From: Bacilli bacterium
GTDB taxonomy: Bacteria; Bacillota_I; Bacilli_A; RF39; UBA660
Assembly: GCA_017404555.1 (NCBI GenBank)
Contig: JAFRCD010000006.1
Location: 1-64,000, forward strand
Length of the DNA stretch: 64,000 nucleotides
Direction of reading: 5' to 3'
Shown here piece by piece: positions 1 to 64,000 of this stretch (position 1 is the first letter of the stretch; each line of letters starts with the position of its first letter). The translations under genes and the position numbers were made by a program. The notes below the pieces were generated by a model. It did no database searches and had not been told where the DNA came from. It saw nothing but the letters and a program-made list of their open reading frames with translations.

Positions 1-27
1 AGAATTAGAAGTTATTTAGGTGATATG

Positions 28-756
28 ATGATTGGCGTATTTGATTCAGGAATTGGTGGTAGTACTGTTTTAAAAGAAATAATAAAGGAACTACCTAATC
101 AGAAATATATCTATTATAGTGATTCTTTACATAGTCCTTATGGTAATAAAGATGAAAAAGAATTATTTGAAATAGTCAATGATGTAGTAGTGTTCTTAAT
201 GAATAAAGGATGCAAAGTAATTGTAATTGCTTGTAATACAGCTAGTGCTATTTGTGTAAAAGAATTAAGAGAGAAGTACAAAGATATAGTTTTTATTGCT
301 ATTGAACCAGCTTATAAGATGGTATATGATTATAATTTCTCTGGTAAGACCTTAGTACTAGCTACTAAAGGTACTATTGAAAGTGAGAAATTTTTAAAGT
401 TATATTATAAGTATAATAATAACAATACTATTTTAAAACCTTGTATTGGTTTAGCTGAATTAATTGAAGAGAATGATCAAGAAAAGATAGATAAATATAT
501 TGAAGAAAACCTAAAAGAGTATAAAGGAGTAGAAAATGTAGTTTTAGGATGTACTCATTACCCTCTTATTAAAGATAATTTAAAAAAGGTTTTAGGAAAT
601 GTTAATTTCTTTGATGGTAGTATAGGTGTTAGTAAAGAATTGAAAAGACAGATGATTAAACATAATCTATTAAATGAAGGAGAGTTTTCTATACAATTCT
701 ATGACTCTTCTAATAATATCAATAAAGAGAAACGTTTTCATGAAATAATTTATTGA
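28..756 (+). CDS. murI: Glutamate racemase
   Basis: Interconverts L- and D-glutamate in the cytoplasm, supplying D-Glu for peptidoglycan stem peptides. The 242-residue protein has the family's N-terminal DSGIGG motif (about residues 6-11) and both catalytic cysteines: Cys69 in ACNTASA and Cys175 in GCTHYP. Two ATGs are adjacent. The second (28) is preferred because it lies 5 bases after AGGTG, the spacing most genes here use; the first would be only 2 bases away. The TGA stop lies inside the -35 box of the tRNA-Gly promoter that follows. Length and motifs are typical, so the assignment is firm. Confidence 0.95.
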   Translation: MIGVFDSGIGGSTVLKEIIKELPNQKYIYYSDSLHSPYGNKDEKELFEIVNDVVVFLMNKGCKVIVIACNTASAICVKELREKYKDIVFIAIEPAYKMVYDYNFSGKTLVLATKGTIESEKFLKLYYKYNNNNTILKPCIGLAELIEENDQEKIDKYIEENLKEYKGVENVVLGCTHYPLIKDNLKKVLGNVNFFDGSIGVSKELKRQMIKHNLLNEGEFSIQFYDSSNNINKEKRFHEIIY

Positions 757-780
757 CAATACTAAAATATTTAGTATAAT
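753..780 (+). promoter_or_regulatory. SigA-type promoter of tRNA-Gly
   Basis: Perfect TTGACA (753-758) and TATAAT (775-780) with a 16-base spacer. The -35 box contains the murI stop codon. The spacer holds an inverted repeat ACTAAA-ATA-TTTAGT at 761-775 that abuts the -10 box; a near-identical one precedes addB. Confidence 0.85.
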
Positions 781-828
781 TATTATTGTCTACTTATTTA
801 GATGAGCTTTTTAGTTCATTTAATATGT

Positions 829-902
829 GCGGATGTAGTTTAATGGTAGAACCTTAGCCTTCCAAGCTAACTACGGGAGTTCGATTCTCCTCATCCGCTC
901 CA
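829..902 (+). tRNA. tRNA-Gly (anticodon TCC)
   Basis: Folds as a 74-base tRNA. The acceptor stem is GCGGATG/CATCCGC with discriminator T and encoded CCA at 900-902. The anticodon stem is TTAGC/GCTAA with loop CTTCCAA, anticodon TCC at 861-863. The T arm has the TTCGATT loop. It reads GGA (and by wobble other GGN) glycine codons. It has its own consensus promoter and an intrinsic terminator. Confidence 0.97.
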
Positions 903-910
903 TGTAAACA

Positions 911-943
911 AAAAGAACTTACTATTAGTAGGTTCTTTTTTTG
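911..943 (+). terminator. Intrinsic terminator of tRNA-Gly
   Basis: Stem AAAGAACTTAC / GTAGGTTCTTT around a TATTA loop, followed by a T run. Bases 918-939 recur exactly at 1532-1553 on the other side of the next gene. Confidence 0.85.
918..939 (+). repeat. Direct repeat, copy 1 (22 bases, terminator-derived)
   Basis: Begins CTTACTATTAGTAGG and is the loop and right arm of the tRNA-Gly terminator. The second exact copy is at 1532-1553. The pair brackets the 158-codon membrane-protein gene. Confidence 0.85.
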
Positions 944-973
944 TAGTAGTTAGATTAGAAAATGAAGCTGTAA

Positions 974-1003
974 TTTGCTAATATGTAATATCAATGATAT
1001 AAT
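974..1003 (+). promoter_or_regulatory. Possible promoter for the 1037-1513 gene
   Basis: A perfect TATAAT (998-1003) lies 34 bases before the start codon. The -35 candidate TTTGCT (974-979) is weak with an 18-base spacer. Such a gene would need its own promoter because the tRNA terminator precedes it. Confidence 0.4.
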
Positions 1004-1036
1004 AATAAAACAGTAATACCATAAAGGAGAAAGCTG

Positions 1037-1513
1037 ATGAATACTAATGTAAATAATGACATTAATGATAATCAAATTAATTCAAAGGAAGAAACTGGGG
1101 CAAATTGGATTGACGAAAAAGCTAATTATTATCAAAGGAAAAATTTTAATGTGGATAATGGTATTGAAAAGGAAGCTGAAAACAATGTAGGGGAGATAAG
1201 ACTGGCAATATCGTGCATAAATTTTTTGGCTGCTCCTGCTGCTATTATTGGTATAGAATTCTCATTTCTACCGTTTATAACATTTAGTGCCGCAGCAGGA
1301 AATACTTCAAGTGGGAATGTTTTGATGGGTGTAGTAACAGCATACATTGTATTTACGATAATCTTTTTATTAACATCTTATATTAATTATTATAAGCGGA
1401 GCAAAACAAAAAAAAGGAAGCGAAAATTAATTTGTTTAGGAGTTTTAATATTGATTGTTTTCTTTATATATGCATTCTTTTTTTACAGCGTTCAATTACC
1501 AGGAAAACATTAA
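1037..1513 (+). CDS. Small three-TM membrane protein of unknown function
   Basis: I do not recognise this 158-residue protein. The first 50-55 residues are polar and rich in Asn, Asp and Glu. Three hydrophobic segments follow (about residues 56-90, 95-115 and 130-150), with a very basic stretch (KRSKTKKRKRK) between the last two, so that loop should be cytoplasmic. AAAGGAG lies 7 bases before the ATG. The gene sits alone between two copies of a 22-base terminator-derived repeat, so it looks like an inserted cassette rather than part of the neighbouring units. It is probably real, given the good ribosome site and clear membrane topology. Confidence 0.7.
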   Translation: MNTNVNNDINDNQINSKEETGANWIDEKANYYQRKNFNVDNGIEKEAENNVGEIRLAISCINFLAAPAAIIGIEFSFLPFITFSAAAGNTSSGNVLMGVVTAYIVFTIIFLLTSYINYYKRSKTKKRKRKLICLGVLILIVFFIYAFFFYSVQLPGKH

Positions 1514-1525
1514 ATAATTAATAAA

Positions 1526-1560
1526 GAGGTGCTTACTATTAGTAGGTTCTTTTATTTTTT
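1526..1560 (+). terminator. Degenerate terminator copy after the cassette gene
   Basis: Contains the second exact copy of the 22-base repeat (1532-1553) followed by a T-rich run. The left arm (AAAGAGGTGCTTAC) matches the right arm only with a bulge, so the hairpin is weaker than the one at 911-943. Confidence 0.5.
1532..1553 (+). repeat. Direct repeat, copy 2 (22 bases, terminator-derived)
   Basis: Exact copy of 918-939, 614 bases downstream. See copy 1. Confidence 0.85.
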
Positions 1561-1593
1561 TAAAAATAATGTATAATGTTAATAGGTGATAAT

Positions 1594-2274
1594 ATGAAGA
1601 AGGTATTATTTAGTGATTTTGATAATACTTTATTTGTTGAAGATGAGGAAGTAGTAGATAAAAATATAGAAGCTATTAATCACTTTATCCTTGATAATAT
1701 TTTTGTAATTATTACGGGTAGGACATATAAAAGTGTTAAAAGAGTATTAGATTTATATTCCATAAAATATACTTATTTAATCTGTAAGAATGGTGCTGAG
1801 ATATATGATAAGGATAAATTATTATTAAAAAAGAATTTAAAGAAGGAAGATATTGAGACTATTAAAGAGATTATTGCTAAATATAATGTTGGATATAGTG
1901 TTGATGATTTTGCTGATGAAAGATTTATTGGTGATGATGTCAGTAGTATTTTTATAAGAAGAGATTATAGACTTAATTCTGATTGTATAAAGGAAATAAG
2001 AGAAAGAACGACAACCTATAATTATTTAAGTCCTCATTGGTTTAATATTGTAGCTGAAAATGTTAATAAGGCTTTAGCGGTTGAGGATTTAAAAAGAATA
2101 ATAGGTGAAGAGGTTAAGATATATACGATTGGTGATGCCATTAATGATAAAGAGATGATCAAGAATTATAATGGAGCTAAGATGAAGGTTCATGAGAGTT
2201 ACTTAGATGATCTTGATGTTCCAGCTTATGAATATTTTTATCAATATGTAGAACAAATATTAAAAGAGGATTAA
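1594..2274 (+). CDS. HAD-superfamily (Cof-type) hydrolase
   Basis: Cytoplasmic phosphatase of the HAD superfamily, Cof/IIB type, usually acting on small phosphorylated metabolites; the substrate cannot be read from sequence. Motif I is DFDNT (Asp8 nucleophile, Asp10). Thr41 in ITGR is motif II, KNGAEIYD is typical of the Cof cap region, and GDAINDKEM is motif IV. The start at 1594 is chosen because AGGTG lies 5 bases upstream; an in-frame ATG at 1576 lies before that ribosome site. TATAAT at 1572-1577 may be its -10 box. The protein is 226 residues, slightly short for Cof proteins (about 270). Confidence 0.85.
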   Translation: MKKVLFSDFDNTLFVEDEEVVDKNIEAINHFILDNIFVIITGRTYKSVKRVLDLYSIKYTYLICKNGAEIYDKDKLLLKKNLKKEDIETIKEIIAKYNVGYSVDDFADERFIGDDVSSIFIRRDYRLNSDCIKEIRERTTTYNYLSPHWFNIVAENVNKALAVEDLKRIIGEEVKIYTIGDAINDKEMIKNYNGAKMKVHESYLDDLDVPAYEYFYQYVEQILKED

Positions 2275-2298
2275 TCATATAATTACTAAGGTGATTAT

Positions 2299-2910
2299 AT
2301 GATTTCTTTTGTCACAAATTTAATTATTAATTATGGTTATATTGGTATGTTTTTAGGAATGATTTTAGAAGCAGTTATTATTGTTATTCCAAGTGAGGCT
2401 ATTTTAGCGACTGGCGGTATTTTGGCTTCTCAAGGAATTTTTTCTTTTTGGAAAGCTTTTTTAGTTGGGCTTATAGGTAGCGTTTTCTGTGCTATTATCA
2501 TTTATTGTATTGGTTACTTTGGAGGTTATCACTTTGTATCGAAGTATGGGAAGTATTTTTTTATGAAGGAAGAAGATATTACTAAATCAGATTCTTGGTT
2601 TAATAAATATGGGATGATGGGTGCTTTAATTGGTCGTAATTTTCCAATTATTAGGACTCTTATTTCGTTGCCTATAGGTATTATGCGTCTTTCTTTCTTT
2701 AAGTTTTTACTCTATACCATTATTGGTTCTATTCCTTGGACTTTTGTTTTTGTTTATGCAGGGTATGCTTTAGGAAATGGTTGGGTAGTTGTTGACAAGT
2801 ATGTCTCAAAGCTTAAATTCCCAATTAGGATTCTTTTATTAATCTTAATAATAGTTTTTATAATAAAGAGAATCAGGCAAAAAAGACTGGTAAAAAGTTA
2901 CCTTTTATGA
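2299..2910 (+). CDS. DedA-family membrane protein
   Basis: A 203-residue polytopic inner-membrane protein of the DedA (VTT/SNARE-associated) family. Members act in membrane homeostasis and some as lipid-carrier flippases, including undecaprenyl-phosphate recycling; which role applies here is unknown. Visible family features are the early acidic residues in the first hairpin helix (LEAVIIVIPSEA), the conserved RNFPIIRTLISLPIGIMR segment (about 115-132) and a later G-x-x-x-W (GSIPWTF). AGGTGAT precedes the ATG by 5 bases. Its TGA stop supplies the TGn of an extended -10 promoter for typA. A second VTT protein lies at 51330-51917. Confidence 0.88.
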   Translation: MISFVTNLIINYGYIGMFLGMILEAVIIVIPSEAILATGGILASQGIFSFWKAFLVGLIGSVFCAIIIYCIGYFGGYHFVSKYGKYFFMKEEDITKSDSWFNKYGMMGALIGRNFPIIRTLISLPIGIMRLSFFKFLLYTIIGSIPWTFVFVYAGYALGNGWVVVDKYVSKLKFPIRILLLILIIVFIIKRIRQKRLVKSYLL

Positions 2911-2916
2911 TATAAT
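2908..2916 (+). promoter_or_regulatory. Extended -10 promoter for typA
   Basis: TGA-TATAAT at 2908-2916, a TGn extended -10 whose TGA is the stop codon of the dedA-like gene. No good -35 box is seen. Confidence 0.6.
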
Positions 2917-2945
2917 CATCTGCGGTAAGAAAAGAAGTGGTCAAA

Positions 2946-4757
2946 ATGAACAAAAGAAATATTGCGATAATTGCCCATGTCGATCATGGTAAAACAACTT
3001 TAGTTGATGAAATATTAAAATCATCTGGAATGTTTCGTGATAACGAAGCTCTTAACGAAATGACAATGGATTCTAATCAATTAGAAAAAGAGCGTGGTAT
3101 TACTATTTTAGCTAAAACTACAGCACTTGATTATAAAGGCATTAGAATTAATATTCTTGATACACCTGGTCATGCTGATTTTGGTGGAGAAGTAGAGAGA
3201 ATCATGAATATGGTTGATGGTGTTTTATTAGTAGTTGATGCTTATGAAGGACCAATGCCTCAAACAAGATTTGTTTTAAAGAAGGCTTTTGAAGCTCATG
3301 TTAAACCAATTGTTATTATTAATAAAGTTGATAAACCAGCGGCTAGATGTGCTAAAGTTTTAGACGAAGTATTAGATCTTTTTATTGAGTTGGGCGCTAC
3401 TGAAGAACAGTTAGATTTTAAAGTATTATATGCTTCGGCTGTTAATGGAACCTGCTCTTATGAAGAAGATTTGTCTAAACAAACTCCTGGTTTTACGGAA
3501 GTATTAGATACTATTATTGAAGAAATACCAGAACCAACTGGTGATAGTAAAGCACCATTACAATTTCAACCAGCTCTTTTAGATTATAATGAATTTGTTG
3601 GTCGTATTGGAATTGGTAAAGTTCATAATGGTAAGATCAAAGTAGGACAGATGGTTGATTGTTTAAGACTTGATAATACGACAAAGTCATTCCGTATTCA
3701 AAAATTATTTGGGTATTTGGGATATAAACGAATTGAAATTGAAGAGGCAGAGGCCGGCGATATTGTCGCTATTGCTGGATTATCTGATATCAGTGTAGGG
3801 GAGACTCTATGTGAGGTAGGAGAGAATCATCCTTTACCAAGACTTCATATTGATGAGCCAACACTACAGATGACTTTTGGAGCTAATTCATCACCTTTTG
3901 TTGGTCGTGATGGTAAAATTGTCACAGCTCGAAAGATCGAAGAACGATTAAATAGAGAAACACAACGCGATGTTAGTTTGAAAGTAGAACCTGCTACTAA
4001 TGAATCATTCTTGGTTTCTGGTCGTGGTGAACTACACTTAAGTATTCTAATTGAAAATATGCGTCGTGAAGGTTTTGAATTAGAAGTATCAAAACCAACT
4101 GTCATTATTAAAGAAATCGATGGTGTTAAATGTGAACCTTATGAAGAATTACAAATTGAGGTACCAGAAGAATCAGTAGGTACAGTTATTGAACAATTAG
4201 GTCTTCGAGGCGCAAAGATGGAGAACATGACTAATTTTGAAGGACAAACGAGACTTCTTTATACTATTCCTTCTCGGGGATTAATCGGTTTTTCTACTGA
4301 ATTTATGACTCTTACTAAAGGTTATGGTATTATGAATCATACTTTTAAAGAGTATATGCCTATTGAAAGTGTTGATATTGGTGAACGAAAATTAGGTGTT
4401 TTAGTATCAGTTGAAAATGGTCAATCAACAGCTTATTCTATTGGTAATTTAGAAGATCGGGGAGTTATGTTTATTGAACCAGGAGTAGAAGTATATGAAG
4501 GAATGATTGTTGGTGAGTGTAATCGTGATAATGATTTAGCAGTTAATGTTGTTAAGGGTAAAAACTTAACTAATGTTAGAGCAGCTGGTTCGGATCACAC
4601 TGTAGTCTTAAAAAGACCACGTCCAATTTCTTTGGAATATGCTCTTGATTATATTAATTCTGATGAATTAGTAGAAATTACTCCAAATAATATCAGATTA
4701 AGAAAGAAAATACTTAACACTGAAGAACGTAAAAAATGGGATGCTAAAAATAAATAA
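2946..4757 (+). CDS. typA: Ribosome-associated GTPase TypA/BipA
   Basis: Translational GTPase of the EF-G-like family that acts on the 50S subunit in ribosome assembly and stress adaptation. The 603-residue length is normal. G motifs are in order: AHVDHGKTT (10-18), a switch I region with KERGITI, DTPGHADFGGE, NKVDKP, and a G5-like ASA. The domain III/V and BipA-specific C-terminal regions follow (for example RGLIGFSTEF). The ATG at 2946 is preferred over an in-frame GTG at 2937, because that GTG lies within the ribosome-site-like AAGAAGTGGTC. A strong terminator follows directly. Confidence 0.95.
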   Translation: MNKRNIAIIAHVDHGKTTLVDEILKSSGMFRDNEALNEMTMDSNQLEKERGITILAKTTALDYKGIRINILDTPGHADFGGEVERIMNMVDGVLLVVDAYEGPMPQTRFVLKKAFEAHVKPIVIINKVDKPAARCAKVLDEVLDLFIELGATEEQLDFKVLYASAVNGTCSYEEDLSKQTPGFTEVLDTIIEEIPEPTGDSKAPLQFQPALLDYNEFVGRIGIGKVHNGKIKVGQMVDCLRLDNTTKSFRIQKLFGYLGYKRIEIEEAEAGDIVAIAGLSDISVGETLCEVGENHPLPRLHIDEPTLQMTFGANSSPFVGRDGKIVTARKIEERLNRETQRDVSLKVEPATNESFLVSGRGELHLSILIENMRREGFELEVSKPTVIIKEIDGVKCEPYEELQIEVPEESVGTVIEQLGLRGAKMENMTNFEGQTRLLYTIPSRGLIGFSTEFMTLTKGYGIMNHTFKEYMPIESVDIGERKLGVLVSVENGQSTAYSIGNLEDRGVMFIEPGVEVYEGMIVGECNRDNDLAVNVVKGKNLTNVRAAGSDHTVVLKRPRPISLEYALDYINSDELVEITPNNIRLRKKILNTEERKKWDAKNK

Positions 4758-4783
4758 CAACTTATTGAAAAGTTGTTATTTTT
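4756..4783 (+). terminator. Terminator of typA, with nested promoter
   Basis: Stem AACAACTT (4756-4763) / AAGTTGTT (4770-4777), loop ATTGAA, then ATTTTT. The left arm overlaps the typA stop codon. The loop carries the -35 box of the next gene's promoter. Confidence 0.85.
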
Positions 4784-4793
4784 GTGTTATTAT
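4765..4793 (+). promoter_or_regulatory. Promoter for the 4817 gene, nested in the typA terminator
   Basis: TTGAAA (4765-4770) lies in the terminator loop. TATTAT (4788-4793) follows after a 17-base spacer. The start codon is 24 bases further on. Confidence 0.6.
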
Positions 4794-4816
4794 TTAATTA
4801 ATAATAAGGAGGAGTT

Positions 4817-5122
4817 ATGAAAAGTTTTTATAAGCTATCAAGAAAAGAGTTTAAAGAAGTTAAGAATGAATTTATATCTGATTATGTAGGAATGAAATTA
4901 AACCTAATAACTAATGTTGCTTTTTCTATGGCGGGATTATTCTTGCTTTTCACTTTAGTTCAAGGATTCTTAGTAGCATTAATGGGAGAAACAGTACCAC
5001 AAGAAAACCTTAACCTTGATTTTATTATCATTATTTTATCTTTTATGTGTGGACTTATTACTTATCCATTCTACTTTTATCATTTGAAAAAGTTCTATGA
5101 TGAAAAGAAAAAGAAAAAATAG
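4817..5122 (+). CDS. Small two-TM membrane protein, unknown
   Basis: A 101-residue protein that I do not recognise. About 30 polar residues lead into two hydrophobic segments (about 30-55 and 68-88). The tail is strongly basic (KKFYDEKKKKKK), which suggests both ends are cytoplasmic. AAGGAGGAG lies 5 bases before the ATG, an excellent ribosome site. It stands alone between its own promoter and terminator. Nothing visible assigns a function. Confidence 0.75.
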   Translation: MKSFYKLSRKEFKEVKNEFISDYVGMKLNLITNVAFSMAGLFLLFTLVQGFLVALMGETVPQENLNLDFIIIILSFMCGLITYPFYFYHLKKFYDEKKKKK

Positions 5123-5129
5123 TTTATTA

Positions 5130-5162
5130 AACAATTCTACAAGCTTGTAGAATTGTTTTTTG
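5130..5162 (+). terminator. Terminator after the 4817 gene
   Basis: Perfect 26-base palindrome: ACAATTCTACAAG followed by its reverse complement, then a T run. Strong stem. Its right arm contains the -35 box of the next promoter. Confidence 0.85.
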
Positions 5163-5173
5163 TTTGGTATAAT
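5145..5173 (+). promoter_or_regulatory. Promoter for the 5200 gene, overlapping the terminator
   Basis: TTGTAG (5145-5150) lies in the terminator's right arm, with TATAAT (5168-5173) after a 17-base spacer. Confidence 0.65.
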
Positions 5174-5199
5174 TTTATAGTAAGAAGTGAGTGATTATA

Positions 5200-5796
5200 A
5201 TGTTTCGTAAAAAAACTGATGAAAAGATTAAAACTCAAGTACTTAATTTGGATGAAGTAAGGGAAGCAGAAGCCAATGAAAGAAAAATAAAACATCGTAA
5301 GTTACCAAAAAAGTTTTTGGTTATTGCTCTTATTTTAATTGTGATTGGATTGCTTTATTTACCAGCCAAAGATTTAATAAAGAAATTTGAAGATGAAAAG
5401 CGAAAGATTAATAATGATAAAAAGAGTATTACTTGTACCATTAACGATAAGAATAAAGACAATCATCTAATTGAGAGGACTAGTATTTTTAATTTCAAAG
5501 GTGATGAATTAAAGAGCTATAATATTTTAGTTACTACTACTTCAGCTAAGACTGATGGTGATAGTATGAAGAAGTTTAAAAGCTATTATGATGATTTAAA
5601 CAAGAAATATAAAAAAGCTTCTGAAGAAGAAGGATTTAAAGGGACTGTTGAATATAAAGATAAAAAAATTATTGAAACTATGAATGTTGATTTAGAAAAG
5701 TATGATGGTGATGACAAGATTGTCTTATATAAATTAGATGATAGTATCACTGAAGTAAAAGACAAAGAGAAAGAAGACGGAGCCGTTTGTAAATAA
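5200..5796 (+). CDS. Membrane-anchored extracytoplasmic protein, unknown (YehR/DUF1307-like fold possible)
   Basis: A 198-residue protein with a basic cytoplasmic N-terminus, one TM segment (about 39-57) and a charged extracytoplasmic domain. That domain has one cysteine near its start (ITCTINDK) and one at the second-last residue, so a disulfide joining the two ends is possible. The layout (a CT-strand, then an amphipathic MKKFKSYYDDLNKKYKK helix, then short strands) recalls YehR/DUF1307 lipoproteins, but this is only resemblance. The ATG at 5200 is chosen over an in-frame GTG at 5191 that lies in the ribosome-site region. It has its own promoter and terminator. Confidence 0.75.
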   Translation: MFRKKTDEKIKTQVLNLDEVREAEANERKIKHRKLPKKFLVIALILIVIGLLYLPAKDLIKKFEDEKRKINNDKKSITCTINDKNKDNHLIERTSIFNFKGDELKSYNILVTTTSAKTDGDSMKKFKSYYDDLNKKYKKASEEEGFKGTVEYKDKKIIETMNVDLEKYDGDDKIVLYKLDDSITEVKDKEKEDGAVCK

Positions 5797-5802
5797 AAGA
5801 AA

Positions 5803-5838
5803 AAAGCTGCTATTAAGCAGCTTTATTATCTTTTTTTA
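5803..5838. terminator. Bidirectional terminator between the 5200 gene and rpmB
   Basis: Stem AAAGCTGC (5803-5810) / GCAGCTTT (5817-5824) with loop TATTAA. T-rich runs flank it in both directions. The rpmB stop codon (5813-5815) lies in the loop, so the last rpmB codons form part of the hairpin. Confidence 0.75.
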
Positions 5839-5992
5839 AGGTTCTTTTTTCTTTGGCAGTTATTCTTACTTTAGTGCCATCTTCTAATCTATGAACTTGA
5901 AGATTTAGTTTTCTAGCTCTATTAGATGTGTTTAAGGCATGTGAACGGTCACGTCCTTTTAATGGTTTTCTATTTGTTACTTTTACTGGCAT
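5813..5992 (-). CDS. rpmB: 50S ribosomal protein bL28
   Basis: Reading the minus strand from the ATG at 5992 gives 59 residues starting MPVKVTNRKPLKGRDRSH, with the bL28 core R-SHALN (residues 16-21), a basic NLQVHR segment and a C-terminal RTLKK. This is the expected L28 pattern and size. The zinc-ligand cysteine found near the N-terminus of some L28 proteins is absent, so it is the Cys-less type. AAAGGAGG lies 8 bases upstream. The gene is easily missed because it is so short. It is transcribed toward the 5200 gene, sharing the bidirectional terminator. Confidence 0.92.
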   Translation of the reverse strand: MPVKVTNRKPLKGRDRSHALNTSNRARKLNLQVHRLEDGTKVRITAKEKRTLKKDNKAA

Positions 5993-6028
5993 GACAAAAC
6001 CTCCTTTGTAATTCGTTTTTCTTTTAAA

Positions 6029-6057
6029 ACTTTAACATAAAAGTACTTTTAAGTCAA
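6029..6057 (-). promoter_or_regulatory. Probable rpmB promoter
   Basis: On the minus strand, TTGACT (plus 6052-6057) and TAAAGT (plus 6029-6034) are separated by 17 bases, about 35 bases before the rpmB start. Confidence 0.5.
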
Positions 6058-6118
6058 ATAAAATCTATAAAATTTAGTATTATTATGGTAGAATAAAACT
6101 AGTAAAGGAGGTAGTATT

Positions 6119-9067
6119 ATGGATACAGTTTTAAATGTTAAAAGTAACTATACACTGTTATCGAGCATGCTTAGAATTGATGATATTATAAGTTATGCTA
6201 AAAAAAGTAATATGACCTCCATTGCTTTATGTGACACTAATATGTATGGAACAATGGAGTTTTATAATAAGTGTCGAAAAAATGATATTAAACCAATTAT
6301 TGGTCTTTCTTTAATATTAGATGATTTAAATCTGTGTGTTTATGCTAAAAATTATAAGGGGTATAAGAATTTAATTAAATTATCAACAATTCAAAATGAA
6401 AATAAAATGTCTTTAGAAGTCATTAAGAAATATACTAATGATTTAGTAGGAATTATTCCTTTTGATTGTGTTGATAAGTATGATGATTTAAAGGATTTAC
6501 ATGAAGATTTTTATTTAGGATATAGTAATAAGGAAGAGGAAGCTAAGGCTAAAAAGATTACTAAAAATATTGTCTTTTTCAAAGAATGTCTTTATAAAAC
6601 AGTTAGTGATTCTGAGTATTTGACTTATCTTTATCGGATTAGAGATTCTAAAACAGTAAATGATGAAGTGGTGTATTCAGTTTTAAATAAAGAATTAGAT
6701 ATGAATATTGATAATTATACTTCTAATGAAGGACTTAATAATACTTTAAAGATTGAAGCATTATGTAATTTAGAGATTGAAAAAGAAGGACTATTATTAC
6801 CTATTTATGAAGTTCCTAAAGGAATTAAACAAGAAGAGTATTTATTTGAACTTGCTAAAAAAGGTCTTAAGAAGAGACTTGGTAGTATAAATGAAGTTTA
6901 TCAGAAGAGACTTTCTTATGAGTTAAATGTTATTACTAAGATGGGTTTTACTAATTACTTTTTAGTTGTTTATGACTTCATTAGATATGCTAAAAAAAGT
7001 AATATTTTAGTGGGTCCAGGAAGAGGTAGTGCTGCTGGTAGTTTAGTGTCTTATTCGCTAGGTATTACAGAGATAGATCCAATTAAATATGATCTTTTAT
7101 TTGAAAGGTTCTTAAATCCAGAGAGAATAAGTATGCCGGATATTGATACTGATTTTCCTGATGATAAGAGAGATTTAGTAAGTGATGATGTCAAAGAAAA
7201 ATATGGGCAAAAGCATGTAGCAGGAATAGTTACTTTTGGATCATTATCGGCCAAAGCAGTTATTCGTGATGTTGGTAGAGTATTAGATGTACCTAGTTAT
7301 AAAATAGATTCTTTATCAAAGATTATTCCTAATTTTACGAAGGATAAATTAAAAGATTTTTATAAAAACAATGAACGATTTAAAGCTAAGATTGATAGTG
7401 ATAGTATCTTAAAGAATGTCTATAAAATTGCTTTAAAATTTGAAGGTTTCCCAAGACATACTTCATCACATGCCGCTGGCATTGTCATGTGTAAATATCC
7501 TTTAGATGAAGTCTTACCACTTACAGTTAGTGACGATATGTATCTTACTAGTTATTCAATGGATTATTTAGAAGATCTAGGTCTTTTAAAGATGGACTTT
7601 TTAGGACTACGCAATCTATCTTTAATTGCGGATGTTTTGGATAATGTAGAAAAACTATATAATGAAAAGATTAATTTTAATGAAATAAAACTTGATGATA
7701 AAAAGGCTATTGAAGTATTTCAAAAGGCTAATACAAGTGGTATCTTTCAATTTGAATCTAGTGGAATGCGGGAGTTCTTAAAGAAGTTAGTTCCTAATAG
7801 TTTTGAAGATATTTTTGCCGCAATTGCTCTTTTTAGACCAGGACCAGCTGGTAATATTGATACTTTTATAAGAAGAAAACATGGCGAAGAGAAGATAACT
7901 TATATTGATAAGAGTTTGGAACCTATCCTTAAGAATACTTATGGTATTTTTGTTTATCAAGAACAAGTTATGCAGGCAGCTAATATATATGCGGGATATT
8001 CTTTAGCAGAGTCTGATCTTTTGAGACGAGCAATGAGTAAGAAAAAGACCGAAGTTTTACAAAATGAAGAGAAAAAGTTTATTGAAAAAAGCGTTGCTAA
8101 GGGTCATGATAAAATTCAAGCTAAGAAAATATTTGATTTGATATTGAAGTTTGCGGGTTATGGTTTTAATAGATCACATTCAGTAGCTTATTCCCTTATT
8201 GCCTATAAAATGGCTTATTTAAAAGTGCATTATCAGTTACCTTTTTATGCTGCTATTCTTTCCAATGTAACACTTTCACCAGTTAAGACTAATGAATATA
8301 TTTTAGAAGCTAGAGAACGTGGTATTGAGGTTCTTTCTCCTTCAATTAATAATAGTGATATTAAATATAAAGTGGTTGGTGAAAAGATATATGTACCTTT
8401 TTCGCTTATTAGGAAGATTGGTATTGTTACTTCTAAAACTATTATTGAAGCTCGTGGTGAAGAGAAATTTAAAGATATTTATGATGCCTTTTCAAGATTA
8501 TATATTGGGGGAGTAACTAAGAAGAGTTTAGAGTACTTAGTTTATGCTGGTGCTTTTGAAGAATTTGGTTATAATCGAAAAACACTTATTGATAGTTTGG
8601 ATAGTTTAATTGATTATGCAACATTAACTAAAGATATTGAACCTTCTTTAGTAGAGAAACCAATTATTGAAAGAGAAGAAGAATTTGATAAACTATTCTT
8701 GTTAGAAAAAGAAAATGAAGTATATGATTTTTATCTAACTTATCATCCAACTACTCTTTATTTTAATAAGAGTAAAGGAGCAGTTAAAATAAAAGATATT
8801 GAGTCTAATTATAATAAGATTATTACTTTAATAGGACTTGTTGATTATGTTAAAAAGACAACTACTAAAAAAGGTGAAAGTATGGCCTTTGTAACAATCA
8901 GTGATGATCTTTCTAAGACTAGTGTTACATTATTTCCAAAGCAGTATGATAAAGTTCCTCGTCTAAAAAGAGGAAATATTGTTAAAGTGGAAGGTAAGGT
9001 AGAGAAAAGATATAATGAGTATCAAGTAGTAGCTAATAAAATAGAAATAATAGAGGAGAAATCATGA
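6119..9067 (+). CDS. dnaE: DNA polymerase III alpha subunit DnaE
   Basis: Replicative DNA polymerase of the C family, DnaE type. The 982 residues are short compared with about 1115 in Bacillus. An N-terminal PHP domain (1-200) is followed by the catalytic palm, with PDIDTDFPD near residues 340-348 carrying two catalytic aspartates. The thumb/fingers region includes FVYQEQVM, and an OB fold lies at about 895-970 (ITLIGLVDYV). The first PHP metal motif, normally HxHS, reads NVKS, so this domain is probably not a metal-dependent exonuclease. AAAGGAGG lies 7 bases before the ATG. The gene overlaps lspA by ATGA. PolC, the second Firmicutes polymerase, is not in this window. Confidence 0.95.
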   Translation: MDTVLNVKSNYTLLSSMLRIDDIISYAKKSNMTSIALCDTNMYGTMEFYNKCRKNDIKPIIGLSLILDDLNLCVYAKNYKGYKNLIKLSTIQNENKMSLEVIKKYTNDLVGIIPFDCVDKYDDLKDLHEDFYLGYSNKEEEAKAKKITKNIVFFKECLYKTVSDSEYLTYLYRIRDSKTVNDEVVYSVLNKELDMNIDNYTSNEGLNNTLKIEALCNLEIEKEGLLLPIYEVPKGIKQEEYLFELAKKGLKKRLGSINEVYQKRLSYELNVITKMGFTNYFLVVYDFIRYAKKSNILVGPGRGSAAGSLVSYSLGITEIDPIKYDLLFERFLNPERISMPDIDTDFPDDKRDLVSDDVKEKYGQKHVAGIVTFGSLSAKAVIRDVGRVLDVPSYKIDSLSKIIPNFTKDKLKDFYKNNERFKAKIDSDSILKNVYKIALKFEGFPRHTSSHAAGIVMCKYPLDEVLPLTVSDDMYLTSYSMDYLEDLGLLKMDFLGLRNLSLIADVLDNVEKLYNEKINFNEIKLDDKKAIEVFQKANTSGIFQFESSGMREFLKKLVPNSFEDIFAAIALFRPGPAGNIDTFIRRKHGEEKITYIDKSLEPILKNTYGIFVYQEQVMQAANIYAGYSLAESDLLRRAMSKKKTEVLQNEEKKFIEKSVAKGHDKIQAKKIFDLILKFAGYGFNRSHSVAYSLIAYKMAYLKVHYQLPFYAAILSNVTLSPVKTNEYILEARERGIEVLSPSINNSDIKYKVVGEKIYVPFSLIRKIGIVTSKTIIEARGEEKFKDIYDAFSRLYIGGVTKKSLEYLVYAGAFEEFGYNRKTLIDSLDSLIDYATLTKDIEPSLVEKPIIEREEEFDKLFLLEKENEVYDFYLTYHPTTLYFNKSKGAVKIKDIESNYNKIITLIGLVDYVKKTTTKKGESMAFVTISDDLSKTSVTLFPKQYDKVPRLKRGNIVKVEGKVEKRYNEYQVVANKIEIIEEKS

Positions 9068-9558
9068 AAAAAGATAATATCTATATAGTAGGTGTAGTTA
9101 TTTTTGCTTTAGATGTCATAGTTAAGACAATAGTTAAAAGCAATATAAAGCTATTAGAAACAATTAAAGTTATACCAGGTTTTTTTGAACTTACTCATGT
9201 AGAAAATGAAGGAGCGGCTTTTTCTATTTTAAGTGGTAGTAAATATATTTTAATTGTAATTAGTATTATCATCATGTTTTTACTCTTGAAATATATAAAA
9301 GATGTAAAGAAATTATCTAATATAGAAGGAATAGCTCTTGGGTTAATCTTAGGAGGATTACTGGGAAACTTATTAGATAGAATTGTTAACTCTTATGTAC
9401 TTGATTACTTGGCTTTTAATTTCTTTGGTTACCATTTTCCGGTATTTAATTTAGCGGATATTGCGATTACAGGAGGAGTTGTTTTATTGCTTATAGCAAC
9501 AATTATTAAGGAAAGAAAAGAGGGAAAAAATGATAGTAGAAGAAATGGAAGGAAATAG
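9064..9558 (+). CDS. lspA: Lipoprotein signal peptidase (SPase II)
   Basis: Membrane aspartyl protease that removes signal peptides from diacylated prolipoproteins. The 164 residues contain four hydrophobic segments and all family blocks: the NEGAAF box (48-53), GGLLGNLLDR (97-106), catalytic Asp114 in VLDYL and catalytic Asp132 in FNLADI. It starts inside the dnaE stop (ATGA overlap) and ends 29 bases inside rluD, so the three are translated as one coupled unit. The lspA-rluD order is the same as in Bacillus (lspA-ylyB). Confidence 0.95.
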   Translation: MKKDNIYIVGVVIFALDVIVKTIVKSNIKLLETIKVIPGFFELTHVENEGAAFSILSGSKYILIVISIIIMFLLLKYIKDVKKLSNIEGIALGLILGGLLGNLLDRIVNSYVLDYLAFNFFGYHFPVFNLADIAITGGVVLLLIATIIKERKEGKNDSRRNGRK

Positions 9559-10414
9559 AATTGATAAATGGATTAGTCTTAAACTAGATTTATCCCGGGC
9601 TAAAGTACAGAAATTAATTAATGACGAGAAAGTCTTAGTTAATGACAAAGTAGTTAGTGCTAGCTATAAAGTGAAATTAGGGGATAAAGTAGTAGTTAAT
9701 GATGAACTTGATTATACTACTTCAGTAGAAGCTGAAGATATTCCTTTGGATATTGTTTATGAAGATCAATATTTAATGATTATCAATAAAGAGAGTGGCA
9801 TGGTTACTCATCCAGCACCCGGTAATTATTCCCATACTTTAGTTAATGCTCTTCTATATAAAATGGGAGAAAAAGTAAGTTCTGATTTGCGACCGGGAAT
9901 CGTTCATAGATTAGATAAAGATACTAGTGGACTTATGGTAGTAGCTAAAGATGATAAGACTTTGGAGCTTTTAAGTAATATGATGAAAGAACATAAAGTA
10001 AAGAGGACTTATGTGGCTTTGGTTAAAGGAGTTATTCCTGAAGCTTCTGGTACTGTTGATGCTCCTATTGGGAGAGATCCTAATAATAGACAAAAACAGG
10101 CTGTAACTGATAAAAATGCTAAAGAAGCAATTACTCATTTTAAAGTTTTAAAGAGGTTTAATAATGCTACTTTGATTGAGTGTGAATTAGAAACGGGTCG
10201 TACTCATCAAATTAGGGTACATATGGCTTATATTAAGCATCCCGTTTTAAATGATCCAACATATAATAAAGATAAAGCTTCTTCTTTTGGACAAATGCTT
10301 CATTCTAAGAAAATAGAGTTTACTCATCCAATTACAAAGAAGAAGTTAGAATTTGAAAGTGAATTACCAAAAGAGTTTAATGATAAAATAGAAGAACTAG
10401 AAAATGAAGAGTAA
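9530..10414 (+). CDS. rluD: RluD-family 23S rRNA pseudouridine synthase
   Basis: Converts specific uridines to pseudouridine, most likely in 23S rRNA helix 69, though RluA/C/D specificity cannot be fixed by eye. An S4 RNA-binding domain (about 8-60: RIDKWISLKLDLSRAKVQ) is followed by the catalytic domain with HRLDKDTSG (126-134; Asp129 catalytic) and a C-terminal GRTHQIRVHM block. The 294-residue length is normal. The start overlaps lspA by 29 bases, and AGAGGG lies 5 bases upstream within lspA. Confidence 0.92.
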   Translation: MIVEEMEGNRIDKWISLKLDLSRAKVQKLINDEKVLVNDKVVSASYKVKLGDKVVVNDELDYTTSVEAEDIPLDIVYEDQYLMIINKESGMVTHPAPGNYSHTLVNALLYKMGEKVSSDLRPGIVHRLDKDTSGLMVVAKDDKTLELLSNMMKEHKVKRTYVALVKGVIPEASGTVDAPIGRDPNNRQKQAVTDKNAKEAITHFKVLKRFNNATLIECELETGRTHQIRVHMAYIKHPVLNDPTYNKDKASSFGQMLHSKKIEFTHPITKKKLEFESELPKEFNDKIEELENEE

Positions 10415-10421
10415 TTATCTC

Positions 10422-10450
10422 TTTAAAACTTTTGGGTTCTTTGTTATAAT
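10422..10450 (+). promoter_or_regulatory. Promoter for the rhomboid protease gene
   Basis: TATAAT (10445-10450) with a weak TTTAAA at 10422-10427, 17-base spacer, 27 bases before the start codon. Confidence 0.5.
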
Positions 10451-10476
10451 TATATTGCTTGCGAAGGAGGGATAAG

Positions 10477-11634
10477 ATGGATACACAAATGAATATTGTT
10501 TTAGATGATAAGAATACATTTGTTATGAAACTTCTACATTATTTTATTACTGAAAAGAATTATACACCAATTATTCTTCAAGGTGCAGAAAATGAAATTT
10601 GGTTAGAAAACTTAAATGAAAATTATGAAATAATAAGAATTGTTTCTGGTTATATCCATAATAATGAACAATTCGATTTTGATATGTTTAAAACTCATCG
10701 AATTATGCGTAAGATTAAACGTAAAACTTTATCCCTTAACTTAAATACTTTATCAATCTTTGTTGATTTAGGAGAAAGTGTTACTTTAAAGAACAGTAAA
10801 GATATTCTTTGTGTTAAAGCTACTACTGAAAAAGATTTAAAAGAAAGCAATAGTATTAATAAGAGTTTTCCAGATATCTTTAATAAACTTAAATATAGTG
10901 AAGAGGGAGTAAATCTATTTGTAAAAATAACTAATGATATTAACAAACATAATCAAATGGATGCAGCTAAAGCAGAGGAAGTATTTAAACAAAAAGTGCC
11001 AGTAATTACTTATATTCTAATGGCTATAAATGTCATTCTATATGTTTTTCCTTATTTATTAGGAAACTATGATTATGCTCTTTCGTTATTAGCACTTCAT
11101 CATGATAGTGTTGTAAATGGTGGAGAATACTATCGACTATTTACGGCTATGTTTATGCATGCAGGTATTTTCCATTTGTTGTTTAATATGTATGCTTTAT
11201 ATGTTATTGGTACTCAATTAGAGAGCTTTATTGGAAAGATACGTTATACTTTGATCTATTTATTTGGAGGAATATGTTCAGCTCTTTTATCGTTAGCCTT
11301 CCTTTCTGATAATGCTATTTCTATAGGAGCTAGTGGAGCTATTTTTGGTTTGATGGGTGCATTGCTTTATTTTGGTTATCACTATCGAGTTTATTTAGGA
11401 AATGTAGTTCGTAGTCAAATAATCCCTTTAATAGTTCTAAACCTAGTATTGGGTTTCCTAGTACCAGGTATCGATAATGCTGCTCATATAGGTGGTTTAA
11501 TTGGTGGCTTTTTAGCTCTAATGGCTTTAGGAGTTAAGTATCGTTCTAAAGCGAGTGAGCAAATAAATGGAACTATTCTAACAATTATTTATATTGCATT
11601 CTTAATTATTATAAACTTTGTCTATCATTTTTAA
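10477..11634 (+). CDS. Rhomboid-family intramembrane serine protease (GluP/YqgP-like)
   Basis: Cleaves transmembrane substrates within the membrane. A soluble N-terminal domain (about 1-170) precedes a rhomboid core. The core has HAGIFHLLFN (228-237; Asn237 in the oxyanion region), the catalytic serine in GASG (Ser286) and the catalytic histidine in AAHIGG (His337). Bacillus GluP has this layout plus a C-terminal TPR part that is absent here (385 residues against about 507). The ATG at 10477 follows GAAGGAGGG. An in-frame TTG at 10459 would place that ribosome site inside the coding region, so it is rejected. Single-gene unit. Confidence 0.9.
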   Translation: MDTQMNIVLDDKNTFVMKLLHYFITEKNYTPIILQGAENEIWLENLNENYEIIRIVSGYIHNNEQFDFDMFKTHRIMRKIKRKTLSLNLNTLSIFVDLGESVTLKNSKDILCVKATTEKDLKESNSINKSFPDIFNKLKYSEEGVNLFVKITNDINKHNQMDAAKAEEVFKQKVPVITYILMAINVILYVFPYLLGNYDYALSLLALHHDSVVNGGEYYRLFTAMFMHAGIFHLLFNMYALYVIGTQLESFIGKIRYTLIYLFGGICSALLSLAFLSDNAISIGASGAIFGLMGALLYFGYHYRVYLGNVVRSQIIPLIVLNLVLGFLVPGIDNAAHIGGLIGGFLALMALGVKYRSKASEQINGTILTIIYIAFLIIINFVYHF

Positions 11635-11660
11635 CGTTATCTAAGGGATAACGTTTTTCT
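11633..11660 (+). terminator. Terminator after the rhomboid gene
   Basis: Stem AACGTTATC / GATAACGTT (9 bp), loop TAAGG, then TTTCT. It begins at the stop codon. Confidence 0.85.
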
Positions 11661-11666
11661 GTGCTA

Positions 11667-11695
11667 TTGTAAAAAAAGTAAAATAATGATAAAAT
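11667..11695 (+). promoter_or_regulatory. Promoter of the ireB-mltG operon
   Basis: TTGTAA (11667-11672) and TAAAAT (11690-11695), 17-base spacer, 26 bases before ireB. Confidence 0.55.
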
Positions 11696-11721
11696 ATAAC
11701 TATATTGTATGAGGTGATACT

Positions 11722-11970
11722 ATGGATACCAGTAAAACTAATTTATACAAGTTAAGTGATCTTCGTAAAGCTGATACTAAAAAGGTTTTAAAGGAAGTTT
11801 ATAAAGCTTTAGAAGAGCGAGGATATAATCCTACAGACCAAATGGTAGGTTATCTACTATCTGGTGATTTAGGATATATATCTAATTATAAGGATGCTCG
11901 TAAGAAGATTAAGAAAATTGATCGCTCAAAACTTCTTGCCTATTTATTAAATGAGGCTATGAATAAATAA
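11722..11970 (+). CDS. ireB: IreB family regulatory protein (UPF0297)
   Basis: Small cytoplasmic protein of 82 residues, full length for the family. In Enterococcus, IreB is phosphorylated by the PASTA kinase IreK and influences cell-wall stress resistance. The conserved DTKKVLKEVYKALEERGYNP segment shortened here to KEVYKALEERGYNP (about 24-37) and GYLLSGDLGYI (43-53) are family signatures. It heads an operon with ruvX (stop and start overlap by one base), as in Bacillus yrzL-yrrK. No PASTA kinase lies in the window, although a kinase-less PASTA protein does (21560-23368). Confidence 0.92.
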   Translation: MDTSKTNLYKLSDLRKADTKKVLKEVYKALEERGYNPTDQMVGYLLSGDLGYISNYKDARKKIKKIDRSKLLAYLLNEAMNK

Positions 11971-12386
11971 TGCGTTATTTAGGATTAGATTTAGGTAGTA
12001 GGACTTTAGGAATAGCGATATCAGATCGTCAAGGAATAATTGCTAGTCCATATGAAACGATTAAACATAATGAAGATTATGATTATTTGGTTAGTGAAAT
12101 AGAAAAGATTGTTAATAAAGAAGCTATTGATGAAATTGTTTTGGGATTTCCTAAGATGATGAATAATGACATTGGTCCTAAAGGGAAATTGAGTATTGAA
12201 TTTAAAGAGAAGTTAGAGAAAAAAATGGGTATTCCAGTAGTATTACAAGATGAACGAATGACTACTAAGCAAGCTGAAGATGTCTTGATTAGTAATAATA
12301 CAAGGCGTAATAAACGTAAAAAAGTCATTGATAAATTAGCGGCAGTAATAATTCTACAAAGTTATTTAGATAGAAAGGAGAGGTAA
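11970..12386 (+). CDS. ruvX: RuvX/YqgF pre-16S rRNA nuclease
   Basis: RNase H-fold nuclease, originally called a putative Holliday junction resolvase and now linked to 16S rRNA 5' maturation. The 138 residues carry LDLGSRTLGIAISD (first catalytic Asp), VLGFPKMMN, the conserved DERMTT block and a late Asp in IDKLAA. The ATG overlaps the ireB stop by one base. Part of the conserved Firmicutes ireB-ruvX-yrzB set. Confidence 0.94.
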   Translation: MRYLGLDLGSRTLGIAISDRQGIIASPYETIKHNEDYDYLVSEIEKIVNKEAIDEIVLGFPKMMNNDIGPKGKLSIEFKEKLEKKMGIPVVLQDERMTTKQAEDVLISNNTRRNKRKKVIDKLAAVIILQSYLDRKER

Positions 12387-12387
12387 G

Positions 12388-12678
12388 ATGAAAAAAAATA
12401 AATTCACTCTTATCGATGAAAAGGGGAATGAAGTAGAGTACGATGTATTATTTACTTTTGAAAGTGAGGAAACTAATAAGAATTATATAGTTTATACAGA
12501 TAATTCTAAAGATGAAGCAGGTAATATCAGAGTATATGCTTCTATATACTATCCTGATGAAGAGAATTCACCATTAGAGCCAATTGAAACAGATAAAGAA
12601 TGGCAAGTAATAGAAACTATTCTTTCAACTCTTCAGGAGGAAATAAAGAAGAAAAGTACTAAAAAAGCAGAAGAATAA
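12388..12678 (+). CDS. yrzB: DUF1292 family protein (YrzB-like)
   Basis: A 96-residue acidic cytoplasmic protein of the DUF1292 family, whose function is unknown. The family pattern is visible: FTLIDEKGNEVEYDVLFTFE at the N-terminus, a YIVYTDNS strand, then ASIYYPD and a C-terminal helix with WQVIETIL. It starts one base after ruvX, in the position yrzB has in Bacillus. Confidence 0.88.
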   Translation: MKKNKFTLIDEKGNEVEYDVLFTFESEETNKNYIVYTDNSKDEAGNIRVYASIYYPDEENSPLEPIETDKEWQVIETILSTLQEEIKKKSTKKAEE

Positions 12679-12696
12679 AAGCAAAAAGGAGAATAT

Positions 12697-13761
12697 ATGA
12701 GAAAAGCAACACTAATAATTCTAGTAGGATTAGGGGTATTATTACTATGCCTATTTGGTTTTTATATGTATGAAACAATGCCTGTTGATCGTTCTTCAAA
12801 TGCTGATGTTGAGGTTGTTATTCCTCAAGGAATGTCAACAAGGAATATTGCTAAACTTTTAAAGAATAAAAATCTTATTCGTAATGACACTTTCTTTATG
12901 ATTTATGTAAAGTTAAATAGAAAGAGCTCTATTAAAGCTAGTACTTATGAATTAAAAAAGAATATGAGTATGGATAAGATAGTTAATATTCTAAATAAAG
13001 GTAATACCTATAATCCTGATGTAGTCAGAATAACTTTTAAAGAAGGAGAAAGTATTACTAAGTATGCTAAGGAAATAGCTAAGAAGACTGATAATAGTTA
13101 TGATGATGTTATAAAGACTATTAATGATAAAGAATATTTAAAAACACTTATTGATAAGTATTGGTTTTTAACTGATGATATTTTAAATGAAAATATCTAT
13201 TATTCATTAGAGGGATATCTTTATCCTGAAACAATTGAGTTTAAAAACAAAGAAGTTTCTCCTAAAGAAATAATTGAAACTTATTTGAAACATACCGATA
13301 AAGTTTTATCTAAAGACAAGGATAAACTAACTAAAGGTAAGTATAAAATACATGAATACCTTACTTTGGCTTCTATTCTTCAATTAGAAGGAAGAAATAC
13401 TAAAGATCGAAGAATGATAATGGGTGTTTTTGAAAACAGACTTGCCAAGGGAATGAATTTAGGTAGTGATGTAACTACTTACTATGGTTTAAAGAAAGAA
13501 ATGGATAGTGACTTAAGCGTTGAGGAATTCAATAAGGAGACTCCATATAACACTAGAACTAATAATATGGTTGGTAAACTACCAGTAGGTCCTATTTGTA
13601 ATCCAGAACTTGATAGTATTGAGGCAGTTCTTAATCCAACTAAAAATGATTATCTTTTCTTTGTAGCTGATAAAAATGGTAAGGTTTACTATACTAAGAC
13701 TAATGCTGAACATACAAAGAAAGTACAAGAGTTAAAGGATAATAATTTATGGATATGGTAA
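12697..13761 (+). CDS. mltG: Endolytic murein transglycosylase MltG
   Basis: Membrane-anchored lytic transglycosylase that cuts nascent glycan strands outside the cell and may set their length. One TM helix (about 4-25), a LysM-like region (VVIPQGMSTRNIAKLL, from about residue 40) and the YceG catalytic domain are present. The catalytic block is LASILQLEG, where most homologues have ASIVEKE: the second glutamate is kept and the first is Gln. SDVTTYYG and the closing NP-KNDYLFFV-D motif are standard. The 354 residues are normal. It overlaps trmR by 13 bases. Confidence 0.93.
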   Translation: MRKATLIILVGLGVLLLCLFGFYMYETMPVDRSSNADVEVVIPQGMSTRNIAKLLKNKNLIRNDTFFMIYVKLNRKSSIKASTYELKKNMSMDKIVNILNKGNTYNPDVVRITFKEGESITKYAKEIAKKTDNSYDDVIKTINDKEYLKTLIDKYWFLTDDILNENIYYSLEGYLYPETIEFKNKEVSPKEIIETYLKHTDKVLSKDKDKLTKGKYKIHEYLTLASILQLEGRNTKDRRMIMGVFENRLAKGMNLGSDVTTYYGLKKEMDSDLSVEEFNKETPYNTRTNNMVGKLPVGPICNPELDSIEAVLNPTKNDYLFFVADKNGKVYYTKTNAEHTKKVQELKDNNLWIW

Positions 13762-14342
13762 TAAAAGAAATTAAAAAAGATGCTTTAGCTGAAGGGATTC
13801 CTATTATGTTAGATGATGGAATTGAGTTTTTATGTAATTTTATCAAGGAACATGAGTGTAAAAAGATTTTAGAGATAGGAGCTGCTGTTGGTTATTCAGC
13901 TATTATGATGGCTAATGTAGATGAAAAAATCAATATAACAACAATCGAACGTGATGAAAAGAGATATTTAAAAGCTTTGGAGAATATTAAAAAGGCTGAT
14001 AAAGAAAAACAGATAAAACTTATTTATAATGATGCTTTAAATATTAATATTGAAGATGAAGAATTTGATTTGATTTTTATTGATGCGGCTAAAGCCCAAA
14101 ATATTAAGTTTTTTCAAAGATTTGGTCTTTACTTAAAGAGTCATGGGTTCATTATAACTGATAACTTGAACTTTCATGGCTTGGTTGATAAAGACTTAGA
14201 AGAAATAGAAAGTAAGAATGTTAGGGGAATTGTTAGAAAGATAAAAGAGTTTAAAGAGTTTCTATTAGAGAACAATGATTATGAAACAGTATTCTATGAT
14301 GTTGGTGATGGAATCTCTGTTAGTGAAAAAATAAAGGAATGA
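13749..14342 (+). CDS. trmR: tRNA 5-hydroxyuridine methyltransferase TrmR (YrrM-like)
   Basis: Class I SAM-dependent O-methyltransferase, 197 residues. The SAM-binding motif I is ILEIGAAVGYSA (about 42-53), motif II TTIERDEKR, and IFIDAAKAQN carries metal-binding Asp. In Bacillus, YrrM (TrmR) methylates 5-hydroxyuridine at tRNA position 34 to 5-methoxyuridine, and the hydroxyl is installed by YrrN/YrrO. Both homologues occur downstream here, supporting the same role. AAAGGA lies 9 bases before the ATG inside mltG. The two pilin-like genes separate it from trhP1, which is unusual. Confidence 0.87.
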   Translation: MDMVIKEIKKDALAEGIPIMLDDGIEFLCNFIKEHECKKILEIGAAVGYSAIMMANVDEKINITTIERDEKRYLKALENIKKADKEKQIKLIYNDALNINIEDEEFDLIFIDAAKAQNIKFFQRFGLYLKSHGFIITDNLNFHGLVDKDLEEIESKNVRGIVRKIKEFKEFLLENNDYETVFYDVGDGISVSEKIKE

Positions 14343-15983
14343 TAATATGTTTCAAATTTTGGCTGACGATCTAGGTAGTTATTGTAGCGAGGCAGGAGTA
14401 GCTAATATTTTCTACATAACTAAAATACTATTTACTATTTTACAAGTAGTAGTACCAATAATATTAATAGTTTCAGCGAGTTTCTCTTTAATTAGTATGA
14501 TGTCTTCACCTGATAATCCTAAAGCAAAAAAGAGTTTAATTAATAAGGTTATAGCAGCAATAGTAGTAGTTTTAATACCATTTATTATTGAAATAGTTAT
14601 GGGAGCAATTGCTACTGGTGGGGGAAGTAAGTTTAATTATGCCGATTGTTGGACTAATGCTTATGAAGCATATTCAGCACAAGAAGGTGAAGAGGAAGAT
14701 TCTGATCCAGGGGAGAAAATAAGAGAAAAGTGTTTAATTAATAAAAAAACTAACAAGCCTTATGATGAAGAAAATTGTTGTGTTAGTGGCGGTAAGTGGT
14801 ATAAATCAATAGGAAAAAATGGTGATCCTTGTGATGAAAAAGAATCAACATCTAGTTCTACTAAGTCAGCTCAAAACGAGCAAGCGACTTCAAATAATAG
14901 TTCTAACCCTAGTTCATCTAATACCAATTCATCAAGTAGTAGTTCTAAGGCTTCTACTAATAGTAACGAAAGTAAAAAAGTTGTTGCTGATGAGGTAGTA
15001 GCAGTTGCTAAGAAGGCACTAAAAAGCCCAAGTAAAAATGGAACTGCTTATAAAAGCTTATATGAGAAAAAGACTGGTAAAAGTGCCGGCTCTGGTGGAT
15101 ATTGTACTGAGTTTGCCAATTGGGTACTTTATCAAGCATTATCTAATGCTGGTAAAAAGAATTTATGGAAGCCAGCTAATGGTGCTAGTTCATTAAGAAA
15201 GGCGTATAAAAAATACATAGTTTCTAATTGTAAATACAGCAATATTAAACCAGGAGATATTCTTTCCTTTGGTGGGCATACTGCAGTTGTTATAGCTAAT
15301 AATGGAAGCTCTGGTATTCAAGTTATTGAAGGACATTCTGGAGTGAAGAAAAATGGAATAAAAGTAATTAAGAGTAATTCTGGTATTGATAAAACAGTTT
15401 ATTCAAAAGCATTATTAACTTCTGATAGTGTTTGGAAGAATTGGAAGATTATAAGAGTAAAATAATTATAAAAAAGGTGTGATAATATGTTTCAAATTTT
15501 AGCTGATGATTTAGCTAGTTATTGTAGTGAGGCAGGAGTAGCCAATATTTTCTACATAACTAAAATACTATTTACTATTTTACAAATAGTAGTACCAATA
15601 ATATTAATAGTTTCAGCAAGTTTCTCTTTAGTAAGTATGGTATCTTCGCCTGATAATCCCAAGGCTAAAAAGAGTTTAATTAATAAGGTTATAGCAGCAG
15701 TAGTAGTAGTTTTAATACCATTTATTATTGAAATAGTTATGGGAGCAATCTCTACTGGTGGCGGAAGTAATTTTAATTATGCCGATTGTTGGACTAATGC
15801 TTATGAAGCTTATTCACAACAACAAAGTACAGGAGATGATTCTGAATCAGGGGAGAAGATAAGAGAAAAATGTGTAATTAATAAAAAGACTAAGAAGCCT
15901 TATGATGAAGAAAATTGTTGTGTTAGTGGTGGTAATTGGTATAAATCAATAGGAAAAAATGGCGATCCTTGTGATCCTAAAGA
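14343..15983 (+). repeat. Tandem gene duplication of the pilin-like module
   Basis: The unit from the ribosome site through about codon 165 occurs twice (about 14343-14846 and 15483-15983) with high DNA identity. Between the copies lies the linker and CHAP-encoding part of the first gene only. Confidence 0.9.
14347..15465 (+). CDS. Pilin-like two-TM protein fused to a CHAP amidase/endopeptidase domain
   Basis: 372 residues in four parts. (1) Two TM helices (about 18-50 and 62-92) join through a lysine-rich loop (DNPKAKKSLINK). This is the layout of VirB2/TrbC-type pilin subunits, and by the positive-inside rule both ends face outside. (2) A cysteine-rich segment (100-165) has Cys in ADCW, REKC, ENCC and DPCD, probably disulfide-bonded. 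(3) A Ser/Asn/Thr-rich linker spans 166-210. (4) A CHAP domain (about 215-372) has Cys253, His311 and Glu328 in the catalytic positions, predicted to cut peptidoglycan. No classic signal peptide; TM1 would serve for export. It starts 5 bases after trmR. Pilin homology is inferred from layout. Confidence 0.82.
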   Translation: MFQILADDLGSYCSEAGVANIFYITKILFTILQVVVPIILIVSASFSLISMMSSPDNPKAKKSLINKVIAAIVVVLIPFIIEIVMGAIATGGGSKFNYADCWTNAYEAYSAQEGEEEDSDPGEKIREKCLINKKTNKPYDEENCCVSGGKWYKSIGKNGDPCDEKESTSSSTKSAQNEQATSNNSSNPSSSNTNSSSSSSKASTNSNESKKVVADEVVAVAKKALKSPSKNGTAYKSLYEKKTGKSAGSGGYCTEFANWVLYQALSNAGKKNLWKPANGASSLRKAYKKYIVSNCKYSNIKPGDILSFGGHTAVVIANNGSSGIQVIEGHSGVKKNGIKVIKSNSGIDKTVYSKALLTSDSVWKNWKIIRVK

Positions 15984-16023
15984 TGAAACGAAAGCTACTA
16001 ATGATAATGCTAAAAAAGCCTAA
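15487..16023 (+). CDS. Pilin-like two-TM protein, paralogue without the CHAP domain
   Basis: 178 residues, nearly identical to the first part of the preceding gene across both TM helices and the cysteine-rich segment (for example NIFYITKILFTIL and EENCCVSGG). It ends shortly after the last cysteine with a short charged tail in place of the Ser-rich linker and CHAP domain. Like a major subunit next to an enzyme-tipped variant, it could assemble with its neighbour, but this is speculation. AAAGGTG lies upstream of the ATG. A terminator follows, so trmR and both paralogues probably form the end of the ireB operon. Confidence 0.82.
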   Translation: MFQILADDLASYCSEAGVANIFYITKILFTILQIVVPIILIVSASFSLVSMVSSPDNPKAKKSLINKVIAAVVVVLIPFIIEIVMGAISTGGGSNFNYADCWTNAYEAYSQQQSTGDDSESGEKIREKCVINKKTKKPYDEENCCVSGGNWYKSIGKNGDPCDPKDETKATNDNAKKA

Positions 16024-16051
16024 AAGTGATTTGAAATTAGTGTTAATAAAG

Positions 16052-16079
16052 AATAAAACCTAATAAGGTTTTATTTTCG
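16052..16079 (+). terminator. Terminator after the pilin-like pair
   Basis: Stem AATAAAACC / GGTTTTATT (9 bp), loop TAATAA, then TTCG with a short T tract. It separates the pilin-like genes from trhP1. Confidence 0.7.
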
Positions 16080-16093
16080 TAGAAGGTGATAAA

Positions 16094-16942
16094 ATGAAGT
16101 TGATTACAAAGGTTGATTCTAAAAACTATAATGAGTATAAAGACTTAACAGATGCTTTAATTATGCCTCTTGCCAATTATGCAGTTGGATACAAATCATA
16201 TTTTATGTTAGAAGAAATTAAAGAAGCAAAAGGTCTTGATCTTTTTGTAGTTATCAATAAAAACATTTTTAATGATGATATTGATGAATTAAAAGAAATA
16301 TTAAAAGAAATAGATAAACTAAATATTAGTGGTATTCTTTTCTATGATTTATCTTTAATTGCGTTAAAAAAAGAATTGAATTTAAAAACAGATTTAATAC
16401 TAGATATTACCCATATGATGGATAATCATGATTTAGTTAATTACTTTTCTGACTTAGGAATTAACGGAGTTCGTTTACCTAGTGAATTAACTATTGATGA
16501 GATAAAGAGTATAAAACAAGAAAGCAAAATACCAATAATGGTTAATTATATTGGTGTAGAAGATGTTGCTTTTTCAAAGCGAAAACTACTTACTAATAGT
16601 AATATTAAAAAGGATAGTACTATTATTAAAGAAGAAATTAGTAAAGAAGAGTTTATTGTTAACGAATCTGATTTAGGAACTAGTTTTTTAAAGAAAGAAA
16701 TCTTTAACGCTAGTTCAGCTTTAGAAGAATTAGTAGAAGTAAATACTGACTATATTATTCTAAATGAGGACTATATCGAACATGATAAATTTGTAAAAAT
16801 ACTTGCGAAAACTAAAGAAGTATTAGATAATAAGAAAAATTATTCTGATTATCAAAAGGAAATTGAATCCTTAATTGGTAATTATACAGGGTTTTTATAT
16901 AAAGATATGATTTATCGGGTGAAAGGAAATGAAAAAGATTGA
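16094..16942 (+). CDS. trhP1: U32-family-like protein, tRNA hydroxylation protein TrhP1 (YrrN-like)
   Basis: 282-residue TIM-barrel-like protein, the smaller partner of the U32 pair. In Bacillus, YrrN and YrrO (TrhP1 and TrhP2) are needed for 5-hydroxyuridine at tRNA position 34. The assignment rests mainly on position directly before the clear TrhP2 homologue (14-base overlap) and on U32-like strands such as SGILFYDLSL and GINGVRLPSELTI; the cysteine motif of U32 is absent, as expected for this partner. AGAAGGTGAT precedes the ATG. Sequence similarity to YrrN could not be scored here. Confidence 0.75.
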   Translation: MKLITKVDSKNYNEYKDLTDALIMPLANYAVGYKSYFMLEEIKEAKGLDLFVVINKNIFNDDIDELKEILKEIDKLNISGILFYDLSLIALKKELNLKTDLILDITHMMDNHDLVNYFSDLGINGVRLPSELTIDEIKSIKQESKIPIMVNYIGVEDVAFSKRKLLTNSNIKKDSTIIKEEISKEEFIVNESDLGTSFLKKEIFNASSALEELVEVNTDYIILNEDYIEHDKFVKILAKTKEVLDNKKNYSDYQKEIESLIGNYTGFLYKDMIYRVKGNEKD

Positions 16943-18107
16943 ACTATTGTCACCGGCAGGTGATTTAGAAAGATTAAAAGTCACATTACTTTATGGTGCA
17001 GATGCAGTCTACATTGGTGGTAAAGAGTTTAGTTTGCGTGCTAATGCCACTAATTTTTCACTTGATGAAATAAAAGAAGCTTGCCTTTTTGCTCATAAAT
17101 TAGATAAAAAAGTCTTTTTAACAGTTAATATGGTTATGCATGAAACTGATTTAGAGAAAGTATATGACTATATTGATAAAGTAATTAATTGCGGGATAGA
17201 TGCTTTTATTGTTAGTGATTATAACTTAGCTCATTATATAAAAGAAAAGCATCAAAAAGAAGTTCATATTTCTACTCAGGACTCTGTTACTAATAAAGTA
17301 ACAGCTAAACTATTAAAGGATTTAGGTGTGAAGCGAATAGTTTTAGCTAGGGAATTATCTAAAAAAGAAATAAAGGAAATAATTGATTATAGTGAAATAG
17401 ATATTGAAGTATTTATTCATGGAGCGATGTGTACTTGTATGTCAGGTCGTTGTGCTCTTTCAAATTATACAACAGGAAGAGATGCTAATAGAGGAGGATG
17501 TGCTCAAGTATGTCGCTTTGTCTTCGATAGTGATGGTAATAAATTTACAATGGCTACTAAAGATTTAAATATGGCTAAGTATATAAAAGATCTAATTGAT
17601 ATTGGTGTTGCCAGTTTAAAAGTAGAGGGAAGAATGCGTTCATTATACTATTTAGCAACAGTTATTGGTACGTATCGTAAAATAATTGATGATTGCTATA
17701 ATAATAGTTTAACTGATGAAAAAATGCAATCTTATCAAAGAATTTTAAATAATGTTGCTAATAGAGAATCAACTACCCAGTACTTTATGAAGGAAGCTGA
17801 TCAGAATGATCAATACTTTGTTGGTAGACAAGAAGTATCTAATCAAGAATATTTAGGACTAATTACTGGTTATGATAAGGATAATAAGTGTCTTATTTTA
17901 AAAGAACGTAATTACTTTGAAATAGGGGATAAGATAGAAATATTTACTCCTAAGGGAGATAGTTATCAAATAGTTGTAGAAGAGCTTTTTGATGAAGATA
18001 TGAACGAACTAGATGTAGCTCGTCATCCTGAACAAGTATTAAAAATAAGATTTCCTAAAGAAGTAGAACCTTATTCCATGATTAGATTAATAGAAAAGAG
18101 GAAGTAA
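16929..18107 (+). CDS. trhP2: U32 family protein, tRNA hydroxylation protein TrhP2 (YrrO-like)
   Basis: 392 residues, annotated historically as peptidase U32. The N-terminal LLSPAGDLERLKVTLLYGADAVYIGG region is shortened here to LLSPAGDLERLK (6-17) and GADAVYIGG. The U32 signature includes HGAMCTCMSGRC and RGGCAQVCR (about 169-198), whose cysteines probably bind an Fe-S cluster. YrrO/TrhP2 participates in prephenate-dependent tRNA U34 hydroxylation in Bacillus. The C-terminal small beta domain is present. It overlaps trhP1 by 14 bases and is followed one base later by the HD gene. Confidence 0.9.
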   Translation: MKKIELLSPAGDLERLKVTLLYGADAVYIGGKEFSLRANATNFSLDEIKEACLFAHKLDKKVFLTVNMVMHETDLEKVYDYIDKVINCGIDAFIVSDYNLAHYIKEKHQKEVHISTQDSVTNKVTAKLLKDLGVKRIVLARELSKKEIKEIIDYSEIDIEVFIHGAMCTCMSGRCALSNYTTGRDANRGGCAQVCRFVFDSDGNKFTMATKDLNMAKYIKDLIDIGVASLKVEGRMRSLYYLATVIGTYRKIIDDCYNNSLTDEKMQSYQRILNNVANRESTTQYFMKEADQNDQYFVGRQEVSNQEYLGLITGYDKDNKCLILKERNYFEIGDKIEIFTPKGDSYQIVVEELFDEDMNELDVARHPEQVLKIRFPKEVEPYSMIRLIEKRK

Positions 18108-18108
18108 G

Positions 18109-19236
18109 ATGGATATAAATAAAGTTAGAAAGAATTTTTTGTCTAAAGAAAAGTATCTACAGCCTTTTGCGACAAAATCAGAAGAGGCTATACGGTTAAA
18201 GAAGATCGTTGAAGATATGCGACCTCCTTATTTTAGAGATAGTGATAAAATAATTCATTCATTTAGTTATACAAGATATGCTGATAAGACCCAAGTTTAT
18301 TCTTATAAAGATAATGGTAACATCAGTAAGCGAATGACTCATGTTCAGTTAGTAAGTAAGATTGCTAGAACAATCGGTAGGGCTCTTAAGCTAAATGATG
18401 ATTTAATTGAGGCTATTGCTTTAGGCCATGATATTGGTCATAGTCCTCTAGGACATGTTGGGGAACAAATCCTAGACGAGATATCAATGAATGCTTTAAA
18501 TGAACGCTTTGCTCATAATATTCAAAGTGTTAGATATTATATGAATGTTGATAATGGAGGTAAAGGCCTTAATTTAACAGTTCAGACTCTTGATGGAATT
18601 ATGTGTCATAATGGTGAAATACTATCACCGGTATACAAACCAATGAAGAAGAGTAAAAAAGAATTCTTAAGGCAGTATGAAGAGAGTTATTATGATTTGG
18701 ATGCTTCTAGGAAATATGCTCCAATGACGATTGAAGGCTGTGTTGTCAGAATAAGTGATGTAGTTGGTTATATTGGTAGAGACATTGAAGATGCGATTGA
18801 TTTAGGTCTTTTCCAAAGAGAAGATATTCCTAAAGAAATAACTGATGTTTTAGGTAATACAAATAAGGAAATAGTTAATACTATAATTCTAGATATTATT
18901 GATAATAGTATGGATAAACCATATATTAAGATGAGTAAAGATGTTTATGAGGCAGTTTTTGCTTTAAAGAGGTTTAATAAGAAAAACATCTATTTAAAAT
19001 CAATGACTACAGAAGAATACAATTATTATAAAAAAGGTATGACTAATCTTTATAAAAAGTATTATAATGACTTATTAGAGGAAAATATGAGGAGTCTTAT
19101 TTATCGTATATTCTTAGCTCATCAAAGTGATGAATACATTGAAAGTACTAAAAAAGAACGTATCGTAATAGACTTTATTAGTGGTATGACTGATGAGTAT
19201 TTTCTTAATCAAATAAAAAGTATCGATATAGCTTGA
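18109..19236 (+). CDS. HD-domain dNTP triphosphohydrolase-like protein
   Basis: 375 residues of the dGTPase-like HD family, which hydrolyse (d)NTPs or related nucleotides. Metal ligands are visible: His in RMTHVQLVSKIA (about 80) and GHDIGHSPLGH (about 105-115), followed by the ISDVVGYIGRD block with the late Asp. The N-terminal YADKTQVYSY-type segment is common in Firmicutes dgt-like proteins. Substrate preference cannot be told. It starts one base after trhP2 and probably shares its transcript. Confidence 0.88.
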   Translation: MDINKVRKNFLSKEKYLQPFATKSEEAIRLKKIVEDMRPPYFRDSDKIIHSFSYTRYADKTQVYSYKDNGNISKRMTHVQLVSKIARTIGRALKLNDDLIEAIALGHDIGHSPLGHVGEQILDEISMNALNERFAHNIQSVRYYMNVDNGGKGLNLTVQTLDGIMCHNGEILSPVYKPMKKSKKEFLRQYEESYYDLDASRKYAPMTIEGCVVRISDVVGYIGRDIEDAIDLGLFQREDIPKEITDVLGNTNKEIVNTIILDIIDNSMDKPYIKMSKDVYEAVFALKRFNKKNIYLKSMTTEEYNYYKKGMTNLYKKYYNDLLEENMRSLIYRIFLAHQSDEYIESTKKERIVIDFISGMTDEYFLNQIKSIDIA

Positions 19237-19261
19237 TTTCAATTTTATAATGTGCTATAAT
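19233..19261 (+). promoter_or_regulatory. Promoter for the 19295 gene and greA
   Basis: TTGATT (19233-19238) and TATAAT (19256-19261) with a 17-base spacer and TGC before the -10 (extended). A second TATAAT lies at 19246-19251. The -35 starts at the last codon and stop of the HD gene. Confidence 0.75.
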
Positions 19262-19294
19262 TAGGAGGCTATTTGCGCATAGGGGGGGTGTACT

Positions 19295-19684
19295 ATGGTT
19301 TGCAAAGTTAACTTATATAAGAATACTAACCCTTTAGAAGTTACTAAGGAAAAGCTAGGAATAGTATTGGTTGAACAACATAAAGATGGTAGAATTACTG
19401 AGTTATTTAGTAATGATGAACTAAATGTTTATGTAACAGCTGATCAAAAAGGACATCATGGGGAAACATTATATTTTCCCGATCATGAGTATCGCGAAAG
19501 AGTTAATGAGGAAATAGAGGAAAAAGGATATTCATTATATGTAGTTTTTGAAGAGATTGATTATGATAGTGAAATAACCAGAGAAGATTTAGATTACTAT
19601 ATGAATAATCAAAAGAATTATTCATATAATAAGTTTAAAAAAGGTTTTGCCATCAATCAAAAGAAACTTAAAAGAGGTGAATAA
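19295..19684 (+). CDS. Conserved-looking small soluble protein, unknown
   Basis: I do not recognise this 129-residue protein. It is soluble and highly charged, with an N-terminal beta-rich half (KLGIVLVEQHKDGRITELF) and a basic C-terminus (KFKKGFAINQKKLKRGE). Its ribosome site is an unusual seven-G run (GGGGGGGTG) 6 bases before the ATG. It is followed 2 bases later by greA, so the two are co-transcribed from the 19233 promoter. No signal peptide or membrane segment is seen. The GT-like operon position suggests a housekeeping link to transcription, but nothing in the protein shows it. Confidence 0.75.
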   Translation: MVCKVNLYKNTNPLEVTKEKLGIVLVEQHKDGRITELFSNDELNVYVTADQKGHHGETLYFPDHEYRERVNEEIEEKGYSLYVVFEEIDYDSEITREDLDYYMNNQKNYSYNKFKKGFAINQKKLKRGE

Positions 19685-19686
19685 TT

Positions 19687-20157
19687 ATGAAAAATAATAA
19701 TGTTGTATATTTAACTGAGGAAGGATTGAATGATTTGAAGAGTGAACTTGATAACTTAATTAACGTTAGAAGACCAGAAAACATTCAATCAATAAAAGAA
19801 GCTAGAAGCTTAGGAGATTTATCAGAGAATGCTGAATATGATGCTGCTCGTAATGAACAAGCAGAAATAGAAGCGCGTATCAAACAAATTGAAAAAATGT
19901 TAGAGAATGTTTCTATTATTACTGAGAGTAATACTGATGAAGTTGGTTTAGGTTCAACAGTATCTATTAAATATGTAGAAGATGATGATACTGATGAATA
20001 TAAGATTGTTGGTTCTCAAGAAGCAGATCCTTTTGAAAGTAAAATCTCTAATGAATCACCAATTGCTCAAGCATTACTTTCTCATAAAGTAGGAGATGTA
20101 GTAACAGTTGATTCACCAAATGGTAATTATGATGTAGAAATTATTGAAATAAAATAA
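19687..20157 (+). CDS. greA: Transcript cleavage factor GreA
   Basis: Rescues backtracked RNA polymerase by stimulating transcript cleavage. The 156 residues show the N-terminal coiled coil with the conserved tip SLGDLSENAEYDAARNEQ, here residues about 38-55, carrying the acidic Asp-Glu pair that works in the polymerase secondary channel. The C-terminal FKBP-like domain with GSQEADP and SPIAQALL follows. Length and motifs are textbook. In Bacillus greA lies in the same neighbourhood, downstream of yrrMNO. Confidence 0.96.
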   Translation: MKNNNVVYLTEEGLNDLKSELDNLINVRRPENIQSIKEARSLGDLSENAEYDAARNEQAEIEARIKQIEKMLENVSIITESNTDEVGLGSTVSIKYVEDDDTDEYKIVGSQEADPFESKISNESPIAQALLSHKVGDVVTVDSPNGNYDVEIIEIK

Positions 20158-20203
20158 TTTCTTTTTTTATGTTTTATTGTCAAAATAAATAGTATAATAG
20201 TAG

Positions 20204-20232
20204 TTGAAGTTGCGCGCTTTTTGCGTTATAAT
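20204..20232 (+). promoter_or_regulatory. Promoter of tig
   Basis: TTGAAG (20204-20209) and TATAAT (20227-20232), 17-base spacer, 22 bases before the start codon. Confidence 0.75.
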
Positions 20233-20254
20233 AAAGCATATTGGAGGGATAAAT

Positions 20255-21547
20255 ATGGAGAAAAAAGAAACAAAAAAGACAAAGGAAAAGAAACAACCAA
20301 GCAATGTTCATGAAGTGGTTGTTAAAATAGATGGTAAAGAATGGAAAGATGCTGTCAACAAGACTTTTAAAGAGCAGAGTAAAGATGCTAAAGTAGATGG
20401 CTTTAGAACAGGTCATGTTCCTAAAGATGTCTATATTAAGAAATTTGGAATAGAGCATATTTGGTTTGCCGCTGCTGATCATGTGTTACAAGAGGCTTAT
20501 TTTAAAGCTATGACTGATTCTAAGTTAGTACCAGTTGTACAACCAGCAGTTAACATTAGTGCTATCAGTGATGAGTATGTGGAATTTACTTTTAAGATAA
20601 CTACTAAACCAGAAGTAAAAGTTAAGAAGTATAAAGGATTAAATGTTAAGCCAGAGACTGTTAAAGTAGCAAAAGAAGAAATAGATCATGCTATTGAACA
20701 TCTATTAGAAAGATATGAAGAACTAGTTACTAAAGAAGATAAGATTAAAAAAGGTGATGTAGCAATCATAGACTTTGAAGGATTTAAAGATGATGTTGCT
20801 TTTGAAGGTGGTAAAGGAGAAAACTATTCTTTAGAGATTGGATCTAATTCTTTTATACCAGGTTTTGAAGATGGGTTAATTGGTCTTAAAGCTGGGGATG
20901 AGAAGGATTTAAAACTTAAATTTCCAGAAGACTATGGTGCTCCTGATTTAGCTGGTGCTGAAGTAGTATTCAAAGTCAAAGTTAATGAAGTAAAAGAAAA
21001 AGTAAAAAGAAAGATGGATAAAGAATTCTTTGAAGATTTAGCTATGGAAGGAGTTAATTCCAAAGAAACACTTGAAAAAGAAGTAAAAGAATCCTTAAAA
21101 GCTCAAAAAGAAATGGATGCTGAAAATAGATATGTAGAAAAACTATTGGAAGAAGTATCTAAGAATGTTGAAGTAGATATTCCTGAAGAAATGGTTAATG
21201 AAGAAGTAGATCGTCTAATGCGTAGATTTGAAGAAAACATGAAGATGCAAGGAATTAATCTAGATATGTATTATCAATTTACTAATTCAACTGAAGCTGA
21301 TTTAAGAGCTACTTTAGAAAAAGAAGGTTATCAAAATGTATTATATCGTCTAATGTTAGAAGAAGTAATCGAATTAGAAGAATTACATGTTGAAGAAAAA
21401 GAAGCAAAAAAAGAAGCTAAAGAATTAGCTAAGAAATACCAAATGGAAGAGGAAGAATTCTTAAAACAATTTGGCGGAATTGAAATGATTAAATATGATT
21501 TAGAAATGCGTAAAGCAGTAGATAAATTAAAAGAGTTGAACAAATAG
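20255..21547 (+). CDS. tig: Trigger factor chaperone/prolyl isomerase
   Basis: Ribosome-bound chaperone at the peptide exit tunnel. 430 residues. A lysine-rich 15-residue N-terminal extension precedes the ribosome-binding domain with GFRTGHVP (usual GFRkGkvP) near residue 50. The FKBP-type PPIase domain spans about 150-235 (KKGDVAIIDFEG, then IPGFEDGLIG), and the helical C-terminal arms are rich in Glu and Lys. The ATG at 20255 is chosen because TTGGAGGG lies 7 bases upstream; an in-frame ATG at 20204 overlaps the promoter. A bidirectional terminator follows. Confidence 0.95.
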   Translation: MEKKETKKTKEKKQPSNVHEVVVKIDGKEWKDAVNKTFKEQSKDAKVDGFRTGHVPKDVYIKKFGIEHIWFAAADHVLQEAYFKAMTDSKLVPVVQPAVNISAISDEYVEFTFKITTKPEVKVKKYKGLNVKPETVKVAKEEIDHAIEHLLERYEELVTKEDKIKKGDVAIIDFEGFKDDVAFEGGKGENYSLEIGSNSFIPGFEDGLIGLKAGDEKDLKLKFPEDYGAPDLAGAEVVFKVKVNEVKEKVKRKMDKEFFEDLAMEGVNSKETLEKEVKESLKAQKEMDAENRYVEKLLEEVSKNVEVDIPEEMVNEEVDRLMRRFEENMKMQGINLDMYYQFTNSTEADLRATLEKEGYQNVLYRLMLEEVIELEELHVEEKEAKKEAKELAKKYQMEEEEFLKQFGGIEMIKYDLEMRKAVDKLKELNK

Positions 21548-21562
21548 TTCAACTCTTTTTTA
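21531..21562. terminator. Bidirectional terminator between tig and the PASTA gene
   Basis: Stem AAGAGTTGAAC / GTTCAACTCTT (11 bp), loop AAATA, with A run before and T run after. The tig stop codon lies in the loop and right arm. Confidence 0.88.
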
Positions 21563-23368
21563 ACTACTTATTTGTAATGTTACTGTATCACAATTAGTAA
21601 ATGTTCTTGAATCAATACTACCAGCATTGATAACAATACCTTTGGTAATACCAGTAGAACTCTTGTATTGACAATTGAACTTAACCTTTGGATAAGTACT
21701 TTTAATCTTACTACAAGTACCACTTGGATTAGAGAAGTCATATAATTCCTCATATAAATAAACGGTTGTTTTGGTAGTGCATGAATTGGTTTGTGGTTTT
21801 GTACTATTTGCTGAAGAATTATTTACTTGAGCTGCTCTACTATAATTATTTACTTGTGATGGAGTACTTTCGGCACTTGGTTTAACTCCGGTTGATAATG
21901 TTAAATTAACTGTTATATTAGAAGCGGTTTTAGATCCGGCAGCGATAGATTGTTCAAGGACAGTATTCTTGGCTTTATCAGAGTTTTTATAAGTAAAGGT
22001 GTAATCTATTTTAAGTTTATCTAATTTTTCTTTAGCGGCACTTTTAGAAAGACCAACTAAGTTTGGCATAGTAACATTTTTGCCATCAGATATTTTGATG
22101 ATAATAGTATCATCGTTTTTAATTGTTTCACCTTTTTTATATGAGTAAGATATTACTTCACCTTGTTTAACAGTATCACTGAATTCATGTTCTTCCTTAT
22201 ATTTAATATTATATTTCTTAGCCCAAGCATAGAATTCATCTAAATTCTTAAATTTTGGCATCTTTAGTTTACCAGAAGATAAAACTATTTTTAATGTTTC
22301 TTTTTCTTTGACTTTATCCTTATAATCAAAGTTAGATGATATTACTTTGTTCTTTTTAATTGATTCATCATGCTTATAGACAAATTCTAAGCGTAGTTTG
22401 TTTTTAATAGCCCAATTACTTATTTCTTTAATATTCATATCTTTAAGATTAGGTACAGTTATTTCTTTTCCTTTAGAAATAGTAATAACTACTTTATCAT
22501 CTTTTTTAACACTAGAACCTGGTGTAATATCTTGACGAGATACTTTTCCTTTCTTGATTTTATTACTAAAGTCTTCTTTTAATTCATAATCTAATTGATT
22601 TTGTTTTAAATAGACAATCGCATCAATTTTATCCATGTTCTTTAAATCACGCAATTTAATTTCATGGTCTTCAACTTTTTCTCCCAGAGAGAAGGCAAGT
22701 AGAATTTCATCATCTCTTTTAACTGTACCAACTTTACTTTGGGAAATAAGGGTGTTTTCCTTACGATCAGATTCGTTAAAGTCAACAACGATATTCGATA
22801 AATAGTTTTCTTTAATATATTTAACTACTCTTTCAACACTCCAACTAGTCATATCTGGGATAATAATCTCTTTACTAGGATCAACTCCGTCACTGACAGA
22901 GATTGTGATAATCTTATTCTTATCAATATATTCATAATTATCTTGAGTAATGACTTTGTTTTCTTTAATTATTTCACTATATTCATATACTTGGTCAATC
23001 CCAACACCATTCTTCTCTGACCATTTAATTATGTCGGTAATATTTTTGTTGGTGAAATCAGGTACTTTAACTTTATTAGTAAAAATACTCGCAAAGTTAA
23101 GGCGATAATTCATATTGAAAAGATAAAAAACTATTAATAGAATAGAGGCGATGTTAATAATGGTGTTTTTCTTTGTCTTATGAGTACATAAGAAAGAAAT
23201 GTACATAAGAGTAAATAAGAATAATAAACTTTCACTGATTAAAACAGTATTAAAATTCTCCAAAATATCTTTATAAACTATACATCCGATAAAACTACCA
23301 ATAGCTACTATAAAGATAATTGCGAGTAGGATAAATTTAAAAACATGTTTACTCTCTTTTTTCTTCAT
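21560..23368 (-). CDS. Membrane protein with six PASTA repeats, no kinase domain
   Basis: 602 residues. Three TM segments (about 10-32, 42-60, 68-86) are followed by six extracellular PASTA repeats (about 95-500), starting in order VPDFTNK, IPDMTSW, LRDLKNM, VPNLKDM, MPKFKNL and MPNLVGL. A Ser/Asn/Gln-rich linker and a C-terminal domain with paired cysteines (NSCTTKT, GTCSKI, FNCQYK, TNCDTV) come last. PASTA domains bind muropeptides or lipid II and usually belong to Ser/Thr kinases or PBPs; here no kinase or PBP domain exists, so it may be a sensor or wall anchor. The start at 23368 follows AGAGGTG; an in-frame upstream ATG lies before that site. Faces tig convergently and the glycan operon divergently. 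Confidence 0.85.
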   Translation of the reverse strand: MKKKESKHVFKFILLAIIFIVAIGSFIGCIVYKDILENFNTVLISESLLFLFTLMYISFLCTHKTKKNTIINIASILLIVFYLFNMNYRLNFASIFTNKVKVPDFTNKNITDIIKWSEKNGVGIDQVYEYSEIIKENKVITQDNYEYIDKNKIITISVSDGVDPSKEIIIPDMTSWSVERVVKYIKENYLSNIVVDFNESDRKENTLISQSKVGTVKRDDEILLAFSLGEKVEDHEIKLRDLKNMDKIDAIVYLKQNQLDYELKEDFSNKIKKGKVSRQDITPGSSVKKDDKVVITISKGKEITVPNLKDMNIKEISNWAIKNKLRLEFVYKHDESIKKNKVISSNFDYKDKVKEKETLKIVLSSGKLKMPKFKNLDEFYAWAKKYNIKYKEEHEFSDTVKQGEVISYSYKKGETIKNDDTIIIKISDGKNVTMPNLVGLSKSAAKEKLDKLKIDYTFTYKNSDKAKNTVLEQSIAAGSKTASNITVNLTLSTGVKPSAESTPSQVNNYSRAAQVNNSSANSTKPQTNSCTTKTTVYLYEELYDFSNPSGTCSKIKSTYPKVKFNCQYKSSTGITKGIVINAGSIDSRTFTNCDTVTLQISS

Positions 23369-23439
23369 TGAAAACACCTCTTTGCCTTTACAATAATTAT
23401 ACACCATTATGTTGTAAAATTGTTTAAGATATTGGTAAA

Positions 23440-23458
23440 TTGACACAGGGCGTGTCAA
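23440..23458. promoter_or_regulatory. Inverted repeat between divergent genes
   Basis: TTGACAC-AGGGC-GTGTCAA, 7-bp arms, in the region between the PASTA gene and the glycan operon. It could be an operator or -35-like element on either strand. No partner -10 at good spacing was found. Confidence 0.4.
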
Positions 23459-23468
23459 GCAGGTTTCA

Positions 23469-23497
23469 TTGAAAAAAAAGAGGGGATATGGTATAAT
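23469..23497 (+). promoter_or_regulatory. Promoter of the rhamnose/glycan operon
   Basis: TTGAAA (23469-23474) and TATAAT (23492-23497), 17-base spacer, 18 bases before the glycosyltransferase start. Confidence 0.8.
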
Positions 23498-23514
23498 TTT
23501 ATTAGGTGAAATTT

Positions 23515-24363
23515 ATGTTGGGAATTGTTATAGTCAATTATAATGATGCTAAGACAACGAAGCGGCTTTTAGATAATATTAAGGATTATCAAATACTTGA
23601 TAAAATAGTGGTTGTCGACAATAATTCAACGGATAATTCTTTAAAAGAATTGAAAAAGTATAATAAGAAGAAGATAGAGATTATTGAAAATAAAAAGAAT
23701 TTGGGTTATGCCGCAGCCTTAAATATTGGTGCTAAAAAGGTAGTAGAGGAATTAGGCAAATGTCATATTATTTTCTCTAATTCTGATGTTATTATCAATG
23801 GAGAAGATAGTCTTTTAGAATTATCTAAGACAATCTCTAAAAAAATTAAAGTAGTTGGTCCAACTATTGTTGAGGGAACAAACTTAAATAGAGGATGGAA
23901 ACTTCCTTCAATTAGAGATGAGATTAGAGCTAATGTACCAATATTAAGTAGAAGATGGAATAAGGAACTATTATATGGTGAAGAACATTACGAAAAAGAC
24001 ATATCAATAGTTGATGTGGTCTCGGGTTGCTTCTTCTTGGTTGATTCTAAAGCTTTAGAAGCAGTTAAATTCTTTGATGAAAAAACTTTTCTTTACTATG
24101 AAGAAAACATCTTGGCTGCTAAGATGAAGAAGAAAGGTTATGAAGAGGCTGTTTGTAATAAAGTTGTTATCCTACATGATCATGCCAAGACGATTGATAA
24201 AAACTATAATAGTTTGAAGAAATATAATATCTTAAAAAATTCACAAGAATACTTTGCTAAAGAATATTTAAAAGCTAGTGAAAAAGATCTTAAAAAAATA
24301 AAAAAATATCGTAAATTATATACATTGTTAAAATATAGAAAAGTAGAGGAGGAAGAAAAATGA
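23515..24363 (+). CDS. Family 2 glycosyltransferase (rhamnosyltransferase-like)
   Basis: 282 residues, GT-A fold. The nucleotide-binding start GIVIVNYND and VVDNNSTD (about 38-45) are followed by [11 protein letters not shown] and the DxD-like NSDV, as in WbbL-type rhamnosyltransferases. The company of rfbA/C/D/B suggests dTDP-rhamnose as donor, which is inference. The start at 23515 follows AGGTGA by 5 bases; an in-frame GTG at 23506 lies inside that ribosome site. It overlaps rfbA by ATGA, so the glycosyltransferase and its sugar donor genes are translationally coupled. Confidence 0.87.
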
Positions 24364-25238
24364 AAGGAATTATTTTAGCAGGTGGATCAGGAACTAGACT
24401 CTATCCACTTACAAAGGTTACATCAAAGCAGTTAATGCCAATATATGATAAGCCAATGATTTATTATCCACTTTCTGTTTTGATGGAGGCTGAGATTAAG
24501 GATATTTTGATAATCTCAACACCACAAGATCTACCAAGATTTAAAGAACTTTTAGGAGATGGTAGTAATTTTGGGATTAATCTATCCTATAAAGAACAAC
24601 CTTCACCTGATGGACTTGCTCAAGCATTTACTATTGGTGAAGAGTTCATTGGTGATGATACATGTGCCATGATTTTAGGAGATAATATTTTCTATGGAGC
24701 TAATTTAAAAGGAGAACTTTTAAAAGCTAGAGAAAATGCTGAAAAGGGAAGAGCTACTATCTTTGGATATCATGTTCATGATCCAGAAAGATTTGGAATT
24801 GTGGAGTTCGATAAAGATGGTAAAGTATTAAGTGTTGAAGAGAAACCAGAACATCCTAAGAGTGATTATGCTATTACGGGATTATATTTCTATGATAATA
24901 GTGTAGTCGAAAAAGCACGTGATTTAAAACCGTCAGCACGTGGTGAATTAGAAATAACTGATCTTAACAGAATCTTCTTAGAGGAAGGTAAACTAGATGT
25001 TATAACAATGGATTATGGTTATGGTTGGTTTGATACTGGTACTTTTGATAGTCTTTTAAAAGCTGCTTCCTTTGTAGGAACTGTACAAACTCATCAAAAT
25101 GTTACTATTTGTTCACCAGAAGAGATTGGATATCTTAATGGTTGGCTTGATGAAAAGAAATTAGAAGAACAAGCAAGTGTTATGAAGAAAAATACTTATG
25201 GTCAACATTTATTGACCTTAATAAAGAGAAAGAAGTGA
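24360..25238 (+). CDS. rfbA: Glucose-1-phosphate thymidylyltransferase
   Basis: First step of dTDP-L-rhamnose synthesis: dTTP plus glucose-1-phosphate to dTDP-glucose. 292 residues, full length. The nucleotide-binding [11 protein letters not shown] (8-18) and [11 protein letters not shown], then GDNIFYG, the [20 protein letters not shown] region and the [12 protein letters not shown] block are characteristic of RmlA. It starts in the ATGA overlap with the preceding glycosyltransferase. Confidence 0.96.
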
Positions 25239-25242
25239 TAAT

Positions 25243-25815
25243 ATGAAGAAAATAGAAACAGAACTTTTAGATTGTTTTATATTAGAACCAGATCGGTTTG
25301 GAGATGAAAGGGGTTATTTTTCACCATACTTTATTCAAAATAATTTTGATGAACTTGGTTTCGAAAGAGTAGTACAAGCTAATAGAAGTAAGAGTTCCAA
25401 AGGTGTTTTAAGAGGACTTCATTTCCAAGAAGATCCTAAATGTCAAGCTAAAATAGTAGAAGTTATTAAGGGTGCTGCTATTGACGTAGTAGTTGATATT
25501 AGAAAAGATTCAGAAACATATGGTAAACATATTGCTGTAGAACTAAATGATCAAAATAATCGTCAACTTTTTGTACCTAGAGGTTTTGCTCATGGGTTTG
25601 TTAGTTTAGAGGACGATACTATTTTCCAATATTTAATTGATAATGACTATGCTCCTGACAAAGAAGGAGGAATTCTTTGGAACGATCCTGATTTAGGAAT
25701 AGATTGGGATAAAATGCTTACAGATAATGGTATTGATGAACCTCTTCTTTCTGATAAAGATCAAGTTCATCCAAGACTTAAAGATAGTAAGGTGCTTTTT
25801 AAGAGGAGGAAATAA
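25243..25815 (+). CDS. rfbC: dTDP-4-dehydrorhamnose 3,5-epimerase
   Basis: Third step of dTDP-rhamnose synthesis. 190-residue cupin. The catalytic histidine lies in LRGLHFQ, with the RmlC pattern KIVEVIKGAAIDVVVDIR region, the FVPRGFAHGF block and the FQYLIDNDY tyrosine region. Adjacent genes rfbA and rfbD overlap or abut it, confirming a pathway operon. Confidence 0.95.
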   Translation: MKKIETELLDCFILEPDRFGDERGYFSPYFIQNNFDELGFERVVQANRSKSSKGVLRGLHFQEDPKCQAKIVEVIKGAAIDVVVDIRKDSETYGKHIAVELNDQNNRQLFVPRGFAHGFVSLEDDTIFQYLIDNDYAPDKEGGILWNDPDLGIDWDKMLTDNGIDEPLLSDKDQVHPRLKDSKVLFKRRK

Positions 25816-26672
25816 TGAGAAGTTTAATAACTGGTGTTAATGGACAATTAGGGTATGACATAGTTAGACATCTAAATTTATTAGGTGAAAAAGACTATAT
25901 GGCTTTAGATATTGCCGATATGGATATTACTAATAGAGAACAAGTAATGGAAGTAATTAAAAAATATAAGCCAGATGTTATCTTTCATTGTGCAGCTTGG
26001 ACAGCTGTCGATAGGGCTGAAGATGAAGAAGAGATGTGCACAAAAGTAAATGTAGAAGGAACTAAGAATATAGCTGATGCTTCAATTGAAGTAGGTGCTA
26101 AACTAGTATATATGTCAACCGATTATGTCTTCGATGGTACTAAAGAAGGAATGTATACTGAAGAAGATCAACCTAATCCCCAAAGTGTCTATGGTAAGAC
26201 TAAATTCTTAGGTGAAGAAGAAGTAAGAAGAAACCCAAAACACTTTATTACTAGGATATCTTGGGTATTTGGTATTAATGGTAATAATTTTATTAAGACT
26301 ATGTTGAAGTTATCAGAAAATCATGATGAATTAAGTGTAGTAGCTGATCAAATAGGTTCACCAACCTATACTTATGATCTTGCTAAACTACTTATTGATA
26401 TGAGTGAGACTGAAAAATATGGTACTTATAATGTTACTAATGAAGAATTCTGCTCTTGGGCTGAGTTTGCTGAATATGTCTTAAAAGATACTGATACTAA
26501 GATTAATCATGTAACAACTGAAGAATATGGTAAAGATAAGAAACAAGCTTATAGACCAAAGAATTCTCGTCTTGATAAAACTAAATTAGGTGATAATTTC
26601 TATCGTTTGCCTACTTGGCAAGATGCTACAGATAGATATAAGAAAGAATTAGTGAAAGTGAGGAAGAAATAA
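25815..26672 (+). CDS. rfbD: dTDP-4-dehydrorhamnose reductase
   Basis: Final step, NAD(P)H-dependent reduction to dTDP-L-rhamnose. 285 residues, short-chain dehydrogenase fold. The dinucleotide-binding TGVNGQLGYDI (about 6-16), STDYVFDG and the catalytic tyrosine-lysine pair in SVYGKTK are present, followed by RISWVFG. It overlaps the rfbC stop by one base. Confidence 0.95.
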   Translation: MRSLITGVNGQLGYDIVRHLNLLGEKDYMALDIADMDITNREQVMEVIKKYKPDVIFHCAAWTAVDRAEDEEEMCTKVNVEGTKNIADASIEVGAKLVYMSTDYVFDGTKEGMYTEEDQPNPQSVYGKTKFLGEEEVRRNPKHFITRISWVFGINGNNFIKTMLKLSENHDELSVVADQIGSPTYTYDLAKLLIDMSETEKYGTYNVTNEEFCSWAEFAEYVLKDTDTKINHVTTEEYGKDKKQAYRPKNSRLDKTKLGDNFYRLPTWQDATDRYKKELVKVRKK

Positions 26673-26696
26673 CTCATCCATAATGGCGGAGGGGAA

Positions 26697-27701
26697 ATGA
26701 AAGTATTAGTTACTGGGTGTTGTGGCTATATTGGTTCACATACTTGTGTTGAATTGTTAGATAATAATTATGAAGTAATTGGGTTGGATAATTTTTCTAA
26801 TAGCAAAAAGGAAGTTTTAGATAAAATAAAAAGAATAACTTCAAAAAGTATTAAGTTTTATGAAGGGAACATGTTGAATGAAGAACTATTATCTAGAATA
26901 TTTGTAGAAAACAAAATTGATGCTGTGATTGATTTTGCAGCTTATAAGGCTGTTGGTGAGTCTATTTCAATACCTATTGATTACTATATTAACAATGTTT
27001 CTAGCGTTTTAATTTTACTTAAAGTAATGAAAAAGTATAAATGTAAAAGATTAGTATTTAGTAGTAGTGCAACTGTTTATGGAACTCCAAATAAAGTACC
27101 TATTACGGAAGATAGCCCAATTGGAGGTACAACTAACCCCTATGGAACAAGCAAACTAATGGTGGAACATATTCTAAAGGATGTTTATAAATCTGATCCA
27201 ACTTGGGATATATGTATTTTGAGATATTTTAATCCTATTGGAGCACATTCATCATCATTGTTAGGGGAGAATCCTAATGGTATACCAGCTAATTTATTAC
27301 CATATATTACAAGAGTAGCTAATGGTAAATTAGCTGAATTGTCAGTATTTGGTGATGATTATGATACTAAGGATGGTACAGGTATAAGAGATTATATTCA
27401 TGTTGTTGACTTGGCAAGAGGGCATATTAAGGCACTACAGAAATTAGAGAAAGAAAAAAAGGGATTATATATTTATAATTTGGGGACAGGTACAGGTTAT
27501 AGCGTTTTAGATATTGTCCGTACTTTTGAAAAAACCAACGATATGAAAATTAAGTATAGAATTGCACCTCGTCGAGAAGGAGATGTTGCCAGTTGTTATG
27601 CCGATCCTTCAAAAGCTAGAGAAGAACTTGGCTTTGAATGCGAGAAGACATTGGTAGATATGTTAAAAGATGCATGGAATTTTGAAAAAAGAAATTTTTA
27701 G
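26697..27701 (+). CDS. galE: UDP-glucose 4-epimerase
   Basis: Interconverts UDP-glucose and UDP-galactose (possibly N-acetyl forms). 334 residues. NAD-binding GCCGYIGSHT (7-16), SSSATVYG with the catalytic Ser/Thr, the catalytic YGTSK, and the GalE-type RYFNPIGAH and GTGIRDYIHVVDLARGH motifs. It is inserted between rfbD and rfbB, so it splits the usual rhamnose gene set. GGCGGAGGGG lies 5 bases before the ATG. Confidence 0.94.
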   Translation: MKVLVTGCCGYIGSHTCVELLDNNYEVIGLDNFSNSKKEVLDKIKRITSKSIKFYEGNMLNEELLSRIFVENKIDAVIDFAAYKAVGESISIPIDYYINNVSSVLILLKVMKKYKCKRLVFSSSATVYGTPNKVPITEDSPIGGTTNPYGTSKLMVEHILKDVYKSDPTWDICILRYFNPIGAHSSSLLGENPNGIPANLLPYITRVANGKLAELSVFGDDYDTKDGTGIRDYIHVVDLARGHIKALQKLEKEKKGLYIYNLGTGTGYSVLDIVRTFEKTNDMKIKYRIAPRREGDVASCYADPSKAREELGFECEKTLVDMLKDAWNFEKRNF

Positions 27702-27719
27702 ATAAAAGGAGATGATAAA

Positions 27720-28724
27720 ATGAAATTTCTTATAACTGGGGGAGCAGGTTTTATTGGTAGTAATTATCTACATTATGTAACAGAAAAGTATCCAGAAGAT
27801 TACTTTGTTTGTTTGGATGCTTTGACTTATGCAGGTAACTACAATAACATTAAGGATTTAGAGAAAAGAGATAATTTTAAATTCGTTCATGGTGATATAA
27901 CTGATAAAGAATTAGTTGATAAACTTTTTGAAGAAGAAAAATTTGATATTGTTATTAACTTTGCAGCTGAGTCTCATGTTGATAACTCTATTAAGAATCC
28001 ATCCATTTTCTTAACTACTAATATTATTGGTACTCAAGTATTAATGGATGCTTGTCGTAAATATGGCGTTAAGAGATATCATCAAGTATCAACTGATGAA
28101 GTATATGGAGATTTACCACTTGATCGTCCAGATTTACTATTTACTGAAGATACACCAATTCATACATCAAGTCCATATTCATCAAGTAAAGCCGGAGCTG
28201 ATTTATTAGTTATGGCTTATTATAGAACATTTAATCTACCAGTAACTATTAGTAGGTGTTCTAACAACTATGGACCATATCAATTCCCAGAAAAGTTAAT
28301 ACCAGTAGTTATTTCTAAAGCTTTAAAAGATGAAAAAATACCGGTATATGGTACTGGAGAAAATGTAAGAGATTGGATTCATGTTCATGATCATAATGTT
28401 GGTGTTGATATGATAGTTCGTAATGGTAAAGTAGGAGAAGTTTATAACTTAGGAGGACACTCTGAAAAAACTAACCTAGAATTAGTTAAACTAATTCTTA
28501 AAGAACTTGGTAAGAGTGAAGACTTAATTGAGTTTGTAGCTGATCGTAAAGGACATGATTTAAGATATGCAATTGATTCTAGTAAAGTAGAAAAAGAATT
28601 AAATTGGAATAGATCTTATACCTTTGAAGATGGTATTAAGGAAACCATTGATTGGTATACATCTAATACTGATTGGATTGATAATATTTTATCTGGAGAA
28701 TATAAAGAAGCCTATAAAGATTAG
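27720..28724 (+). CDS. rfbB: dTDP-glucose 4,6-dehydratase
   Basis: Second step of dTDP-rhamnose synthesis. 334 residues. NAD-binding [10 protein letters not shown] (7-16), [19 protein letters not shown] (catalytic Thr-Asp-Glu) and YSSSKAG, then [16 protein letters not shown] are RmlB hallmarks. Its last codons and stop form the left arm of a terminator, and this end sequence is duplicated at 30952-30971 after the next two genes. Confidence 0.96.
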
Positions 28725-28725
28725 G
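28706..28725 (+). repeat. Direct repeat, copy 1 (rfbB 3' end/terminator)
   Basis: AGAAGCCTATAAAGATTAGG, encoding the last residues of RfbB and its TAG. The exact copy is at 30952-30971. Similarity continues with gaps into the T run and GTTTAAA. Confidence 0.88.
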
Positions 28726-28733
28726 CTTTTTAA
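28708..28733 (+). terminator. Terminator of rfbB
   Basis: Stem AAGCCTA / TAGGCTT (7 bp), loop TAAAGAT, then TTTAATTTG. Confidence 0.7.
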
Positions 28734-28774
28734 TTTGTTTAAAAAATGATAAAATGATTTTAGAGGTGGATAAT

Positions 28775-29941
28775 ATGAAAATCGCAGTAGCTGGAGCTGG
28801 ATATGTAGGCTTATCTTTAGGAACGCTACTTAGCCAAAAGAATGAAGTTGTTGTTTTCGATGTTCTAAGAGAAAAAGTTGATAAAATTAATAAAAGAATT
28901 TCACCCATTAAAGATGAACACATCGAAAAATATTTCAAGGAGAAGGAACTAAATTTAAGGGCTACTACTGATTATAAAGAAGCTTTTGTTGGTGCAGACT
29001 ATATTATTGTTGCAACCCCAACTAATTATGATGAAGGACTAAATTGTTTTGATACTTCTAGCATTGAGGATGTCATTGAAAAAACGCAACAATTAAATAT
29101 TGATTCGACAATAGTTATAAAGTCAACCATACCTGTAGGATACACTGAAAGTATAAGGAAAAGATATAATCTCAAAAGTGTTTTTTTCTCGCCAGAGTTT
29201 TTGCGGGGTGGTAATGCGTTATATGACAATTTATATCCATCAAGAATTATTGTGGGATCTAAAAGCAAAGAAGCAAAGAAATTCGGACAATTACTAAAAG
29301 AAAGTTCTTTGAAAAAAGATGTTGTAATAAAATATATGAATTCTACTGAAGCCGAAGCAGTTAAACTATTTTCTAATACTTATTTAGCTCTTCGAGTGGC
29401 TTATTTTAATGAATTAGATACTTATGCTGAGAGTAAGGGCTTAAATACTAAAGATATAATCGAAGGAGTTTGTTTAGATCCTAGAATAGGGGATTATTAT
29501 AATAATCCTTCTTTTGGATATGGTGGCTATTGTTTACCGAAGGATACCAAACAATTAAAAGCTAATTATAAAGATGTTCCTGAGAACTTAATTAGTGCGA
29601 TAGTAGATAGTAATTCTACTCGTAAGGATTATATTGCAGATGAGATAATTAAGAAAAATCCTAAAACAGTAGGTATTTATAGATTGACTATGAAGAGTAA
29701 TTCAGATAATTTCCGTTTTAGTGCTATTCAAGGTATAATGAAGAGAATAAAAGCTAAGGGAATAGTAGTAATTGTATATGAGCCAAGTTTGAAAGAAGAG
29801 TACTTCTTTAATAGTAAAGTGATTAAAAATTTAAAAAGATTTAAAAAGGAAAGTGATATTATATTGACCAATAGGTATGATCATGATTTAGAAGATGTCA
29901 CTAATAAAGTATACACTAGAGATCTATTTAAAAGAGATTAG
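28775..29941 (+). CDS. ugd: UDP-glucose 6-dehydrogenase
   Basis: Oxidises UDP-glucose to UDP-glucuronate with two NAD. 388 residues. The N-terminal [10 protein letters not shown] (7-16), ATPTNYD, the ..STIPVGYT.. loop and the catalytic cysteine Cys253 in [11 protein letters not shown] are family signatures. The ATG at 28775 follows AGAGGTGG; an in-frame ATG at 28754 lies before that site. It forms a two-gene unit with the epimerase downstream, and the unit is bracketed by a duplicated 20-base terminator sequence. Confidence 0.94.
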
Positions 29942-29973
29942 TAGTTTTAGTAATGAATATATAGGAGAGAAGT

Positions 29974-30948
29974 ATGAAATATTTAGTAACAGGAGCAAGC
30001 GGTTTTATTGGATTCTATCTTTGTAAAGAACTGTTAGAAGATAGTAATAATCTGGTTGTTGGTATTGATAATATGAATGATTATTATGATGTTTCTCTAA
30101 AGGAAAACCGTCTAAAAATTTTAAAAGAATATCCGAATTTTACTTTTTATAAAGTTGATATTTCTGATAATAGAAAACTACTAAAGATTTTTGAAAAAGG
30201 AAAGTTTGATGTGGTAATTAACTTAGCAGCTCAAGCAGGAGTTCGTTATAGTATCGATCATCCTGATTGTTATATTAATTCTAATGTTTTAGGTTTTTAT
30301 AATATCTTAGAAGCATGTCGTAAGTATCCAGTCAAGAAATTACTCTTTGCTTCATCATCATCAGTTTATGGCAATAACAAAAAAATTCCTTATAAAACTA
30401 CAGATATGGTTGATACACCAGTTAGTTTATATGCAGCTACTAAGAAGTCTAATGAACTAATGGCTTATTCTTATAGTAACTTATATAATATTCCAGTAGT
30501 TGGTCTAAGATTCTTTACGGTTTATGGTCCGATGGGAAGACCTGATATGGCTTACTATTTATTTACTAAAAGAATAATGAATGATGAGCAAATAAGGGTT
30601 TTTAACAATGGCGATATGTATAGAGATTTTACTTATATCGATGATGCTATTGATGGGATTATGGCCTTAGTTTCTATTGAAATACCAAGTGATCAAAATG
30701 GAGTAAAATACAAAATATATAATATTGGTAATAACAATCCAGTGAAAATAAGCAAGTTTATTGAGATCTTGGAAAACCTCATTGGTAAGAAAGCTAAAAA
30801 AGAGTTCTTACCAATGCAAGATGGTGATGTCTATAAGACATATGCTGATATAGGAGAATTAACTAAGGATACAGGGTTTGAACCTCAAACACCAATAGAA
30901 GAGGGATTAGAAAAGTTCGTTAAATGGTATAAGAAATATTATAAATAG
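29974..30948 (+). CDS. UDP-glucuronate 4-epimerase (CapI-like)
   Basis: Extended SDR epimerase, 324 residues. TGASGFIGFY (6-15), NLAAQAGVRYS typical of glucuronate epimerases, SSSSVYG and the catalytic YAATKKSNE, then FFTVYGPMGRPDMA. The last motif and the AQAGVRYS segment point to UDP-glucuronate to UDP-galacturonate conversion, and the neighbour ugd makes the substrate. Together they should supply uronic acids for the surface glycan. Slightly shorter than CapI (about 335). Confidence 0.88.
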   Translation: MKYLVTGASGFIGFYLCKELLEDSNNLVVGIDNMNDYYDVSLKENRLKILKEYPNFTFYKVDISDNRKLLKIFEKGKFDVVINLAAQAGVRYSIDHPDCYINSNVLGFYNILEACRKYPVKKLLFASSSSVYGNNKKIPYKTTDMVDTPVSLYAATKKSNELMAYSYSNLYNIPVVGLRFFTVYGPMGRPDMAYYLFTKRIMNDEQIRVFNNGDMYRDFTYIDDAIDGIMALVSIEIPSDQNGVKYKIYNIGNNNPVKISKFIEILENLIGKKAKKEFLPMQDGDVYKTYADIGELTKDTGFEPQTPIEEGLEKFVKWYKKYYK

Positions 30949-30951
30949 AAT

Positions 30952-30971
30952 AGAAGCCTATAAAGATTAGG
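30952..30971 (+). repeat. Direct repeat, copy 2 (rfbB-type end/terminator)
   Basis: Exact copy of 28706-28725, now non-coding, directly after the epimerase stop. Confidence 0.88.
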
Positions 30972-30982
30972 TTTTTTTGTTT
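30954..30982 (+). terminator. Terminator after the ugd-epimerase pair
   Basis: Stem AAGCCTA / TAGGTTT with one G-T pair, loop TAAAGAT, then a T run and GTTTAAA. The same element as the rfbB terminator. Confidence 0.7.
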
Positions 30983-30988
30983 AAATAT

Positions 30989-31017
30989 TTGCAAAAAGGA
31001 TAAAAAAAGTTTATACT
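30989..31017 (+). promoter_or_regulatory. Promoter for the 31039 gene
   Basis: TTGCAA (30989-30994) and TATACT (31012-31017), 17-base spacer, 21 bases before the ATG. Confidence 0.7.
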
Positions 31018-31038
31018 TAATTTAGAGGGTGATGTTGA

Positions 31039-31371
31039 ATGATGTTCGTATGTTTTTTTCTACCAGCTTTAATTGCGGTAGCAATCTATGATAATCTATA
31101 TAAAAAGAGATTAAAGACAAAACAAGTGGTTTATAATTATGCATTATATAATGTTTTAATAAATCTAATTACTAATGTTGCAATCATCCTGATGAAAAGT
31201 GGAGAAGTGGTTTTAAACGAGGAAAGATTTACTAGCCGTTTTACTTCTAAGTACTTGATAATTGCTTTTTTACTTAGTATCTTTTTAGCAGTAGTAGTAG
31301 GTTATATAAGAGAAACATTTAAATTTGAAGTAACAATTGAAAAGATGAAGGTAAAAAAAGATGAAAAATAG
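31039..31371 (+). CDS. Small three-TM membrane protein, unknown
   Basis: 110 residues that I do not recognise. Hydrophobic segments lie at about 3-18, 36-52 and 72-92, with a basic loop (YKKRLKTKQ) after the first and a charged Lys/Glu tail. GAGGGTGATG precedes two adjacent ATGs (31039, 31042), either of which could start. It overlaps the sulfatase gene by 11 bases, so the two are probably translationally coupled and function together in envelope-polymer synthesis. Confidence 0.72.
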   Translation: MMFVCFFLPALIAVAIYDNLYKKRLKTKQVVYNYALYNVLINLITNVAIILMKSGEVVLNEERFTSRFTSKYLIIAFLLSIFLAVVVGYIRETFKFEVTIEKMKVKKDEK

Positions 31372-32901
31372 TAAATGGCAAAAAATAAAAAACGTTTTAA
31401 CTATTTTCTTTTTTATTATATTAGTCTTTTTTATTACTGTTTTGTTTTTTGTGCGAACTGAATATTCCAATATCACATATGAAGAATTAATATTTCATCT
31501 TAATGTCCCTCTAGAAGGATCACATGCACCTTTTGTTGGCAACTTTTTTAAAGAGGAAGCCTTTGCCTTAATCATAGGGATACTATTTATAATTGCTGTT
31601 GGCTTTTTTATGAGTAAGATGTTTTGGCATTCATTTACCCTTAAAATTAAAATGAAAAAGGGTAAAAAAACTAAAACTAAGCGAATTAAAATTAAAAATA
31701 ATTTGCGTTTTTTTGTCATCGTGCCACTTGCTATAATTTTGCTTGTTCTTTATTTAATGGTAAAACAAATAAGATTTGATGAGTATGTCTATAACGTTAA
31801 GCATCCGACCAAGATTTATGAAAAATATTATGTTGATGCAAAAGAAACACAGCTTATTTTTCCAGAGACGAAAAGGAATTTAATATACATATACTTAGAG
31901 TCCATGGAAAGCAGCTATAGTGATTTATCTAGCGATATTTCCGAAGTTAACAATTTGATACCCAAGTTAGAACAGTTGGCTGATGAAAACATTAGTTTTT
32001 CAGATACCGATAGTTTAGGTGGCGCTTATCAGACTTTTGGAGTAGGTTGGACAATGAGTGGGATGGTTGCTCAATCGGCGGGGATTCCACTTACTATACC
32101 AGTTTCATCTAATTCAATGCAGTTTTATAAAACTTTTTTACCAGGTGTTACTACTTTAGGGGATATTCTTGGAAAAGAAGGCTATAATCAAGAATTTATG
32201 ATGGGTTCTATTAAAGAGTTTGGAGGTCGTGATAAGTATTTGATTCAGCACGGGGAATATAAGATATACGATTTAAATACTGCTCGTAACTTAAAAAAAT
32301 TCCGATGGATTACGGAGTTTGGTGGGGATTTGAAGATGGGAAATTATTCGAATATGCCAAAGAGGAACTAACTAATTTGTCGCAGAAGGAAAAACCATTT
32401 AATTTTCAGCTTTTAACTGCCAATACACACTTTGATGAAGGACATGTAGAAAAAACTTGCGAATATTCGTTGGCCAATCATTATGCCAATAGCGTAATTT
32501 GCTCTGATCAACAAATCTATGAATTTATTAGGTGGATACAGCGACAAGAATTTTATGAGAATACTACAATCGTAGCTTCTGGTGATCATTTGGTGATGGG
32601 CGAATACTTATATCAGGAAGAAAAGTCTTTGAATGAAAGACGAGTGTATAATGTTTTTATAAATCCTTATGTTGATTATGATTTTGAACGATTAAGAAAT
32701 AGAACTTTTACAACTTTGGATATGTATCCCACGACGCTTGCAAGCATTGGTGTAAGAATAGAAGGAAATAGACTGGGTTTAGGTACTAATTTATTTTCTA
32801 ATAAACAAACTTTGCCTGAGCAATTAGGAAAAGATGAGGTCGATAACGAATTAAGTAGGCCATCAAACTTTTATAAGAATGAACTGTTATATGTAAAATA
32901 A
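31361..32901 (+). pseudogene. LTA-synthase/OpgB-like sulfatase-fold phosphotransferase, interrupted by a -1 frameshift
   Basis: Membrane phosphoglycerol or phosphoethanolamine transferase family. The first frame (31361 to about 32299) has three TM segments (about 10-30, 58-80, 110-130), the metal-site glutamate in LESMESSYSD and the nucleophile threonine in GVGWTMSGM. The second frame runs to 32901 and holds VWWGFED, the metal-binding ASGDH and the C-terminus. The frames join by a -1 step at seven A (32293-32299), giving KKIPMDYGVWWG and 513 residues. A programmed slip at A-AAA-AAA, a natural mutation or a sequencing error would all look the same. The second frame has no ribosome site at its first ATG (32305). 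The first frame alone ends at 32371 and lacks the GDH metal site. Confidence 0.8.
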
Positions 32902-32927
32902 AAGTCAAGTAGGACTTTTATTTTTTG
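32897..32927 (+). terminator. Terminator after the sulfatase gene
   Basis: Stem AATAAAAGTC / GACTTTTATT (10 bp), loop AAGTAG, then a T run. The T run overlaps the next -35 box. Confidence 0.85.
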
Positions 32928-32953
32928 ATTTGGTATATATTCTTTGATATAAT
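32925..32953 (+). promoter_or_regulatory. Promoter of the lysozyme gene
   Basis: TTGATT (32925-32930) and TATAAT (32948-32953), 17-base spacer, with TGA before the -10 (extended). Confidence 0.8.
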
Positions 32954-32974
32954 GATATGAGAGGAAGTGGTAGT

Positions 32975-35197
32975 GTGTTGAGGAGAAAAATTGTTATAAA
33001 TGCATTTTTATTGTTTTTGTGCACTCTTTTTATGAGTAATATGAAAGTATTAGCTCTAGATGATGAAGCAGCGCTTGCAAATCAATCTGCCGATGAAGTA
33101 ACTAGTCAAGCAAATCATGTTAGTATTAAGTATCAAACACACATCCAAAACTATGGCTGGCAAGCTGAAAAAAAAGATGGAGAATTAGCGGGTACTACTG
33201 GCAAATCACTGCGTTTAGAGGCTATTAAAATATTTTTGGATTCTGATATTTCGGGTTATGTGGAATATATTACGCATATTCAAAATATTGGTTGGGAAAG
33301 TGGCTATAAAAAAACAGGAGAAATATCAGGAACATCTGGCAGATCATTACGCCTAGAAGCTATAAAAATAAGGCTAGTTGGAGAAATAGCTGAAAACTAT
33401 GATATATATTACCGCGTTCATGCTCAATATAGTGGATGGTTAGGATGGGTAAAAAATGGAAGTCCAGCTGGAACAGCAGGTTTATCTAGAAGACTAGAAG
33501 CAATTGAAATAAGGTTGGTAGAAAAGGGAAGTACGGAATTAGTTGAAGGAAATGGTTTTGTAAGTAAAGGTATGGAATTCAGCTATCAAGCTAATGTTGA
33601 AACAAAAGGATGGCTTAGCGCTGTTGGTGATGGTAAAACGGCAGGAACAACTGGTAAAAGCTTAAAAATGAAAGCCATGAAAATAAGATTATCAGCACCA
33701 GGCGAGACAGGCACGATACAGTATATTACTAAAGCTCAAGAAGGAAATTGGGATAGTGTTTACAAATCATCTAGTCAAATAGCAGGTAATCCTAATTCGA
33801 CTTATGGCATCGAAGCAATAAAGATAAGATTAACTAGAGAGTTGGCTGAAAAATATGATGTCTATTATCGCAGCCATATCGAGGGCTATGGTTGGTTAGG
33901 ATGGGCTAAGAACGATGAAATATCTGGTAATGTTGATTTGAGTTTAAGAATAGAAGCTATCGAAATAAAACTTCTTCCTAAGGGAACAAATTTTGTCACG
34001 GGAGATAGTTATATTGCTAAAGATGCCTATCTTTCATACCAGGCTCATGTCCAAAATATTGGTGATCAGGCTGTTGTTTTAGAGCGAAGTATGGCCGGAA
34101 CCACTGGTAGAGGTCTAAGAATGGAAGCGTTTAAAATAATGCTTAATACAGAACTTTCTGGTAGTATTCAGTATAAAGCTTTTGTCGAAGATGGCGATTG
34201 GGAAGAAAACTATAAATCCGCTGGCGAATGGAGTGGAACAATAGGAAAAAGTAAGGCGATTCAATTAGTTAGAATAAAACTGACAGGTGATTTGGCTACT
34301 AAATATGATGTCTATTATCGAGTTCATTCTGATAAATATGGTTGGTTAGGATGGGCCAAAAACGATGAGATGGCTGGTGCAACATATTACGATATACAAG
34401 CTATTGAAGTAAGATTATATTCAAAGAGAAGTACTATTAAAACAACGTTAAAAACCGCGAACCATTATGTTGAAACTGGTTTCTATAAGCAGAACGGCTA
34501 TACTTACTATAGAGATAAGAATGGAAAACAAGCTACTGATTGGATACACATAACAGGAACTAAGTATTTCTTTAATTCTTTAGGGGTTATGATCGGTAAA
34601 AATGTCCGTAAGGTAATAGATGTTTCTGAGCACAATGGAAAGATCAATTGGGATACAGTGAAATCTCAAGGTGATGTTGATGGCGTAATACTACGAATAT
34701 CTAGTAGTGGACTAGCTCGTGAAGATGCTCAATTAGCAAATAATATTGCTGCTTTAAAGAGATTGAATATTCCATATGGTATTTATATTTATAGCTATGC
34801 TGAAAACTATAATGAAGGAAAGCAATATGCTGAATTTACGGCAAATGTAATTAAAAAATATAGTATGAATCCTAAAATAGGAATATTCTTAGATTTAGAG
34901 TCAAATGGAATAACCAGTTACATGGGAGTTAGTCAATATGAAAAAGTTGTTAAAGGTTATGTTGATACAATGTTTAGTAAGGGTTATGGTAATTTAACTA
35001 GTATCTATACTTATAAAAACTATGCTGATACTGCTTTGAATTCTAGTACTTTAAGACCACAAATTACCTGGATTGCTCAATATAATCATTTCTGTACTTA
35101 TAGTGGATCTTATGTGGGTTGGCAGTATTCATCAACTGAAAGGATTCCTGGCATATCAGGGAATGTTGATGTAAGTGTTTGGTTTGCTAATTTTTAA
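32975..35197 (+). CDS. Secreted GH25 lysozyme with nine ChW repeats
   Basis: 740 residues. A signal peptide (about 1-28, FLLFLCTLFMSNMKVLA) is followed by nine ChW (clostridial hydrophobic W) repeats arranged as three triplets (about 45-490), each with a G-W core and an LEAIKIRL-type end. A short YYRDKNGKQATDWIH repeat of the cell-wall-binding type follows. The C-terminal GH25 domain (about 545-740) has the catalytic Asp in DVSEHNG and Glu in LDLES. It should bind the wall and cleave muramic acid links. The start at GTG 32975 is preferred because AGGAAGTGG lies 5 bases upstream; TTG 32978 is also possible, while ATG 32957 lies before the ribosome site. Confidence 0.9.
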   Translation: MLRRKIVINAFLLFLCTLFMSNMKVLALDDEAALANQSADEVTSQANHVSIKYQTHIQNYGWQAEKKDGELAGTTGKSLRLEAIKIFLDSDISGYVEYITHIQNIGWESGYKKTGEISGTSGRSLRLEAIKIRLVGEIAENYDIYYRVHAQYSGWLGWVKNGSPAGTAGLSRRLEAIEIRLVEKGSTELVEGNGFVSKGMEFSYQANVETKGWLSAVGDGKTAGTTGKSLKMKAMKIRLSAPGETGTIQYITKAQEGNWDSVYKSSSQIAGNPNSTYGIEAIKIRLTRELAEKYDVYYRSHIEGYGWLGWAKNDEISGNVDLSLRIEAIEIKLLPKGTNFVTGDSYIAKDAYLSYQAHVQNIGDQAVVLERSMAGTTGRGLRMEAFKIMLNTELSGSIQYKAFVEDGDWEENYKSAGEWSGTIGKSKAIQLVRIKLTGDLATKYDVYYRVHSDKYGWLGWAKNDEMAGATYYDIQAIEVRLYSKRSTIKTTLKTANHYVETGFYKQNGYTYYRDKNGKQATDWIHITGTKYFFNSLGVMIGKNVRKVIDVSEHNGKINWDTVKSQGDVDGVILRISSSGLAREDAQLANNIAALKRLNIPYGIYIYSYAENYNEGKQYAEFTANVIKKYSMNPKIGIFLDLESNGITSYMGVSQYEKVVKGYVDTMFSKGYGNLTSIYTYKNYADTALNSSTLRPQITWIAQYNHFCTYSGSYVGWQYSSTERIPGISGNVDVSVWFANF

Positions 35198-35222
35198 AAG
35201 TAGTTAAAAACTACTTTTTTCT
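35196..35222 (+). terminator. Terminator after the lysozyme gene
   Basis: Stem AAAAGTAG / CTACTTTT, loop TTAAAAA, then TTCTTTG. It overlaps the stop codon. Confidence 0.8.
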
Positions 35223-35254
35223 TTGGGATAATAATAGATAAATAAGCTAATTTA

Positions 35255-35263
35255 TGATATACT
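35255..35263 (+). promoter_or_regulatory. Extended -10 promoter of the ABC-export operon
   Basis: TGA-TATACT at 35255-35263. The -35 region is poor. It lies 24 bases before the ATP-binding protein start. Confidence 0.5.
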
Positions 35264-35286
35264 AATATATGAATATGGAGGAGTTT

Positions 35287-36027
35287 ATGATTGCGCAATC
35301 AGAAAAAGTTATCGAAGTAAAAAATGTATCTAAGAAGTTTAAACTAGTCTATGATAAGCCAAGTACTTTAAAAGAAAGGATTGTCTTTTGGAATAAGAGT
35401 AAAGTTAGTTATCATGAAGCTTTAAAAGATATAACTCTGGATGTGAATAAAGGAGAAACCATTGCTTTAATTGGTGTTAATGGTAGTGGTAAGTCAACTC
35501 TTTTAAAACTTATGACAAAGATCATTTATCCGACAAGTGGGAAAATAATCACTAAGGGAAAACTAACATCATTATTAGAGTTAGGAGCAGGATTTCATCC
35601 TGATTTTACAGGAAGGGAGAATATCTATTTTAATGCTGCTATTTTTGGCCTTAGCGCTAAGGAAATAGATGAACGAATTGAAGATATAATCAATTTCTCT
35701 GAACTTGGAGAATTTATTGAAGCTCCAGTAAGAACGTATTCATCAGGAATGTATATGCGCCTTGCTTTTTCGATTGCGATTAATGTTAATGCGGATATTT
35801 TATTAATAGATGAGATTTTAGCAGTTGGTGATCAACATTTCCAAGAAAAATGCTTTGCTAAACTCCAAGAGTTAAAAAAGCAACATAAGACAATTGTTAT
35901 TGTCAGCCATAGCTTAGATTCTATTAAAGATCTATGTGATAGAGCAATTTGGATCAGTGAAGGAAAAGTAGAGGCTGATGGCAAAGCGAAAAAAGTTATA
36001 GATGAGTATTTAAAGGTGTGTGGTTAG
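35287..36027 (+). CDS. Polysaccharide/teichoic acid ABC exporter, ATP-binding subunit
   Basis: 246-residue ATPase of the Wzt/TagH family that powers export of lipid-linked glycans. Walker A GVNGSGKST, the characteristic LLELGAGFHPDFTGRENI region (GAGFHPDFTG), ABC signature YSSGMYMRL and Walker B LLIDE, then the SHS switch histidine, are all present. The C-terminal glycan-recognition domain of long Wzt proteins is absent. The ATG at 35287 follows GGAGGAG; an in-frame ATG at 35269 precedes that site. The permease gene starts 1 base after the stop. Confidence 0.93.
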   Translation: MIAQSEKVIEVKNVSKKFKLVYDKPSTLKERIVFWNKSKVSYHEALKDITLDVNKGETIALIGVNGSGKSTLLKLMTKIIYPTSGKIITKGKLTSLLELGAGFHPDFTGRENIYFNAAIFGLSAKEIDERIEDIINFSELGEFIEAPVRTYSSGMYMRLAFSIAINVNADILLIDEILAVGDQHFQEKCFAKLQELKKQHKTIVIVSHSLDSIKDLCDRAIWISEGKVEADGKAKKVIDEYLKVCG

Positions 36028-36028
36028 A

Positions 36029-36796
36029 ATGCTTAGAGAAATATATAATTACCGAGAGTTGTTAAAAACAAATGTTAAGAAAGAAATACGTGGTAAGTAT
36101 AAGGGATCTTTTTTAGGTGTCCTTTGGTCTTTTGTTAATCCATTACTGCAAGTATTGGTTTATGCAATAGTATTTCCATATATTATGCGAATTCAAACAC
36201 CTAATTATTTACAGTACTTAATTATTGGTATTATTCCATGGACTTTTTTCATTACGACTATTAATCAGGGAATGATTACAGTTAGAATGAATGCTGGAAT
36301 TATTAAGAAAGTTTATTTCCCAAGAGAAATATTACCACTTTCTGTTGTTTTAAGTGGACTCATTAATTTCTTTATCAGCTGTATTATTATTCTTATATTC
36401 TGTTTGTTTGGTGGAATAGGAGTAAGTGCTCATTTATTACTCTTACCAGTTATTGCTTTAATTCAGTTTGTTTTTACTTTAGGAATGGTTTTTGCTTTAT
36501 CAGCAATCAATATTTACATTAAAGATACTGAGTATTTAGTTCAGTTTATTCTTAATATGGCTTTTTATGCAACACCTATTCTTTATCCGGCTACGTTATT
36601 TCCAGAAAGGTTTAGATGGATTTTATTTGTTAATCCAATGTCAGAAATCATAGAAGCATATCGAGCAATATTCTTATACCATACTTTCCCTGATGTTAAT
36701 GGAATGATATATTTGGTGATTGTTAGTGTTTTAGTACTTGCTTTTGGATATATGATTTTTGAAAAACTAAAGAAGGGTTTTGCTGAGGAGGTATAA
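36029..36796 (+). CDS. Polysaccharide ABC exporter, permease subunit
   Basis: 255-residue ABC-2 type permease (Wzm/TagG family), with six TM segments and the family N-terminal YRELLKTNVKKEIRGKYKGS-type interfacial helix (KKEIRGKYKGSFLGVLWSF). NPLLQVLVYAIVF and the late FYATPILYP segment are typical. The ATG at 36029 lies one base after the ATPase stop, with AAAGGTG about 10 bases upstream; a GTG at 36020 overlaps that site. The pair exports the rhamnan or other glycan built by neighbouring transferases. Confidence 0.92.
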   Translation: MLREIYNYRELLKTNVKKEIRGKYKGSFLGVLWSFVNPLLQVLVYAIVFPYIMRIQTPNYLQYLIIGIIPWTFFITTINQGMITVRMNAGIIKKVYFPREILPLSVVLSGLINFFISCIIILIFCLFGGIGVSAHLLLLPVIALIQFVFTLGMVFALSAINIYIKDTEYLVQFILNMAFYATPILYPATLFPERFRWILFVNPMSEIIEAYRAIFLYHTFPDVNGMIYLVIVSVLVLAFGYMIFEKLKKGFAEEV

Positions 36797-36797
36797 T

Positions 36798-38966
36798 GTG
36801 AAGCAGTACGATTTTATAGGTATTAAATCATTTAAAATAGATGGCATTATAAATCCTAATGTAACAATAGCTGGTACTATAAAATATAAAGATGGTTATG
36901 AGCTGGTATTAAAAGCTGATAATAAAAAGATTGAATTTAATCATATTCCAACAAATAGAGAAGAAAACTTTATAATTAATGCTGTTTTACCTAAGGATAC
37001 AAAACAAATAAGCTTATATTATAAAAAATCTAAACAAGATAAGTTTTGTTTAGTAGCGACTAGAAAAACGAATATGTTTAAGCGATTTGTTAAAAAAATA
37101 CTAGGCTTCTTTGTTAAATTAGTTAAAAAGGCAATCCGTGTATTATATGTTCTTAAACGAGGTATTAAGTATTTATGGCGTGAATATCACTTTTTAGTAC
37201 CAATTAGTCTTTGGCCAAAATATATAAAAGATTTTAGAGATAGCGTAAGACGGTATAATCACAAATTTTTTAATCCAATGTTAAAAAGTGATTATTTGAA
37301 ATGGTTGCGAAAAGAAAAAGATAATACCGAAGAGCTTAAGACTTTAAAATATCAACCATTAATTTCAATATTAGTTCCTGTTTATAACGTTGAACCAAGA
37401 TTATTAAAAGAGTGTGTTGATTCTGTTTTAAATCAAACATATGATAATTTCGAATTATGCTTAGTAGATGATGCTTCTACTAACGAAGACACAAAAAAAG
37501 CTTTGGCTGAATATCAACAACTCGATAAGCGTATAAGAGTAAAGTATAGAAATAAAAACGGACATATTTCAGAAGCAACTAATGATGCGCTTAAGATGGC
37601 TAAAGGTGAATTTATTTCCTTATTAGATAATGATGATGTACTAGATAAAAACGCTTTATATTGGGTAGTGGATGCCTTAAACAATAATGATAAATTAGAT
37701 TTCATCTATTCTGATGAAGACAAATTGGATTTAGATGGTCATAGATGTGAACCCAATTTTAAACCTGATTTTTCTCCAGATACACTTTTAAGTATGAATT
37801 ATATTTGTCATTTTACAACAATCAGAAAAGCTTTAGTAGATAAAGTTGGTGGTTTTGAAAAAGGGTTAGAAGGTGCTCAAGATTATGATTTGTTTTTAAA
37901 AACAACAGAACTTACTGATAATATTTATCATATCCCAAAGATATTATATCATTGGCGTAAGGTAGAAGGCTCAACAGCACTAAAGGGTTCGGCTAAATCA
38001 TATGCTGAAGATAAAGGTAAAAAAGCTTTAGAGAATGCTTTGGCGAGAAGAAAGATTCCTGGAACTGTAGAAATTGATGACATTAGTAAATACTATAAAA
38101 TTAATTATGACGTAAAGGGTGAACCACTAATATCTATTGTCATTCCTACTAGAGACTATGCTGATATATTGAAAAAGTGTGTTGATTCAATATATGAAAA
38201 AACGACTTATAGGAATTTTGAAATAATTGTTGCAGATAATGATAGTAAAGAAAAAGAAACTTTAAAATATTTTAAGGAAACGCAAAAAAAGCATGATAAT
38301 TTCCATGTTGTAGAGTGCAAGTTCGAGTTTAATTATTCAAAGATAAACAATATTGCAGTAAAGCATGCTAAAGGAGAGTATATTGTTTTATTAAATAATG
38401 ATACAGAAGTTATTACTCCTGAGTGGCTTGATATAATGGTAGGATATGCTTCCCAAAAGCATGTAGGTATTGTGGGACCAAAGCTTCTATATCCAGATGG
38501 TACTGTTCAGCATGCAGGAGTTATCTTGGGGCTTGGCGGAGTGGCTTCACACGCTTATATTGGGGCCAACAGAAACGATACCGGTTTATATGGGAGACTT
38601 AGAGTACCATATAATTATAGTGCCTGTACAGCAGCCTGTTTTATGATAAAGAAGGATATTTATACTAAATTAAAGGGACTTAATGAGGAATTAAAAGTTG
38701 CCTATAATGATATAGATTTTTGTATACGTGTTTTAAAAGAAGGATATTATAATGTCTTTGTTCCACAAGTTGAACTTTTACATTATGAATCTAAATCAAG
38801 GGGATTTGATACAACAACTGAAAAATATAAAAGGTTTTTAATAGAGTCAAACTATATGTATGAAAAATGGGAGAACACTATTAATAATGATAGATTTTAC
38901 AATCCTAATTTCAGTAAAAATGGATGGTTTGTATTAGACTCAGGAGTGAGTGATAAAAATGATTAA
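36798..38966 (+). CDS. Two-domain family 2 glycosyltransferase
   Basis: 722 residues. An N-terminal beta-rich segment (about 1-100) and a basic, hydrophobic stretch (110-150) precede two GT-A domains in one chain. The first (about 195-400) has LISILVPVYNVEP and the DxD-like LLDNDDVL. The second (about 445-690) has LISIVIPTRDYAD and LLNNDTEV. Such tandem enzymes often build alternating linkages in rhamnose-containing polymers; the sugars are not known here. GTG 36798 follows GAGGAGG by about 6 bases; a TTG at 36780 lies before this site and is rejected. It overlaps the next gene by 8 bases. Confidence 0.88.
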   Translation: MKQYDFIGIKSFKIDGIINPNVTIAGTIKYKDGYELVLKADNKKIEFNHIPTNREENFIINAVLPKDTKQISLYYKKSKQDKFCLVATRKTNMFKRFVKKILGFFVKLVKKAIRVLYVLKRGIKYLWREYHFLVPISLWPKYIKDFRDSVRRYNHKFFNPMLKSDYLKWLRKEKDNTEELKTLKYQPLISILVPVYNVEPRLLKECVDSVLNQTYDNFELCLVDDASTNEDTKKALAEYQQLDKRIRVKYRNKNGHISEATNDALKMAKGEFISLLDNDDVLDKNALYWVVDALNNNDKLDFIYSDEDKLDLDGHRCEPNFKPDFSPDTLLSMNYICHFTTIRKALVDKVGGFEKGLEGAQDYDLFLKTTELTDNIYHIPKILYHWRKVEGSTALKGSAKSYAEDKGKKALENALARRKIPGTVEIDDISKYYKINYDVKGEPLISIVIPTRDYADILKKCVDSIYEKTTYRNFEIIVADNDSKEKETLKYFKETQKKHDNFHVVECKFEFNYSKINNIAVKHAKGEYIVLLNNDTEVITPEWLDIMVGYASQKHVGIVGPKLLYPDGTVQHAGVILGLGGVASHAYIGANRNDTGLYGRLRVPYNYSACTAACFMIKKDIYTKLKGLNEELKVAYNDIDFCIRVLKEGYYNVFVPQVELLHYESKSRGFDTTTEKYKRFLIESNYMYEKWENTINNDRFYNPNFSKNGWFVLDSGVSDKND

Positions 38967-40857
38967 TTATATTTTGAGTTGTATGTATATATTATTCTTT
39001 TTGTTTAGCTTATATTTCATTGGAAATATACTGTTTTCTAAAGTAAAAAGTTTTCCATTAAGGATAACATATATATATTTGATCTATAAATTCTTTGCTT
39101 CTTTATTTGGTTGTATAACCCAATTGTTAAAGCTGCCATTTCAGTTTTATTTTATAGTATTATTGATATTTTGGATTGCTTTATATGGTTATGCATTATA
39201 CAAAAAGAAGAAAGAGAATATAGTTGTTTTTGATAAACGGCGAAACAAGGAAATATTTAAGAAGTATTGGTTTGTTTTAGTAATAGCTATAATATTAATT
39301 TTCTTTTCAATGATTAATATTGAATATCATTGGTTTGGTAATCATTTAGATGATGGACTATATGTAAATATTGTTTCTGATTATGTTAAAGGAATAGATA
39401 CTTTTCATATTCACTCAGCTAATGGCCTTAATCAAATAGCCAAATTTGGTCCTCATAGTTTGAACACTTGGCAATTAGAAGCAGCTTTCTATGTAAAAAT
39501 ATTTAGAGTTGTTCCGGTAGTTCTTTTAGCCTTTGCCCAGAGTTTTATTAATTATATTATCTTTATGTTAGTAGTGCTAGCTTTTTTAGAAAAAGTCTTA
39601 CCAAAATAAGTTATTAAGAAGTATAAGTATCAGATTCAGTTTATTCCAGCAGTTATTATCTTGTTTATGTTTCAATTTGATGTTTTAAACCGAATGATTA
39701 CACTTCAAGATGGATGGCAATTTGGTAATGCTATGTTTTATGGCTCAACAATAATAAGAACTATGGGTATTTTCTTGTTGTTAGTCCCATTTATTGATAA
39801 AGAGAAATTAGGGTTTAAAGATTTAGTAATATATGGTTGTATAAGTTTTATTCTTTTGGCACAATCTTCAGTAGCCTTACCAGTAGTTATAATGGTGGGG
39901 GTTGCTTATTTTGTTTCCCATTTATATTTTGATAGAAATTGCAGATTTATTCTTGCTTTGGTACTACTTTTGTTGATAATATGTGGAATAGTTTTACCAA
40001 ATATAGGATTAATCAATGATCATGCTTTAAACTTATATAGAGCTAATAGTAGAAGTATCATTTTATATGGTTCAATTATTGTTTTTCTACTTGGGTATTT
40101 ATATAAAAATAAAACTATTAATAAAATAAATACAACAATTCTATTTATAATAGCATTTATGTATATTCCTGAAATTAATGATATTGTTGAAAACTTATCT
40201 ATGTATGATTTTGTAGAAGCAAGATTTTGGACAGGAACATTTTATGCTATAGCTATTCTAGCTTTTGCCTATGCTTTTGTTTTTGCTTGCAAATTATTGA
40301 GCAAGAAAAAGCTATTGGTTTTAAAGGGTGTTCTTTTATTCCTATTAGTACTAGGTGTTACTCTTTCGTTTGAATTTAAGTATAAAAATATATTCAAATC
40401 AATTGAAATACTTAGATATAATAATAAATTATTACCTAATTCAACAGTTAATCTTGGTAAAGAATTAGAAAGACTACATATAAAAACTAAAGACCATTTG
40501 TATGTTTTAACTCCTGATTGGGTTGTGACTAATGGTTATAATCACTCTTTAGCTGTTTTGTTGAGACAGCATACTCCTAGCAGTAGTATAATTAGTGCTA
40601 TACCTAGATACGGATATTTTAGTAATAAAGAATTTAAAGGGTATGAGCAGGCAGATAATGATAATTATAATGCTTTTATGTATGACCAATCTGGTCAAAG
40701 TTATCTAAGAGTAAAAAAAATTTTAGAAAAGTATCCTATTAATTGTTTAGTTGTTACTTCAAAACTTGCTGATTGGATAACCAAGGACTCAGGATTTGAG
40801 TTAAAAAAATCTGTTTGTGATGTTGATATTTGTTATTATATATATTATAGAAAATAA
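38959..40857 (+). pseudogene. Large polytopic membrane protein (DUF6077-like), interrupted by in-frame TAA
   Basis: One reading frame runs from the ATG at 38959 to 40857, broken only by TAA at 39607-39609. The frame continues directly after the stop (VIKKYKYQIQF) into more TM segments. The combined 632 codons encode about 12 TM helices and a C-terminal soluble part, with an early NHLDDGLYVN motif like those in large membrane glycosyltransferase-type proteins. The part after the stop has no ribosome site at its first ATG (39667) or TTG. It is therefore either a recent nonsense mutation or a base error. The ATG at 38959 is preferred over a GTG at 38950. Family name is tentative. Confidence 0.72.
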
Positions 40858-40869
40858 GAGGTAAATATT

Positions 40870-41592
40870 ATGAAAAAAGTTTTAATAGTAATTCCAGCTT
40901 ATAATGAAGAAAAAAACATATTAAGAGTTTATAATTCTATTATGGATTATAATAAAAAGAACAAGACAAATTATGATGTGATAGTCATTAATGATTGTTC
41001 AACTGATGGTACCAGTGAAGTATGTCATAAAAATGATATACCGGTGGTTGATCTTATTCATAATCTGGGAATAGGTGGTGCTGTCCAGACAGGGTATAAG
41101 TATGCTTGTTATCATGATTATGATGTTGCTGTTCAATTTGATGGTGATGGACAACACGATATTAGATATGTTAAAGATATAGTGAATCCTATTTTAGAAG
41201 CAAAGGCAGACATGGTTATTGGAAGTAGGTTTGTTGAAGAAAAATCAACCTTTAAATCTACAAAAGCTAGGCGCGTCGGCATAAAGATAATTTCTGCTTT
41301 TATGAAGTTTGTGACTCACAAAAAAATTTATGATGTTACTAGTGGCTTCAGAGCTATAAATAAAGAAATAATATATGATTTTGCTTTATCATATCCTAAT
41401 GAATATCCTGAACCTATTACTACTGCTGAAATCTTAAAGAAAAAGTATCGAGTTAATGAAGTTGCAGTAGAAATGAAAGAGCGAATTGGTGGAGTATCTT
41501 CAATAAGAGCCTGGAAAAGTGCTTATTATATGATGAATGTCTGTTTAGCGCTATTAATCATTAAAACTAGGAGGTATAAAAGATGTCGTTAA
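40870..41592 (+). CDS. Dolichol-phosphate-mannose-synthase-like GT2
   Basis: 240-residue GT2 that probably transfers a sugar to a polyprenyl phosphate. IPAYNEEKNI (8-17), VINDCSTDGT, the QFDGDGQHD donor-metal motif (about 94-102) and GSRFVEE are clear. It overlaps the DUF2304 gene by 10 bases; a DPM-type GT2 next to DUF2304 is a common pairing. Such pairs decorate cell-wall polymers using lipid-linked sugars. Confidence 0.9.
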   Translation: MKKVLIVIPAYNEEKNILRVYNSIMDYNKKNKTNYDVIVINDCSTDGTSEVCHKNDIPVVDLIHNLGIGGAVQTGYKYACYHDYDVAVQFDGDGQHDIRYVKDIVNPILEAKADMVIGSRFVEEKSTFKSTKARRVGIKIISAFMKFVTHKKIYDVTSGFRAINKEIIYDFALSYPNEYPEPITTAEILKKKYRVNEVAVEMKERIGGVSSIRAWKSAYYMMNVCLALLIIKTRRYKRCR

Positions 41593-41939
41593 AATTAGTT
41601 TTATTTATGAGTTTAGGGGCAATACTATTAATATTGCTAGCTACTTATTTTCTTAGAAAAGGAAGAATACCAGAAAAATATGCTCTTTTATGGTATGTAT
41701 TTGCTTTAATAATTTTGTTGTTTAGTGTTTTTCCAAACGTGTTTTATTCTTTAGCCAAAGCCTTTGGCTTCGTAATACCTTCTAATATGTTAATGCTTGC
41801 TTTAATTGCTATTTTGTTTTTGTTAGTTATGGCATTAACTATTATGATGGCTGGTCAAAAGAAAAAAAGTATTCTTTTGATTCAGGAACTTTCTCTACAA
41901 AAACTAGAGTTAGATCGAATAAAAAGAGGAAATAAATAA
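41583..41939 (+). CDS. DUF2304 family membrane protein
   Basis: 118 residues, three TM segments (about 5-23, 36-58, 65-88) and a charged C-terminal helix rich in Lys, Leu and Glu. The conserved LRKGRIPEKYALLWYVF (about 25-41) marks DUF2304. Function unknown; family members sit beside DPM-type glycosyltransferases, as here. It overlaps both neighbours (10 bases upstream, 1 base downstream). Confidence 0.88.
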   Translation: MSLKLVLFMSLGAILLILLATYFLRKGRIPEKYALLWYVFALIILLFSVFPNVFYSLAKAFGFVIPSNMLMLALIAILFLLVMALTIMMAGQKKKSILLIQELSLQKLELDRIKRGNK

Positions 41940-43042
41940 TGAAGACTATAGCTATATTTTCAGCTTATTATTATCCTCATCTAGGAGGAATAGAACGGTA
42001 TATTGATAATCTAATGAAAGAATTTATCAAGATGGGTCACAAAGTAATACTGATTACTTCCAATTATGATAATTTGAAAGAAACTGAAAATAAAAAAGGT
42101 ATTGAGATAATTAGATTACCAGTGTTTAATGCTTTTAAACATAGATATCCTATTATTAAGCATAATAAGGAAGAAAGAGAACTATTAAGCAATCTTGATA
42201 ATTATAAAATTGATTCAATAATTGTCAATACGCGTTTTCATCTTACTTCACATATCGGTGCTAATTATGGTAAAAAGAAGGGAATTCCAGTTTATTTAAT
42301 TGAACATGGGTCTAATTATGTGACTCTTGATAATAAGTTTATCGATTTTTTTGCTAATCGTTATGAGGATTTTTTGACTATGAAAATCAAGAACAAAATA
42401 GCTGGTTTTTATGGTGTTTCTAAAGCCTGTAATGAGTGGCTTAAAAGATTAAAAATTAGTGCTTCAGGGGTATGGTATAACTCAATTGATGTCAATCAAA
42501 AATTACCAGCTAAAGAAAAGCATAAAACAATTAATTTTTTATATGCTGGTCGATTAATAAAGCAAAAAGGTGTTGAGAACATATTAAATGCTTTTTCTAA
42601 TTTGGAAAAGGAACATTCTAATATAAGATTATTTATCGCTGGTGAAGGACCAGAATTTGATTACTACAAGAGCTCTTTTACGAGCAAAAACATTAAGTTT
42701 TTAGGTAAACTTAACTATGATGAATTAGTTAAGTATTATGCCAAGACAGATATTTTCTTATATCCACCTTTATGGCCTGAAGGATTGCCAACTTCAATTT
42801 TAGAAGCTGGTTTGATGAAATGTGCAATTATTGGTACAAACCAAGGTGGTATAACAGAGGTTATTAATGATAGTAATGGTATAATCGTTAAAGAAAACAT
42901 AAAGTCATTAGAGAAAGCTATGGCGAGACTAATTGAAGATAGTAAGCTTAGAAACAAATTACAAGAAGCTATATATAAAACAGTTATAAACGAGTTTTCT
43001 TGGGAAGTAACTGCTAAAAGAATAATAACTGATATGAAATAG
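41939..43042 (+). CDS. Family 4 glycosyltransferase
   Basis: 367 residues, GT-B fold. The N-terminal YYYPHLGGIERYIDNL motif and the C-terminal domain with NFLYAGRLIKQKG and the EGLPTSILEAG catalytic E-x7-E block are those of GT4. It transfers an unknown sugar onto the growing glycan from the cytoplasmic side. Its ATG overlaps the DUF2304 stop by one base. Confidence 0.9.
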   Translation: MKTIAIFSAYYYPHLGGIERYIDNLMKEFIKMGHKVILITSNYDNLKETENKKGIEIIRLPVFNAFKHRYPIIKHNKEERELLSNLDNYKIDSIIVNTRFHLTSHIGANYGKKKGIPVYLIEHGSNYVTLDNKFIDFFANRYEDFLTMKIKNKIAGFYGVSKACNEWLKRLKISASGVWYNSIDVNQKLPAKEKHKTINFLYAGRLIKQKGVENILNAFSNLEKEHSNIRLFIAGEGPEFDYYKSSFTSKNIKFLGKLNYDELVKYYAKTDIFLYPPLWPEGLPTSILEAGLMKCAIIGTNQGGITEVINDSNGIIVKENIKSLEKAMARLIEDSKLRNKLQEAIYKTVINEFSWEVTAKRIITDMK

Positions 43043-43050
43043 GTGATACC

Positions 43051-43974
43051 ATGAAAAAAGTCAGTATAGTGTTATCTATATATGAACCAAATTTAAAATA
43101 TTTAAAAAAGCAATTACAGTCTCTTGAAAGGCAGACATATAAAAATATAGAGGTTGTAATTCGTGATGATTGTCCAAAAAATAAAACTGCTAGAGAAATC
43201 TTTGATAAATACTTACCAAAGACTAAACATAGGATTTTGCCTTCTGGTAAGAAAAGGTTGGGGTATACAAAAAGTTTTGAGGAATTAGTTAAGAAGATTG
43301 ATCATGATGGTTATATTGCTTTTTGTGATCAAGATGATATTTGGGATAAAAAGAAAATTGAATACATGGTCAACGCTTTAGAAAATAGTAATATGGATCT
43401 AGCAATTTGCGATCGACAATTGATAGATGGTGATGACAAAGTTTTTTGTGAAAGCGAAAGTGCTACTTTTAAGGGAATTAGAAGAACATGGACAAAGGGA
43501 AAAGATATTTATGAAATGTGTCCTTTTTTGACAATTGCTCCAGGGATGAGTATAATCTGTAAAGCAAGTTTTGCTAAAAAGTGTTTGCCATATTATCCGT
43601 TTGCTTTTGATAAATACTTGACTTGCTGTGCGGCTTTTGAAAGCAAAATATTAAAGGTTGATATTCCTTTGGTGCAATATCGAAGACACGGTAAAAATGT
43701 CAGTGGAGTATTGAATGGAATTTCAACAAAGAATGATTATTATGAGCAAAGAGTTCTTTCACATCATATTTTAGTAAACAAACTAGCATCTATTTATAAA
43801 AATGTTGATACTAGTAAAATGGTTGCGTTTTCAAATGCTAGAGTTAATAAAAATATATTTAAAATTTTTCAATATAGGAGAATTAGTCCTGCACAAGCAA
43901 AATTTGAGATTATTTTAGCGCTGACCCCAAATTTTGTGTTTGAACAGGCTTTAAAAATAAAAAGGAGGGGTTAA
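43051..43974 (+). CDS. Family 2 glycosyltransferase (rhamnan/alpha-1,3-type)
   Basis: 307 residues. VSIVLSIYEPNLKYLKKQL at the N-terminus, VIRDDCPKN, FCDQDDIW (DxD region, about 92-99) and CDRQLIDGD are typical of GT2 enzymes in rhamnose-polymer clusters. AGGTGAT lies 5 bases upstream of the ATG. It ends 2 bases before the flippase gene. Confidence 0.88.
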   Translation: MKKVSIVLSIYEPNLKYLKKQLQSLERQTYKNIEVVIRDDCPKNKTAREIFDKYLPKTKHRILPSGKKRLGYTKSFEELVKKIDHDGYIAFCDQDDIWDKKKIEYMVNALENSNMDLAICDRQLIDGDDKVFCESESATFKGIRRTWTKGKDIYEMCPFLTIAPGMSIICKASFAKKCLPYYPFAFDKYLTCCAAFESKILKVDIPLVQYRRHGKNVSGVLNGISTKNDYYEQRVLSHHILVNKLASIYKNVDTSKMVAFSNARVNKNIFKIFQYRRISPAQAKFEIILALTPNFVFEQALKIKRRG

Positions 43975-43976
43975 TT

Positions 43977-45488
43977 ATGCGAGTGAAAAAATCATTCTTG
44001 AATGCTTTTTTTGGAGCATTAATCTTAGTAATTAGATCAGTACTTTTATTTGCGGTTAGAATAGTTTTTGTTAAGACATTAGGTAAAACACTTCTAGGGG
44101 TAGATAGTTTATTTACTAATATACTTGTCGTTTTATCAATCGCTGATGCCGGTATTAGTACTGCTATTAGCTTTAACCTTTATAAGCCATTGTCAGAAAA
44201 GAATTATAAAAAAATAAGTTCTTTGATGACTTTCTATAAAAAAGCTTATAAGAGACTAGGAATTATTGTCTTAGGTGCTGGCGTATTATTTATGCCTTTT
44301 TTAAGTATTATTGTTAAAGAAAATATTACTAATTTATACTTGTTCTACTTGATTTATTTATTCTCAACAGTTGTTACATATTTTATTTCATATAAAGATT
44401 CTTTGCTTACTGCTGACCAAAACTTTTATAAGTCAAGTATGATAGTAGGAACAACGTATATTTTAATGTATGTTTTAAGGATAGTGTTTTTATTGATCTG
44501 GCCAAACTTCTTAGTATTTGCTCTTATCCAACCAATTATGATAATTATACAAAGGGTTTTGGTTAATAGATATATTACTAAGTGTTATCCAATGGTAGAC
44601 TTTGATTATAAGGAAGAGATACCAAAGAAAGAACAGAAACAAATATTTAAAAATGTTAAATCAATGTTTTTAAATAAAATTGGCTATTTCTTGGTTAATG
44701 GAAGTGACAATATTATAATTTCGGCAATTCCCTCTTTGGGTTTAGGAACAGTTGCTATATATACTAATTATTATTCGGTGGTGGGGGCTATTGATACAAT
44801 AATTGCTAAGGCTATATCAGGGGTTACATCAAGTTATGGTGACTTGGCAGTTGTTGAGTCTAAAGATGTTCAAGAAAATGTATTTAATGTTTTGTCTTTT
44901 GTTAACTTTATTATTTATGGTTTATTTGGTGTGGGATTCTTTTTCTTATTAACGCCATTAATAAAGATATGTTTTGGTAGTTCGTTTGATATAAGTACAG
45001 TAACATTATTGGTTTTATGCCTTAATTTCTACTTGGTAGGAATGATTAGACCACTAGATATTATTAAAGAGGCTACAGGAAACTATTATCAAGACCGATA
45101 TGTAAATATTTTTCAAGCGATTATTAATATTGTTTTGTCAATTGTATTAGGAAAGCTTTATGGTTTGTTTGGAGTGGTTCTAGCTACTTTGATAAGTTTT
45201 GTTTGTTTACCTCTTTGGAATAGACCATATGTGGCTTATAAATATATCTTTAATAAGAAACCATATAATTATTTGAAAAAGCAGGCTATTTATTTTGTTT
45301 CCCTACTAATTATTTGTGTAGTTTGTCATTTTACTTTAAATATAGTAACTATTGATAATGCTGTTTTTGATTTCGTTGTAAAAGCGTTGTTCATTACGAT
45401 TATATATTTATTATTAGTTTCTGCTTTGTATTGTCGTACTAAAGAATATAAAGAAGTTGTATACCTGATAAAAAAGAATAGATTATAA
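43977..45488 (+). CDS. Polysaccharide flippase (Wzx-like)
   Basis: 503 residues with 12-14 hydrophobic segments of the MOP superfamily; it should flip lipid-linked repeat units across the membrane. The N-terminal region has RIVFVKTLGKTLLGVDSLF-like text, here KTLGKTLLGVDSLFTN, a family feature, and the central GSDNIIISAIPSLG block is common to these flippases. AGGAGGGG lies 6 bases before the ATG. The last gene of a long unit; a terminator follows. Confidence 0.9.
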   Translation: MRVKKSFLNAFFGALILVIRSVLLFAVRIVFVKTLGKTLLGVDSLFTNILVVLSIADAGISTAISFNLYKPLSEKNYKKISSLMTFYKKAYKRLGIIVLGAGVLFMPFLSIIVKENITNLYLFYLIYLFSTVVTYFISYKDSLLTADQNFYKSSMIVGTTYILMYVLRIVFLLIWPNFLVFALIQPIMIIIQRVLVNRYITKCYPMVDFDYKEEIPKKEQKQIFKNVKSMFLNKIGYFLVNGSDNIIISAIPSLGLGTVAIYTNYYSVVGAIDTIIAKAISGVTSSYGDLAVVESKDVQENVFNVLSFVNFIIYGLFGVGFFFLLTPLIKICFGSSFDISTVTLLVLCLNFYLVGMIRPLDIIKEATGNYYQDRYVNIFQAIINIVLSIVLGKLYGLFGVVLATLISFVCLPLWNRPYVAYKYIFNKKPYNYLKKQAIYFVSLLIICVVCHFTLNIVTIDNAVFDFVVKALFITIIYLLLVSALYCRTKEYKEVVYLIKKNRL

Positions 45489-45503
45489 AATCTATTTTTT
45501 TTG
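45477..45503 (+). terminator. Terminator after the flippase gene
   Basis: Stem AATAGATT / AATCTATT (8 bp), loop ATAA, then a T run. Confidence 0.75.
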
Positions 45504-45591
45504 AAAAACAATTGATTTTTGTGTAAAGCAATCCAAATACTCTTTTTAATAAGTGATTATTTTGTTATACTATAAGAAAGAGGTGGTTTTC

Positions 45592-46728
45592 ATGAAAAAA
45601 ATAGCAATTCTTTCTTTACATCTAGGTTATGGAGGTATTGAAAAATCTATTGTAGCGCTTGCTAATATGTTATCTGATAAGTATAAAGTGGAAATCATTT
45701 CCTCTTATCGACTATATGATGAACCAGCTTTTGATATTGATAAAAAAGTAAAAGTGAAATATTTAATAAAAGATTTGATTCCTAATAGAGAAGACTTCAA
45801 AAGAGCAGTTGAAGACAAGAGAATAAAAAGTATTTTTAAAGAGGGCTTTAAAAGTGCCAAAATATTGAGACTTCGTAAAAAGACAATGGTTAATTACATT
45901 AAAAATACTGATGCCGATATTGTTATTTCTACTAGGGATATCTTTGATGAATGGTTAGGTATTTATGGACCAAAGGATGTTTTGAAAATTGGTTGGGAAC
46001 ACAACCATTATCATGATGATTTAAAATATGCCGATAGAATCACTAGAGCTAGTAGTAAACTAGATTATTTAGTTGTTGTTTCTAAATCATTACAAAAATA
46101 CTATGGTAAGAGACTTAGAAAAAGTAAGTGTCATTGTGTCTATATTCCTAATGTTCTTGATTCGGTTCCTAAAAGGGTATCTAAACTAGAATCAAAAAGA
46201 ATTATATCAGTGGGAAGACTTTCTGAAGAAAAAGGATATGATGATTTAATAAAAATATTCTCCGTTGTTTCTAAAAAGCATAAAGACTGGGTACTAGATA
46301 TAGTTGGTGATGGAAATGAAAGAAAAAAACTGGAAAGACTTATTAAGAATTTAAAACTAGAGAGCAAAATAACTCTTCATGGTTTTAGAGGTAAGGAATA
46401 TATTGACGAGTTAATGGATAGGTCATCAATATATGTAATGACATCACATACTGAATCTTTTGGAATAGTTTTAATTGAGGCAATGAGTCATGGACTTCCT
46501 TGTATTGCCTTTTCATCAGCTGAAGGTGCTAGAGAACTTATTGCGAGTGGTAAGAATGGTTATTTAATTAAGAATAGAAGTTATAATGCTATAATTAAAA
46601 AAATTAATGACTTGATAAAAAATGAAGAAGCTCGTAAAAAAATAGGTAAAGAGGCTTATAAAAGTATTAAAAAATATACCAGTGATGTTGTCGAAGATCA
46701 ATGGTTGAAAGTATTAGAAAAGAAGTGA
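45592..46728 (+). CDS. Family 4 glycosyltransferase
   Basis: 378 residues, GT-B fold. HLGYGGIEKSIVALA at the N-terminus, SVGRLSEEKGYDDLI (about 207-221) and HTESFGIVLIEAMSHGLP with the catalytic glutamates. The ATG at 45592 follows AGAGGTGG; an in-frame ATG at 45553 lies upstream of that site, and a TATACT -10 box at 45565-45570 lies in between, which excludes the longer form. It starts a new unit with the Alg14/Alg13-type pair. Confidence 0.9.
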   Translation: MKKIAILSLHLGYGGIEKSIVALANMLSDKYKVEIISSYRLYDEPAFDIDKKVKVKYLIKDLIPNREDFKRAVEDKRIKSIFKEGFKSAKILRLRKKTMVNYIKNTDADIVISTRDIFDEWLGIYGPKDVLKIGWEHNHYHDDLKYADRITRASSKLDYLVVVSKSLQKYYGKRLRKSKCHCVYIPNVLDSVPKRVSKLESKRIISVGRLSEEKGYDDLIKIFSVVSKKHKDWVLDIVGDGNERKKLERLIKNLKLESKITLHGFRGKEYIDELMDRSSIYVMTSHTESFGIVLIEAMSHGLPCIAFSSAEGARELIASGKNGYLIKNRSYNAIIKKINDLIKNEEARKKIGKEAYKSIKKYTSDVVEDQWLKVLEKK

Positions 46729-46732
46729 TCCT

Positions 46733-47209
46733 ATGAAAAGAATAATGTTTATATCTTCAGCTGGAGGACATTTATCAGAGATGCTACAACTAAAGAAAGT
46801 TATTGATAGTAATGACTCTTATATTGTAACTGAAAACACTAAGAATAACTTATCTTTAAAAAAGAAATATAATAACAAAGTATCATTTTTACTTCATGGA
46901 TCTAAAGATCATATATTTACATATATTTTTAAGTTTATTTATAATACTTTTAAGAGTTTGTTCTTATATTTTAAAGTTCACCCTGATTATATTATTACTA
47001 CAGGAGCTCATACAGCAGGAATGATGTGCATTTTTGGTAAACTTTTTGGTAGTAAAGTTATTTATATTGAAACTTTTGCTAATATAAATACTAAAACTGC
47101 CACTGGTAAGTGGGTATATAAACTGCATGCTTATGATTATTTTATTGTGCAATGGGAGAGTATGTTAGAACTTTATCCTAAGGCAATATATGGGGGGTGG
47201 ATCTATTGA
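46733..47209 (+). CDS. Alg14/PssD-like glycosyltransferase subunit
   Basis: 158 residues, the membrane-recruiting half of a two-part GT28-type transferase. The N-terminal ISSAGGHLSEML (6-17) and TTGAHTAGM block, plus the YIETFANI segment, match Alg14/PssD/Cps14F. It overlaps the catalytic partner gene by 4 bases (TTGA), which fits one complex made in equal amounts. Confidence 0.9.
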   Translation: MKRIMFISSAGGHLSEMLQLKKVIDSNDSYIVTENTKNNLSLKKKYNNKVSFLLHGSKDHIFTYIFKFIYNTFKSLFLYFKVHPDYIITTGAHTAGMMCIFGKLFGSKVIYIETFANINTKTATGKWVYKLHAYDYFIVQWESMLELYPKAIYGGWIY

Positions 47210-47718
47210 TCTTTGTAACATTAGGGACCCAAGATAAGAGTTTCAAAAGATTATTAAGGCTAATTGATGAATTAAAACAAAAAAAGAAAATTAGAGATAG
47301 AATAGTGGTTCAGGCAGGATATACCAAGTATGAATCTGATAATATGGAAATACATGATTTTGTTTCCCAAGAAAAAATGAAAGAATATATTAAAGAAGCA
47401 GCAATTGTAATTACACATGGTGGAGTAGGATCTATTTTAGGTGCTTTAAAGCAGAATAAAAAAGTAATTGCAGCAGCACGGCTTAAACAATATAATGAAC
47501 ATACTAATGACCATCAATTACAAATAATAAGAGAGTTTAGAAACAGAGGTTATATTCTAGCCTTAGATAATTTTAGTGATATTGATGAAGTTTTAAAAAA
47601 AGCTAAAACCTTTAAACCAGAACCTTATAAATCGAATAATATAAAGTTTAATAATATGATTGAAAAAATTATTGCTGAAGATGATCATACACATTGGTTA
47701 AGACGAAAGAAAAAATAG
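47206..47718 (+). CDS. Alg13/PssE-like glycosyltransferase subunit
   Basis: 170 residues, the UDP-sugar-binding half of the pair. IFVTLGTQDKSFKRLL at the start and ITHGGVGSILGAL (about 69-81) are the Alg13/PssE motifs. TTG at 47206 is preferred because GGGGGGTGG lies 5 bases upstream; an in-frame GTG at 47197 lies inside that ribosome site. The TTG start forms the TTGA overlap with the previous stop. Confidence 0.9.
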   Translation: MIFVTLGTQDKSFKRLLRLIDELKQKKKIRDRIVVQAGYTKYESDNMEIHDFVSQEKMKEYIKEAAIVITHGGVGSILGALKQNKKVIAAARLKQYNEHTNDHQLQIIREFRNRGYILALDNFSDIDEVLKKAKTFKPEPYKSNNIKFNNMIEKIIAEDDHTHWLRRKKK

Positions 47719-47727
47719 GAGATACGT

Positions 47728-48765
47728 ATGCTAGGAACATATACTATAATTATATTAATAATGGTAATGACATTTCTTTTAATTAAGTTGAAAACAAAGA
47801 AATTATTGGTGTTCCTAATTATTTTATGTATTTCTTTTTTGTTGGTTTTAAATAATAAAAAATTCAAAACTTTTTTAATAACATCTTCTATGTCAACTAA
47901 GCATCATCAATATATTGCTAAATTTTTTTATTCTAATGATGAAATAAATAGAGTACTCAATAAGAATAAAGTAGTGGATCAAGGAGAAATAACTGATCTT
48001 TCTTTGATTAGTTTAAATAAAAACAGCAAGCCTCTTAATAAATATGAAAATGAATTGTTGAAATATAGGACCAAAGAATTTAAGCTTTTTCATTTAAAAG
48101 GACATGGCTATAGAGGTTATTTAGTGGCAATCTACAAACCAGAGAAGGTAAGTATCGCTTATTCTTCTAAAATTGGTAAAGAGGGGGAATATATTACTAA
48201 AATAGCTAAAGACAATAAGGCTAAAGTGGTTATTAATGCTTCTGGCTATTACGATCCTAATTGGAGGGGTAATGGTGCTATTCCCCATGGTATATTAATT
48301 AAAGATGAGAAAATAATAAGTGAATATAAAGATAGTGGAATGAGTGGAGGAATTATTGGTTTGACTTCAAACCATAAACTATTTTTGGGAAATATTAAGA
48401 AAAACGAAATAGCTAAGTATAATATTAAAGAAGCCATATCGTTTGGACCATATCTAATTATTAATGGTAAAAAGAACAAAGTAATAGGTGATGGTGGTCT
48501 TGGTATTGCTCCTAGAACAGCTATTGGCCAGCGAAATGATGGAATATTTTTGTTTTTGGTGATAGATGGAAGATTAATTACTTCGATTGGTGCAGACTTA
48601 AATGAAGTTCAAAAAATATTATATAATTATGGAGCCTATAATGCAGTCAATTTAGATGGTGGCTCTTCATCAGAATTATTAATCAATAAAAAAATAATCA
48701 ACAAACCAGTTGGTGGTGGTAAAAATGGACTTCGCAAAATGCCAGTATATTTTATGATGAAATAG
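47728..48765 (+). CDS. NAGPA-type phosphodiester glycosidase family protein
   Basis: 345 residues. An N-terminal TM region (about 2-40) is followed by an extracytoplasmic NAGPA domain (about 120-345): NASGYYDPNWRGNGAIPHG, the GPYLIINGK segment, APRTAIGQ and NLDGGSSSEL are characteristic. Related proteins cleave N-acetylglucosamine phosphodiesters and are found with exopolysaccharide genes. A homologue lies at 50184-51257. GGAGATACGT precedes the ATG. Confidence 0.87.
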   Translation: MLGTYTIIILIMVMTFLLIKLKTKKLLVFLIILCISFLLVLNNKKFKTFLITSSMSTKHHQYIAKFFYSNDEINRVLNKNKVVDQGEITDLSLISLNKNSKPLNKYENELLKYRTKEFKLFHLKGHGYRGYLVAIYKPEKVSIAYSSKIGKEGEYITKIAKDNKAKVVINASGYYDPNWRGNGAIPHGILIKDEKIISEYKDSGMSGGIIGLTSNHKLFLGNIKKNEIAKYNIKEAISFGPYLIINGKKNKVIGDGGLGIAPRTAIGQRNDGIFLFLVIDGRLITSIGADLNEVQKILYNYGAYNAVNLDGGSSSELLINKKIINKPVGGGKNGLRKMPVYFMMK

Positions 48766-48766
48766 G

Positions 48767-48799
48767 TATAGATTGGTTGATTCAATCTATATTTTTTGT
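48767..48799 (+). terminator. Terminator with nested promoter
   Basis: Stem TATAGATTG / CAATCTATA (9 bp), loop GTTGATT, then a T run. The loop contains the next -35 box. Confidence 0.85.
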
Positions 48800-48805
48800 T
48801 ATACT
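48777..48805 (+). promoter_or_regulatory. Promoter of the 48835 gene, nested in the terminator
   Basis: TTGATT (48777-48782) in the hairpin loop and TATACT (48800-48805), 17-base spacer, 29 bases before the ATG. Confidence 0.65.
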
Positions 48806-48834
48806 TATATTTGTAAAATAAGAAGGTAGTAAGT

Positions 48835-50187
48835 ATGGCAAAGAAGAAAAAAAGAAAGAAAAAACAAGTTGGTAAAAAGGAATACTTATTCAATGTTTTA
48901 AGTATTTTAATAGTCATTATTTTTGCCCTTGTTATCGGATATAGGTCAATATATTATTATAGTAAACAGACTAATAAAAAGGAAAAAGAAGCCTTTACTT
49001 TGAAAAGTGCGGTAGTGGAGACCAATCGTCTTACTAAAGGTGATAATGGTCTTCATAAGGACAAAGAAGGTTATTATTTTACAGGAATAGTCGATAATAA
49101 TTATGTTAGTTTCTTTAATCGGCTTTTTAGGGTTGTCCGTATTTATGATGATAATTCAGTTAAATTAGTAAGTAATAGTAATGAAGCTGTTTTTGACTTT
49201 GGAGATAGTTCTAATTATGACAAATCTAATGTATATAAATGGTTAAATAAAACTACTGAAGAGCATTCAGGAATTTACTATAATACTTTTAGTGGAGTAG
49301 AACAACTTCTAAAAAAGACTAATTATTGTATTCCTAAATTTAAAGATGAAGATATTAAATGTACTGATAGTAAAAGTGATTACTTTTTACCACTTTCTTT
49401 AGAAGATTATATTTTAGCTGGTGGTAAAAAAGGATTTATGAATACAGAGGAAAACTCTTATTTATTAGGTATTAATGATAAGAATGATAATTTATATGTT
49501 GATGAAGAGGGTAATGTTGAAGATATCAGTTATTATAATCCTAGTGGTATTAAAGTGGAATTTACTCTTAATACTGATATAAAGGTTATTAATGGTACTG
49601 GTACTTTGAATGATCCTTATGTTATAGATCAGAAAAAGAATGATAATTATGTCAATAAGTATTTAAAACTAGATAGTGATTTATATAAGATTTATGAAAA
49701 TGGTGATGTTTTAAGATTAATAAAAGCAGATTATATTAAAGTAAATAATGAATATTATGAGGGACCTTTTTCTAATCTCTATGGTACTTTTAATCCTTTT
49801 TATAGAAGAAATATAGCTTACTTTTTAAATACTACCTATTATAATAGTTTGTCTTATAAGGATTTATTGGAAGAATGTGAGTTTTATATTGGAGAAGTAT
49901 CGGATACAACTTCAGTAGATTATAAGAATATTTATGGTGAAACAATAACTAATAAAGTTGGTCTTCCTAATATGTATGATTATAACAGCACTAAAAAATT
50001 AAATGATTATTTCTTAATTAATACTATTTCTAAAACATCTAAAGTAGTGCATGTTTTCGATTTTCGTGGTATAATTAATAATAGTAGTGTAGATGATAAT
50101 AAAAAGATAGTGCCAACAGTATGTGTACGCAAGAGTATGATTAAAAAAGGAACAGGTACTATTAGTAATCCTTACAAAATGAGGTGA
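48835..50187 (+). CDS. Membrane-anchored extracytoplasmic protein, unknown
   Basis: 450 residues. A very basic N-terminus (KKKKRKKKQVGKK) is followed by one TM helix (about 18-38), and the rest is outside. Two similar parts can be seen: a first with NNYVSFFNRLFRVVRIYDDNSVKLV and a second with a related YKIYENGDVLRLIK strand set; both end with a GTGTLNDPYVI or GTISNPYK motif, which suggests repeated DUF6273-like domains. Function unknown. The stop overlaps the next gene by GTGA. The position between two NAGPA genes suggests a role in surface-glycan handling. Confidence 0.75.
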   Translation: MAKKKKRKKKQVGKKEYLFNVLSILIVIIFALVIGYRSIYYYSKQTNKKEKEAFTLKSAVVETNRLTKGDNGLHKDKEGYYFTGIVDNNYVSFFNRLFRVVRIYDDNSVKLVSNSNEAVFDFGDSSNYDKSNVYKWLNKTTEEHSGIYYNTFSGVEQLLKKTNYCIPKFKDEDIKCTDSKSDYFLPLSLEDYILAGGKKGFMNTEENSYLLGINDKNDNLYVDEEGNVEDISYYNPSGIKVEFTLNTDIKVINGTGTLNDPYVIDQKKNDNYVNKYLKLDSDLYKIYENGDVLRLIKADYIKVNNEYYEGPFSNLYGTFNPFYRRNIAYFLNTTYYNSLSYKDLLEECEFYIGEVSDTTSVDYKNIYGETITNKVGLPNMYDYNSTKKLNDYFLINTISKTSKVVHVFDFRGIINNSSVDDNKKIVPTVCVRKSMIKKGTGTISNPYKMR

Positions 50188-51257
50188 TTAAAATTAAACG
50201 GAAATTACGACTTAAAATTAGACCTTTCACAATAATAACATTTTTGTTTGATTTAGCTTTTATTGCTATTTTGGTTATTATATATACACCAATAATTAAT
50301 TTTAAGAATTTATGGGTTACAACAGCAATGACTACCATGAATCATCAGTATTTGGCTTATACTTTATATAGTGAGGAAGATGTTAATAAGATAATGGATT
50401 CTAACTATATTGAAGAAAGTAAAGAAGCTATGAATCTTGATGATATTATAATTGGTGATAATAAAGAAAAGAAACATTATAAAGATGAATATGAAAGGGC
50501 TATTTATACTAGAGATAAAGATAATGATGTTTATAAAATAATTAGAATAAATGAAAAGACTTATAAAGGATATTTGACGGTTGTTTATGATCCTAAAGAT
50601 GTTACTTTGGCTGTTCCTAAGAAGTTAGGCAAAGCAGGTACTTCTGTTAATAATTTAGTCTTAGAAAATGATGGACTAGTTGGTATTAATGGTGGTGGTT
50701 TTGAAGACTTAGATGGTTGGGGTAATGGCTCTAAACCATATGGAGCTATTATCAAAGACGGTAAACTATTATGGGATTATAAAGAATCAGGAGGCTTGAT
50801 TGGCTTTACTAAGACGCATAAGTTGTGGCTTACAAATATGGAACCAGATGAAGCTATTAAAAAGGGTATGAGTGAAGCAGTAGAGTTTGGACCTTACTTA
50901 ATTATTAATGGTAAAAAAGCCAATATCCACGGTGATGGTGGTTGGGGTATTGCTCCAAGAACAGTTATTGCCCAAAGAAAAGATGGTATAGTTCTATTCT
51001 TAATTATTGAAGGTCGTCTACCAGGATATTCTATTGGTGCAGATTTGAATGAAGTTATTGAACTTTTATCTAAATATGGAGCCTATAATGCTGCTAACTT
51101 AGATGGAGGAGCATCATCAACAATGTCAGTTAATGGTAAACTATATAATAAACCTTCAGCTGGTGGTGAATATGGTGGTAGAACGGTATCTAATGCTTGG
51201 ATAGTTACTAATAAGTCTCATAAAAAAGTACCTAAGAAAAAAGAAGTAAAAAGATAA
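50184..51257 (+). CDS. NAGPA-type phosphodiester glycosidase family protein, second copy
   Basis: 357 residues, paralogue of the 47728 protein: one TM helix (about 18-40), then NGGGFEDLDGWGNGSKPYG, GPYLIINGKKANIHG, APRTVIAQ and NLDGGASSTMSV. The start is uncertain. GTG 50184 overlaps the previous stop as GTGA but has no ribosome site before it. The good AGGTGAT site lies just downstream, at the right distance for ATT at 50193, which is a rare start codon. The N-terminus therefore differs by three residues between models. Confidence 0.85.
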   Translation: MIKIKRKLRLKIRPFTIITFLFDLAFIAILVIIYTPIINFKNLWVTTAMTTMNHQYLAYTLYSEEDVNKIMDSNYIEESKEAMNLDDIIIGDNKEKKHYKDEYERAIYTRDKDNDVYKIIRINEKTYKGYLTVVYDPKDVTLAVPKKLGKAGTSVNNLVLENDGLVGINGGGFEDLDGWGNGSKPYGAIIKDGKLLWDYKESGGLIGFTKTHKLWLTNMEPDEAIKKGMSEAVEFGPYLIINGKKANIHGDGGWGIAPRTVIAQRKDGIVLFLIIEGRLPGYSIGADLNEVIELLSKYGAYNAANLDGGASSTMSVNGKLYNKPSAGGEYGGRTVSNAWIVTNKSHKKVPKKKEVKR

Positions 51258-51276
51258 AAGAAATTTTATCTTTTTT
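51249..51276 (+). terminator. Terminator after the second NAGPA gene
   Basis: Stem AAAAGATAAAA / TTTTATCTTTT (11 bp) with a GAAA tetraloop, then TT and T-rich sequence. It includes the stop codon. Confidence 0.85.
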
Positions 51277-51281
51277 ATTTG

Positions 51282-51310
51282 TTGTTTAGAAAAATAATAA
51301 ATGGTATAAT
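51282..51310 (+). promoter_or_regulatory. Promoter for the VTT protein and rmuC
   Basis: TTGTTT (51282-51287) and TATAAT (51305-51310), 17-base spacer, just after the terminator. Confidence 0.7.
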
Positions 51311-51329
51311 TTAAGATGAGGATGGTAAT

Positions 51330-51917
51330 ATGACAGGGTTACTAGAAAATATAAGTGAAATAATTGATCAAATAACTATCTTTATGCAAGATGGTGGTAT
51401 TATTTGTGGGATTTTCTTGATTCTTTTAGAATCAATTATTCCTGTATTACCACTAGGTGTTTTCATTGCGATGAATATTAACGCCTATGGTTTTATACTG
51501 GGGTTTGTTATTTCTTGGTTAACTACTTGTTTTGGGTGTTTCCTATCATATACATTATTTAGATTTATTGGTACTAAATTATTAAAATTATTATCAAAAA
51601 AAGATCTTAAGAGAATAAAAAAAGGTACTAAGAGAATAAGAAACTTAGAGTTCAGTAACTTGGTTTTATTAATTGCTCTTCCTTTTACACCAGCCTTCTT
51701 AATAAATATTATTGCTGGTCTTTCAAATGTTCCTAGAAAGAAATTTATGGCTGCTATTTTATTAGGAAAGCTATTTATTGTTTATTTCTGGGGCTTTATA
51801 GGTAAGAGCTTTATTGAAAGTATGAGTGATGTAAGAATACTTATAAGTATTGTAGTAATATTAGTAATTGCGTATATCTTTTCCAAGATAGTCGCAAAGA
51901 AATTTGATTTAGAGTAG
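51330..51917 (+). CDS. VTT-domain (TVP38/DedA-like) membrane protein
   Basis: 195 residues, five or six hydrophobic segments. The first re-entrant region has LLESIIPVLPLG (about 31-42) with the conserved glutamate and prolines, and the second LIALPFTPAFLINIIAGLS (about 113-131), as in VTT/SNARE-associated proteins. These act in lipid or lipid-carrier transport across the membrane, and this one may recycle undecaprenyl phosphate for nearby glycan synthesis (inference). The second such protein in the window; the first is at 2299-2910. Confidence 0.85.
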   Translation: MTGLLENISEIIDQITIFMQDGGIICGIFLILLESIIPVLPLGVFIAMNINAYGFILGFVISWLTTCFGCFLSYTLFRFIGTKLLKLLSKKDLKRIKKGTKRIRNLEFSNLVLLIALPFTPAFLINIIAGLSNVPRKKFMAAILLGKLFIVYFWGFIGKSFIESMSDVRILISIVVILVIAYIFSKIVAKKFDLE

Positions 51918-51925
51918 GTGATAAA

Positions 51926-52993
51926 ATGGAATATGTCATAATTGGTATTTTAATTGTAATTTTGATTGTTAGTGTTATTTCTTTATTTAAAAATATTAAT
52001 GAAGCTAAAATAACGGATCGATTATCTAATTTAGAGGTTAATACGGTAAAAGAATTAGGGGAGTTTAAAAACTCAATTACTAAAGATATGAATGATAGCT
52101 TTACAAAGTTAAATGAACAAGTAGAAAAGCGTCTTATTATGATTAACGAGAAGACTAATGAAAGACTTGATCAAAACTTTGAGAAGACCAATAAAACTTT
52201 TACTTCAGTGATTGAACGTTTATCTAAAATAGATGAAGCACAAAAGAAAATAGAAAGTCTATCAACTGATATTGTCTCTTTACAGAGTATTTTAACTGAT
52301 AAAAAGTCAAGAGGTATCTACGGAGAAGTTAACTTAAAACATATTCTAGCTAGTGTTTTTGGTGATAAGAATGATGATATTTATAAAATACAATGTCCTC
52401 TTCCTAATGGTAGCATAGCTGATTGTGTATTATTTGCTCCAGAACCATTAGGTACAATTGCGATTGATTCTAAGTTCCCATTAGAGAACTACCAAATGAT
52501 GGTTGATACTAATTTATCTAAAGCAGAAAGAGAAAAGTATTCTAAATTATTTAAAGCGGATGTTAAAAAACATATTGATGCGATTAGTTCTAAATATATA
52601 ATTGATGGAGTAACAACTAATCAAGCTATTATGTTTTTACCAGCGGAAGCGATATTTGCGGAGATAAATGCTTATCATCCAGATGTTATTGAGTATTCTT
52701 ATAAAAAAGGTGTCTTCATTACTTCCCCAACTACCTTATTTTCTACCTTAACAGTAATTGAGATGGTACTTAAGAATATTGAAAGAGATAAATATACATC
52801 ACTTATTCATGATGAATTAAATAAACTAGGACTTGAGTTTGCCCGTTATAAAGAAAGATGGATTAAATTATCAAAATCAATTCAAACAGTTAATAAAGAT
52901 GTGGAAAATGTCTCAATTACAACTGATAAGATAACAAAGAAATTCGAAAGTATTAATAAGGTTGATGTCAAAGCTTTAAAAGAAAAAGAGTAA
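51926..52993 (+). CDS. rmuC: DNA recombination protein RmuC
   Basis: 355 residues. An N-terminal TM helix (about 2-22), a long coiled coil (about 25-125), then the RmuC nuclease-like domain: RGIYGEVNLKHIL, CPLPNGSIADCVLF, the IDSKFPLENY core (about 187-196) with Asp and Lys of the PD-(D/E)xK fold, and FLPAEAIFAEI. RmuC limits certain inversions and rearrangements in Escherichia coli; molecular action is not well known. AGGTGAT lies 5 bases before the ATG. Confidence 0.92.
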   Translation: MEYVIIGILIVILIVSVISLFKNINEAKITDRLSNLEVNTVKELGEFKNSITKDMNDSFTKLNEQVEKRLIMINEKTNERLDQNFEKTNKTFTSVIERLSKIDEAQKKIESLSTDIVSLQSILTDKKSRGIYGEVNLKHILASVFGDKNDDIYKIQCPLPNGSIADCVLFAPEPLGTIAIDSKFPLENYQMMVDTNLSKAEREKYSKLFKADVKKHIDAISSKYIIDGVTTNQAIMFLPAEAIFAEINAYHPDVIEYSYKKGVFITSPTTLFSTLTVIEMVLKNIERDKYTSLIHDELNKLGLEFARYKERWIKLSKSIQTVNKDVENVSITTDKITKKFESINKVDVKALKEKE

Positions 52994-53016
52994 ATTATAC
53001 TTTTATTTCTTTTTTT
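52986..53016 (+). terminator. Weak terminator after rmuC
   Basis: Stem AAGAGTA / TACTTTT (7 bp with a G-T pair), loop AATTA, then a T-rich run. It overlaps the stop codon. Confidence 0.4.
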
Positions 53017-53041
53017 GGTATAATTTTAAGAGGTGATATAA

Positions 53042-54457
53042 GTGAACAAGAAGAAAGAATTAGCTAAAAATACATTTATAATTCTAGCAGGTAAAGTATC
53101 TACCCAGATGATTACCTTTTTCATGTTGCCTCTTTATACTAGTTATTTATTAACTGAAGAATATGGTCTTGTTGACTTAATAACAACTTATGTAACTTTA
53201 ATTATTCCTATTATTACTTTAGATACGGAAATGGCAATGTTTAGATTCTTAATTGAACGACGAAAGGATAAGAAAGAAACTAAGAAACTACTAGCTAATA
53301 ACTTCTCTTATCTTTTAATAGCATTAAGTATCTTTACTGTCTTTTACTTAATAGTAGTTCAATTCTTTACTATTCCATTTAAATACTTAATTTTACTTGA
53401 TATTATTATTTGTGTTTTATCTAGCAATTTCTTACAGATTGCAAGAGGAATGGGTAGAAATACAGTTTATTCAATTGGATGTATTGTTACTGGGCTTTCA
53501 ATAGTAGCTTTGAATATTCTCTTTATTGTTTTCTTGGGCTGGGGAGCATTTGGTATGCTTTTAGGAACAGCTTTGGGTAATTTTATCTGTGATATTTACT
53601 TGTTTATAACTCTAAAATTGTATAAAAACTTAACTTTTAAATATAATGATAAAGCTCTTATTAAGAGTATGTTAAAATACTCAATACCACTAGTACCTAG
53701 TACTTTAGGATGGTGGATAATTAATATTTCTGATAAGACAATTATATCAATCTTTTTAGGAGTAGCTTTTAATGGTATTTATGCTGTTGCAAATAAATTT
53801 GCGACAATTTTCTCATCACTTTTAAATATCTTTAATTTATCTTGGGGCGAGTCAGCATCTCTTCATATTAATGATTCTGATCGTAATAAATTCTTTTCAG
53901 ATGTTTTCAATACAATCTTTAAGTTATTCGCATCTTTAGGATTAGGTATTATTGCTTGTATGCCATTTATCTTCCCAATTCTTATTAATAGTCGTTATAA
54001 TGATGCCTATAACTATATTCCTATTTTAATATTAGGTATTTGTTTTAATGTATTACTTATCTTATATAATGGCGTTTATATAGCTAAAAAGCTTACTAAA
54101 CAAGTAGCTAATACAACTATTATTGGAGCTATTGTCAATGTAGTAGTTAATTTAGTATTTGTTAAGTTTATTGGTCTTTATGCAGCTGCTATATCGACAG
54201 CGACATCGTGCTGTGTTATGACTTTATATCGTCATTTTGATAGTAAAAAGTATATTAAGATTCAATATGATAAAAAGAGTTTTATAAGTGCGTTTGTACT
54301 ATTTATACTAGTAATGCTTACATATTATTATCGAAATATTTACTTACAGTTAATAAGCTTAATAATTGTCATAATCTATGCTTATTTAACTAATCGTAAA
54401 TTACTAAAAAACTTTTCTAAATCATTCTTAAACAAGTTAATAAAAAGAAATGTCTAA
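53042..54457 (+). CDS. Polysaccharide flippase (Wzx-like), second
   Basis: 471 residues with 12 or more hydrophobic segments of the MOP flippase group. KNTFIILAGKVSTQMITFFMLPLYT, given here as KNTFIILAGKVSTQ and PLYTSYLLTEEYG, matches oligosaccharide flippases and SpoVB-like proteins. The GTG start at 53042 follows AGAGGTGAT by 6 bases. TATAAT at 53019-53024 with a poor -35 may be its promoter. Two flippases and an ABC exporter in one region imply more than one surface glycan. Confidence 0.88.
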   Translation: MNKKKELAKNTFIILAGKVSTQMITFFMLPLYTSYLLTEEYGLVDLITTYVTLIIPIITLDTEMAMFRFLIERRKDKKETKKLLANNFSYLLIALSIFTVFYLIVVQFFTIPFKYLILLDIIICVLSSNFLQIARGMGRNTVYSIGCIVTGLSIVALNILFIVFLGWGAFGMLLGTALGNFICDIYLFITLKLYKNLTFKYNDKALIKSMLKYSIPLVPSTLGWWIINISDKTIISIFLGVAFNGIYAVANKFATIFSSLLNIFNLSWGESASLHINDSDRNKFFSDVFNTIFKLFASLGLGIIACMPFIFPILINSRYNDAYNYIPILILGICFNVLLILYNGVYIAKKLTKQVANTTIIGAIVNVVVNLVFVKFIGLYAAAISTATSCCVMTLYRHFDSKKYIKIQYDKKSFISAFVLFILVMLTYYYRNIYLQLISLIIVIIYAYLTNRKLLKNFSKSFLNKLIKRNV

Positions 54458-54472
54458 GCATTTCTTTTTTTA
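54443..54472. terminator. Bidirectional terminator between the flippase and ureohydrolase-like gene
   Basis: Stem AAAAGAAATG / CATTTCTTTT (10 bp), loop TCTAAG, A run before and T run after. Both genes converge here. Confidence 0.85.
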
Positions 54473-55366
54473 TTTATAGTAAGTTACGTTCTTATCCTTT
54501 TCAACTTTCCTAATCAATTTAGATAAAATATTGACCGCAATTTGTTCAGTTTTACGATTGACATCTCGAAGAGAATTGAATTCTACCAAGTCAAACCCTT
54601 CAATATTATCAATATGTTTTAGCAATTCATCAAAGATTTCCATTCCTTGTTCTACGGTTAGACCATCAATACTTGGCACAGATACACCAGGAGCAATATC
54701 GGGATCAAAGATATCCATATTGAATATAACATGAACACATTTAGTTTTAGTTAAAGCCATTTCAAAGGCTTCATTAATAGATTGTTCAATTCCTTTTTCT
54801 AATAGTTCTTTTTGTTCGATTATATTGACGTTGGAATATTTAATATTATCTTTTTCCCATTGATCAATACTGCGTACTCCCACAAGAACACTTTTACTAG
54901 CCTGGATAATATCACCATCATAAAAGTCTCTTAATTCTTCACATTTATAACCATTGATTGCTGCATTAGAGAGTCCGTTGATATTACCGGATACAGTTGA
55001 TTCAAAAGTATTATATGAGGGATGAGCACTTATTACTATCATTCCAATTTTTTCGTTCTTTTTAGAAGTGGCCAAAGCGGAAGGAATAGAAATACTAGAG
55101 TCACCACCAATAGAAATAGTAAAGAATTTGTCTTTTTTAGCCAAAACTTCTTTATATATTTCAGCATTTATTTTATCAACATCATATTTGTTTTTTTTAC
55201 GATCAGATAAATTTCGACTCTTGATAATATTCTCGTTTTGTTTAACTACACTAACTTCTCCTTCAAAAAAACCTTTGACATCATTAATTAATTGAAGGGA
55301 ACCTAAATAGGCACCATCAATATGAACTCCTAAGTCACTGGCACAACCAATTATTGCTACTTCCAT
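54470..55366 (-). CDS. Ureohydrolase-fold protein (arginase/agmatinase family) lacking most metal ligands
   Basis: 298 residues with the overall arginase/agmatinase layout, yet the binuclear manganese site is gone. Against the usual GGDHS, DAHxD and DxDxxDP motifs, this protein has GGDSS (His to Ser90), SAHPS (Asp to Ser113, His115 kept, Asp to Ser117) and NMDIFDP (Asp to Asn216, Asp218 kept). The HG loop histidine is also replaced (SGNINGLS). DLVEFN, with the substrate-binding glutamate, is intact. Four of six ligands are missing, so ordinary hydrolysis is unlikely; a regulatory, binding or altered enzymatic role is inferred. Start at 55366 follows GGTGATAAAAT on the minus strand. Alone, converging on the flippase. 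Confidence 0.88.
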   Translation of the reverse strand: MEVAIIGCASDLGVHIDGAYLGSLQLINDVKGFFEGEVSVVKQNENIIKSRNLSDRKKNKYDVDKINAEIYKEVLAKKDKFFTISIGGDSSISIPSALATSKKNEKIGMIVISAHPSYNTFESTVSGNINGLSNAAINGYKCEELRDFYDGDIIQASKSVLVGVRSIDQWEKDNIKYSNVNIIEQKELLEKGIEQSINEAFEMALTKTKCVHVIFNMDIFDPDIAPGVSVPSIDGLTVEQGMEIFDELLKHIDNIEGFDLVEFNSLRDVNRKTEQIAVNILSKLIRKVEKDKNVTYYK

Positions 55367-55484
55367 ATTTTATCACCATTATAATTCTATCAAACAAGCA
55401 GGTTTTTTTCAATGGATACAACAACTCCTTTACACAATAAGTATAAAAGCTTTACTATTTCATAAAATTAAAAGGGGAGTTAAT

Positions 55485-56177
55485 ATGTTTAATATAATTA
55501 AAATAGTAAAAGATCTTATCTTTTTAACGGGATCATACTCGAATGAAGTATTTAAAGATCCATTATCTAAAGAAGAAGAACAGGAATGTTTAAGACGATT
55601 ACAGTTGGGGGATAAAGAGGCCAGAAATAAGTTAATTGAACATAATTTAAGATTGGTGGCCCATATTGCTAAAAAGTTTGATACAGAGTTTATTAGTCTT
55701 GATGATTTAATTAGTATTGGCACTATTGGATTAATTAAAGGAATTGATACTTATTCAAGTGCTAAAGGTACTAAAATAACTACTTATGCTGCTAGATGTA
55801 TTGAAAACGAAATATTAATGTATTTTCGAAGTAATGCTAAAACCTTTAAAAATATATCTCTTAATGAAGGATTAGGCTATGATAAGGAAGGAAATGAAAT
55901 AAATATATTAGATCTCTTAAAGGCTCCTGCGCCAGATTATGTTGAAGAAATAAGTCTAAAAGATAATATAAAATTACTTTCTAAATATATGAAGGTTTTA
56001 AATGAAAGAGAAAAAGAGATAATTATTAAGAGGTACGGTCTTTTTAATAATGAGGAGTTAACGCAAAAAGAATTGGCTAAAGAATTACATATTTCTAGAA
56101 GTTATGTTTCAAGAATTGAGAAAAGAGCATTAACTAAGATGTTAAGAGAATTTATTACTAACAAAGATATAGATTAA
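55485..56177 (+). CDS. sigK: Sporulation sigma factor SigK-like
   Basis: 230-residue sigma-70 family factor closest in pattern to sigma-K. A hydrophobic N-terminal pro-sequence-like stretch (1-20, MFNIIKIVKDLIFLTGSYSN) precedes DPLSKEEEQECLRRL. Region 2 includes NKLIEHNLRLVAHIAKKF, DLISIGTIGLIKGIDTY (split as DLISIGTIG and IKGIDTY) and TYAARCIENEI. Region 4 has LTQKELAKELHISRSYVSRIEKRA with the helix-turn-helix. The gene is continuous, unlike the skin-interrupted sigK of Bacillus. The retained pro-sequence suggests processing by a SpoIVFB-type protease (not in this window). Start follows AAGGGGAG. It supports sporulation or a derived programme. Confidence 0.9.
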   Translation: MFNIIKIVKDLIFLTGSYSNEVFKDPLSKEEEQECLRRLQLGDKEARNKLIEHNLRLVAHIAKKFDTEFISLDDLISIGTIGLIKGIDTYSSAKGTKITTYAARCIENEILMYFRSNAKTFKNISLNEGLGYDKEGNEINILDLLKAPAPDYVEEISLKDNIKLLSKYMKVLNEREKEIIIKRYGLFNNEELTQKELAKELHISRSYVSRIEKRALTKMLREFITNKDID

Positions 56178-56179
56178 TA

Positions 56180-56198
56180 ACTAAATATTTAGTATAAT
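56180..56198 (+). promoter_or_regulatory. Promoter -10 and palindrome before addB
   Basis: A perfect palindrome ACTAAAT/ATTTAGT (56180-56193) runs into TATAAT (56193-56198). The -35 candidate TAGATT (56170-56175) has a 17-base spacer. The same arrangement occurs before tRNA-Gly. Confidence 0.5.
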
Positions 56199-56216
56199 AG
56201 TACTAGGTGGTAGGTT

Positions 56217-58490
56217 ATGAAAATGATCATTACGGATAATGAAACCAAACTTAATATGTTAAAAGATGAAAGCGATTTTCATGATTATAAGTTCATATCT
56301 AAAAATGAGTTTTTTCGTAATCTTTTTTTTGATTATGATTATAAAACAGTTACATATTTGATGGAAAAGGAAAATAAAAAAGTGGATGCTGTTCTTAATA
56401 TACTAAATAGTTTATATGTAATTGATGGAAACAAGAAATATAAGAACAAAAAATTAATTCATTTACAGGGAATAAAGAAAGATTTAACTGATAATAATCT
56501 TTTAATATTTAATGATAATTTTAAGAATTATTTACAGCGTTTTTCTTCTTTAGATGTAAGAAATGTATTTTTAGAAAAGCATGAGACAGATGCTTTAAAT
56601 GAACTTGATTTAGAAGTAAACTATATCGAAGAAAAACCATTAGGTAAAACTATACCAATTTGTCAATATGAAACTTTTGAAGAGGAAATATTTGGTGTTT
56701 TAACTAGAATTAGAGAATTATTAGATGAAGGGGTAGATATTAATAAGATAGTTTTAACTAATGTTACCAAAGATAATTTCTTTTTGTTAGAAAGGTGTTT
56801 TGATCTGTTTAATATACCTGTTTCCTTACCTAAGAAGATAAGTATTGTTAAAACAAGACAAGTAAGGAAGTTTTTAAAAACGGGTGATTTGTCAGTAATT
56901 GAGGATAAAGCTATTCTAAATAAAGTGACAGCAGTTTTAAACAACTTAGTTGAGATAAAAAATGATAAGTATTATCAAGAAGTCTTAGAGTATAATTTAA
57001 AACATATGTATTTAGATAATATTACTTTGAAAAACAGTGTCAGAATTAAAGGATTAAATACTATATTTTTAGAAGATGAATATGTATTCCTTCTTTCTTT
57101 TAATAGTGATGTTATTCCTAAATATGTAAAAGATGATTCTTATATAACAGATGATCTTAAAGATGAAGTAGATATTTATAAAACTTATAAGAAAAATAAA
57201 ATAATTAAGGAAACAACCCTTTCTTTATTAAAGTCAATAAATAATTTATATTTGTCTTATCATTTATATGATGATAAAGAAATGGCTATTTCTAATTTAG
57301 CTAAAGAATTATCTTTAGAAGAGGTAGAAGGAGAAGTTAATTATAATATTAGTGATAAGTATAATAGATTAAAATTATCAGAATATTTGTATGATTATAA
57401 TAATTATAATGTTCAAAATGAAGACTTAGAGTTACTTTGTAGTAATTATGAAAGTATTTATAATAGTTATGATAATTCTTTTACCGGAATTGATAAATCT
57501 GATTATTTGGATTATGTAAAAAAACCTTTGACACTTTCATTTTCTTCATTAGACAACTATAATCAATGTGGTTTTAAATACTATATAAGAAACGTTTTGA
57601 AAATGGATAAATATGATGAGGTTTTCAGTATTTTTATTGGTAATCTATTTCATTACATTTTATCTCTAAAAGATGAAGATAATTTTAATTTTGAAAGGGA
57701 ATGGAATAAGTATTTAGAAAAGAAGGAATTGACTAATAAAGAATCAGTATTACTTTCTTTTGTTAAAGATGATTTTAAAATGATTTTAGAAAAAATGAAT
57801 GAAATGATGGAAAGTTCTTTGTTTAAGAAATCTTATAGTGAAGTACCAATAGAAGAAAAATTAGACAAGGAAATAGAAGTGATTTTTAAAGGTATAATCG
57901 ATAAGATAATTACTTTTCAAAATGTTAATGATACCTATTATGCAGTGATTGATTATAAAACTTATGATAAAAAGTTTGATCTAAATAATGTTTTATATGG
58001 ATTAGATATGCAGTTAGTTATTTATACTTATTTAATAGGTAAATCTAATCTTTTAAAGAATCCTATTTTTGCTGGTATGTATTTTGAAAAAGTAATTAAC
58101 TCTAAAAGGGAGGAAGAACCAGATATTAGGCTTACTGGTTTTTCAACAGATAATTTAGCTGTTTTAGAAAAACTAGATTCTAATTATATAAATAGTAAGA
58201 TTATTAAAGGCCTTGGTTTTACTAAAGAAGGAAACTTTAAAGCGAGTTCAAAACTACTTAGTGAAGCAGAACAATTTAATTTAACAAAGTTAGTCAAAGA
58301 AAAAATTGAAAATTCAGTTGATGATATTTTGGATGCTAAATTTGATATTAATCCTAAGAAAATAGATAAAGAAAATATCTCGTGTAAATATTGTGAATAT
58401 CGTGATTTATGCTTCATCAAAGAAAAAGATATTATAGAATTGGAAAAACCAGATATTAAAGAATACTTAGGAGGTGATCTAAATGCCTAA
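56217..58490 (+). CDS. addB: AddB-like nuclease subunit, compact
   Basis: 757 residues, far shorter than Bacillus AddB (about 1166). The C-terminal nuclease half is well preserved: LSFSSLDNYNQCGFKYYI with Cys451, the YAVIDYKTYD nuclease motif (Asp and Lys of PD-(D/E)xK) and the Fe-S cysteines Cys723, Cys726 and Cys732 (CKYCEYRDLC). The N-terminal half is a degenerate helicase-like region, and no Walker A motif (GxxGxGK[ST]) was found, unlike Bacillus AddB. It pairs with AddA (8-base overlap) to process double-strand ends for recombination. Start is ATG at 56217 after AGGTGG. Confidence 0.88.
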   Translation: MKMIITDNETKLNMLKDESDFHDYKFISKNEFFRNLFFDYDYKTVTYLMEKENKKVDAVLNILNSLYVIDGNKKYKNKKLIHLQGIKKDLTDNNLLIFNDNFKNYLQRFSSLDVRNVFLEKHETDALNELDLEVNYIEEKPLGKTIPICQYETFEEEIFGVLTRIRELLDEGVDINKIVLTNVTKDNFFLLERCFDLFNIPVSLPKKISIVKTRQVRKFLKTGDLSVIEDKAILNKVTAVLNNLVEIKNDKYYQEVLEYNLKHMYLDNITLKNSVRIKGLNTIFLEDEYVFLLSFNSDVIPKYVKDDSYITDDLKDEVDIYKTYKKNKIIKETTLSLLKSINNLYLSYHLYDDKEMAISNLAKELSLEEVEGEVNYNISDKYNRLKLSEYLYDYNNYNVQNEDLELLCSNYESIYNSYDNSFTGIDKSDYLDYVKKPLTLSFSSLDNYNQCGFKYYIRNVLKMDKYDEVFSIFIGNLFHYILSLKDEDNFNFEREWNKYLEKKELTNKESVLLSFVKDDFKMILEKMNEMMESSLFKKSYSEVPIEEKLDKEIEVIFKGIIDKIITFQNVNDTYYAVIDYKTYDKKFDLNNVLYGLDMQLVIYTYLIGKSNLLKNPIFAGMYFEKVINSKREEEPDIRLTGFSTDNLAVLEKLDSNYINSKIIKGLGFTKEGNFKASSKLLSEAEQFNLTKLVKEKIENSVDDILDAKFDINPKKIDKENISCKYCEYRDLCFIKEKDIIELEKPDIKEYLGGDLNA

Positions 58491-61400
58491 GTTTACAGTT
58501 GATCAACAAAAAGCAATTGATTTAGAAGGAAAGAACATTATTGTCAGTGCTTCAGCTGGCTCTGGTAAAACAGCTGTTTTAACCGAAAGAGTATTCCGTA
58601 AAATAAAAAGTGGGATTAGTGTTGATAATCTACTTGTTTTAACTTTTACCAATAAAGCAGCAGCAGAGATGAAAGATAGAATAAGAAAGAAATTAGAAAA
58701 AGAAAAACTGGTAGAAGAAACAGAAAAAATAGAAAGTGCCTCTATAACTACTTTTGATGCTTATGCCTTAGAATTGGTTAAGAGATATAGTGATATTTTA
58801 AATGTTTCTAAGGATATAGAGATAACTGATATTAATATAGTTAATTTATATAATAAGAAAATCCTCGAGGAAATACTAGACGAATATTATGAAAAAAAAG
58901 AAAAGAACTTTTTAGATTTAATAAAGAAGTTTTGTTTAAAAGACGATGATAATTTAAAAGAATTAATTTTAGATATCTTTAATAAATTGGATTTGTTATA
59001 TGATAAGAATGCGTATTTAAATAAATATTTAGATGTTTTTTATGATGATAATTTTTATAGCTATGTTAAAGAAGAATTAGAAAACATTTTATTAAAGAAA
59101 ATAAGTTATATTAGAATTTTATTAAATAGACTACAGGATAATGAAGTAAATTTTTATGATTCTTTTGAGAGGCTTTTAGCTAGTAATAATTATGAAGAAA
59201 TTAAAAGAAATATAGATTTCTCTATACCTAAATCTCCTAATAATAGTAGCGAGGAAGTAAAAAGTTTCCGGAAGGAATTAAAACTAATATGCGATGAAAT
59301 TAAAGAAGTAGTAAATGAAGATTTTGAGAGTACCTTTGTCTTAGAAAAAGATTTAATAAGTGTATTAATAGATATTTTAAAGGAATTATCTTTGAGGACG
59401 AAGATTTTTAAGGACGAGAACAATATCTATACCTTTGCTGATATTTATAAGTTATCTATAAAACTAGTTAATGATTATGAAGATATTAGAGATGAATTAA
59501 AATATAAATATAACGAAATACTAATAGATGAGTATCAAGATACTAGTGATCTTCAAGAATTGTTCATTTCTAAAATAGAAAATAATAATATCTATGTAGT
59601 AGGTGATGTTAAACAATCTATTTATAAGTTTAGAAATGCCAACTATCATATTTTCAAAGAAAAGTATGATAGTTATAAGAGTGCTGATAATTCTGAAGTA
59701 ATAGATTTGAACAAAAACTTTAGAAGTAGGGCAGAAGTATTAAAAAGTATTAATGATTTATTTAAGTATTTAATGCGTAAAGATATTTCTTTTTTAGATT
59801 ATAATGATCACTATATGGATTTTGGGTTTTCTAATTATAACGAATTAAAAAATGAAAATAGTAATTATGATTTAGAAATATATACTTATGATGAAGAAAG
59901 AGCTTCTAAAGAAGAACAAGAGATTTTTATAATAGCTAATGATATAAAAGAAAAGATGGATAGAGAAATACTAATTTTTGATAAAGAGATAGGTACTTTA
60001 AGAAAGGTTAAGTACAGTGATTTTACTATCTTAATTGATCGAGCAACTTCTTTTGACACTTATAAAAAAGTGTTTGAGTATTTGGGAATACCACTTTCTT
60101 TAGAAAAGGATTATGATTTATCACTAGAAGATGATATTTATATCTTTAAGAATATTATTAAACTGTTAATTATGATTAAAGAAAATAACTTTGATGAAGA
60201 ATTCAAGAAGGCTTATTTATCTGTTGGTAGAAGTTTCCTTTTCAGATATAGTGATCAACAATTATTTGTTGATCTTACCAGCAATAAATATATTGAAAGT
60301 GAGCTTTATAGAAAATGTTTAAACTTGGCTAAAGATTTAGATAGTATATCAGCTGCTGAAATGTTTATGCAGATTATAAAAGAATTTAACTATGAGGAAA
60401 GATTAAACTATATTACAAATATTAAACTGTTTAGAAAAAGAGAGAAGAGCATTTATGAGTTGATTGAAGGTTTAGAGGAAGCTGGTAATACTATTTATGA
60501 AATACCAGACTTGTTAGAGGAACTTCTTGATGACAATAATATTAAGATAGCTCTAGAAAAAGAAAATATTGATGCGGTTAGGATTATGACTATTCACAAA
60601 TCTAAGGGATTAGAATTCCCAATTTGTTATTTTGCTGGTTTCTATAAAAAGTTTAATATGAGAGATCTTAGTAAAAAAATATTATTTAATAAAGAACTAG
60701 GAATTGTTTTTTCTGACAATGCTATTTTAAAGTATATTCTAAAAGAAAAAGAAACTGAAGCTGAAATAGATGAACAGATAAGGCTTTTATATGTAGCTCT
60801 TACTAGAGCTAGAGAAAAGATGATTATAGTTATGCCTAAAATAGAGGATTATAATGATGAATTGACTGGTTTTGAAAAAAGTCATTATAATTCATTCTTG
60901 AGTATTATTAAAAGCATTTATAAATATTTAGATAAATATATAATTCCAAAGAAAGTAGAACTAGATACTAATTATAAATATCCAAAAGAATTAATGACTA
61001 ATCTCGAAGGTAAAGGTAAATTAAATGTTCAAAATTTTGATATTAGAAATGAACAAATAGAGAAAAAGAAGTATTCTAAAGAAAGTACTTTACTTGATGA
61101 AGAAGTTGTTAAAAATATGGATTTTGGTACTAAAGTGCATCAAATATTAGAATACATTGATTTTAATAATCCAAGGATAGAGAATATGGATATACCAGGG
61201 GATATTAGGAGTAAAGTTGAGAAGTTTATTAATAGTGATTTAATTAAAGTAAATAAGAATAGTAAATTTTATCAAGAATATGAGTTTGTAGACAATGATA
61301 GTTTAGGAATAATTGACTTAATGATTGAGAATGATAAAGAATTAATTATAGTTGATTATAAACTTAAAAACATTGAAGATGAAGCCTATAAAAAACAGCT

Positions 61401-61497
61401 TAAAGGTTATAAAGATGTCATTTCTAAAAAGACGAATAAAGAAATTAAAACATATCTTTATTCAATTTATGAAGAAAGATTGAAGGAAATATTATAG
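58483..61497 (+). CDS. addA: Helicase-nuclease AddA
   Basis: 1004 residues, UvrD-type helicase plus nuclease. Walker A ASAGSGKT (23-30), LTFTNKAAAEMKDRI, Walker B DEYQDTS, GDVKQSIYKFR, TIHKSKGLEFP and YVALTRAREKM are helicase motifs in order. The C-terminal RecB-like nuclease has VHQILEYIDF and IVDYKLK. Bacillus AddA is about 1232 residues, so this copy is compact too. AGGAGGTGATC lies 4 bases upstream, inside addB. Confidence 0.95.
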   Translation: MPKFTVDQQKAIDLEGKNIIVSASAGSGKTAVLTERVFRKIKSGISVDNLLVLTFTNKAAAEMKDRIRKKLEKEKLVEETEKIESASITTFDAYALELVKRYSDILNVSKDIEITDINIVNLYNKKILEEILDEYYEKKEKNFLDLIKKFCLKDDDNLKELILDIFNKLDLLYDKNAYLNKYLDVFYDDNFYSYVKEELENILLKKISYIRILLNRLQDNEVNFYDSFERLLASNNYEEIKRNIDFSIPKSPNNSSEEVKSFRKELKLICDEIKEVVNEDFESTFVLEKDLISVLIDILKELSLRTKIFKDENNIYTFADIYKLSIKLVNDYEDIRDELKYKYNEILIDEYQDTSDLQELFISKIENNNIYVVGDVKQSIYKFRNANYHIFKEKYDSYKSADNSEVIDLNKNFRSRAEVLKSINDLFKYLMRKDISFLDYNDHYMDFGFSNYNELKNENSNYDLEIYTYDEERASKEEQEIFIIANDIKEKMDREILIFDKEIGTLRKVKYSDFTILIDRATSFDTYKKVFEYLGIPLSLEKDYDLSLEDDIYIFKNIIKLLIMIKENNFDEEFKKAYLSVGRSFLFRYSDQQLFVDLTSNKYIESELYRKCLNLAKDLDSISAAEMFMQIIKEFNYEERLNYITNIKLFRKREKSIYELIEGLEEAGNTIYEIPDLLEELLDDNNIKIALEKENIDAVRIMTIHKSKGLEFPICYFAGFYKKFNMRDLSKKILFNKELGIVFSDNAILKYILKEKETEAEIDEQIRLLYVALTRAREKMIIVMPKIEDYNDELTGFEKSHYNSFLSIIKSIYKYLDKYIIPKKVELDTNYKYPKELMTNLEGKGKLNVQNFDIRNEQIEKKKYSKESTLLDEEVVKNMDFGTKVHQILEYIDFNNPRIENMDIPGDIRSKVEKFINSDLIKVNKNSKFYQEYEFVDNDSLGIIDLMIENDKELIIVDYKLKNIEDEAYKKQLKGYKDVISKKTNKEIKTYLYSIYEERLKEIL

Positions 61498-61518
61498 TAC
61501 TATTTTGGGGGTGATATA

Positions 61519-62412
61519 ATGCGTAAATTTATTGTCAGTGATCTTCATGGGAACGGTGAAGTATATAATTCAATTATGCATTATTTAGATAATATTAATT
61601 TGGTTGAAGATGTTTCTTTATATATAAATGGTGATTTAATTGATAGAGGGATCAATTCTTTTGAGATGCTTGCTGATACTAAAAGAAGGATTCAAGAAAA
61701 GGATAGTTTCCCCATTAATTATTTGGCAGGCAATCATGAACTTATGATGTATGAAGCTTTAAAAAAAGGATCTTTTTCCTTAGTAGATCTTTGGATGTTT
61801 AATGGTGGTTTGATTACTTCTGGTGGTCTTGATTTTGTATCTTCAGAAGAGTTCGATAGTATTATTGATTTTGTTGGTGATTTAAAGATATATCAGCCTT
61901 TTGAAGAGACGGTAGCTGATAAGCCAATTATGCTTGTTCATGCTGCTTCTTCAGGTTATTCTCCTGATATAATGAATTTAAGATTAAAAGATAAAGATAT
62001 GAGCTATATGGTAGAGTATGCAGTTTGGACAAGAGAAAAAGATGAATTTGGATTAACTCATATAATTGGTAATGATGATTATTTTTCTGTTATTGGACAT
62101 ACTCCAACTTTCAATAAAGAAGGATTCATTTATAACAAGGATGATAAGTATTTAAACATTGATGGTAATTGTTCATCTTATGCTTTAGGTAGCTTTATAT
62201 ATGATAGAGTACCCTTATTAGAAATAAAAGAAAAAGGGGTAGAAATATTACAATTTAACCATAACAATGAAATCGTTGGCGGTTATTTTTTAGATAAAGA
62301 GTTGGAACCATTAACGGACAATGATCTTTCTAAACGAAGAGTATATCTTGACCATTCACTAGATAATTGCGAGGAAAAGCAAAAACAATTAATTAAGGAA
62401 TACAGAGCATAA
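61519..62412 (+). CDS. PPP-family metallophosphatase
   Basis: 297 residues, calcineurin-like phosphoesterase of the Ser/Thr phosphatase (PPP) type. All metal motifs are present: VSDLHGN (Asp8, His10), INGDLIDRG, AGNHELM, LVHAAS and VIGHTP. Bacterial relatives act on phosphoproteins or dinucleotide polyphosphates; the substrate is not known here. GGGGGTGATAT precedes the ATG. Downstream of addA by 21 bases, possibly co-transcribed. A bidirectional terminator follows. Confidence 0.88.
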   Translation: MRKFIVSDLHGNGEVYNSIMHYLDNINLVEDVSLYINGDLIDRGINSFEMLADTKRRIQEKDSFPINYLAGNHELMMYEALKKGSFSLVDLWMFNGGLITSGGLDFVSSEEFDSIIDFVGDLKIYQPFEETVADKPIMLVHAASSGYSPDIMNLRLKDKDMSYMVEYAVWTREKDEFGLTHIIGNDDYFSVIGHTPTFNKEGFIYNKDDKYLNIDGNCSSYALGSFIYDRVPLLEIKEKGVEILQFNHNNEIVGGYFLDKELEPLTDNDLSKRRVYLDHSLDNCEEKQKQLIKEYRA

Positions 62413-62445
62413 AAAAAGATTCTATATTTATAGAATCTTTTTATT
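62413..62445. terminator. Bidirectional terminator between the phosphatase and LCP genes
   Basis: Near-perfect palindrome: AAAAAGATTCTATA with its complement TATAGAATCTTTTT around a 2-base centre, then T-rich sequence on both sides. The LCP stop lies at its edge. Confidence 0.85.
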
Positions 62446-64000
62446 TACCTAATGTTAGAGTAACAGCATTGTTAGAAGCAACTTTTCTTCCATAACCATA
62501 GTTTTGAGCAGTTACAGTATTACCATTACCAACAAATTTTACAATCATACCATGAGCTTTAGCCCATTTACTAGCTTGATATTTGGTATCACCAATGAAG
62601 TTGGGTACTTGAATGTATTTAATTTTGGCTGCATTATATGGTCCGTAACCAACGACTTTTTTCTCATATGGCTTATTGATAGAGAAAGAGAACTTTTTAA
62701 TTGGTTTATATTTCTTTAAATCTAGATTTACTTTCATTGCTTTTTCAATATCAGCTCTAGATTGTTCAACTGGAACATAATTCCATAAATTCATACGCAT
62801 TCTCTTATCAAATATGGTAGCACCATTTCCTTGTAAATACATTTGATCAATATCAACAATATCAGAATTCTTAGTAGCTAGAGAACTCTTATTAATATCA
62901 CGAGCCACATTATAGAAAGAAATTATTTGTTTGTTATTTAAATTGGTATCCATATTCTCAGATACAGCATCTAACACTTCTTTAAATTGGCTCATATTAT
63001 TAATACTTTTTATTTTGTCCATTAATGCTTTAATGACTAGTTGTTGGTTTTGACCACGATCTAAGTCACCAGCAGCTAATTGTTTACGGTTACGAGCTAA
63101 TACTAGAGCTTCTTCACCGTTAAGGTGTTGTCTACCACCTTGAATACATACTTGTCCTTTACGATCGGAACTATCAGTACAAAGGTCTTTTGGAACATCA
63201 ACGTCAATACCATCAACAGCATTAACTAATTTTACTAAACCTTTGAAATTGATCTTAACATAATAATCAATTGGAATATCAAAGTAATCTTCAATAGTAT
63301 TCATCATACAATCATTACCATAAGCAGCAGCATGAGTTATTTTGTTTTCTGCTTTATCATTCCAACAAGCAATTGGTACATAAGAATCTCTAGGTATTGA
63401 TAACATAGTAGCATTTAATCGTTTAGGATTGAAAGTAATTAGGATTAACGAATCACCATTAGCAATAGCGTTTTCACCTAAGGTTTCATCAGTAGAATCT
63501 ACTCCCATCAAGAGAATAGTAAATGGTTTATCAATACTCTTACCACTAGCAGCTTTTTCTTTTTTAGAAATATCTGATTTTTTAATCCGTTCAGATTTAT
63601 GAGCAATGATTTTAGTATCATCTTTAATATTTTGGAAAGCTTCAACTGATGAATAAGTACTGACGTAATTATCACCTACAAAGATAGCATCCAAATCTTT
63701 AGAATATAGATCAGCAATCATTGAAGAATAATCATTGTATTTTTTGATTTTGTTATTAGCATCCAGGTTATATTCTCTAATCATTTTTTGAGGAATAATA
63801 TATCCTTCTGGAGAATACTTATCATCTAAAATGGCGATTGTTCCCTCATCTAAATCATCAGGAGTTTTAATTTTATCGTTTGATAGTGTAACTAAGTAAG
63901 ATGTATAAGTAGACACATCTTTAGATAGAGTACCAAGATATCCATAAACGTAGGATATAGCTCCGCCAATTAAAATATTAAGTATGATAAATAAGATTAG
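62441..64000 (-). CDS. LCP (LytR-CpsA-Psr) family glycopolymer ligase with SBP-like and PASTA domains, 5' end outside the window
   Basis: Open frame continues to the window edge, so the N-terminus is missing; the first visible codons read as a TM helix (IILNILIGGAISYVYGY). About 520 residues are visible. After the TM come a domain resembling a periplasmic binding protein half (TPDDLDEGTIAILDD ... DLDAIFVGDNYV, about residues 45-130 of the visible part), the LCP catalytic domain (LLMGVDSTDE, SIPRDSYVPI with catalytic Arg, ITHAAAYGN, DGIDVDVP, LARNRKQ), and a final single PASTA repeat (VPNFIGDTKYQASKW). LCP proteins attach teichoic acids or capsules to peptidoglycan, fitting the glycan region upstream. 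Confidence 0.88.
   Translation of the reverse strand, partial: LILFIILNILIGGAISYVYGYLGTLSKDVSTYTSYLVTLSNDKIKTPDDLDEGTIAILDDKYSPEGYIIPQKMIREYNLDANNKIKKYNDYSSMIADLYSKDLDAIFVGDNYVSTYSSVEAFQNIKDDTKIIAHKSERIKKSDISKKEKAASGKSIDKPFTILLMGVDSTDETLGENAIANGDSLILITFNPKRLNATMLSIPRDSYVPIACWNDKAENKITHAAAYGNDCMMNTIEDYFDIPIDYYVKINFKGLVKLVNAVDGIDVDVPKDLCTDSSDRKGQVCIQGGRQHLNGEEALVLARNRKQLAAGDLDRGQNQQLVIKALMDKIKSINNMSQFKEVLDAVSENMDTNLNNKQIISFYNVARDINKSSLATKNSDIVDIDQMYLQGNGATIFDKRMRMNLWNYVPVEQSRADIEKAMKVNLDLKKYKPIKKFSFSINKPYEKKVVGYGPYNAAKIKYIQVPNFIGDTKYQASKWAKAHGMIVKFVGNGNTVTAQNYGYGRKVASNNAVTLTLGK

Follow-up and report, generated by a model that had tools for sequence, protein, structure and literature searches.

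According to a 2025 review (PMC12857230), VirB2 pilins are absent from the T4SSs of Gram-positive bacteria except Patescibacteria, and VirB11 homologues are universally absent, although a study of pLS20 names a virB11 gene and may thus provide an exception. In the Patescibacteria, pilin arrays are present (PMC12102498). A literature search for the pilin family PF18895 led to this Patescibacteria study alone, and fusions of pilins with hydrolases are not mentioned in those parts of its text that could be searched. Nor did we find, in the literature searched, a description of a pilin-type module fused to many kinds of enzymes. Here we describe a family of gut Bacilli in which pilin-type genes and a TadA/VirB11-type ATPase stand beside VirB4 in a fixed cluster, in contrast to what the review states, and in which a pilin-type module is joined to a dozen or more kinds of enzymes.

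The two genes that concern us, CDS1 and CDS2, are neighbours in a stretch of 64,000 nucleotides (the window) from a Bacilli genome of 944 kb in 10 contigs (Table 1). CDS1 starts 5 bases past the stop of the trmR-like gene and CDS2 starts 21 bases past CDS1; a scan for consensus promoters and terminators gave nothing above chance. The protein encoded by CDS1 runs from a module with two TM helices through a Cys-rich segment and a Ser-rich linker into a CHAP domain, and CDS2 consists of the first two of these parts. The preliminary description had this right, including Cys253 and His311, and also placed the pair correctly between trmR and trhP1 in a row of tRNA-modification genes, as the O-methyltransferase and U32 flanks and the upstream mltG confirm. 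The CHAP domain matches PF05257 with 32.6 bits (Pfam cut-off 26, E = 1.1e-7), and its Cys253, His311 and Glu328 align with their equivalents in other module-fused CHAP domains.

Table 1. Position of the gene pair, its parts and its neighbours in the window.
Feature	Position	Strand	Remark
mltG-like gene (upstream slot marker)	12697..13761	+	identified by eye; conserved neighbour
trmR-like O-methyltransferase (upstream slot border)	13749..14342	+	
CDS1, pilin-module/CHAP fusion, 372 aa	14347..15465	+	intact ORF
CDS1 two-TM pilin-type module, residues 1-105	14347..14661	+	
CDS1 post-module segment, about residues 106-170	14662..14856	+	second half Cys-rich; common to CDS2
CDS1 Ser/Asn-rich linker, about residues 171-205	14857..14961	+	low model confidence
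CDS1 CHAP region, residues 206-372	14962..15462	+	Pfam match 250-329
CDS1 Cys253	15103-15105	+	
CDS1 His311	15277-15279	+	
CDS1 Glu328	15328-15330	+	
CDS2, CHAP-less twin, 178 aa	15487..16023	+	intact ORF
CDS2 two-TM pilin-type module, residues 1-105	15487..15801	+	
trhP1-like U32 protein (downstream slot border)	16094..16942	+	
trhP2-like U32 protein	16929..18107	+	TrhP model 292 bits, cut-off 534

The near identity of the two modules, which had been noted earlier with correct coordinates, amounts to 93.3% over residues 1-105, for DNA and protein alike. Beyond residue 105 the identity is 80% for DNA and 69% for protein, and over all 178 codons it is 88% and 83%, respectively. For the whole overlap dN is 0.10 and dS 0.25, while for the module alone the values are 0.031 and 0.225, which indicates that the module is under purifying selection. 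Given these values, and since the best identity to a module from another genus is 43%, the duplication postdates the split from any sampled genus; the earlier suggestion that it is fairly recent agrees with this.

Judged by profile comparison, the window modules are homologues of the T4SS_pilin family PF18895, and are not filed as members of it: they reach 18.3 and 20.9 bits, below the cut-off of 26.6. On the other hand, the cut-off is passed by homologues with the same architecture, namely an Amidase_3 fusion (L162, 33.9 bits) and an NlpC/P60 fusion (L180, 29.2 bits) that occupies the same trmR-trhP1 slot as the window pair. The module landmarks in CDS1 are Cys13, Pro37 and Cys101-Trp102. In an alignment of 49 rows, the residues C13, P37, L40, L48, K61, A71, C101 and W102 are invariant between the window pair and the pilin-type proteins of a Tad/T4SS-type cluster, which is described below.

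AlphaFold predicts two long helices for the module (residues 16-53 and 58-91, pLDDT about 80-88), with an overall pLDDT of 60.9 for CDS1 and 68.5 for CDS2. A structural match to VirB2 or TrbC, which the preliminary description had proposed to look for, did not appear: the best Foldseek matches had E-values of 1.0 and 1.4, none of them was a pilin and nothing fell under E = 1, so the search speaks neither for nor against a pilin fold. A sequence search of the PDB gave no match for CDS1, and the module profile found only weak matches to receptors and other membrane proteins. A comparison with the Mbov_0395 family (NF045849) had also been proposed; here the pair scored 12.3 and 12.8 bits against an NCBIfam cut-off of 40.

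The orientation of the module in the membrane can be estimated from its charges. Among 110 modules, Lys and Arg together number on average 4.5 in the loop between the helices and 0.5 in each flank, and this basic loop is placed inside in 106 of them. By the positive-inside rule we infer that the loop lies inside and that both module ends, and hence the CHAP domain, lie outside the membrane. Some of the module proteins have an N-terminal stretch that resembles a signal peptide. Taken as a whole, the earlier interpretation has stood as regards the pilin-like nature of the module (a weak PF18895 match, with homologues over the cut-off), the expected outside position of the CHAP domain and the recent duplication, but the fold and the Mbov_0395 match were not confirmed. 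A role of the pair in division, which was also considered, is not specially supported.

For tethering, two TM helices with outside ends would be enough, and the module might be a plain membrane anchor that holds wall enzymes at the outer face of the membrane, its descent from pilins being incidental and the machine encoded by the cluster uninvolved. We consider this rather unlikely, if by no means far-fetched. Cys residues are found near both positions 13 and 101 in 108/110 modules and Pro37 in 110/110, which one does not expect of a mere tether, nor does one expect invariant residues that are common to the modules and the cluster pilins. Twins without an enzyme, such as CDS2, are also hard to account for as anchors.

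The fusion in CDS1 is one of many. We found 110 proteins, in 41 genomes, that begin with the module and continue for at least 100 further residues. With Pfam run on part of these and some C-terminal parts judged by eye, the domains that follow the module include NlpC/P60, CHAP, C39-like, GDSL/SGNH, Amidase_3, M23 and phage lysozyme, and furthermore VanY, S11, YkuD or Big_2, ELLD, an esterase and a weak GH99; MBL-fold and phosphodiester-glycosidase-like domains were recognised by eye. Linkage clustering gives 23 C-terminal clusters, some of which join two kinds of enzymes. An isolated assembly fusion, which the preliminary description had feared together with homologues that always lack CHAP, is thus ruled out: the survey of relatives that it called for shows fusions of the module with CHAP and other hydrolases throughout the family, and many genera share the architecture. 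In summary, a two-helix pilin-related module has been fused repeatedly to many surface enzymes, apparently for placement outside the cell by a secretion machine whose genes these genomes also carry.

Among the collected fusions, 20 are from G204 and 13 from G069. By eye, the fusions of G204 include C-terminal parts that resemble an MBL fold and a beta-propeller. Such expansions, as well as cargo that goes beyond wall opening (esterases, GH99-like and C39 domains and the MBL-fold and phosphodiester-glycosidase-like domains recognised by eye), would suit a different role, in which the pilins with enzymes do not help the cell through its own wall but serve as weapons or for feeding, being driven against or into other bacteria in the manner of an epibiont or predator. 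The genomes of the family are small (0.6-1.8 Mb), RF39-type Bacilli are reported to be highly reduced, with auxotrophies (PMC6784871), and Patescibacteria need a T4SS with pilin arrays in order to grow as epibionts (PMC10633639). However, DD-carboxypeptidase and L,D-transpeptidase-like cargo suits maturation of the cell's own wall, and we regard delivery to neighbours as unlikely.

We also compared modules within and between genomes. Modules of one genome whose enzymes belong to different clusters have a median identity of 44%, as against 32% for modules of different genomes with enzymes of the same cluster and 31% for the remaining pairs; for 51 of 87 modules the nearest module is found in the same genome, as compared with 5.3 for shuffled labels. 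The rows of this comparison are not independent, and lineage-specific duplication contributes to the values. Since modules are alike within a genome despite different enzymes, the module looks like the constant part, fitted to a machine, and the cargo like the part that is exchanged. On the other hand, this likeness may be due to lineage-specific duplication and nothing else, which counts against a link to the machine.

The place of the window pair is itself conserved. The order mltG, trmR, module gene, trhP1, trhP2 is found, whole or in part, in more than 20 genomes. The enzyme in this slot is mostly NlpC/P60; it is CHAP in the window and in three further genomes, and one locus besides the window, L238, pairs a fusion with an adjacent plain copy. 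In a tree, the window pair groups with the slot proteins (SH-aLRT 93, from few columns and with a quick method). In four genomes that were examined (G045, G051, G050 and G071) trmR and trhP1 abut or overlap, so the slot also exists empty; this alone does not tell gain from loss. Elsewhere in the window, the minus strand holds a 632-aa ORF (21560-23458) with PASTA-like repeats, in which no kinase part was seen by eye.

The same genome contains two further module proteins (C2:87928 and C2:88926). Both belong to the Tad/T4SS-type cluster, which lies on the same contig as the window pair at a distance of about 65 kb and has the order cpaB-tadA-tadB-tadC-cpaE-pil1-pil2-virB6-virB3-virB4. The window pair is one outlying site among family-wide fusions of the module, alongside a conserved cluster, a context absent from the preliminary description. 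The TadA/VirB11-type ATPase is recognised by T2SSE (100.3 bits), the CpaB/RcpC-type protein by RcpC (29.4 bits, cut-off 28.8) and VirB4 by AAA_10 (45.2 bits); of the NCBIfam models, Mbov_0397 fits VirB4 best, with a score of 348 bits, which is under the cut-off of that model. The VirB6-like protein is close to the cut-off of TrbL_4 (26.8 bits against 27), and the VirB3-like one is named for its position alone. Two membrane proteins resembling a Tad platform stand at the expected place with no convincing Pfam or NCBIfam match; the TadB/TadC, CpaE, VirB3 and TadE-type assignments are by position and appearance. VirB4 is followed by a 960-aa protein with matches to GDSL/SGNH, CHAP and phage lysozyme, a candidate wall hydrolase, then by a member of the coupling-protein family (PF02534, 200.9 bits, C2:97915) and by ordinary genes (rpoD and polC by eye). 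A prepilin peptidase gene lies outside the cluster; as a marker of the machine it is uninformative, being present in genomes without the machine too. In G069 no match to the prepilin peptidase model PF01478 was seen.

A scan of GTDB contigs gave 418 VirB4 relatives. The best 80 of these are 84-89% identical and include Candidatus Onthousia and Faecimonas, and around these best 80 the cluster order is unchanged as far as the contigs reach. For the trmR of the slot, identity between genera is about 46-61%, a comparison in which the genomes are not matched throughout. In 78 of the best 80 loci VirB4 is split in two overlapping ORFs of about 186 and 596 aa, a conserved split that is also present in the genome of the window.

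Within the family, which we take to be a member of the order RF39, we sampled 59 genomes from 59 genera. The module was found in 57, VirB4 in 51 and the coupling-protein family in 56. Two of the empty-slot genomes, G045 and G051, are those without module, VirB4 and coupling protein, and this co-absence argues against a plain anchor. Six genomes have the module and no VirB4 match, possibly through draft gaps; this would fit an anchor and counts against a link to the machine. In a sample of the class, good module matches occur in 17 genomes of the same family besides the one studied here, and outside the family only 5 of about 131 genomes have weak matches. PF18895 matches in other sampled families of Bacilli are mostly short frames, many with internal TGA codons as in mollicutes, and both of the places that we inspected adjoin VirB4.

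The coupling-protein family, so widespread and next to the cluster in the genome of the window, might suggest that the machine moves DNA in or out, with the CHAP pilin opening the wall for its passage. According to a study on competent Streptococcus sanguinis, the wall hydrolase LytF has a part in pilus extrusion (PMC13192262). However, the relaxase PF03432 has no match in the genome of the window and is above cut-off in 10/59 family genomes, there away from the core VirB4, and many of the cargo enzymes have no evident part in DNA transfer. We therefore hold DNA uptake or release to be very unlikely. In G003, G008, G057, G059, G062, G069 and G074 the relaxase matches are strong and lie at contig places away from the core VirB4; such loci, in some cases with distant VirB4 copies, suggest separate mobile elements.

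The explanation that we consider probable, if far from certain, is that the window pair represents dispersed pilin-type subunits, one with CHAP and one plain, which serve the chromosomal hybrid Tad/T4SS machine. The module would insert in the membrane such that its two ends face outwards and its basic loop inwards; the ATPases of the machine (VirB4-type and TadA/VirB11-type) and its pilin-handling parts would recognise it; the enzyme, retained or pushed out at the point where the machine traverses the wall, would cut peptidoglycan locally; and CDS2 would fill positions without an enzyme. We infer the handling and export of the fusions, the activity of the enzyme and its place of action. Homology to the pilin-type genes of the cluster, the family-wide fusions, the conserved slot and the co-absence in two genomes support this explanation. 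Against it count, apart from the points raised above, the position of the pair outside the cluster, the scores under the PF18895 cut-off and the empty fold search. This explanation and the three alternatives overlap and are not fully exclusive. Maybe the module is even a universal export tag of a modular cargo-pilin system in these reduced-genome gut Bacilli, where the hybrid machine mounts or ejects any fused enzyme for contact with other cells, a genome having as many as about 20 fusions; this is a tentative idea, which we would sooner doubt than accept. If the machine does handle the fusions, it would be a natural plug-in system for display or delivery, and a lead on how uncultured Bacilli with reduced genomes deal with their surroundings.

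How does the system compare with known ones? With the VirB2-like pilins of PF18895, found in the T4SS of Patescibacteria (PMC12102498) and in mollicute-type integrative elements, it shares the two-TM module, with profile matches from weak to significant, homologues that adjoin VirB6 and VirB4, and several divergent copies per genome. Here, however, many copies bear enzyme domains of large size and lie at scattered places in the chromosome. The VirB1-type hydrolases of Gram-positive T4SSs, such as PrgK and TraG of pIP501 (PMC12857230), are membrane-anchored wall hydrolases with CHAP or other domains as well, whereas the anchor of CDS1 is a pilin-type module, an enzyme-free twin stands alongside and the pair lies away from the cluster. 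A TadA/VirB11-type ATPase and an RcpC/CpaB-type protein are shared with the Tad/Flp pilus machine, but here they form one row with VirB4, VirB6-like and VirB2-like genes. Finally, the order of pilin-like, VirB6-like and VirB4 genes in the mycoplasma ICE (Mbov_0395-0396-0397) is the same as in the cluster, and Mbov_0397 is the best NCBIfam match of the cluster VirB4; on the other hand, all these models stay under their cut-offs, the cluster has no relaxase and its place in the chromosome is fixed.
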